A stretch of DNA of 32,850 nucleotides from Atopobiaceae bacterium (GTDB lineage: Bacteria; Actinomycetota; Coriobacteriia; Coriobacteriales; Atopobiaceae), in assembly GCA_017459605.1 (NCBI GenBank), contig JAFUCQ010000029.1, positions 1-32,850 of the forward strand, in the 5' to 3' direction. Position numbers and translations under genes: made by a program. Below are positions 1-32,850 of this stretch, one piece after another. The notes beneath the pieces are model-generated. The model made no database searches and was not told the origin of the DNA. It saw only the letters and a list, made by a program, of their open reading frames with translations. Position 1 is the first letter of the stretch. Each line of letters starts with the position of its first letter.

Positions 1-1326
1 GGTAACACCTACATGCTCTGCGATCTCTGCTGCACTCCGCTCTTTCCTGTAGCAGAAGGAAAGAATCTCAAGACCGTTTTTAATATTGATAAGCCCTTTT
101 GTTACAACTGTCGGAGTATCGTTACCATCACCGATGACGCCTCCCTCAAAAGTGAGGTCAGGTAGCGTGAGCGTGAACGAGGATGAGTTTGCGGATACAA
201 AAGGTCTGTGTGTAGGCCCACTCCCAAGATAATCCTCCTCAATTTTGTCAAAACCAGATCCCTTCTCCTCCATGAGCCTACAGGAAGAAAGAACATCGCA
301 GATAACCTCGTTACGTCTGCGCGGGACAATGGAGGAGATGTTGTGCTCCCGTACAAGCTCTTGTACGCCGAGCAACGCGCCGGGTGAGGTAATCTCGAGG
401 CGGTCCTTGAAAACGTTTACCTCTATCTGAGAACCCGAGATGAAATAGTTACGGTGTCCCACTGCGTTTACGATACCTTCAGTGACCGAGCGTGCGGGGT
501 AAGCGACGTACTCCTCACGTGATGAAGCGGTTTTTCTGAAACCGTTTGCGGAGTGAGCTGCTACAAAGGCACATGCCATGTGTATTCCATCGAGCAGATT
601 ACCTATGAAGTCCTGTGAGGCAAGGACTGTATCTGAACCCTTTGTATCTCCTGGCCACTGGGTGAAAACCATGCGTGTCCTCTCGTCAGCACATGTATCT
701 GCGAACAGCTGGGCACCCTTTGAAAGCTTCCCCTCTGTGTTCATGAAGCCAATGGAGATAAGTTCCTTTTCGTTGAGTTCGGCACCCATGTTGTCGCTAT
801 AAAGTTGGCATAGCTTTGTAAACTGTTCAGGTTTGAACACGGTATCGGTGAATGCGCGGTCGAAGGGGACACTGTCGCTTTGCAGAACAAGTTCTCTGAG
901 CTGTTCAGCTGTGGCAGAGTCCGTGCGCCCAAAACGCCTTACGTAGACACCCAGCAAACCTCCGCTGCGTACGGTTATTGGTAAGCTTTTACTTGGCTCA
1001 ACGTGTACACGTAGGATGTATCGCGTGGGAACCGCATTCGGAAAAGGAATTGCATCTATGCTGTAATCAAGCATCGGATCAATCTTTTCCGCAATTTGGC
1101 GGTGAATCATGAGTACTGTTTTGTCTGTGGTTTGGTGATCGAGAGCAACTACCTTGTGTGATTTATCTTCCACACCAACATAAAGGTCTCCGCCTTGGGT
1201 GTTGGCGAAAGCTGCCAATGTACGCAGCCATCTCTGCTCTTTACCATTTCCTTCTGAAATCATACCCTTGAACTCGGTTGTTTGGGTTTCAAGGTTGGTA
1301 CCCGGAAGGATTTCTTCCAACAACAT
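1..1326 (-). CDS. AlbA_2 / Schlafen-type ATP-binding regulator, C-terminus beyond window
   Basis: The frame stays open from the ATG at 1326 to the window edge (442 codons), so the 3' end is missing. Residues about 15-120 read as an AlbA_2 nucleic-acid-binding domain (early TEFKGM, then NTQGGDLYVGVED). Residues about 280-400 read as a GHKL-like ATP-binding part with GHRNYF and MEEKGSGFDKI, the usual motifs of COG2865 proteins. The last visible residues (RSAAEIAEHVGV) look like the start of a winged helix. The family is annotated as transcriptional regulators or ATP-binding proteins, often in accessory regions; the substrate is unknown. AGGAG lies five bases before the ATG. The promoter region carries repeated TTCACT motifs described separately, which suggests self-regulation. 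Domain family is confident; the cellular role is not. Confidence 0.85.
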   Translation of the reverse strand, partial: MLLEEILPGTNLETQTTEFKGMISEGNGKEQRWLRTLAAFANTQGGDLYVGVEDKSHKVVALDHQTTDKTVLMIHRQIAEKIDPMLDYSIDAIPFPNAVPTRYILRVHVEPSKSLPITVRSGGLLGVYVRRFGRTDSATAEQLRELVLQSDSVPFDRAFTDTVFKPEQFTKLCQLYSDNMGAELNEKELISIGFMNTEGKLSKGAQLFADTCADERTRMVFTQWPGDTKGSDTVLASQDFIGNLLDGIHMACAFVAAHSANGFRKTASSREEYVAYPARSVTEGIVNAVGHRNYFISGSQIEVNVFKDRLEITSPGALLGVQELVREHNISSIVPRRRNEVICDVLSSCRLMEEKGSGFDKIEEDYLGSGPTHRPFVSANSSSFTLTLPDLTFEGGVIGDGNDTPTVVTKGLINIKNGLEILSFCYRKERSAAEIAEHVGVT

Positions 1327-1360
1327 AAGTACTCCTGTCCTGGATATGTACTACTTCAGT

Positions 1361-1434
1361 ATGATAGCAGAACTTAGTGAAGTTGAGTGAAGTATTACTA
1401 CATTCCACTTCACTGAGTTCTTCACCCACTTCAC
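1361..1434 (-). promoter_or_regulatory. Promoter and multi-copy TTCACT operator of the AlbA_2 gene
   Basis: Read on the minus strand, TATCAT (1361-1366) is a plausible -10 box upstream of the start at 1326. Four copies of an AGTGAAGT/ACTTCACT word surround it: direct copies at 1376-1383 and 1386-1393, and inverted copies at 1407-1414 and 1428-1434. The inner pair (1386-1393 with 1407-1414) is a perfect 8 bp inverted repeat, and the outer pair matches over 7 bp. The copy nearest the -10 overlaps where the -35 should be. This fits an operator for a dimeric or multimeric regulator, perhaps the gene's own product; that link is inference. Confidence 0.5.
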
Positions 1435-1444
1435 AGATGAGTGA

Positions 1445-2401
1445 TTAAAGCTGGAGTTCTGCACCCTGACCATGTGAAACTCGGTGACCTTGCGCGCCTT
1501 CCACCTCAATATCCGACTCTATGTACCCGTTCTCGTCGAAGATTAATATGGCGAGCAGGTCGAAGTCCCAATCCGTGATAGCCGATAACTCAATCGACCC
1601 AGAATAGCTGCGTTTCGCAGAGCGAGTTTCCACGACACGACCGTCTGTTAGGACGATAGCATCGGCAAGGACCGCCTTACGCTGTCTCACGTCGTAATCT
1701 CTGGCAATCACTGCATTTCCAACAGCTTCGACTAGGTTATCGTCATCTTTATGTCTAGGCTGGACAATAAACATGTAGTATCGCTGAGATGTCGTTTTGA
1801 ACTTCAAGACAAGACCCGTGGTACCTACAAAATCATGGCGACTCATGAGCTTGCGGTGTTGCTCGATGTAAAAGTCATCCTTTCGTCTTGCTTTATGTTG
1901 GTAGTAAATCACGCTTGAACCTTGAGCATAATAGGCTGCCAGTTCCTCGGGTAGCACGTACTTGTTTTCTTTTGGTCTGCTCAAGGCAGAAGGTACAACG
2001 AGGCCATTGTCAGGATCAACACATACGAGGTCAATTCCCGACATTGAAGAAAGTGACTTACTAAACCATCTGTGACGGCATGTCAATCGCTGCGACTTTG
2101 TCTTTCCCGCCAAGTCGAGACACTCTGAGAAGAATGTTGCTTGTAGGATGTCTTCGGCTTCCAAAAAACGTATTTCTCGCTGGCCAGAATCGACGATTCT
2201 CTTGAGATTGAGCCACAGCTCTTCATCGCAAGCACGAAACTTCTCTTGGTCGAGGTATTTCACATGCAAACCGTCGCTGTTATGTGTCTCGTTGGGAGTT
2301 AGGTACCAGTTAAGACCGATGGTTAAACCGGCAGCATGCAACACTCGAAGAAGCCCGAGTTTGCTAAAGTCTCCTATGTCTCCCGAATACCTGTTTTGCA
2401 T
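1445..2401 (-). CDS. Conserved hypothetical protein, possible two-domain fusion
   Basis: A 318-residue soluble protein of a family I recognise only as an uncharacterised conserved group. The N-terminus carries YSGDIGDFSKLGLLR (5-19), followed by a WYLTPNETHN segment (32-41), CVDPDNGL (127-134) and SVIYYQH (163-169). The DPDNG motif and the following strand resemble a Rossmann-like enzyme site, but no catalytic role can be assigned. Residues 246-300 look different: LTDGRVVETRSAKR, then a strand ending LLAILIFDE, reminiscent of degenerate restriction-endonuclease-like (DUF6998-type) domains. GAGAGG sits about eight bases before the ATG. The gene ends 118 bp upstream of the AlbA_2 start on the same strand. 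Length and coding quality are convincing; function is unknown. Confidence 0.8.
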   Translation of the reverse strand: MQNRYSGDIGDFSKLGLLRVLHAAGLTIGLNWYLTPNETHNSDGLHVKYLDQEKFRACDEELWLNLKRIVDSGQREIRFLEAEDILQATFFSECLDLAGKTKSQRLTCRHRWFSKSLSSMSGIDLVCVDPDNGLVVPSALSRPKENKYVLPEELAAYYAQGSSVIYYQHKARRKDDFYIEQHRKLMSRHDFVGTTGLVLKFKTTSQRYYMFIVQPRHKDDDNLVEAVGNAVIARDYDVRQRKAVLADAIVLTDGRVVETRSAKRSYSGSIELSAITDWDFDLLAILIFDENGYIESDIEVEGAQGHRVSHGQGAELQL

Positions 2402-2711
2402 ACCCTAACCTCTCGAATTACTCTCCAGATTCACCTTCCTGTTACGCTCGAATAGTAGGGAAGAGCTCAGCACAATGCAATATGCTGCCACTTGCGCTCT
2501 TGTGCTGATATTGAACCTTGCGCATTGCGTGAGATGCTGCAAAAACTTACCTTGCGCATAGTGCGTGGACTGCAAGCATGACTCTACGTGGCACAAATTG
2601 TGCCTAGATATTGTCAATGACAGATAAATAAAGACGGTATAAAACACCCTCTCATACGATAGATCCCTTACAAGAGCATATCTCGTACGACAGTTCAAAG
2701 GTGGTCGCATC
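2402..2711. promoter_or_regulatory. Divergent intergenic region with two pairs of direct repeats
   Basis: No gene is seen here. Because it separates divergent genes it must hold both promoters, but no convincing -35/-10 pair with normal spacing was found; TTGTCA at 2611 and TATAAA at 2638 are 21 bases apart. Two direct repeats stand out. ACCTTGCGCAT followed by a TGCGTG word occurs at 2516-2532 and 2550-2568. TCTCATACGATAG and TCTCGTACGACAG (11 of 13 identical) occur in the last 65 bases before the membrane protein gene. These could be regulator sites. Confidence 0.35.
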
Positions 2712-3332
2712 ATGGGTACTCTTATACAAGACGAAAAAGGCACGTACCGATGGGTGTATGAGTTCAACCTATGGACTAATCCCACTATTCTAATCACCGT
2801 GCTTAAAGTATTTGTTATTTCTTGTTTGATTCTCACAGCATTCATGTTTGCACTTTTGATTCCCGATCTTATCGACGGCATGCTGTATTCCTGGCAAGTC
2901 GAGGGCACGTTTCGGATAGGTGTTGTGGTGCTGGCGGTCATGGTTGGCCTGTCCATCATCGGATACGCCATCTACGCTATCTTAATGGGCGGCAAGTACT
3001 GTGCCGTGTTCGAGATGGACAAGACCAAGATTGTGCATAGCCAGATGCCCAAGCAATTCGAGAAAGTGCAGTTGATTGGCGCAATCACGGCCTTGGTCGG
3101 TTTGGCTTCAGGCAAGCCCAGCCAAGCGGGCATAGGTCTTCTCACGGCAGCTCGCAGCTCGTCTACCAGCACCTTTGCTGCCGTGCGCTCAATCAAGGGT
3201 TCGCGCACCCTGCATGTTATCAAGGTGAACGAAGCGTTAATGAAAAACCAGGTGTACGTGGAGCCCGAAGACTACGATTTTGTCTTCAACTACATCGTGG
3301 AGCATTGCCCGAACGCGAAGGTAAAGGGGTAG
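2712..3332 (+). CDS. Conserved membrane protein with two N-terminal membrane helices
   Basis: A 206-residue protein. After a short cytoplasmic lead with GTYRWVYEFNLWTNPTI (11-27) come two hydrophobic helices (about 28-53 and 68-92). A soluble C-terminal half follows, with a Gly/Ser/Ala-rich segment (about 123-158) and a basic end. The WVYE..L..NPT lead is shared by a family of small membrane proteins in Coriobacteria and Firmicutes that often carry a zinc ribbon at the N-terminus; the ribbon is absent here. AAAGGTGG lies about eight bases before the ATG. No catalytic residues were recognised. It is followed by a broken gene on the same strand. Role unknown. Confidence 0.75.
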   Translation: MGTLIQDEKGTYRWVYEFNLWTNPTILITVLKVFVISCLILTAFMFALLIPDLIDGMLYSWQVEGTFRIGVVVLAVMVGLSIIGYAIYAILMGGKYCAVFEMDKTKIVHSQMPKQFEKVQLIGAITALVGLASGKPSQAGIGLLTAARSSSTSTFAAVRSIKGSRTLHVIKVNEALMKNQVYVEPEDYDFVFNYIVEHCPNAKVKG

Positions 3333-3391
3333 GTGGGATTTTGGTATAGCTGTTAGCTTCTGTATTGAGTTCGAGCGGAGAGGAGCATGTC

Positions 3392-3846
3392 ATGCAAAAC
3401 AATCGCAAGGCAAGATCGTAGCAACGCAGAAAGATGCGCCTGATTCCTGCTCGGTATGGTCGATTGGAGATTTTGGTAACGACCCTGACTGGGTTACCTC
3501 AGTTGAGGTGCACGGAACCATGGGGGAAACGGGCGGTTGGAAAGCGTACCTGTTTGATTCTGAGATGGAATGGTTGTTACATACATCGATTGATGTTGGT
3601 CAATCGGGGGTGGTAGTTGCGCTTGATTGGTACTACCTGCGCGAAGGTGGCAGCGGTGATGGTAAAGAGGATCCGACACCCACCTCCTACTATTCGGGGA
3701 CATGGGATTCGGGACTGCTCGATGCTACAGGTTCGGGGTGTGTAACGATTGCGACCTTCTGGCAGCAAGGCGACCATCAGTATGCCGCCGGATCGCTCAT
3801 GTGGTCCGATGGAAATGTGAGCACGCTCGTGCTTGTGAGGTCATAA
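3392..3846 (+). pseudogene. Broken hypothetical gene (start and body in different frames)
   Basis: A good ribosome site (AGGAG at 3381-3385) and an ATG at 3392 open a frame that stops after nine codons at 3421. The protein-like body lies in another frame, open from 3325 to the stop at 3846. It reads SVWSIGDFGNDPDW, then W/Y/G-rich sequence to SDGNVSTLVLV, but has no ATG before 3520 and no ribosome site of its own. The simplest reading is a gene whose 5' part was deleted or frameshifted. A shorter product from GTG 3508 or ATG 3520 is possible but poorly led. No family recognised; the aromatic- and glycine-rich text suggests an extracytoplasmic beta-sheet protein. Confidence 0.45.
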
Positions 3847-4043
3847 GGCAGAACGGAAAAAGAAGCAACAAAGTTGTGTTTGGTGGGCGAAGACATACAA
3901 ACTAACAAATAGAGAGTTCTCATTAAAAAAAGAGGGGGTTGTTCGTTGCAGTTTGTTGTATGTAACTCGAAGGTTTTACTGAACCCGACGAAGCTGAACG
4001 CGCGCGAACTGACGCGCGAAGGGCGATATAGTCCCTTAATCAG

Positions 4044-4246
4044 TTTTGCGTTCAAAAAAGTCAGTTTCATGTACCAAATTCCTCTCCGTGGACGATTTTT
4101 GAGGCAACTTTGTCCACCATTGCCATAGGACACCCTTCAAAAGTGCAGGTCATAAACGGTGCGTTTTTGACCCCGTAATTTTCAATCCCAAAAAATCGTC
4201 CACAGAGGGGATTTTCAGACATGAAATGCTTGATTTACAACGCAAA
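4044..4246. repeat. MITE-like 200 bp imperfect inverted repeat
   Basis: The arms face each other across this stretch. TTTCATGT (4065-4072) mirrors ACATGAAA (4219-4226). CCTCTCCGTGGACGATTTTT (4081-4100) mirrors 4192-4211 with 18 of 20 bases matching. TTTGCGTT (4045-4052) mirrors AACGCAAA (4239-4246). Inside lies a second small hairpin, GGTCATAAAC / GTTTTTGACC (4148-4172). The wider gene-free stretch 3847-4377 contains nothing else that I could support except a doubtful reading frame from 4221. It could be a miniature mobile element, or two inverted copies of the same promoter region. Confidence 0.5.
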
Positions 4247-4436
4247 TGCGCCTTTAGACGAAATTCTTAGTATTCCTGATGATTCTGGAAAAGGTCTGTA
4301 TACTCTTTTTCATAACTACATCAATCTGCCTACATACGGTAGGAGCCAATGGGAGCGTTTGTCCACTAAGCCCCGTATCATGCTGCTTTCGCTCGGGTGT
4401 ACTCATCGTCGATGGGAGCGTGGCGGTTTTCGTTAG
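4221..4436 (+). other. Doubtful short reading frame, possibly the 5' remnant of a lost gene
   Basis: Seventy-one codons begin in the right arm of the inverted repeat (MKCLIYNANAPLDEIL). The first 50 or so read like real protein (GKGLYTLFHNYINLPTYGR), but the last 19 lie inside the oppositely directed MATE gene and look like antisense noise. The left arm read on the minus strand also begins with a similar peptide (MKLTFLNAKLIKGL). Both arms may therefore preserve starts of related genes. No ribosome site is evident. Confidence 0.2.
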
Positions 4437-5781
4437 GAGTTTGTCTCAAAAACGACACCACAAACGGGGCTGTTGTCACAAACGCTATCACATCAGCAAT
4501 AGCCTGCGCAGACTGAATACCCAACAGTCCCAAAAAGCGCGGTGCGATGAGCAGTGCCGGAATATAAAACAGTCCGTTTCTCATCATCGCCATAACCGAG
4601 GCCTCACGAGGCTTTCCTACACTCTGCAAAACCATGCTCATCACAATGGTGATAGGCGCCAGAGCAAGTCCCACACACTGGATGCGCATGGCAACAATGC
4701 CAATGCGGGCAACCTCGGGGTCATCTCTAAAAAAGCTCACGATAGGTCCTGCCCACACAAAACAGGCGATTGCTCCAATGAGCACAATAGCCTCGCCCAA
4801 ACGCCACGTAAACATAACGCTCTGCTGCACGCGCCGGAACTTCTCGGCACCGTAGTTGTACGCGGCGACCGGTTGCAATCCCTGTCCAATACCAATCATC
4901 ACGGCGGCAATCACCATTGATACGCGCCCCACGATAGTCATGGCAGCAATGGCGGCATCTCCATAAGGACCAGCCGACAAATTGAGCACCATCACTGCAA
5001 GGCTGTTGAGCGACTGGCGCACAAGGCTGGGAATGCCGTTTCTAATTACGTCGACAATAGTCGAGAAACGACGCGAGACCGCTTTGAGCGAAAGCCTGCT
5101 CACCGTGCGTCCCGACAAAAACATGACAAGCAAAATGACAAAGCTCGTGTACTCGGCGATGGCGGTAGACAACCCGGCGCCTCGGATACCCATACCAAGG
5201 GTGAACATCAAAATCGGGTCGAGCACCATGTTGATAACCCCGCCCGAAACCAAGCCCACCATGGCAAGAGCTGCCTTGCCTTCGTAGCGCATCACGTTGT
5301 TGAGCACGCAGCTCGCAGCCAGCGCAGGGCCACTTATCAGCATGTAAAAGCCATAGATGCGCGAGTAGGGAAGGATGGTCTCGGTTGAGCCAAGAATCCG
5401 CATAAAGGGGTCGAGAAACACAATGCCCGCCGCACTGATGAGCGCGGTAGTACCAATTGCCCACACAAAGCTGGTCGAGACGTAGCGATGCGCTGCTTCT
5501 CGGTCTCCCTTGCCAAGATGTCGAGAAATGAGAGATCCAGCTCCGTGTCCGTACATAAAACCAATCGCTTGAAAGACCCCTTGGATGCTCACCATAATGC
5601 CAATGGCGGCACTTGCGCTGGTTCCAATTTGACCCACAAAAAAGGCGTCCACCAAGTTGTAAATCATGGCGGTTAGCATTGAGATAACGGTGGGTATCGC
5701 CAATCGCGAAATAAGGGGACCAACTGGCGTGAGTACGAGTTTTTCGTATTGGGCGATCTCTTTTGCATCCATGGACATCAT
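4378..5781 (-). CDS. MATE family efflux transporter
   Basis: A 467-residue inner-membrane exporter of the multidrug and toxic compound extrusion family, which couples Na+ or H+ entry to drug or metabolite export. About twelve hydrophobic helices are visible in two halves. The first half starts LTPVGPLISRLAIPTVISML and contains NLVDAFFVGQIG, the characteristic helix 1-2 region. The second half starts near FSTIVDVIRNGIPSLVRQS and contains GIGQGLQPVAAYNYGA. Length is normal for the MepA/DinF-like branch. The start could be either of two adjacent ATGs (MM); no strong ribosome site is seen. The gene is divergent from ilvB with 170 bp between them. Substrate cannot be predicted. Confidence 0.93.
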   Translation of the reverse strand: MMSMDAKEIAQYEKLVLTPVGPLISRLAIPTVISMLTAMIYNLVDAFFVGQIGTSASAAIGIMVSIQGVFQAIGFMYGHGAGSLISRHLGKGDREAAHRYVSTSFVWAIGTTALISAAGIVFLDPFMRILGSTETILPYSRIYGFYMLISGPALAASCVLNNVMRYEGKAALAMVGLVSGGVINMVLDPILMFTLGMGIRGAGLSTAIAEYTSFVILLVMFLSGRTVSRLSLKAVSRRFSTIVDVIRNGIPSLVRQSLNSLAVMVLNLSAGPYGDAAIAAMTIVGRVSMVIAAVMIGIGQGLQPVAAYNYGAEKFRRVQQSVMFTWRLGEAIVLIGAIACFVWAGPIVSFFRDDPEVARIGIVAMRIQCVGLALAPITIVMSMVLQSVGKPREASVMAMMRNGLFYIPALLIAPRFLGLLGIQSAQAIADVIAFVTTAPFVVSFLRQTPNENRHAPIDDEYTRAKAA

Positions 5782-5951
5782 GATAGTGGATGGATGCAGA
5801 CATTGCGTACTGGTCTTGGTGGGCGGCTGATTGTTTCATTATGACTTCAAATGCGCCGTGAAACTGAACTCGTCGCCCAAGTTGCCAGACAGGTGCGCTA
5901 TCGTAGCTTCATTGCTTCAACTGCTCGAATGTGTGAGGGAGGGACAGCGAA

Positions 5952-7622
5952 ATGGTACTTAAAGGAGCAGACATCCTTGTTCGGTCGCTTATCGACCAAG
6001 GGTGTGAGGTTGTCTTTGGCTATCCGGGTGGATCGGTTATCGACATTTATGACTCACTTTATCGCTATCAAGACGAGATTACGCACATCCTCACGTCGCA
6101 TGAGCAACACGCAGCTCACGCGGCAGATGGTTATGCTCGTGCAACGGGAAAGGTGGGCGTTTGCATTGCGACCTCTGGTCCTGGTTGCACCAATTTGGTA
6201 ACGGGAATTGCAACGGCATTTCTCGACTCGGTACCACTTGTTGCCATTACGGGAAATGTAGCGACCGCAAACATTGGTACTGACGGTTTTCAGGAGATTG
6301 ACATTACCGGCATCACCTTGCCAATCACCAAGCATAACTACTTTGTGAGTGATATCTCAGAGCTGGCCGATGTTGTCCGCGAAGCCTTTGAGATTGCAAG
6401 CTCTGATAGACCCGGTCCTGTCCTTGTCGACATTGCTAAAGACGTGCAGGTAGACCGCTATGATTATCAGCGGAGAAACCCAGTGGTACCCGATCCGCGT
6501 GAGGCTGCTGGCGATGAGGGACTGGCTCAGGCTGCAACGATTATCAACAACGCCAAGCGTCCGTTTATCTACGTGGGTGGCGGCGCTCTTGCCAGCGAGG
6601 CAACCAAAGAGGTTATCGCTCTGTCCGAGGCAATCGACGCTCCCATTGGCAACTCTTTGATGGCAACGTCGCTCATTCCGTCGGACACCCCGCGCTTCTT
6701 GGGTCTCGAGGGTATGCATGGTCATTATTCGTCGACCATGGCAATCAAAGAGGCAGACTGCATCATCGCTTTGGGAGCTCGCTTCAACGACCGCTCAACG
6801 GGCGACCGCACCAAGTTTGCTCGCAAGGCTAAAGTGGTGCGTATCGACATCGACGAGTCTGAGCTTTCCAAGACCGTCTCGGGCAAGGTAGATCTTCATG
6901 GCGACGTGAAGCTGACGCTTCAGCGTCTCTATCCGCTCATCAAACCGCAAGAGCGCCCCGACTGGGCAGCGCGTATTGCTGAGCTCAAGGAGTTTGAAGC
7001 CGAGAATGCCGACGTGCGCGAAGGCATGACTCCCAAAAATGTCATGCTTGCGGTCAACGAGCACCTCGAGCCCGAGATGACCGTGACCACCGACGTAGGT
7101 CAGCATCAGATGTGGGCAGCCCAATACCTGCGCTTTGCTCGTCCGCGCACCTTCCTGACCAGTGGTGGTTTGGGAACCATGGGCTTTGGCATGGGAGCAG
7201 CCATTGGTGCCCACTTTGGAACCAACAAGCGCTCCGTGCTTGTGATTGGCGATGGCGGATTTGCTATGTGTCTCAACGACTTGGCAACCGCAGTAACCAA
7301 CAAGGTACCGCTTACGGTCATTTTGCTCAACAACTCGGTGCTCGGAATGGTGCGCCAGTGGCAGCGCCTGTTCTATGAGGAGCGCTTCTCCAACACCACC
7401 CTCGACAAGCGGGTAACAGACTACGTGGCACTTGCCAAGGCATTTGGCGCTGGTGCTCAGCGCGTAACAACAACCGATGAGCTTGGCCCTGCGCTTGAGG
7501 AGGCGTTTGCATCTGATACGCCCTACCTCGTGGAATGTGTAATTGACAAAGATGAGCTCGTTATGCCCATGCTTCCTCCTGGAGGCACGCTTGACGACAT
7601 CATCGTGAGGCTCGGTGATTAG
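5952..7622 (+). CDS. ilvB: Acetolactate (acetohydroxyacid) synthase, large subunit
   Basis: Condenses pyruvate with pyruvate or 2-oxobutyrate, using thiamine diphosphate, in valine and isoleucine synthesis. The 556 residues show the N-terminal TPP-binding pyrimidine domain with the catalytic glutamate (E51 in SHEQHAAHAADGYARATG). The central FAD-associated domain follows, then the C-terminal pyrophosphate domain with GDGGFAMCLNDLATA...LLNN (about 434-462). Length matches biosynthetic IlvB proteins. GGGAGGG lies eight bases before the ATG. It is followed immediately by ilvN and then ilvC, the standard order. No T-box, leader peptide or attenuator was found in the 170 bp upstream. Confidence 0.97.
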   Translation: MVLKGADILVRSLIDQGCEVVFGYPGGSVIDIYDSLYRYQDEITHILTSHEQHAAHAADGYARATGKVGVCIATSGPGCTNLVTGIATAFLDSVPLVAITGNVATANIGTDGFQEIDITGITLPITKHNYFVSDISELADVVREAFEIASSDRPGPVLVDIAKDVQVDRYDYQRRNPVVPDPREAAGDEGLAQAATIINNAKRPFIYVGGGALASEATKEVIALSEAIDAPIGNSLMATSLIPSDTPRFLGLEGMHGHYSSTMAIKEADCIIALGARFNDRSTGDRTKFARKAKVVRIDIDESELSKTVSGKVDLHGDVKLTLQRLYPLIKPQERPDWAARIAELKEFEAENADVREGMTPKNVMLAVNEHLEPEMTVTTDVGQHQMWAAQYLRFARPRTFLTSGGLGTMGFGMGAAIGAHFGTNKRSVLVIGDGGFAMCLNDLATAVTNKVPLTVILLNNSVLGMVRQWQRLFYEERFSNTTLDKRVTDYVALAKAFGAGAQRVTTTDELGPALEEAFASDTPYLVECVIDKDELVMPMLPPGGTLDDIIVRLGD

Positions 7623-7623
7623 C

Positions 7624-8130
7624 ATGAATCGATATACCTTAGCTATTCTCGTGCGTAACCAGTTTGGTGTGCTGAATCGCGTGACGAGCATGTTCCGCCG
7701 TCGCCGCTTCAACATCAACTGCCTCACGGTAAGCGAGACAGAAGACACGGCCTATTCGCGCATCACGGTTTTGTTTGAGGGCGACGACAACCACAAGCGT
7801 CAGCTGGTGAGCCAACTCTACAAGCTTCCTGACGTGGTTTCGGTGCGCGAGTTTGAGCGCGAGGAGACCGTTTCGAGCGAGCTTTTGCTCATCAAGATGG
7901 CAAACGTGCATGATGACCGAGAAGAGATTCTCGACGCGGCAAATGCCTTTGATGCACAGATTATGGATTACTCGCGTGAGTCGATTGTGATGCAGATGAC
8001 GGGCGAGAGCCGCCGCATTGACGACTTCATCGAGCTCATGCGTGATTTTGAGATTCTCGAGATTTGCCGCACGGGTGTGGTGTCGCTTGAGCGTGGCTCA
8101 TCGGTGATGAGAAACGTGACCAAACTCTAG
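7624..8130 (+). CDS. ilvN: Acetolactate synthase, small regulatory subunit
   Basis: Regulatory subunit that activates IlvB and gives feedback inhibition by valine. The N-terminal ACT domain (about 3-75) reads YTLAILVRNQFGVLNRVTSMF, then FNINCLTVSETED. The C-terminal domain (about 80-168) contains IMDYSRESIVMQMTG and the conserved DFEILEICRTG. ATG 7624 is chosen because GGTGAT at 7614-7619 is a perfect match to the ribosomal anti-Shine-Dalgarno and the protein then begins MNRYTLAIL as in relatives. A GTG at 7615 in the same frame would add three residues and overlap ilvB by eight bases. Translational coupling with ilvB is likely. Confidence 0.95.
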   Translation: MNRYTLAILVRNQFGVLNRVTSMFRRRRFNINCLTVSETEDTAYSRITVLFEGDDNHKRQLVSQLYKLPDVVSVREFEREETVSSELLLIKMANVHDDREEILDAANAFDAQIMDYSRESIVMQMTGESRRIDDFIELMRDFEILEICRTGVVSLERGSSVMRNVTKL

Positions 8131-8135
8131 GGCGA

Positions 8136-8153
8136 CGAGCCTTGAGAGGCTCG
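8136..8153 (+). other. Small hairpin between ilvN and ilvC
   Basis: CGAGCCT and AGGCTCG pair perfectly (7 bp) around a TGAG loop, starting five bases after the ilvN stop. No T-run follows, so it is not a classical terminator. It may shape the ilvN-ilvC mRNA, for example as a processing or stability element. Confidence 0.45.
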
Positions 8154-8179
8154 CTGAGGATGTCTCCTCGAGGACTCGC

Positions 8180-9314
<1,135 letters not shown>

Positions 9315-9341
9315 GCGGAATCTCACGTTAGTACGTTGAAC

Positions 9342-9383
9342 AACGACTGCAGTCGTCTTCGGGGCGGCTGCAGTCGTTTGCTA
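9342..9383 (+). terminator. Probable terminator of the ilvBNC operon
   Basis: AACGACTGCAG (9342-9352) pairs perfectly with CTGCAGTCGTT (9368-9378), and the stem can extend inward through G-C and G-U pairs to a TTCG-type loop. A short T-containing tail (TTTGCT) follows. The tail is weak for a classical terminator, but the position 28 bases after the ilvC stop fits. Confidence 0.6.
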
Positions 9384-9478
9384 TGACTACTCGTTGGTGT
9401 TCGTATCTGTGGAGTTATCGCTTCAATCCTGTAAGAGCTGCTATTATTGTTACGTTAAGAAACGATGTAGGAGGATTT

Positions 9479-10660
9479 GTGGCGACCAACGTAATTGCAT
9501 ACATTGAGATGGATGCCGTTTGTTTTGTCATTCTGGTGCTGCTTCTCATCAAAGGCCTCTCTACGCTCGGCGTTCGTCGTTTGCAGCGCTTGTATACATT
9601 CATGTTGGTTTGCGGACTCATCTTTTTTGCCCTGGACGCCGTTTGGATCTTACTCGACAACAGGTCAACTGGTTTGGTTTCTCAAGCTAATCCTCAGCTT
9701 TACGCCATAAGTATGGCGGTACGCTCGCTCTATTGGATCTCTGCCGTAGGACTCGCATGCCTTGCATACATGTATTTTGAGGCGAACCAAAAAGAAGAGC
9801 GTCTCTCAGATAGGCGATGGCGTCTTTGGGTAGCTGCTCCGTTTCTGTTTGTTGTGTTGCTCAACATCATCAACATTCCAACGGGCTGCCTCTTTGACGT
9901 TTCTGAGCGATATGGTACCTACCATCGCGGCCCGCTCTTTTCAATCCAGATGGTGGTGACGTTTGGCTATCTTGCACTGGCATCATTCAGAGCGTTTATT
10001 CAAGCCTCTAAGGACGAAAACATAGCAGACCGTTCCCGACTGCTTTCCTACGCCATCTTTCCAATTCCGGTCATTGTTGGAGCGATTTTGCAGATGGTAT
10101 TTTGGCAGTTCCCGCTGCTGTGTGCAGGCATGGCACTCGCTTTACTCAACCTCAATCTCGACACCCTGCAAAACTTGGTATCAACCGATCCGCTGACCCA
10201 GCTCAACAATCGCGGTCACTTTATGCGGGCGATGAGCCGAGCTTTGCGCGATTCAGATGCCTCCCAAAACCTGTACCTGTTTATGATGGACGTTGACCTC
10301 TTCAAGCTCATCAACGACACCTATGGCCATGTCGAAGGAGACCGAGCTCTTCAGCGTGTTGCAGAGGCTTTGCGAGCTGGTGCAAACAGCATGGACGATC
10401 ACGGACTCATTGCCCGCCTTGGTGGAGACGAGTTTGTTGTTCTCATCCATTTGACCGGTGACGATATGGCTCTGGAGTTTTGTCGTCGGCTGTTGAGTGC
10501 GCTTGAGGAGAAAAACGACGCTGCTCAGACACCGTATCGCATCAAAATGAGTGTGGGCTGGGTGAGATGGAGCCCAGAGTTTGGTACGGTGCAAAACTAC
10601 ATGGACGCTGCCGACCAGCGTCTCTACGAGCAAAAACAACTCAAAGCTGCTGAACGCTAA
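9479..10660 (+). CDS. Membrane-bound diguanylate cyclase (GGDEF)
   Basis: Makes cyclic di-GMP from GTP, probably under control of an N-terminal membrane sensor. Residues about 10-220 contain six or seven hydrophobic helices. The C-terminal GGDEF domain has MMDVDLFKLINDTYGHVEGD (metal and guanine sites intact) and RLGGDEFVVLI, with GGDEF at residues 315-319. The position of the RxxD inhibitory site holds DDHG, so product feedback through that site is unlikely. GTG 9479 is chosen because AGGAGG lies four bases upstream; the earlier ATG at 9383 sits at the ilvC terminator and has no ribosome site. A second protein of the same architecture lies at 25.6-26.7 kb. No EAL or PilZ gene is in the window. 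Confidence 0.88.
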   Translation: MATNVIAYIEMDAVCFVILVLLLIKGLSTLGVRRLQRLYTFMLVCGLIFFALDAVWILLDNRSTGLVSQANPQLYAISMAVRSLYWISAVGLACLAYMYFEANQKEERLSDRRWRLWVAAPFLFVVLLNIINIPTGCLFDVSERYGTYHRGPLFSIQMVVTFGYLALASFRAFIQASKDENIADRSRLLSYAIFPIPVIVGAILQMVFWQFPLLCAGMALALLNLNLDTLQNLVSTDPLTQLNNRGHFMRAMSRALRDSDASQNLYLFMMDVDLFKLINDTYGHVEGDRALQRVAEALRAGANSMDDHGLIARLGGDEFVVLIHLTGDDMALEFCRRLLSALEEKNDAAQTPYRIKMSVGWVRWSPEFGTVQNYMDAADQRLYEQKQLKAAER

Positions 10661-10723
10661 GCTGGTCGCTTTCACGCTGCTGCGGATTGCATGGCTGGTC
10701 GCTTTCACGCTGCTGCGAATTGC
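10661..10723 (+). repeat. Direct repeat (30 bp unit, 33 bp period) directly after a stop codon
   Basis: Two copies of a 30 bp word (beginning GCTGGTCGCTTTCACGCTGC) at 10661-10690 and 10694-10723 differ at a single base. The first copy starts on the base after the TAA of the GGDEF gene. Confidence 0.85.
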
Positions 10724-10748
10724 GACCAACCATGCAGGTTTTGTTGTA
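10688..10748 (+). terminator. Probable terminator of the first GGDEF gene
   Basis: TGCATGGCTGGTCGC (10688-10702) and GCGACCAACCATGCA (10722-10736) pair at 14 of 15 positions around a 19-base loop, followed by GGTTTTGTTGT. It lies between convergent genes and uses part of the second direct repeat as its 5' arm. Confidence 0.5.
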
Positions 10749-10830
10749 GTGTGCGGGGAGCTGTAGAAACACGTTCTTGATGTCTGCAAGCTCGAAAGAC
10801 TTGCTGTACTGTGCGGGGGTCGCACTTGTG

Positions 10831-13293
10831 TTAACGACTCACTGCGGTTGAGCTTGCTGCTGCAGAGCCGTTGACATACAGGGTGTAGCTTTGTCCTGCA
10901 CTGAGGTTTGCAGCCGCAAAGACAACTGAGTTGGCAGACTTTGGAGCGACTGTCTCAAAGAGGACATTTCCTGCGGCATCCTTGATAGTGATGGTAGAGC
11001 CTGCGGTAATGTTAACCGTGCCAGTTTGCTGCCCCATCTGCCCGGGTTGCTGACCCATCTGTCCGGGTTGCTGGCCTCCGCGCATGGCTTGCTCATCAAG
11101 AACAGCTTCCTCAGATGTGCTTGTCTCGGCAGTGGTGGTCTCGGCTACGAGTTCGTCGGTCTCATCACTCATGGGCATCATTGCAGGCTGTCCGCCCATG
11201 CCACCCATGCCACCCATACCTGCGCTACTAAAGCTCACATATGTACCGCTTGTGGGGGTAATTGCCATTCCGTTCATACCAACAGCCGCAATGGTTCCGC
11301 CAGACACCTTCCACGAGCCGCCCTTGTCGCCAATATCCATTGCAGCATTGCCAGCGTTTGCTGAGCCAAAGACGGTGCATATTCCACCTGCGTTGGTAAT
11401 GGTTCCGTTGGAGTCAAAGCCATCTCCACCAGCATCGACATACCACGTGCCACCGTTGACGTTGATAGCAAATGGGTAGTTTCCTAAGTCTGCGTTGGCG
11501 GCGTTGACACCGTCGTCACTTGCCTTAACGTTGGCGCTTCCCGAATTGAGGTTCACAATGGCACCCTCAAGACCTTCGACACAGCTTTCCACGGTAATCT
11601 GTGGGCCTGACTCAGCACCGAGCGTACCAATGTCGAGCGTGGCTTCGGTGTGTATGGCATCGTCGCCAGACCAGATCTGGAACGCTCCACCCGTGATGCT
11701 GATGTTGCCGCTCGCTTGGATTGCGTCTCCTGTGGATACAAGCGTGAAGCTTCCGCCGCTGATGGTGATGGTGCCTGCTGACGTGGTGTCATCTTCGTCG
11801 GGCTCAGACTTAATGGCATCGTTTCCGGAACGTACGATAATGGTGCCTCCCGTAATGTTGAGACTTCCGTCTGAGGCAATACCGTTGTTAGCTGCGTTTA
11901 CATTGACGGTCACAGAGTCAGCGATGCTAATGGCTGCTTCAGAAGCACCCTTGATGCCGTTTTTGCAGTTAGCTGAGTTAATGTTGAGAGCACCAGATCC
12001 CGTGATGGTGAGTTGAGAGCCTGATTTTGCCTTGATAGCAGCACCTTCAAAAGCGTCTGCCACGGCTGTGTCGGTGCTTGTCTCGTTGGCGGGATCTTCT
12101 GCGTCGGTGATGGTGGTGGTTCCTTCGACTTGAATGGTCACCTCTGTTGTTTTGTTGCAAGCGACAGGAGCGCTGGTAGTGCTGGTGAGGGTGAGGTCGG
12201 CTAAGACGAGTGTTACTCCAGTGGTTCCTTTTTTCACTACGATATTGCCGTTGGAGCAAGAGCCAGTGACCACATACGTACCAGCTTCTTTGATGGTGAG
12301 GGTGGTGCCGTCGATGGAGTAGGAGCTACTTGGTGCTGACGCAGCAGCCGTCACAGCGTTTTCAGAGAAGGTAAATGCCTCTGCGAGCGTGGCAGCATCG
12401 ACGGTTGAGCTAGCCGTTGAGCTTTCTGGTACGTCAGCGCTGGTAGGGTTTGTGGTGGGAGTTGTGGTGGTTTGTCCGCTCGGCTGGGTCTGTCCAGTGG
12501 GCTGGGTCTGTCCGCTCGGTTGAGGCGGCTGCTGACCTTGTTGGCCATTCTGGGTATTTTGTGCGGGTGTTCCTGCTTGCAGAGCATACCAACCAATACC
12601 TTCACCCTTCCAACCAATGCTTACCAGCTGGTCGTTTTCTGCCTTGTTGGTGGTGTAGTTATGAGTACCCGCTTGTGCGTTTGGGTTGTACTGGCGATAG
12701 AGCGCTACGGTCTTGGCATCATCTGAATACCAACCAATGCCTTCATAGCGCCACCCGAGCTTGACAAGCGCATTTTTCTCACCAGCGCTCGTTGTGTAAT
12801 GGTGGTCTCCCGCATTGGGATTGTAGAGACGATACACTGGTGTGTTTGATTTGGTGGGAGCAATCCAGCCAATACCTTCGTCCCTCCAGCCAAGCTTTAC
12901 CAGCTGGTTTTTCTCGGTGGTGTTGGAGGTGTAGAAGTGCTCGCCAGAGTTGGGATTATAGAGTCGGTACATGGTAACGCCATTGGTCACTTGTGTTTGT
13001 TCCTGAGCTTGGCCTTGCGCCTGTCCCGGTGCCTGGCCTTGAGCCTGTCCCGGAACCTGTGTTTGCCCCGGTGCTTGGCCTTGCGCCTGTCCCGGTGTTT
13101 GAGCTTGTGTGGGAACTTGACCTTGATTGCGAGCCTGTTCGCTGAGAGCGCCTGTCTCGGTATCAGTGGTACTCGCTTCTCCAAATGCGATTGCTGGTGT
13201 GAACAGGGCACAGAACAGTGCGAGTGCAAGTCCGCAGCAAAGTATCACCGCCCGCTGCAATGCGTCATGGGCTTCCTCGGAATAGTTTCTCAT
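10831..13293 (-). CDS. Secreted DUF5648-repeat / carbohydrate-binding (DUF4353) protein
   Basis: An 820-residue exported protein. A signal peptide covers residues 1-40 (hydrophobic core RAVILCCGLALALFCALFTPAIA). A Pro/Gly/Gln linker of PGQAQGQ-type repeats follows (about 58-102). Three DUF5648-like modules span about 107-238, each with YRLYNPN or YRQYNPN, an H.YT segment and EGIGWY or EGIGWI. A Q/P/T linker follows, then a long right-handed beta-helix type DUF4353 region (about 325-700) with repeated DG.N, NGGTW, SGDDAI and GNDAI turns. The end has GMGGMGG and Q-rich PGQMGQQ repeats and a small beta domain. ATG 13293 is chosen for its AGGAG seven bases upstream; the frame continues upstream without a better site. 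It probably acts at the cell surface on polysaccharide or as an adhesin; the ligand is unknown. No LPXTG anchor is seen. Confidence 0.88.
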   Translation of the reverse strand: MRNYSEEAHDALQRAVILCCGLALALFCALFTPAIAFGEASTTDTETGALSEQARNQGQVPTQAQTPGQAQGQAPGQTQVPGQAQGQAPGQAQGQAQEQTQVTNGVTMYRLYNPNSGEHFYTSNTTEKNQLVKLGWRDEGIGWIAPTKSNTPVYRLYNPNAGDHHYTTSAGEKNALVKLGWRYEGIGWYSDDAKTVALYRQYNPNAQAGTHNYTTNKAENDQLVSIGWKGEGIGWYALQAGTPAQNTQNGQQGQQPPQPSGQTQPTGQTQPSGQTTTTPTTNPTSADVPESSTASSTVDAATLAEAFTFSENAVTAAASAPSSSYSIDGTTLTIKEAGTYVVTGSCSNGNIVVKKGTTGVTLVLADLTLTSTTSAPVACNKTTEVTIQVEGTTTITDAEDPANETSTDTAVADAFEGAAIKAKSGSQLTITGSGALNINSANCKNGIKGASEAAISIADSVTVNVNAANNGIASDGSLNITGGTIIVRSGNDAIKSEPDEDDTTSAGTITISGGSFTLVSTGDAIQASGNISITGGAFQIWSGDDAIHTEATLDIGTLGAESGPQITVESCVEGLEGAIVNLNSGSANVKASDDGVNAANADLGNYPFAINVNGGTWYVDAGGDGFDSNGTITNAGGICTVFGSANAGNAAMDIGDKGGSWKVSGGTIAAVGMNGMAITPTSGTYVSFSSAGMGGMGGMGGQPAMMPMSDETDELVAETTTAETSTSEEAVLDEQAMRGGQQPGQMGQQPGQMGQQTGTVNITAGSTITIKDAAGNVLFETVAPKSANSVVFAAANLSAGQSYTLYVNGSAAASSTAVSR

Positions 13294-13544
13294 TATCGTC
13301 TCCTCTTCTCGTGTGTAGACGAGCGAACACGCGCGCGCCACTGTGCTGCTCGTCTCTGCTACCAACACGAGACAGCTGCGCCACACCTTTCAAAGATGAG
13401 AGCTCTCCTCGTTTCCTGCGCATAGATAAGTTTTTTCTTAAACTGGGATTTGTTGACAAGATTTGCCAGGGATGGCAGTTCTTGTGTGAAGCACGTTTGC
13501 GTGAGAGAGGTATGCGAGGCTTAAAGCACACACCCCTCCTTCAA

Positions 13545-13618
13545 AAGTGTACGTTCAAAATCGCTATCCCGCCTTTTGCTAGAAGAAACCGCAGGAAAGC
13601 GTTTTTGGACGTACACTT
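13545..13618. repeat. 74 bp long imperfect hairpin element
   Basis: Positions 13545-13572 and 13591-13618 are inverted copies with 24 of 28 bases matching (outer arms AAGTGTACGTTCAAAA / TTTTGGACGTACACTT) around an 18-base loop. The 12-mer CCTTCAAAAGTG at its left edge (13538-13549) and GCGTTTTTG (13599-13607) also occur in the 4.1 kb element. The rest of the gene-free stretch 13294-13804 holds the promoters of the two divergent genes, which I could not place, and a 10 bp palindrome GAGAGCTCTC at 13398-13407. Confidence 0.65.
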
Positions 13619-13804
13619 ATCCACAAAGCTTAAAGGCTGATGTGGCTTCTGAGCCTGAGCCATCACGGGCAGCTGCATTATCGTGTAGCATGGTTCGCAC
13701 CCACACAAGAGGTGCTCCCACACAGCGACATGCTCGTCTCGCCGAGCACGTAAGCTTGCATATCCCGCAAATCCAATGCGCCTCACCATGAGTAAGGAAG
13801 CCAG

Positions 13805-14704
13805 ATGATGAATCCGCCCATGCCCCCAGCACCAAGCTTTCCGTCTCCCTATGCGCGTCCCAGTACCGCGCCGAGTCGTGCCGAGTATGTAACCATGGCA
13901 GATGGAGCTCAGATAGCGGCGTTTTTGTATGAGCCATCCGCACAGGAGTCCAACACGAAAGCAACGATGCAGGCCGTGCGCGATACGGTTCTGTTTTTGC
14001 ACGGCAACGGGGGAGAGCACGGCTCGTTTGGACCAGTTATCGATGCGGTCTTGGAGCGAGGATGCACAGCTCTTGCACTCGACTCGCGAGCTCAGGGCAG
14101 GTCAACACGGGGGTCTGAGCGCTTAACCTACGAGCTTATGACTGCTGATGCCGTAGCGGTAATGGATGCTTTTGGTATATCGGCAGCCCACGTGCTGGGC
14201 TACTCAGATGGCGGAATCGAAGCGCTCTTGCTTGCCCGCGATTATCCCGAGCGCGTGCTTTCTGTGCTTGCGCTTGGAGCAAATCTCACGCCCGATGGTG
14301 TGGTTGAAGATCCCAATTGGGACATTACAGGTTCTGTGGCAACTCACCGCGCGTGGGCAGACTACTGGTTGGGTGAGTCGCGGGCAGATGGCGAGCAGCA
14401 CGTGGATACAAGACTCCTCACGCCTACGCCTGAGCAGGCACTTTGGACGGCCGAGCTGCTGCAGCTCATGCTCGATGAACCCCATATCGAGGCAACATCG
14501 CTCAGCTCAATATCGCAGCCCATAACCATTATGGTGGGGGAACACGACTGCATCGCAGATTACGAGACGACAACGATTGTCTCGGCAATTGCGCAGGCTC
14601 GCCTCGTGGTGGTTCCCGAGGTGGGGCATTCGATTCCCAAGCAAGCACCTTACGCAATCATTCGGGAGCTCAATGTCCTCATCTCAGCAGTCCATGCGTC
14701 TTAG
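13805..14704 (+). CDS. Alpha/beta hydrolase
   Basis: A 299-residue cytoplasmic hydrolase of unknown substrate (esterase, lactonase or peptidase type). After a Pro-rich lead (1-22) the core shows the oxyanion motif LFLHGNGGEHGS, the nucleophile elbow GYSDGGIEAL with the catalytic Ser, an acidic residue in VGEHDCI and the catalytic His in VPEVGHSI. This is a complete triad in the normal order. A cap region lies around the DPNWDITGSVATHRAWADYWLG segment. AAGGAAG lies four to seven bases before the tandem ATGs at 13805 and 13808. The stop overlaps the stop of the convergent engB by three bases. Confidence 0.9.
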   Translation: MMNPPMPPAPSFPSPYARPSTAPSRAEYVTMADGAQIAAFLYEPSAQESNTKATMQAVRDTVLFLHGNGGEHGSFGPVIDAVLERGCTALALDSRAQGRSTRGSERLTYELMTADAVAVMDAFGISAAHVLGYSDGGIEALLLARDYPERVLSVLALGANLTPDGVVEDPNWDITGSVATHRAWADYWLGESRADGEQHVDTRLLTPTPEQALWTAELLQLMLDEPHIEATSLSSISQPITIMVGEHDCIADYETTTIVSAIAQARLVVVPEVGHSIPKQAPYAIIRELNVLISAVHAS

Positions 14705-15285
14705 AGACAAGCTTCCTCCACTGCGCGCAAAATCTCGTGGATTCCCTGACCTGTTTCGCTTGAGCACACAATCATGTCTTCACGTGCAACGTCAAGTTGG
14801 CGGGCGAGCAGAGCAAGCTGCTTTTGCTGACGAGCCTTGCTGAGTTTATCGGCTTTGGTAAGTACGACCACAAAAGGCAGTTCTTCTTCGCGTAAAAACT
14901 CAATCATCTGCAGGTCAAGCGCCTGTGCCTCATGGCGAATGTCGACGAGAGCGACGACCAAGTTAAAGCTGCGCTCTTGCTCAAAGTAACCCGAGATAAG
15001 GTCTGCCCAGCGTCGGCGTTCGGCCTCCGATACTTTTGCATAGCCATATCCCGGCAGGTCAACGAGGCGAATACCGTCGACCGCAAAAAAGTTGATGTTG
15101 GCGGTTTTGCCCGGTTTGCTCGACACTTTAGCGAGGGCTTTGCGCCCCACAAGGCGGTTGAGCAGCGACGACTTGCCCACGTTGGAGCGGCCAACAAAAC
15201 AGACCTCAGGGGTATTCGGCTCGGGCAGCTGACTGACAGCCCCAAACGAAGCCTCAAAGCGGGCATCCTCAAGTCGTAGTGCCAT
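14701..15285 (-). CDS. engB: Ribosome biogenesis GTPase EngB (YihA/YsxC)
   Basis: Essential small GTPase that helps assemble the 50S ribosomal subunit. All G motifs are present in 194 residues: G1 GRSNVGKS (32-39), G2 PGKT (58-61), G3 DLPGYGYA (76-83), G4 TKAD (143-146) and G5 SSETGQG near 175. Length is typical. GGAG lies six bases before the ATG. The usual lon or clpX neighbours are absent; here it stands alone and converges on the hydrolase gene. Upstream is a repeat-rich stretch rather than an obvious promoter. Confidence 0.97.
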   Translation of the reverse strand: MALRLEDARFEASFGAVSQLPEPNTPEVCFVGRSNVGKSSLLNRLVGRKALAKVSSKPGKTANINFFAVDGIRLVDLPGYGYAKVSEAERRRWADLISGYFEQERSFNLVVALVDIRHEAQALDLQMIEFLREEELPFVVVLTKADKLSKARQQKQLALLARQLDVAREDMIVCSSETGQGIHEILRAVEEACL

Positions 15286-15305
15286 AACTCTCCAATCATC
15301 GGGCA

Positions 15306-15494
15306 GACTCAGGCGAGTCTTGTTGACTCAGGCGGGTCTTGCTCTGTGTGCCACTCGAGTGCAGGCGGTGTAGAGCTGCCATCCCCGCCGCCAGCAACGC
15401 GACAGCGGCACCATGCCTGCGCCAGTGACATCGTAGTCGCATCGCGACACGGCAGCCGTGCCATCCCCGCCGCCAGCAACGCAACAGCCGTACC
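15306..15494. repeat. Repeat-rich region upstream of engB
   Basis: GACTCAGGCGRGTCTTG occurs twice (15306-15322, 15325-15341), and each copy contains a GACTC/GAGTC palindrome. A 35 bp word starting GCCATCCCCGCCGCCAGCAA occurs at 15378-15412 and again at 15460-15494 with a few changes; a shorter relative follows. The sequence is G+C-rich and I see no supported gene in it. The remaining gene-free part, 15495-15638, is more A+T-rich and should hold the promoter of the phosphate operon. Confidence 0.75.
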
Positions 15495-15638
15495 GTCCCC
15501 GCATCTGCAACGCATCGCCTACAATCCTCACATCCACAATACTTTAGCACAATTAAGTTTTTGAACCATTGTTTGTGCAGGTAAACGCCCAATTTAATAT
15601 TGTCGTCGAGAATTGTGCTTGAGATGGTAACATATAGC

Positions 15639-15772
15639 ATGAAAAGCAATAAGAACAGCAGTGAAGTACGTTTCAGGAGTAAATCAGCAGAACAACTAGA
15701 ACAGATATGAACTCAGCAAGGAACCAACCGGTTTCTTGTGCTATGGACGCGCGGAATGAGGAGACCACATGA
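15639..15772 (+). other. Two possible leader micro-ORFs chained by ATGA overlaps
   Basis: ATG 15639 opens a 23-codon frame ending TGA 15708-15710. That stop overlaps ATG 15707, which opens a 21-codon frame ending TGA 15770-15772, which in turn overlaps the start codon of the DUF47 gene (15769). The ATGA-ATGA chain would couple translation down to the phosphate genes. Ribosome sites for the micro-ORFs are weak, and chance is a real alternative. Confidence 0.25.
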
Positions 15773-16395
15773 AACGCATCAAACGCAAAGAGGATATCTT
15801 CTACGATTACTTCAAACAGTTCAGCACAAAAATCAGAGAAGCCGCAGAGAGCTACGCGCGAATCGTTGCAAACTACCCAGACGTGGGCGATGAGATTTCT
15901 CAGCTTAAGGTGATTGAAAACGAATGCGATGAGCTGGTGCGTGCGGTTTTGGCTGAGCTCTACAACTCGTTTATTACTCCCTTTGACCGAGAAGACATTT
16001 CAAGCCTCGTGCTGAGCATGGACGATATTGTTGACGGCATCGAGAAAGTCTCTGCTCGCTTTGTGCTCTTTAATGTCGAGTACGTGCGAAAAGGTGCGGT
16101 TGAGGTAGCCCAACTTACGCTTGAAGCGGCAGAACACCTCGACAAACTGTTCACGCTATTCCCTGAGTTCAAGAAAAACGCTGATGAGATACATCGCCAC
16201 CTCGGTGATATAACCGAGATTGAGGATAAGGGCGACGACGTTTACCGCGATGCTCTTGCCAAAATCTACAACAAGGATTATGAGCCGGTCGAGATTCTCA
16301 AGTGGAACAGTCTGCTCGACAAAATGGAGGACACGCTTGATGCTTGCCAAGAGGTCGCAAACATCATCATGGGCGTGATGATGAAAAATGCCTAG
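15769..16395 (+). CDS. DUF47 / PhoU-like accessory protein of PiT phosphate transporter
   Basis: A 208-residue, almost wholly alpha-helical protein of the DUF47 family (TIGR00153), distantly related to PhoU. These proteins sit beside PiT transporters and are thought to control them. Landmarks are YDYFKQFSTKIREAAE at the N-terminus, the acidic metal-binding type segment ENECDELVRAV, TPFDREDISSLVLSMDDIVDGIE, and IEDKGDDVYRDALAKIY. GAGGAG lies six bases before the ATG. The gene overlaps pit by eight bases, showing co-transcription and coupled translation. Confidence 0.93.
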   Translation: MKRIKRKEDIFYDYFKQFSTKIREAAESYARIVANYPDVGDEISQLKVIENECDELVRAVLAELYNSFITPFDREDISSLVLSMDDIVDGIEKVSARFVLFNVEYVRKGAVEVAQLTLEAAEHLDKLFTLFPEFKKNADEIHRHLGDITEIEDKGDDVYRDALAKIYNKDYEPVEILKWNSLLDKMEDTLDACQEVANIIMGVMMKNA

Positions 16396-17380
16396 TACAC
16401 TGCTTATTGGCGTTGTTGTTGCGGCATTTGTCTTTGAGCTTATCAACGGCTTTCACGATACCGCTAACGCTATTGCCACAACGGTTTACACCAAGGCGCT
16501 GTCGCCGCGTGTTGCCATTCTTATGTCTGCGGTGATGAACTTTATTGGCGCTTTGACGTCGGAAAAAGTTGCCATGACCATCGCGCACGGTCTGGTGGAT
16601 ATCGAGCTCGAGCTCTACGTTGTCTTAGCAGCCCTCATCGGGGCAATCGTGTGGAATCTGTTTACATGGTGGCGGGGCATCCCGTCGAGCTCTTCGCACG
16701 CACTGATTGGCAGTCTCATTGGCGCCACCATGGTATTTACGGCAAGTGCCGAGCATGTCATGTGGGAAGGCGTGTTGATGAAGGTCATCATACCGCTGTT
16801 TACCTCGCCGCTCATTGGTTTGGTTCTTGGCTTTGCCCTCATGAAGCTCATCTTTGCCATCTTTGCCAACTGGAAGCCCGCCAAAGCAAACACCTTTTTC
16901 CACAAGATACAGATTGTCTCGTCGATGTTCATGGCGTACAGCCATGGCAACAACGACGCGCAAAAGACCATGGGTATCATGACTATTGCCCTGATTGCCG
17001 ACGGTATGTTGGCAGCGGGTAGTGGTGTGCCGTTGTGGGTCAAGCTTTTCTGCGCGATTACCATGGCGCTGGGAACTTCGCTTGGTGGGCGGCGTATCAT
17101 GAAAACGATGGGTTCGGGCGTGACCAAGCTTGAGCCTTCGATTGGATTTGTGTCTCAGCTGGCGAGTGGCGTTGCTATCGAGACCATGACCGCACTCGGC
17201 GCTCCTGTGTCGACCACGCAGGTCATTACCACGTCAATCATGGGTGCGGGTAGTGCCAAGCGCATAAAAGGTGTGCGCTGGGGCGTGGCTCGCGGAATCC
17301 TTGCGGCATGGGTTATCACCCTGCCCATAACCATGGTGCTGGGCGGCATCTTTGCAGCGTTGGTAGGGCTGTTCTTGTAA
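16388..17380 (+). CDS. pit: PiT family inorganic phosphate transporter
   Basis: Low-affinity phosphate (metal-phosphate) symporter in the membrane, 330 residues, about ten helices. Both halves carry the family signature: FELINGFHDTANAIATTVY (16-34) and AYSHGNNDAQKTMGIM (about 182-197). Conserved GIPSSSSHALIGSLIG and GAPVSTTQVITTSIMGAG also match PitA. The start ATG lies inside the end of the DUF47 gene; no separate ribosome site is needed. A tandem-repeat array begins 15 bases after the stop. Confidence 0.95.
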   Translation: MPSTLLIGVVVAAFVFELINGFHDTANAIATTVYTKALSPRVAILMSAVMNFIGALTSEKVAMTIAHGLVDIELELYVVLAALIGAIVWNLFTWWRGIPSSSSHALIGSLIGATMVFTASAEHVMWEGVLMKVIIPLFTSPLIGLVLGFALMKLIFAIFANWKPAKANTFFHKIQIVSSMFMAYSHGNNDAQKTMGIMTIALIADGMLAAGSGVPLWVKLFCAITMALGTSLGGRRIMKTMGSGVTKLEPSIGFVSQLASGVAIETMTALGAPVSTTQVITTSIMGAGSAKRIKGVRWGVARGILAAWVITLPITMVLGGIFAALVGLFL

Positions 17381-17395
17381 ACGATTGCTGCGCCG

Positions 17396-17525
17396 GGTTC
17401 GGCAGCGGCTCCGGGCTAGCAGGTTCGGCGGCGGCTCCGGGCTAGCTGGTTCGGCGGCGGGTCTGGACTGGCGGCTTCGGCGGTGGCTCCGGGCTAGCAG
17501 GTTCGGTGGCGGCTTCGGGCTAGAG
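17396..17525 (+). repeat. Five 26 bp tandem repeats between convergent genes
   Basis: Five contiguous units (17396, 17422, 17448, 17474 and 17500, each 26 bp) begin GGTTCGGCGGCGG, and most continue to CTCCGGGCTAGCA; unit 3 is the most diverged. The array is very G+C-rich. It fills almost the whole gap between the pit stop (17380) and the stop of the convergent CPBP gene (17533). The 26 bp unit is not a multiple of three, and no coding frame is evident. Confidence 0.93.
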
Positions 17526-17532
17526 TCGATTG

Positions 17533-18699
17533 CTAGTTCAGAGGAAGCGGTGGTCGTCCGTCGTTCATGCGCTGGGTATTCTCAGCAGCATAGTGAGTAG
17601 TACCGGGTGTATCGTCTGGATAACCCGAGAAGTCCAAAGCGGTTGGGTCTACCGCACCAGTTGGATAGACTGGGTAGGCTGGACTTGCTGGGGCTGGGTT
17701 GCTCGGATACGCTGGGTAGGCTGGAGAAACCGAGCTCGCAGCATTGATTTGTTCTGGTGTGCTGCTTGTCCCACCAGCTACTGAGGCAACTGGTGCGTAG
17801 TGCCAAAAGGCACCCCGATTGGCAACCGCAGTTACGCGCAAAACCTTGATTGCGCGAATAACAAACGGCAGTTGTAACACAATGAGCATGACGTAGGTGC
17901 CCAAGACGGCATCTGCAAAGTCGCCCGTGTCGATGTAGCTCACCTCAAACTCGGTGTTCGTAAACAACATGCTGCCCACGAGCGCACAGAAATTGAAGAA
18001 GAAGTGCAGCGTTATGGTGCCCAAAATGCTCTTGGTTTCAAGCACGATGACACACAGCAACAGGGAGAACATGGCTGTCTCTAGGGCTTTGAGCGCTGCC
18101 TGAACATAGGCAATACTTCCCGTGTCCTCCAAAGGAACAACATGTGCAAGCCCAAAAAGAACAGACGTCACCACAGTTGCGATAACAATCCCTTTGCGGG
18201 TGCGACCAAAGATTGCCAAAAAGCCGCCAAGCAACAGACCGCGAAAGGCTATCTCTTCTGTGACACTCGACCCCAAACAAACGATAAGGGTGAAACCGAA
18301 ACGCCCGAGCCAGTCGTCAGCCAACACCAAACCGTCACTGCTTGCGAGGGAAATTAAATCAAAAAGCAGCAGCACAACCGATATGGTGAGCAGCCACCAT
18401 GCAATCCGCCACGAAGTTTTTAAGGTCCCGGTACGCGGAGTAATGAGCGAGCGACCTTTGATAATAAAGAGCGCGAGAATGTAGCAGGGAATAGCAACAA
18501 CGTAGTGAGTAACGGTGTAGTCGAAACCAAATTCTCCAAGGATAAGACTGGCGGTACCTGCAATAAGATCGCATAACACGATAAGTCCGAGCGCTTGGAA
18601 AAGCTTGGCAAAACCGCGCGGTTCTCGGCTTGGTATGTGGTAGACCGGCTGAGGTACAAGATCTACGTTTGGACGTGTTTCAGTGTTATATTCGGTCAT
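17533..18699 (-). CDS. CPBP family intramembrane metalloprotease
   Basis: A membrane protein of the CPBP/Abi (CAAX protease and bacteriocin-processing) family with about eight helices. The glutamate motif is TEEIAFRGLLLGG, the second motif FGLAHVV, and the third TLHFFFNFCAL. All catalytic Glu and His positions are therefore kept. A Pro/Tyr-rich tail of about 75 residues (YPAYPSNPAPASPAYPVYP) extends into the cytoplasm. The start is uncertain: AAGGAG lies 13 bases before ATG 18699 but only one base before ATG 18711, four codons earlier. The frame continues to 18810, overlapping the divergent acylphosphatase, which is unlikely. Substrate unknown. Confidence 0.88.
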   Translation of the reverse strand: MTEYNTETRPNVDLVPQPVYHIPSREPRGFAKLFQALGLIVLCDLIAGTASLILGEFGFDYTVTHYVVAIPCYILALFIIKGRSLITPRTGTLKTSWRIAWWLLTISVVLLLFDLISLASSDGLVLADDWLGRFGFTLIVCLGSSVTEEIAFRGLLLGGFLAIFGRTRKGIVIATVVTSVLFGLAHVVPLEDTGSIAYVQAALKALETAMFSLLLCVIVLETKSILGTITLHFFFNFCALVGSMLFTNTEFEVSYIDTGDFADAVLGTYVMLIVLQLPFVIRAIKVLRVTAVANRGAFWHYAPVASVAGGTSSTPEQINAASSVSPAYPAYPSNPAPASPAYPVYPTGAVDPTALDFSGYPDDTPGTTHYAAENTQRMNDGRPPLPLN

Positions 18700-18795
18700 G
18701 GTGAAAAACATGCTCCTTGAATAGTTTAGTGCGACAGATGGATACTCTGTCATATTGTTTGAAGGTAGCGTAACAGATGTTGTGAAAGGTGTGCC

Positions 18796-19095
18796 ATGAT
18801 TCATGCACAAGAAGAGGAATTAAGACGCACTCACGTGGTGTTTACGGGAGACGTGCAAGGCGTAGGCTTTCGCTGGGCGTGCCAGCAACTCGCTGGAATC
18901 GACCAAATTACGGGCTGGATTAAGAATCTTCCCGATGGCTCGGTTGAGGCGGAGCTTCAAGGAACCCCCGACCACATTGCGCGTTTCCATGGCAATGTCT
19001 TCAATCGCTTTAAGCGCTACAACATCAGTTTTACTTACGAGTCAAACGATATCGAGCTGGTAGAAGGGGAGCGAGACTTTCGCATCGTGCGTTAG
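18796..19095 (+). CDS. acyP: Acylphosphatase
   Basis: Hydrolyses carboxyl-phosphate bonds such as acetyl phosphate or carbamoyl phosphate. The 99 residues contain the signature GDVQGVGFRW with catalytic Arg26, and GWIKNLPDGSVE with catalytic Asn44. The small alpha/beta sandwich length is normal. AAAGGTG lies five bases before the ATG. It is divergent from the CPBP protease gene. The TAG stop is part of a 9 bp inverted repeat framing a tandem array. Confidence 0.95.
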   Translation: MIHAQEEELRRTHVVFTGDVQGVGFRWACQQLAGIDQITGWIKNLPDGSVEAELQGTPDHIARFHGNVFNRFKRYNISFTYESNDIELVEGERDFRIVR

Positions 19096-19210
19096 GTGAG
19101 GTTTCCTGCACCCGCCAAGGCAAGGCATCCTGCACCCGGCGGAGCAAGGCATCCCGCATCCGCCAAGGCAAGGCTGCCTGCATCCGCCAAGGTAAGGCTT
19201 CCCTCACCTA
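19093..19210 (+). repeat. 24 bp tandem repeats framed by a perfect 9 bp inverted repeat
   Basis: Four full 24 bp units (starting 19104, 19128, 19152, 19176; the word TCCTGCACCCGCCAAGG and variants) and a partial fifth. The array is bracketed by TAGGTGAGG (19093-19101) and CCTCACCTA (19202-19210), which are exact inverses. The left arm includes the acyP stop codon. The structure could form a stem holding the array in its loop and may serve as a 3' end for acyP and, from the other side, for the convergent sixA-like gene. Confidence 0.85.
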
Positions 19211-19238
19211 GCGAGACAAGCAGCCGTCGCTACCCGAC

Positions 19239-19724
19239 CTAGGACACAAACCACAAGAGCTCAGCCACCGGCTCGCCCGTTGGTGTCCCTGTTATAAGCG
19301 ACAGCTTGTCTTCAATATCAAGAGCTGCCACAGAACCCGTAGCAAAAGGCATCTCAAGACCTGTGAGATAGTAGAACAGACGATTCATAAAGGGAATGTG
19401 TCCCACTACAACAAGCTGCTCAACATCGCTGTCCGCGAGCTCCTCAACAAAGGCACCCAAGTCCTGCTCAAAGAGGTAGTCTCGCTCAGAGACGTTCTCG
19501 ATTCCAAGAGCATCGTTTAAGATCTCAGCGGTTTGCTCGGCACGAAGCGCTGGGCTTACCCAGAGTTCTGCCGCATCGCTTGTCTCGATAAGAGAGGCAA
19601 TCTGTTGAGCCTTTTCAGACAAAGCCTGCATGCCTTTTTGCGTGAGCGAACGCATGCGGTCGGGAATCTCAAACTGGGGGTCTTCTGCCTTACCGTGTCG
19701 AACAAGTATGAGCGTGAGCGACAT
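19239..19724 (-). CDS. SixA-like histidine phosphatase
   Basis: A 161-residue member of the histidine phosphatase (phosphoglycerate-mutase-like) superfamily, closest in size and motifs to SixA, which removes phosphate from phosphohistidine proteins. LILVRHGKAEDP carries the nucleophile His10. Conserved Arg and Glu lie in SPALRAEQTAEIL, and the second His109 in VVVGHIPFMNRL. GAGGAG lies five bases before the ATG. It is divergent from the ABC transporter operon. The precise substrate in this organism is unknown. Confidence 0.9.
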   Translation of the reverse strand: MSLTLILVRHGKAEDPQFEIPDRMRSLTQKGMQALSEKAQQIASLIETSDAAELWVSPALRAEQTAEILNDALGIENVSERDYLFEQDLGAFVEELADSDVEQLVVVGHIPFMNRLFYYLTGLEMPFATGSVAALDIEDKLSLITGTPTGEPVAELLWFVS

Positions 19725-19803
19725 AACAACTCCTCACATGAATGGACCAACGAGAAACGACAATAAAACGATAATAAAACGCTCGTTTAATATAGATGTT
19801 TGA

Positions 19804-19837
19804 ACTCAAGTTTGTCTCGTGACTTGAGTGGGATAAT
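19804..19837 (+). promoter_or_regulatory. Operator-like palindrome and -10 box of the ABC exporter operon
   Basis: ACTCAAG (19804-19810) and CTTGAGT (19823-19829) form a perfect 7+7 bp inverted repeat with 12 bases between. Two bases later comes GATAAT (19832-19837), a good -10 box 41 bases before the ATPase start. The palindrome covers the -35 and spacer region, where the -35 itself is poor. This is the layout of a repressor or activator site, for example a TetR, MarR or PadR-type dimer. No regulator gene is adjacent. Confidence 0.5.
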
Positions 19838-19877
19838 ACAAACAGTACGATTTGGGTGGTACAACTGCGGGGGCGGT

Positions 19878-20579
19878 ATGTCGTTTGTTGAGTTTCATGA
19901 TGTTTGCAAGCTCTACCAGATGGGCGAGGTAGAGGTTCGCGCTGTTGATGGCATGAACTTTTCTATCGAGCAGGGAGAGTTTTGTGTCATTGTTGGTCCG
20001 TCGGGTGCAGGAAAAACGACCGTGCTCAACATGCTTGGCGGGATGGACACGGTGAGTTCGGGCGACATCCTGCTCGAAGGTAAGGCAATCTCTGCTAACA
20101 ACGAGCGAGACATGACAATGTATCGCCGCCATGACGTGGGTTTTGTGTTTCAGTTCTACAACCTCGTGCAAAATCTCACCGCTCTTGAGAATGTTGAGCT
20201 GGCAAGCCAGATTTGCGATGATCCGCTCGACCCTGCAGAGGTCTTGGGGCAGGTAGGACTGTCACACCGGCTCGACAATTTCCCTGCTCAGCTCTCTGGT
20301 GGAGAGCAACAGCGCGTGGCAATTGCGCGAGCGCTTGCCAAAAATCCCAAGCTGTTGCTCTGCGATGAGCCAACGGGTGCTCTTGACTATGAGACGGGCA
20401 AGCAGATTTTGCAGCTCTTGCAGCAAACCTGCCGCGAGACGGGTAAAACCGTTGTTCTCATTACGCACAATACTGCTTTTGAGCAGATAGCAGATCGCAT
20501 TATTCGCATTCGTGGTGGTCGCGCCGATTCTGTTGAGACAAACGAACATCCTCAGGATGCCTCTGTTCTTGAGTGGTAA
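19878..20579 (+). CDS. ABC transporter ATP-binding protein (MacB/LolD-type)
   Basis: A 233-residue ATPase that would drive the permease encoded next. Walker [10 protein letters not shown] (40-48), Q-loop in [19 protein letters not shown], signature LSGGEQQR (139-146), Walker B LLLCDEP (159-165) and H-loop His197 are all intact. The FYNLV segment is typical of the MacB/LolD/FtsE-like class that works with FtsX-type permeases in export or membrane extraction. ATG 19878 is chosen because the protein then starts [13 protein letters not shown] as in relatives; the upstream frame to 19800 crosses the promoter. Three bases separate its stop from the permease ATG. Confidence 0.95.
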
Positions 20580-20582
20580 GAC

Positions 20583-23500
20583 ATGCAGGATAAGGCAGGC
20601 AAAAAAACATCGTCTCGGTCGAGTTTCTTCAAGGAACTTGGTCGCTCAATCAGCTCGTCATGGGGTCGTTTCTTGGCAATCATGGGAATTGCAGCTCTTG
20701 GCTGCGGCTTTTATGCGGGACTCCAGATGACGGGTATGGACATGCGCCTGAGTGCGGATTCGCTGTATGACCAAACGCAGCTCTATGATATCCGCCTGTT
20801 ATCAACACTTGGACTTTCTGACGAGCAGGTCGATGAGCTTCGACACCGCGACGGCATAGAAGCGGCGATGGGCACGTACAGTATCGACGTGATGGCCAAT
20901 CTCAACGACGAACAATATGCCATGCGCATCGAGTCGTTAAGCCCAGAGCTCAAAGACCAAAGTGACGGGTTTGAGTTGGTTCGAGCATCTGCCTTGGATT
21001 TGCATAACGGCGAGTACGCACAGGGCGAGCAGACAGAAGCCGCAGCTACAAACGATGGTATCCAAACCCAAACTGCTGCAACGAAGCAAGCTCAGGCACT
21101 GAACTATCTCGTCCTGACACAGGGACGTTTCCCTCAAACGCCCAACGAGTGCGTGATGTCGGGAGACCGCATTATGGGCCATCCCATACAACTGGGCGAC
21201 AAGGTACAAGTTCTTTCTGGTGTTGGCGACATCGATGAACAGCTCCAAGAGCGAGACTTCGAGGTGGTTGGTCTCGTGTCTTCTTCGGTCTATGTTTCGA
21301 GCACCAACCTTGGTCCTACCTCCATTGGCAGCGGCAAAATCGAGCAGTTCATGTATGTTGTGCCAGAAAGCTTCGATGAGGACTTTCCCATCAGCCAAGT
21401 TTATATGAGCGTGAAAGGAGCTCGAGCAGAGCTTGCCGAGTCAGATTCCTACGACGATGTGGTAGCACGCGTTGTCCAAGAGCTTGAAGCCGACAGCTCT
21501 CGTATCGCCGACGACCGCCTTGCCAAACTTAAAGAAGAGGCGCAAGACACCCTCGAAGAAAAACGTCAGGAATTCGACACCGAGCGCGATGACGCCTATA
21601 AAAAATTGGATGAAGCCAAACAAGAACTCACCGACGCCGAGAAAGAACTTGCGGATGCCGAGCAAGAGCTTGCAGACGGACAACAAAGCTACGATGATGG
21701 CGTGCGTGAGTTTGAGGACGGAAAAGCTGAGTTTGACGAGCAACGCGGCGTCTGGGAGCAAACGCGCTCAGGACTCACTTCTCAGCGGCAAGCCCTTGTC
21801 GCTCAGCAAACAGAGCTCGAGCAGACACGCTCACAGCTCATAGCAGCGCAGTCTCAGCTTCAGGCGCAGCAAGCGCAAGCCGCTCAGAGCCAAGCGGCAC
21901 TGGCCCAAGCTTCTCAGCTGGCAACCCAAGCACAGCAGCTTGCAGCTCAGCTTGCCCAAGTTGAGGCAGGTCTTCAGCAGGTGGCAGCAGGTATTGCCCA
22001 GATTGATGCTGGTATCTCAGAAGGGGATACGCAGATTGTCCAAGCGCAAGTGAAGATTGCCGAATCACAAGAGCAGCTCGAGAGTGCGCGCTTAGAACTT
22101 GAGCAAGGCAAGCGTGACTATGAGAAGGGTCTCAAAGAGTACAACGAAGGTCTCGAGACCTATGAAAAAGAGCGTGTTGAGGCTGAGGAAAAGATTGCCG
22201 ATGCCCAGAAAAAACTTGACGATGCTCAAACCGATATCGATGAGCTCGAAGCCCCCGAGATATACGTACTCGACCGTACGAGAAACCCCGGAGCTGAGAG
22301 CTATCAGCAAGACTCAGAACGTATCGACAACATTGCCCAAGTTTTTCCTCTTATCTTTTTCTTAGTTGCCGCTCTTGTTGCGCTCACCACTATGACACGT
22401 ATGGTTGAAGATGAGCGCCAAGAGATAGGCACCTACAAGGCGCTCGGTTACGGAACAGCTCGTATTACCGCTAAGTACCTTGCCTACGCAGCACTTGCGG
22501 GAGGTATTGGCGCGTTCATCGGCATTGCTATTCTGTCTCAAATCCTGCCGTACATCATTAGCGTTGCTTACGACATCATGTATAGCGTGCCAATCATGGC
22601 ATTCCCGCTTCCTATCAACATTCCTATTGCGCTGACGGCGGCAGCCTTAGGCGTTGGCGTGATGCTTGTCGCCACATGGGCAGCAGCGGCTTCAACGCTT
22701 CGAGAAAGTCCTGCTCAGCTCATGTTGCCTCGAGCTCCTAAGGCAGGAAAGCGCATCTTACTCGAGCACATTGGGCCTCTCTGGAGGCGTACCTCGTTTT
22801 CGTGGAAGGTGAGCCTGCGCAACCTCTTTCGCTACAAGCGCCGCCTTGCGATGACCATTATCGGCATTGCAGGATGCACAGCACTGCTGCTCACTGGTCT
22901 TGGCTTGCACGACTCAATCTGGGACATCATCGATAAGCAATTTGGTGAGATTGTCCACTATGATGCGGTGATTAGCCTCGATGATGACGCAGATGAAGAT
23001 GTGCATCTGCGGGTTGAAGAGATGATTGCCGAGGCGAGCGAGTCCGATGCAATGATTCGAACTATGATGCTCAACAGGCAGCTGGGTTCTGATTCGCATG
23101 CTCCTATATCGAGTCAGGTGGTGGTGCCTCAGAGCAACGACGACATGAAGAGTCTGATACATCTGCGGCAACGTCACGGAGCCATTCCCATTGAGCTGGA
23201 TGCGTCGGGTGTGGTGCTGAGCGAGAAACTCAGCAGTTTGCTTGGCGTGTCTGCGGGCGATTCGGTGCGGATTTACGAACAAGACGACATTGGCAATGCT
23301 GTTGGGAGCGGCAAAGAAGTACGCGTGGCTGCAGTGTGCGAGAACTATGTCTACAACTACTGCTATATCGATCAGGATCTGTATCGCGAGTTGTATGCAG
23401 GTGAGCCCATCTTTAGCACCATTCTTGCCAAAATTGATACAGGCGAGGAGGTTCGCTCGCAGCTTGCCCAAAAGCTACACGATGTCGATGAGATTGATAC

Positions 23501-23954
23501 CGTCTCGTATAACGATGAGGTCATCGATTCGTATCGCAAGTCCCTGCGAAGCGTCAACATGATTGTGGTTGTGTTGGTGGTAGCCGCAGCTGCTCTTGCA
23601 TTTATCGTTTTGTATAACCTGACCAATATCAACATTGTGGAGCGTACACGAGAGATTGCCAGTCTCAAGGTGCTTGGCTTTACTCCTCATGAAGTCAACG
23701 CTTACGTCAACCGAGAGACACTCCTGCTCACGGGTATTGGTGCTGCCTTTGGCTTGATTCTGGGCACTATTATGGAGGAGTTCGTAGTCATTTCGAGTGA
23801 GGTAGACCTCGTGATGTTTGGTCGAGAGATTCATCCCCCCAGCTTTATCATTGCCTTTGTGGTGACCTTGGGATTTTCGCTCGTGGTGATGCTTTTCATG
23901 CGGCGTAAATTGTCATCTATCGACATGGTCGAAAGCCTCAAATCAGTAGACTAA
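20583..23954 (+). CDS. FtsX-like ABC permease with long coiled-coil extracellular domain
   Basis: A 1123-residue permease with two FtsX/MacB domains. One N-terminal helix (about 22-42) is followed by a large external domain (about 45-570). Within it, residues 315-558 form a heptad-rich coiled coil that is Glu/Lys-rich at both ends and Gln/Ala-rich in the middle (for example AQQAQAAQSQAALAQASQ). The first FtsX core (about 580-715) starts VFPLIFFLVAALVALTTMTRM. A second membrane segment begins near 753, and the C-terminal FtsX core (about 990-1115) has MIVVVLVVAAAALAF and EIASLKVLGFTPHEV. This layout is common in Gram-positive exporters of peptides, lipids or cell-wall signals. It forms one complex with the ATPase just upstream. 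Substrate unknown. Confidence 0.93.
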   Translation: MQDKAGKKTSSRSSFFKELGRSISSSWGRFLAIMGIAALGCGFYAGLQMTGMDMRLSADSLYDQTQLYDIRLLSTLGLSDEQVDELRHRDGIEAAMGTYSIDVMANLNDEQYAMRIESLSPELKDQSDGFELVRASALDLHNGEYAQGEQTEAAATNDGIQTQTAATKQAQALNYLVLTQGRFPQTPNECVMSGDRIMGHPIQLGDKVQVLSGVGDIDEQLQERDFEVVGLVSSSVYVSSTNLGPTSIGSGKIEQFMYVVPESFDEDFPISQVYMSVKGARAELAESDSYDDVVARVVQELEADSSRIADDRLAKLKEEAQDTLEEKRQEFDTERDDAYKKLDEAKQELTDAEKELADAEQELADGQQSYDDGVREFEDGKAEFDEQRGVWEQTRSGLTSQRQALVAQQTELEQTRSQLIAAQSQLQAQQAQAAQSQAALAQASQLATQAQQLAAQLAQVEAGLQQVAAGIAQIDAGISEGDTQIVQAQVKIAESQEQLESARLELEQGKRDYEKGLKEYNEGLETYEKERVEAEEKIADAQKKLDDAQTDIDELEAPEIYVLDRTRNPGAESYQQDSERIDNIAQVFPLIFFLVAALVALTTMTRMVEDERQEIGTYKALGYGTARITAKYLAYAALAGGIGAFIGIAILSQILPYIISVAYDIMYSVPIMAFPLPINIPIALTAAALGVGVMLVATWAAAASTLRESPAQLMLPRAPKAGKRILLEHIGPLWRRTSFSWKVSLRNLFRYKRRLAMTIIGIAGCTALLLTGLGLHDSIWDIIDKQFGEIVHYDAVISLDDDADEDVHLRVEEMIAEASESDAMIRTMMLNRQLGSDSHAPISSQVVVPQSNDDMKSLIHLRQRHGAIPIELDASGVVLSEKLSSLLGVSAGDSVRIYEQDDIGNAVGSGKEVRVAAVCENYVYNYCYIDQDLYRELYAGEPIFSTILAKIDTGEEVRSQLAQKLHDVDEIDTVSYNDEVIDSYRKSLRSVNMIVVVLVVAAAALAFIVLYNLTNINIVERTREIASLKVLGFTPHEVNAYVNRETLLLTGIGAAFGLILGTIMEEFVVISSEVDLVMFGREIHPPSFIIAFVVTLGFSLVVMLFMRRKLSSIDMVESLKSVD

Positions 23955-24086
23955 TATATATTGATATTATACGCCGTTGTATGGACTGATCGCCATGGCA
24001 GGCGAAGACTAATATCGGCACGTCGGGCAACTGAAAAAGAGAGGAGACTCTACAATGCCAAAGCGAATCACAAGCGAAGAGTTTGA
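23955..24086 (+). pseudogene. BrnT-like toxin remnant (C-terminal end only)
   Basis: Directly after the TAA of the permease, in the same frame, 43 codons read YILILYAVVWTDRHGRRR, then LISARRATEKERRLYN, and end at TGA 24084-24086. RxISARRATxxERRLY is the characteristic C-terminal end of BrnT RNase toxins. The frame runs into the start of the BrnA-like gene, a usual BrnT-BrnA arrangement. The N-terminal part of the toxin, including start codon and most of the fold, is missing. The permease stop codon marks the left edge, so the toxin was cut by a deletion or insertion. No translation start is seen. Confidence 0.7.
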
Positions 24087-24306
24087 CGCTCGGTTCGATG
24101 TGGGTGAGGATATGGATGAGTATCTGGATTATGATGCGATTACTGTGGATGATCCGAGTCCTCGCGATGTTCTGCTCTCTCTTCCTGAATGGGCTATCGC
24201 AACCGCAGAAGCGGAGGCGAAGCGTCGCAATGTTACGCGTCGAGCAATTCTTAATACGTGGATAACCGATAAAGCGGATGAAGTGCGCATGCATATAATC
24301 GCCTAG
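24055..24306 (+). CDS. BrnA-like (CopG/ribbon-helix-helix) antitoxin, now without its toxin
   Basis: An 83-residue protein starting MPKRITSEEFDARFDVGEDMDEYLD, the acidic N-terminal region that would wrap the toxin in BrnA-type antitoxins. It ends with a ribbon-helix-helix segment (about 40-75: DVLLSLPEWAIATAEAEAKRR, then NVTRRAILNTWI) that binds operator DNA. GAGAGGAG lies eight bases before the ATG. The first 32 bases overlap the toxin remnant. The gene is intact, so it may survive as a repressor or as an anti-toxin to incoming BrnT. Confidence 0.8.
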   Translation: MPKRITSEEFDARFDVGEDMDEYLDYDAITVDDPSPRDVLLSLPEWAIATAEAEAKRRNVTRRAILNTWITDKADEVRMHIIA

Positions 24307-24495
24307 TGTGGCCGTTCATAAGCAGCACAACGAGTTGAGTTTTGTAGCGTAGCTACGTCTTTGTTCGTGATATTGCCGTTTGATGATTCGTACTTGTCGT
24401 ATGACCGCGTTCAGCGGTACCCTCAAAAAGATACGAGCAAATGCTCGAAACACTGGTAGCGTTCGTAAGGGCGCACAACGAACAAGGGAGTAACA

Positions 24496-24810
24496 ATGGC
24501 ATTTAATCCTGATGAGCTTTTGAAGAAGGCTGGAGAGTTGGCAGATCAGGCAGCGGCGGCTGCGGGCGACTTGGCTGATAAGGCTAAGCCCGTAATGGAC
24601 GACCTTGGCGAGAAGGCAAAGCCTTTTGCAGATGCAGCGCTTGACAAGGCATATGACGTGGCAAGCCAAGCAAAGAACGCCCTTGAGGATGTTACTGGCA
24701 TCGACCTCGACCAAGACGGTCAGGTTGGCGCAAGCGCTGCAGATGACGCTCCTGCTGCAGAAGTTGCCGAGGCCGCTGTTGATGAGGCTGCCGACGCTGC
24801 TGCTGAGTAA
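24496..24810 (+). CDS. Small Ala-rich acidic helical protein
   Basis: A 104-residue soluble protein starting MAFNPDELLKKAGELADQ. Residues about 6-68 form long amphipathic helices with an 11-residue-like rhythm of AG.LADQA, AGDLADKAKP and GEKAKPFADAALDKA. The tail (about 75-104) is almost only Ala, Glu, Asp and Val. The style resembles LEA-like, phasin-like or YtxH/CsbD-type stress proteins, but I do not recognise the family. AAGGGAG lies five to six bases before the ATG. In the 189 bp upstream, small hairpins GTAGC-GTA-GCTAC and CGAGCA-AA-TGCTCG are present. A strong terminator follows, so it is probably transcribed alone and well. Confidence 0.8.
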   Translation: MAFNPDELLKKAGELADQAAAAAGDLADKAKPVMDDLGEKAKPFADAALDKAYDVASQAKNALEDVTGIDLDQDGQVGASAADDAPAAEVAEAAVDEAADAAAE

Positions 24811-24818
24811 ACCAGCAC

Positions 24819-24856
24819 ACGTACGCACATAGACGTACGTACATAGACGTACACAC
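24819..24856 (+). repeat. 14 bp tandem repeats after the Ala-rich gene
   Basis: ACGTACGCACATAG (24819-24832), ACGTACGTACATAG (24833-24846) and a partial third copy to 24856. The array starts eight bases after the stop codon and leads directly into the terminator stem. Confidence 0.85.
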
Positions 24857-24899
24857 AAACGGGGGTCTCGTGCAGTTGTCACGAGACCCCCGTTTCTTT
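24857..24899. terminator. Strong bidirectional intrinsic terminator
   Basis: AAACGGGGGTCTCGTG (24857-24872) and CACGAGACCCCCGTTT (24880-24895) pair perfectly over 16 bp around a 7-base loop, with T-rich tail TTTCTTT on the plus side and AAAC leading on the other. It lies between the convergent Ala-rich gene (plus) and lipoprotein gene (minus) and can serve both. Confidence 0.93.
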
Positions 24900-24921
24900 G
24901 CGTCTCTGTGTTGAGCGAGCC

Positions 24922-25377
24922 TTAGTCGCTGTTGCCTATTTGAGACATGATGGCCTCAAGGTCTTGGTTTTGTTGCTCAAACTCTTTTGCATCGGTGGCT
25001 ACCAGCAGCAGCGTGCCAGTGGTTCCGTCTTCATTACAGGTCACACCAATCGAGTAGTCTCCCGGTGAGAGCTCATGGGTGGACAGCACATGACCACTCA
25101 TTTTTTCGTCTAAAACAACCTCACCACCAGCATCAAGGAGCCTCATCTGGAGACTACCCTTGCTGAGGTCAGGGCTAGCAACGAGAATTTCTCCCTCTTC
25201 AATCTCGATGCCTCCGCCAATCGAACCCACAGATGCTCCCTTGCCCGCATCATCGGCGGTTACGGTATAAGCTCCTGTTTCATCATCAATAGCAGAGCTG
25301 AGTGTACCCTTTCCTGCGCAGCCGCCAAGAGCCACAACGCACAGCAAAGCTCCGAGTATCGGTGCCAGTCGTTTCAT
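24922..25377 (-). CDS. Putative lipoprotein
   Basis: A 151-residue exported lipoprotein. The signal peptide is KRLAPILGALLCVVALGGC, with the lipid-modified cysteine at residue 20 (lipobox ALGGC). The mature part has a low-complexity Gly/Asp/Glu stretch (about 45-65) and then a beta-rich domain. This ends in ELSPGDYSIGVTCNEDGTTGTLLLVA, the pattern of small immunoglobulin-like or 'carbohydrate-binding-like' sandwich domains. ATG 25377 is chosen because GGGG lies about seven bases upstream and gives a normal signal peptide; an ATG four codons earlier is possible. Function unknown. Confidence 0.85.
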   Translation of the reverse strand: MKRLAPILGALLCVVALGGCAGKGTLSSAIDDETGAYTVTADDAGKGASVGSIGGGIEIEEGEILVASPDLSKGSLQMRLLDAGGEVVLDEKMSGHVLSTHELSPGDYSIGVTCNEDGTTGTLLLVATDAKEFEQQNQDLEAIMSQIGNSD

Positions 25378-25584
25378 ATCTAACCCCATCTTTCATGATG
25401 TATTAATGGATGCTTAATGGCATCCTACCACATGGCATGGAGGTTCTGTTCAGGTGAAAACTTACATAAGTTTCACTCATTAAGTAGTTTTGACTGATGG
25501 ATAGTTTAGGACAGACTCTTTATTCAAGATGCTGTGATAAGATTTTGGGGTTGCAGCGAATATGATGGTTTGGAAGTGTGCTCT

Positions 25585-26733
25585 ATGACGTTTACGTATG
25601 TTGTTACATATTTTCTTGTAGCTCTTACGTGTAGTGTTGTTGCTACTGTCATTTTGAATCAGCTGACCTCGGACATGGGAACCGAGCTTGAGGTTCGCTC
25701 TTTTAGAAGTTACGTTGCATGGTATTTAGTCTTTGCTTTGACTAATGCCGTGTGGGTGTGGATTAACTACGGCTTTCTCCATCTGCCAGGAACCATCTTT
25801 AGCGTGGTCAACCTCGTGGCTATTTGTATGGCATCGTACTATTGGTTTAGCTACGTTGAGCTGAGGCTGGACTCCGATCGCGTGATGGGTGCTGCCTTTC
25901 GCGTCGTGTCGTTGATTCCACTCGTTGTGGCGATTCTTCTGGTGGTCACAACACCGCTGACGCATCTCGTGTTTCACTATGAAGGCGAGTCATACATTCA
26001 CGGCCCGCTCTATTCAACTATGGCAATTCTTGCGATTTTGTATTTGGTTGCCGCCTCTATCGATTTGGGACTCCACTTTTCTCAAGTTCAATCTCCTTCC
26101 CAGAGAAGACAGTATGCAACGCTCATCTGGTTTTTGTTGTTTCCCGTGGTTGGCGGTGTTGTTGACATCTTTATTCCCAACCTGCCAGTTATGGAGCTGA
26201 TGCTGCTCATTGGTACGAGTTTGGTATACACCAACATGCAGCATTCGCGTATCTACAGTGACGCGCTCACAGGGCTTAACAACCGACGTCTTGCAGACGA
26301 ATATCTCCTTAATCGTATTGCTATTGCTTCTGAGGAAAACCCGCTCTACCTATTCATGTGCGACGCAAATCTCTTTAAGAACGTCAATGACAAGTACGGC
26401 CATAGCGAGGGAGATCGAGCGCTCTGTACGATTGCTCAGGCGCTTCGTGAAGCTGCAGGTCCTACGCACTGTCACATTTCTCGTTGGGGTGGCGACGAAT
26501 TTGTGCTCATTGGAGATGCCACGAGTATTCCTGTCCCCGAAGAACTCATGGACTCGATTCAAACGCGCCTCTCTGAGATTGCTCAAGAGCGAGAGCTTCC
26601 CTATGGCCTGTCGCTCAGTATGGGATATGCTACCTGCACCAATCCCAAAGCTAAGGCAAGCGATCTCATGAAGCAGGCCGATAAGGCCATGTACGAGGCG
26701 AAGCATCGCGCTCACGCCGAGCTTGCCAGCTAA
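25585..26733 (+). CDS. Membrane-bound diguanylate cyclase (GGDEF), second copy
   Basis: A 382-residue protein with the same plan as the product of 9479-10660: six or seven N-terminal hydrophobic helices (about 1-215) and a C-terminal GGDEF domain. FMCDANLFKNVNDKYGHSEGD keeps the first metal Asp but has Asn where the usual second Asp stands; RWGGDEFVLIG carries the GGDEF motif at residues 302-306. The RxxD inhibitory site is replaced by PTHC. Both proteins share the segment (Y/E)(G/S)...HGPL(F/Y)S in the sensor, so they are probably paralogues. ATG 25585 is chosen because GGAAG lies eight bases upstream; the frame is open to 25534. It likely makes cyclic di-GMP; the signal sensed is unknown. 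Confidence 0.88.
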   Translation: MTFTYVVTYFLVALTCSVVATVILNQLTSDMGTELEVRSFRSYVAWYLVFALTNAVWVWINYGFLHLPGTIFSVVNLVAICMASYYWFSYVELRLDSDRVMGAAFRVVSLIPLVVAILLVVTTPLTHLVFHYEGESYIHGPLYSTMAILAILYLVAASIDLGLHFSQVQSPSQRRQYATLIWFLLFPVVGGVVDIFIPNLPVMELMLLIGTSLVYTNMQHSRIYSDALTGLNNRRLADEYLLNRIAIASEENPLYLFMCDANLFKNVNDKYGHSEGDRALCTIAQALREAAGPTHCHISRWGGDEFVLIGDATSIPVPEELMDSIQTRLSEIAQERELPYGLSLSMGYATCTNPKAKASDLMKQADKAMYEAKHRAHAELAS

Positions 26734-26756
26734 CGCAGGCAAAGTGTACAAGGTTT

Positions 26757-26856
26757 CCCAGCTTCCTGCTACGGAGTTCCCAGCTCCCAGCTTCCCAGCT
26801 TACCAGCTTCCCAGCTTACCAGCTTCCCAGCTTCCCAGCTACGGAGCTCCCAGCTC
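26757..26856 (+). repeat. 8 bp tandem repeats (CCCAGCTT / ACCAGCTT)
   Basis: Starting 23 bases after the stop of the second GGDEF gene, a run of about seven or eight contiguous 8-mers CCCAGCTT or ACCAGCTT spans 26779-26840. It is flanked on both sides by GCTACGGAG followed by YTCCCAGCT (26768 and 26838). The outer copies suggest a block duplication as well as 8 bp slippage. Confidence 0.88.
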
Positions 26857-26891
26857 TCACCCTCGTCCTCAAAGGTCGTCTCAGGTTTCGT

Positions 26892-27000
26892 CTACTGTAC
26901 GAACATTTTTGGCCTTACGAAAAGAGCTGCAAGATATCCGCAGGTCAGAGACTTGACATTTTTATGACATAAAACTTTGAACGAGAAGTTCGTACAGTAG
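26892..27000. repeat. 109 bp element bounded by perfect 13 bp inverted repeats
   Basis: CTACTGTACGAAC (26892-26904) and GTTCGTACAGTAG (26988-27000) are exact inverses. Between them lie TTGACA (26953-26958), a perfect -35 word, and the 15 bp palindrome TTTTATGACATAAAA (26960-26974). No normal -10 box at 17 bases was found. The whole gene-free stretch 26734-27063 separates two convergent genes, so no known promoter is needed here. It may be a miniature mobile element or a small-RNA locus. Confidence 0.55.
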
Positions 27001-27010
27001 TTGCGAGAGG

Positions 27011-27058
27011 AAGCGTCCTTGTGGCTGTTGGGTAATCGGCAGCCAAGCGAGGACGCTT
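27011..27058. terminator. Possible terminator hairpin between convergent genes
   Basis: AAGCGTCCT (27011-27019) pairs with AGGACGCTT (27050-27058), and GGCTG (27022-27026) with CAGCC (27040-27044), giving a two-part stem. It begins five bases after the stop of the metallophosphoesterase when read on the minus strand. No T-run is present. Confidence 0.45.
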
Positions 27059-27063
27059 GACAG

Positions 27064-27879
27064 CTACACAGTGCTCTTGTCTGTCTGTTGCGTGTTGTTC
27101 CTCTGTGATTGCAGCCAGTGGGGAACAGAAGCTTCAGAGTCCCAGCTTGTCTCGGCACGAAGTGTGTGATGCTCTACGGGATGTGTCTCGCCTAAGCGCA
27201 CAATGTCGTGATAGATGAGCCGATGCGCAGGTTCAAGAGCCATGTCTTTGTGGTGATGACCAAAGTACCAGAGCTTAAAACTTAAGTGATGCTCGAGGAT
27301 ATCAAGCCAGTCAGTGAGCTCATCAGGGCCCTGCCAGATGTTGCCGTCGGGATAGACGCGCCTCAACAGAGAGCTGGCACAACAGTGGGTGAGAACGTAG
27401 TCTACCTTCCAATCGCAGGCGTCGAGTGACACGTGTGCTTCTTCGAGTTCTGCCTGTGTGGGGAGTTCTTCTTTCCACCAGCTCACGCCTTCGACACGGG
27501 CTTTTCGGTCTATTGAAGTGGCGCCTCCCATGGTAAAGATGCGCTGGCCGTCAAGCTCAAAGACCTGTCCTCGCATGAGATGCAAAACGCTGGGCGAAAG
27601 CTCGTGGATGCGACCACCATTCCAGCGGCGTTCGGGAAACTCTGCCAAGGCAGCGTGGTTTTCGTGGTTGCCATCGATGAACAGGGTTGTCCACGGACGA
27701 TTCTCGAGCCAATCGCGCCACCAAAGCTCTTCTGCCGAGTCGCACCACACCAGTCCAAAGTCACCAACAACAATGATGTAGTCATCCTTGGTGAGCGTTG
27801 TTCCCAAGGGAAAGTTCTTCGTCGAAAAACGGTGTATTTGCGCTGATCCGTGAAGATCTCCTGTTACGTAAATTGCCAT
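27064..27879 (-). CDS. Calcineurin-like metallophosphoesterase
   Basis: A 271-residue phosphoesterase with two-metal active site. The motifs in order are GDLHG (7-11), VVGDFGLVW (around 37-45), FIDGNHENH (67-75), VLTHC and GHHHKD, which together are the complete set of metal ligands. Substrate could be a phosphoprotein, nucleotide or cyclic nucleotide; the sequence does not decide. The Trp-rich helix after GDFG (WWRDWLENRPW) is usual for a bacterial subfamily found beside toxin-like or accessory genes. GAGAA lies four to five bases before the ATG, a weak site. It follows the Fic gene on the same strand with 81 bp between. Confidence 0.92.
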   Translation of the reverse strand: MAIYVTGDLHGSAQIHRFSTKNFPLGTTLTKDDYIIVVGDFGLVWCDSAEELWWRDWLENRPWTTLFIDGNHENHAALAEFPERRWNGGRIHELSPSVLHLMRGQVFELDGQRIFTMGGATSIDRKARVEGVSWWKEELPTQAELEEAHVSLDACDWKVDYVLTHCCASSLLRRVYPDGNIWQGPDELTDWLDILEHHLSFKLWYFGHHHKDMALEPAHRLIYHDIVRLGETHPVEHHTLRAETSWDSEASVPHWLQSQRNNTQQTDKSTV

Positions 27880-27960
27880 GCTGTTCTCGTTTTCTGGGTA
27901 CGTTGTAGTTGTGTTGTGTGGTTAGTACAGTGTCTGCGCCTGCTTACATCTTAGAGCCGA

Positions 27961-28716
27961 TTATGCCCATGCGCGGTCTCGCCACGTCTTGGCGCACTGC
28001 TCGGTGAGAAACTCCTTGAACGGCTCAAGGTCTCCCGTTCGAGCAAAAGCCTCAATTGCCGAGAAGTACGCTTTTTTGTCCTCGGCAAAGATGATGATAG
28101 GAGGATGTCCGCCTAACAGGAGCAGGTGATTCATGAGCATGCGACCCGATGTTCCACTGGCATCTGAGAAGGGATGGATTGCCTCGTAGCTGCAATGAAA
28201 ATAGCAGGCAATGATAAAAGCATGGCGCGGGTTGAGGTCAGCGAGTGCCTCCTGTACCTCGGCACAGAGTTCGCGTATGAGCGCGGGACAATCCTCAGCG
28301 GCGGCTCCTGCAGCAGCAAGTCCTGCAATGAGGTAGTCTCCCGAGCGGTATGACCCCGGGCGCTCGCCATCTGCAATCTGGCGCTCATCGTAGGTGCCCC
28401 ATGCGAGAGCGCGGTGCACGTCGAGGATGTAGTCCTCGTCGAAGGGACGCTCATGCTCGGTGTCGGCGCGCATCATGGTGTAGGCAGCAGCGTGTCCATG
28501 CAGCTCATAGAGGGTCTTGAGACTGCCAGAAAAGTTGCTCAGCTGTCCCTTTTGCATGACATCACGCGTGAGCTCAGGGGTGACCTCGTCATTCTCAATA
28601 CGCACTGAGTTGTAGGAGTAGTCGATGGCAAAGCGGTCGAGAAGCTTGTTTTGCTCGTCGGCATCGAGCTCAGCCCACCACTCTTTGCTTGCCTGATATG
28701 CAGTTTTGGTATCCAT
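27961..28716 (-). CDS. Class II Fic domain protein with altered active-site loop
   Basis: A 251-residue Fic protein. These enzymes usually transfer AMP to a hydroxyl on target proteins. An inhibitory motif SVRIEN (37-42), matching (S/T)xxxE(G/N), sits near the N-terminus, which defines class II. The GSYRSGDYLIAG segment (121-132) matches the conserved flap region. The catalytic loop is HPFSDASGTSGR (181-192) instead of HPFx(D/E)GNGRxxR: His and the first acid are kept, but Gly-Asn is Ala-Ser and the first Arg is Thr. This should weaken phosphate binding, so activity may be low or changed. AGGAGG lies about five bases before the ATG. Confidence 0.9.
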   Translation of the reverse strand: MDTKTAYQASKEWWAELDADEQNKLLDRFAIDYSYNSVRIENDEVTPELTRDVMQKGQLSNFSGSLKTLYELHGHAAAYTMMRADTEHERPFDEDYILDVHRALAWGTYDERQIADGERPGSYRSGDYLIAGLAAAGAAAEDCPALIRELCAEVQEALADLNPRHAFIIACYFHCSYEAIHPFSDASGTSGRMLMNHLLLLGGHPPIIIFAEDKKAYFSAIEAFARTGDLEPFKEFLTEQCAKTWRDRAWA

Positions 28717-28774
28717 CGTTCCTCCTCAAACTCGTTTGTGTTGCAGCTGTTGTGACGCGTGTGTACTGGGAAGC

Positions 28775-30178
28775 TTAGTCGCACTGTGTTCGACAAGCAC
28801 TTATCGCTACCTGCCATACGTCGCCAAAGGGCAGCGCCATCTCCCGAGCAACACGTGCAACCTCATCATGTTCAGGATACAGCCGACTGCCTCCCCATGG
28901 AAACTCAACTCGCTTAACGCTCATAGGTCCAAACTCAGTTTGGATGGATTCAATCGAGCGAACAAGAACGCTTCGCTGAAAACTCTGGCGACGAATGCCG
29001 ATGGTGGTTGTGTCTGCAAAGATGAGCGCTTCGAGCGTGTCAATAAGCTCTTCATTGCAGATGAGCTGGAGCTGCCAGCCGGGGCGTCCCTTTTTCATAA
29101 CGAGCGGGATGAGATGTGCTTCTCGAGCGCCTTTTTCCATAAGGGTGTCGATGATGCGACCAAGAGCCTCGCCTGTGCAATCGTCGAGGTCGCATTCGAG
29201 CTTCCACAAGGTCTCTTTAGGTGCAGAGCTTCCCAGGTAGCTTGGGCGCTTTGGGAGATTTCTGACCGGCTCAAGAAGCATGACGCGCAGGTAGCTGGGC
29301 AGCCCGTGATTGCGTTTGCCTGCTCCAATTCCCACGCCGGTGATTTTGTGGCGATAAGGCACGACGCTACTGGTTTTTATGGCGGCAACCACAGCAGCTC
29401 CCGTTGGTGTGGTGAGCTCGGCTGGGATATCCAGGCGCTCAAGGGTGAGCTTGTGGTCTGCCACGATGTGGGTGACCGCTGGCACTGGCACAGGGACAAT
29501 GCCGTGCTGGCAGCGGACGTTTCCGTGACCTTCAACGAGCTTCTCAACGATGACGTCGGTGATGTTGAGGTCGTCGAGACACACTGCGCAGGCGAGAATG
29601 TCGACGATGGAGTCGATGGCGCCAACTTCGTGAAAGTGTACGAGCTCTGGGGTAGTGCCGTGGGCTTTTGCCTCGGCCTCGGCGACGATGGTAAAGACTC
29701 GATGGGCTATAGATTTGGCGTTTTCGTTGGCTGAAGATGCGTCGATAATGGCGAGCACGTCGGCGAGGTGGCGATGGACATGGCTGTGGTGGTGCGCGTG
29801 CTCGTGGGTGTGTCCATGCCCGTGCTCGTGCGAATGCTCGTGGTGGTGTTCGTGCTCGTGTCCATGCGCGTGGTCGTGCTCGTGCTCGTGGTACGCCGTC
29901 GAATCCTTCTCGTCAAGAGAGCCATAGAGCCACTCCATGTCATGGTCGCGTCCAGCGTCCTCGCCCTCAAGAACAACGTCAAAATCGCAGGCAGCAAGCC
30001 CGCTCTTCTCAACCTGTGAAATCTTGAGCTCATAGCCCGAAAGATCGAGTGAGTCCAAAACCGCAACAAGCTTGTCTTGGCTGGCGCCCAAGTCCAGTAA
30101 GGCTCCCACCAACATGTCGCCTGCAATACCATAGTTGCATTCAATCAGTAAGGTTTTGCCCAGAGTTGTCTTGCTCAC
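28775..30178 (-). CDS. larC: LarC nickel insertion protein (single uninterrupted frame)
   Basis: Inserts nickel into the pyridinium bisthiocarboxylate cofactor of lactate racemase and other LarA-type enzymes, using CTP. The N-terminus LIECNYGIAGDMLVGALLDLGA, the segment LVHFHEVGAIDSIVDI, the PTGAAVVAA stretch and the C-terminal LECDLDDCTGEALG are family landmarks. Residues 97-137 hold 23 histidines in 41 positions, a likely nickel store. In Lactiplantibacillus plantarum the protein needs a programmed frameshift (larC1/larC2); here all 467 codons are in one frame. The start is GTG 30178 with GGGG six bases upstream. larA, larB and larE are not in the window. Confidence 0.95.
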   Translation of the reverse strand: MSKTTLGKTLLIECNYGIAGDMLVGALLDLGASQDKLVAVLDSLDLSGYELKISQVEKSGLAACDFDVVLEGEDAGRDHDMEWLYGSLDEKDSTAYHEHEHDHAHGHEHEHHHEHSHEHGHGHTHEHAHHHSHVHRHLADVLAIIDASSANENAKSIAHRVFTIVAEAEAKAHGTTPELVHFHEVGAIDSIVDILACAVCLDDLNITDVIVEKLVEGHGNVRCQHGIVPVPVPAVTHIVADHKLTLERLDIPAELTTPTGAAVVAAIKTSSVVPYRHKITGVGIGAGKRNHGLPSYLRVMLLEPVRNLPKRPSYLGSSAPKETLWKLECDLDDCTGEALGRIIDTLMEKGAREAHLIPLVMKKGRPGWQLQLICNEELIDTLEALIFADTTTIGIRRQSFQRSVLVRSIESIQTEFGPMSVKRVEFPWGGSRLYPEHDEVARVAREMALPFGDVWQVAISACRTQCD

Positions 30179-30241
30179 CGTCTGCCCCCTTAAAAGGTTC
30201 AGTGCCCCTTAACGCCATCTCTTTCTGCATGCCTTTTCCCT

Positions 30242-30263
30242 CACTTGTATTGTGCGACAAGTG
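30242..30263. promoter_or_regulatory. Inverted repeat in the larC-carD divergent region
   Basis: CACTTGT (30242-30248) and ACAAGTG (30257-30263) are exact inverses around eight bases, 64 bases upstream of the larC GTG. A 10 bp palindrome GAGAGCTCTC (30278-30287) lies close by, and the same decamer occurs at 13398-13407. The repeat is a candidate operator for larC. Confidence 0.35.
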
Positions 30264-30332
30264 GAGGCGCGAGTCGAGAGAGCTCTCGGGAGCCGTTGCG
30301 TGTAAAGGAGTGGAACTTTTGCGGAAAAGCAG

Positions 30333-30361
30333 TTCAAGCTTCTATAAGCAGAGCTTATAAT
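30333..30361 (+). promoter_or_regulatory. Promoter of the CarD/CdnL gene
   Basis: A perfect -10 box TATAAT (30356-30361) lies 17 bases after TTCAAG (30333-30338), a weak -35. CarD-type proteins stabilise open complexes at promoters with weak elements, so autoregulation is possible. The predicted start near 30367 leaves a leader of about 19 bases with GGAGG at 30376-30380. Confidence 0.6.
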
Positions 30362-30385
30362 AGAAATGCAGAGATGGAGGGCATC

Positions 30386-30889
30386 ATGTTTGATATTGGT
30401 GAGTATGTAGTTCATCCCGGACAGGGTGTGTGCAAGATTGACAGAATAGACTCTGAGCCCGCTGAGGTGTACGTACTTTTGCCTGTTGGTGACCGCCACT
30501 CAACGCATATTTCATTTCCTGTTGCCAGTCAGGGGCGCCTGCGTCCCATTTTGAGCGAAAAAGAAGCTCAATCTCTCATTGACTTGTGGCCCGAGATGGC
30601 AACCGATCCCTACACCGATCGCTCACTTGCTCTTGAAGAAGAGCATTTTAAGAAGCAGATTCGGCTTGGTACCTGCGAGGATTGCGTTCGGGTGGTTAAA
30701 ACCTTTATGGAGCGCATTGAGCAAGCACAGTCGATAAACAAAAAACCGCCCGTTGCCTATGAGCGGATCCTCAAAGAAGCGAGGTCTCGCTCGCTGACAG
30801 AGCTTTCGGTTGCACTGGGCACCACGGTGGAAGACGTACGTTCGCGCTTTGAAGGCATCGACCGTGTTGTACCTGCAGAAGAAGCATGA
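30386..30889 (+). CDS. CarD/CdnL-family RNA polymerase-binding transcription factor
   Basis: A 167-residue protein. The N-terminal CarD/TRCF RNA-polymerase-interacting domain reads FDIGEYVVHPGQGVCKID (2-19), continues with a strand pair (EVYVLLPVGD) and ends near residue 60. The helical C-terminal domain (about 70-165) is the part that contacts promoter DNA at the upstream fork in CdnL proteins. The length is close to CdnL (about 160). In actinobacteria such proteins stabilise the open complex, mainly at stable RNA promoters. ATG 30386 is chosen because GGAGG lies five bases upstream; an ATG at 30374 (MEGIM) is in the same frame but overlaps the ribosome site. Paralogues are usual in Coriobacteria, so this need not be the main copy. 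Confidence 0.88.
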   Translation: MFDIGEYVVHPGQGVCKIDRIDSEPAEVYVLLPVGDRHSTHISFPVASQGRLRPILSEKEAQSLIDLWPEMATDPYTDRSLALEEEHFKKQIRLGTCEDCVRVVKTFMERIEQAQSINKKPPVAYERILKEARSRSLTELSVALGTTVEDVRSRFEGIDRVVPAEEA

Positions 30890-30921
30890 GGCATGAGCAC
30901 TACGCTGCTACATGGCTACTG

Positions 30922-30991
30922 CTTGAGGGGTTGCTTAGAGTCCTCTAATTGCTACTTGTTTTGTTAACCCCTTCCCTAAAAGCCCCTCAAG
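30922..30991 (+). promoter_or_regulatory. Alternative hairpins upstream of kup
   Basis: CTTGAGGGG (30922-30930) is inverse to CCCCTCAAG (30983-30991). GGGGTT (30927-30932), which overlaps the first arm, is inverse to AACCCC (30966-30971). The two pairings exclude each other, as in attenuators or regulated terminators. The region may also include the carD terminator. It does not resemble the c-di-AMP (ydaO) riboswitch. Confidence 0.35.
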
Positions 30992-31030
30992 TGGCACAAT
31001 GGGTCAACTTGGCTTTCAAAGGAGAGGGCA

Positions 31031-32850
31031 ATGGCAAATGTGCGACGACTCGCTCGCAAAAACGAGTCCACTTCTACTGAGGGTGTTTCTAAGAGTTCGA
31101 GCATCCCCTTTAGCTTGGGAATGGTGCTGGTAACCTTAGGCGTCGTGTATGGCGACATCGGAACGTCGCCCATGTACACACTCAAAGCGATTATGTCCGA
31201 CAATGGTGGCTTGCCTACGATGCAAGAAGAAACAGTACTCGGAGCATTGTCGCTTTTAATCTGGACCATCACACTCATCACTACGGTTAAATACGTACTT
31301 GTAGCTATGAAGGCAGATAACCACAACGAAGGTGGTATCTTTGCGCTCTATAGTTTGGTACGAAAATGTGCCCGATGGCTTATCCTACCTGCGATGATTG
31401 GCGGTGCAGCACTGCTTGCAGATGGTATTCTCACACCTGCGGTGACAGTCACTACAGCAGTTGAGGGACTTCGAACTATCGATTTGGGGCAACGCCTCAT
31501 TGGCGAGAATCAAACTCTCGTTATTCTGATAACCATTGCAATCATCAGTGGACTTTTCTTTGTACAAAAGGCAGGAACAAGTTCGATTGGTAAAGCTTTT
31601 GGACCTCTGATGACGCTCTGGTTTTTATTTCTGGGTATTGGTGGTCTCGTCAACCTCTTTCTCAACATTGGGGTATTGAGAGCGTTCAATCCACTTCGCG
31701 GCCTGCTCTTTCTCTTCAATGGAAACATTAATCGAGCAGGCATTATGGTGCTTGGAAACGTATTTTTGTGTACCACTGGTGCCGAGGCGCTTTATTCAGA
31801 TATGGGACACGTCGGCAAGTCTAACATCTACTTCTCGTGGCCTTTTGTAAAGGCATGCCTCATCCTCAATTACCTTGGTCAAGGTGCTTGGATTCTGGCA
31901 AACAATTCGTCGGCTGAGCTGGCTGCTATTTCAGACCTCAATCCCTTCTATCAGATGTTGCCCGAGCTTGTTCGCCCCTTTGCGGTCATTCTGTCGGCTC
32001 TGGCAGCCATCATTGCAAGTCAAGCGCTTATTACAGGCAGCTACTCGATCGTCTCGGAAGCAACGCGCCTCAATCTGTTGCCGCACATGAAGATTGACTA
32101 TCCATCTGAGAACAAGGGTCAGATATATATTCCTCTCGTCAACACCATCATGTGGATTGGTTGCATTGGTGTGGTTCTGTTCTTCCAGACTTCGTCTCGT
32201 ATGGAGGCCGCCTACGGCTTGGCAATTACCCTGACCATGCTCATGACCACCATTTTGCTGACGGTCTACTTGGCAATTGTGCGGTCTCAAAAAGCGCTTT
32301 CTGTGCCATTCGCGGTTTTCTTTGGTGCCATCGAGTTCATCTTCTTCTTTGCAAGCCTAACCAAGTTCACGCATGGTGGCTATGTGACGGTGCTCATGGC
32401 CCTTGCTATCTTTTACGTTATGTTTGTGTGGCGCAGAGGTACTGCCATCGAGAGAAACCAGTCAGTCTTGCTGCCTATTCCCGATTACGTCAATCAACTT
32501 TCGAAGCTGCGTGAAGACGAGCACTATGCTCTTTTCGCTGATAACTTGGTTTATCTGACTAACAATCCAACGAAAGACCTGGTTGACCGAGACGTACTCT
32601 ATTCCATCTTGAACAAGCAGCCCAAACGCGCCAAGGCGTATTGGTTCTTAAACGTGCAGGTAACTGATGAGCCCTATACGCATGCGTATGTTGTCAACAA
32701 TTTTGGAACTGACTTTGTATTCAAGGTGCAAATGCAGCTTGGCTTTAGGGTGAATCAACGCGTCAATTCGTACATTAGGCAAGTTGTTACTGATTTGGTT
32801 GAGTCTGGTGAGCTGGCCGAACAAACCCACAATTATTCGATATACAGTGA
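31031..32850 (+). CDS. kup: KUP-type potassium uptake protein, C-terminus beyond window
   Basis: Proton-coupled K+ importer of the KUP/HAK/KT family. The frame is open from ATG 31031 to the window end (606 codons); family members have about 620-700, so only the end of the cytoplasmic tail is missing. The signature LGVVYGDIGTSPMYTL (36-51) lies at the first helix. NHNEGGIFALYSLVR, ADGILTPAVTV and GSYSIVSEATRLN follow in the expected order. About twelve helices end near residue 475, and the soluble tail begins with NQSVLLPIPDY. AAAGGAGAGG lies before the ATG. It may respond to potassium through the hairpins upstream; this is inference. Confidence 0.96.
   Translation, partial: MANVRRLARKNESTSTEGVSKSSSIPFSLGMVLVTLGVVYGDIGTSPMYTLKAIMSDNGGLPTMQEETVLGALSLLIWTITLITTVKYVLVAMKADNHNEGGIFALYSLVRKCARWLILPAMIGGAALLADGILTPAVTVTTAVEGLRTIDLGQRLIGENQTLVILITIAIISGLFFVQKAGTSSIGKAFGPLMTLWFLFLGIGGLVNLFLNIGVLRAFNPLRGLLFLFNGNINRAGIMVLGNVFLCTTGAEALYSDMGHVGKSNIYFSWPFVKACLILNYLGQGAWILANNSSAELAAISDLNPFYQMLPELVRPFAVILSALAAIIASQALITGSYSIVSEATRLNLLPHMKIDYPSENKGQIYIPLVNTIMWIGCIGVVLFFQTSSRMEAAYGLAITLTMLMTTILLTVYLAIVRSQKALSVPFAVFFGAIEFIFFFASLTKFTHGGYVTVLMALAIFYVMFVWRRGTAIERNQSVLLPIPDYVNQLSKLREDEHYALFADNLVYLTNNPTKDLVDRDVLYSILNKQPKRAKAYWFLNVQVTDEPYTHAYVVNNFGTDFVFKVQMQLGFRVNQRVNSYIRQVVTDLVESGELAEQTHNYSIYS

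Follow-up and report, generated by a model that had tools for sequence, protein, structure and literature searches.

The window, the 32.85-kb stretch of DNA analysed here, carries an ABC exporter gene pair followed by the end of a brnT toxin gene and a complete brnA antitoxin gene (Table 1). Past the permease stop, 43 codons stay open in the permease frame (23955-24083; translation YILILYAVVWTDRHGRRRLISARRATEKERRLYNAKANHKRRV). As the original prediction had it, they contain the C-terminus of BrnT: in a profile search, residues 5-29 of the remnant align with positions 53-77 of the 77 positions of PF04365 (BrnT, DUF497) at 28 bits (E 2.7e-6), a score that lies below the cut-off of 34.5, as expected for a fragment. 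The remnant is not a complete BrnT toxin domain, as it matches the last third of BrnT alone, and the N-terminal part of the toxin is gone, also as predicted. A profile built from the survey loci described below matches the remnant at positions 55-85 of 87 with 34.7 bits.

Table 1. Features of the exporter-brnTA locus in window coordinates
Feature	Position	Strand	Remarks
ABC ATPase gene	19800..20579	+	First of the exporter pair; from the ORF list; start is TTG as listed, an internal ATG is likelier
FtsX-type ABC permease	20583..23954	+	Intact; native stop 23952-23954; PF02687, E 1.9e-30
Junction, permease stop to brnT remnant	23955..23966	+	Without detectable brnT homology
brnT remnant, C-terminal third	23967..24086	+	Stop 24084-24086; matches PF04365 and our own profile
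GGAG, probable ribosome-binding site of brnA	24043..24046	+	Inside the brnT remnant, 8 nt 5' of the ATG
brnA, orphan BrnA-family antitoxin, 83 aa	24055..24306	+	Intact; NF047399 match; identity to L150, L151 and L152
Terminator-like stem 3' of brnA	24343..24357	+	Weak: 3 in the region against 1.0 expected by chance

The breakpoint had been placed at the permease stop codon. The frame of the remnant does start there, but detectable brnT homology begins 12-13 nt later, at 23967 by the profile match and at 23968 by the nucleotide match with the related locus L150. The remnant lacks a start codon that is served by a ribosome-binding site. The proposed fusion to the end of the ABC operon has to be given up: the permease is terminated by its native stop codon, and its C-terminus DMVESLKSVD with the following stop recurs, with small changes, in 19 relative loci (L004-L022).

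The 83-aa ORF belongs to the BrnA antitoxin family NF047399 (62.2 bits against a curated cut-off of 60), with its residues 5-73 on positions 1-69 of the 70-position model. As expected of the family, its gene overlaps brnT, here by 32 nt including the stop codon of the remnant, which equals the brnT/brnA overlap in a more distant genome, G004. Both profile searches, for BrnT and for BrnA, thus gave matches, and the predicted intact antitoxin and its overlap with the remnant were borne out. A Pfam search with the ORF gave no match. The fold expected of the family is ribbon-helix-helix; in an AlphaFold model of the antitoxin monomer (4 sequences; pLDDT 68), there are C-terminal helices at 45-58 and 62-82 and no strand, and the model is too weak for use as a structure-search query; the antitoxin found no match among solved structures. 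The same kind of search with the complete toxin of locus L151 found one BrnT-like toxin chain, 7vd7. The BrnA of the window is a putative BrnT-binding protein and repressor of its own promoter. Because the toxin is truncated, the locus is not a functional type II brnTA module, in which one operon would encode both proteins whole; brnA is intact without an intact partner adjoining it, that is, an orphan (solitary) antitoxin. Further downstream (24496-24810) lies a 104-aa acidic, alanine-rich ORF with no family match over cut-off.

Rest of the genome and related loci

The genome of the window, an assembly of 144 contigs that totals 2.27 Mb and is 89% complete, encodes a single further BrnT. This toxin is complete, lies on contig C143 and has an antitoxin of its own, which is of another type. 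No second toxin paired with an antitoxin of the window's type was found in this 89% complete genome. Searches of viral contigs, PADLOC and Rfam found nothing, and a phage search gave one distant match.

A scan of GTDB genomes yielded three close relatives of the antitoxin, at loci L150 (87% identity), L151 (82%) and L152 (82%). L151 (CACXMZ010000004.1, MAG RUG11413) has a full 90-aa BrnT whose gene lies upstream of its brnA and overlaps it, as in the window, and it differs from the window in the completeness of the toxin and in its chromosomal site. The original prediction looked for a related strain with a full brnT at this site; a complete toxin exists in L151, though at another site, and the refuting case of no full toxin in any lineage does not apply. 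In L152, the flanks match those of L151 (86-91% identity in most pieces) and the antitoxins differ by one residue, but brnT has lost about 103 bp of its middle part. In L150, what is left of brnT begins near profile position 40, beside an intact antitoxin. The left flank of L150 matches L151 at 4651-4718, which means that about 1.14 kb is gone, including the 5' half of brnT. The four known members of this subfamily thus have one intact toxin and three different toxin lesions, and the antitoxin is open in all four.

The gene adjoining the L151 module is one that we take to be RhuM-like. Beside the broken brnT of L152, it lacks about 440 bp from its middle (L152:3945-4424 compared with L151:4764-5699), and two adjoining modules have thereby lost their core.

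In the more distant G004, whose antitoxin is about 50% identical, a complete pair lies upstream of the exporter ATPase gene, at a distance of less than 1 kb. This site differs from that of the window; the ATPase-permease pair is also present in G004 (L053). The antitoxin identity of 82% across the window's family f1 and family f2 indicates that the module moves between families.

One-sided loss among brnTA loci of the class

Searching 396 class-level genomes with NF047399 gave 112 places over cut-off, of which 110 were evaluable; G422 (at a contig edge, not fetched) and L046 (cut at an edge) were dropped. Scored with profiles built from the survey loci, BrnT is intact at 79 of the 110 antitoxin loci and not intact at 31. 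The broken loci comprise 11 with the C-terminal end only (window included), 7 without a match, 7 frameshifts, 3 internal deletions, 2 toxins without their N-terminus and 1 nonsense mutation. The class without a match includes L069 and L106, where a trace of brnT is readable by eye, and L115, counted as a frameshift, has a stop in its antitoxin too, so that 1 of the 31 is doubly broken.

For the reverse count, PF04365 was searched in the same 396 genomes, and the frames downstream of full-length BrnT genes without an over-cut-off NF047399 neighbour were judged by eye. A full-length toxin stands beside a broken antitoxin of the NF047399 type in 2 of 81 cases (L189 and L193); L199, where neither gene is complete, and L198, whose toxin is missing the first 14 positions, were left out. 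Most full-length BrnT genes without an NF047399 neighbour have intact antitoxins of other types; at L186, the downstream ORF is unfamiliar. The difference between 31 of 110 loci with a broken toxin and 2 of 81 with a broken antitoxin is significant (Fisher P 1.1e-6), also once the rows without a match or without the N-terminus are dropped (P 9.5e-5). A second BrnTA type decays likewise, with the C-terminal end only at L207, L208 and L210 and internal loss at L211 and L212.

The antitoxin tree was built from 113 sequences, namely the 110 of the survey and those of L150, L152 and G004. On this tree, which has few columns and many unresolved forks, the 33 broken rows need 26 changes. Shuffling the labels 500 times gave counts as low in 76 cases, so the broken rows do not cluster; the starred branches require 12 changes or more. 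The scatter of broken loci over the tree indicates that the losses are recent and repeated. The antitoxin of L043 is the same as those of L040 and L041, where the toxins are intact, and a broken locus that lacks pieces of brnT aligns with an intact sister at the same site in L044/L100, L032/L030, L122/L124, L099/L090 and L093/L075. L132 and L133 have identical antitoxins and toxins that are broken differently.

Probable decay of the module and possible roles of the orphan antitoxin

We are highly confident that the window locus is what decay has left of a brnTA module which was acquired horizontally, lost its toxin first and left its antitoxin orphaned. A deletion, which we infer to have occurred in the window's lineage, would have removed the first two thirds of brnT together with the operator or promoter region, as far as the native permease stop. 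It would have spared the last codons of the toxin with the ribosome-binding site that they contain, and the whole antitoxin gene. No promoter-like or terminator-like site was found between the permease stop and brnA, so brnA transcripts would most likely come from the exporter operon. brnT-like DNA is absent from the ~700 nt 3' of the permease stop at all 19 loci L004-L022, and an already truncated piece may instead have been inserted. As the cause of the one-sided decay, we infer an asymmetry of cost: loss of the antitoxin first would be harmful and loss of the toxin first free, so that toxin-negative, antitoxin-positive loci would pile up and later decay. The locus is a clear snapshot of the death of a TA pair, toxin first and antitoxin last.

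The chromosomal ccdO157 of Escherichia coli, of another toxin family, is reportedly a TA module under decay as well (Mine et al., in 2009). Loss or disruption of the toxin in brnTA loci is already known (PMC7280312), and what is seen here is the ordinary decay of a selfish gene pair and no new device. In the available portion of that Pseudomonas putida-based survey, 23% of the homologous brnTA loci are without an intact toxin ORF (a row of its Table 1 gives 43 and 10), and the direction of decay is the same as in the window. Those homologues are from another phylum, and the portion contains no remnant anatomy, reverse count or tree. The one-sided loss count, the antitoxin tree and the common anatomy of the remnants are new here. 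Decay of TA modules via deletion and nonsense mutation is described in the accessible part of PMC7167474. Orphan antitoxins are abundant, and anti-addiction has been proposed for them, in Klebsiella pneumoniae (PMC7192599) and E. coli (PMC10790755); in the parts of these papers at hand, they resemble the window's in being antitoxins that lack a toxin and frequently still sit at the original site, whereas they come from broad surveys by CDS criteria with no BrnTA count. Literature searches found no paper with BrnTA decay in Coriobacteria in its title.

The remnants themselves give an indication of timing. Comparison of the window with L150 over the 29 remnant codons outside the brnA overlap shows 19 changes, 14 synonymous and 5 nonsynonymous, and so many synonymous ones are not expected under neutral change (P 1.2e-5). 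This suggests that the toxin was under selection for most of the divergence of the two, and hence that their truncations are recent and were probably separate events. A shared ancestral truncation was rejected as the most economical view because the remnant codons are constrained at the protein level and the remnants start at different points; a longer ancestral remnant may instead have eroded further in the window.

With some small probability, the orphan BrnA serves anti-addiction, neutralising the BrnT of incoming plasmids or islands so that the host survives their loss. The movement of the module between families speaks for this, as do related antitoxins that adjoin plasmid BrnT genes, at less than 60% identity only. 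The antitoxin is also conserved alike in broken and intact lineages, with a pN/pS of 0.123 in pooled broken-intact pairs and 0.098 in intact-intact pairs pooled at pS under 0.6 (P 0.35). This constraint without measurable relaxation is compatible with recent loss and with continued use alike, and recent loss may alone account for it. As to purifying selection after the loss, L027 and L028, the sole pair with one common loss, differ by 5 synonymous and 7 nonsynonymous changes (P 0.10); between L152 and L151 the ratio is 7 to 1, a comparison that spans time before the loss too. Against anti-addiction, the orphans are scattered as tree tips and seldom group into clades, which suggests short persistence, and the only other BrnT of the genome is served by an antitoxin of a different type. 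The counts of 31 of 110 and 2 of 81, together with the same-site sisters, are material for testing whether orphan antitoxins are leftovers or immunity to incoming toxins.

It is rather improbable that brnTA modules of the class have repeatedly been turned into a standard cassette and then held for a time by selection as immunity to incoming brnTA. Such a cassette would consist of the last 18-32 toxin codons with their ribosome-binding site and the intact antitoxin, sometimes with its own operator.

It is very unlikely that selection maintains the C-terminal remnant for its own sake, whether as a peptide or as a leader for coupled translation of brnA. The codons shared by the window and L150 are conserved, and in all 11 C-terminal-only remnants the first retained position lies at 53-69 of the 87-position profile and in none at 12-52; this clustering has a P of 4.7e-6 with 10 counted as independent and endpoints taken as uniform, although the rows depend on one another to some extent and a uniform null is a crude one. 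However, recent loss accounts for the codon conservation, L150, from outside the survey sample, retains more (from near position 40), and L063 and L119 retain none.

We also give little credence to the proposal that the orphan antitoxin now regulates the upstream exporter or another gene. In its favour, BrnA controls its own operon, brnTA, in Brucella, according to the accessible text of PMC11980606, which also describes BrnT as a ribonuclease, and brnA follows the exporter without a terminator-like site between the permease stop and its start. The palindrome GGTATA-N5-TATACC recurs upstream of brnT among L062-L149 (e.g. L068, L074 and L104) and is likely a BrnA operator. Scores of 10 or more out of 12 occur upstream of 31 of the 77 intact modules tested (of 79; two in L087 were left out) and at 7 of 18 deletion-type broken loci, or 8 of 21 when the three internal deletions are added. 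Two loci in this count, L063 and L092, have identical antitoxins and are from one genome. The broken loci with the site thus kept an operator-like site of their own. In contrast, the window junction reaches a best score of 8 of 12, which is background level, and retained autoregulation in the window was rejected on this score. Within 2 mismatches, neither this palindrome nor that of the L151 promoter has a copy in the window, which counts weakly against the original prediction of a regulator of the exporter, although the operator of this subfamily may differ. An assembly artefact joining unrelated contig ends is most unlikely: the assembly is a draft of 144 contigs and the relatives searched include no same-genus genome for comparison, but the independently assembled L150 and L152 and ten further class-level loci are truncated in the same manner, and the lost 5' part of this brnT is not found elsewhere in the assembly.

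Other arrangements were seen among the decayed loci. At L212 (317-565), of the second BrnTA type, the first ~30 toxin residues are in frame with the antitoxin, a fusion by internal deletion. At L128 (~1150-1690, on the antitoxin strand), the brnT remnant begins a few bases past the stop of another gene, presumably a toxin gene of the RelE/ParE type by its looks, and the orphan BrnA now stands behind it.
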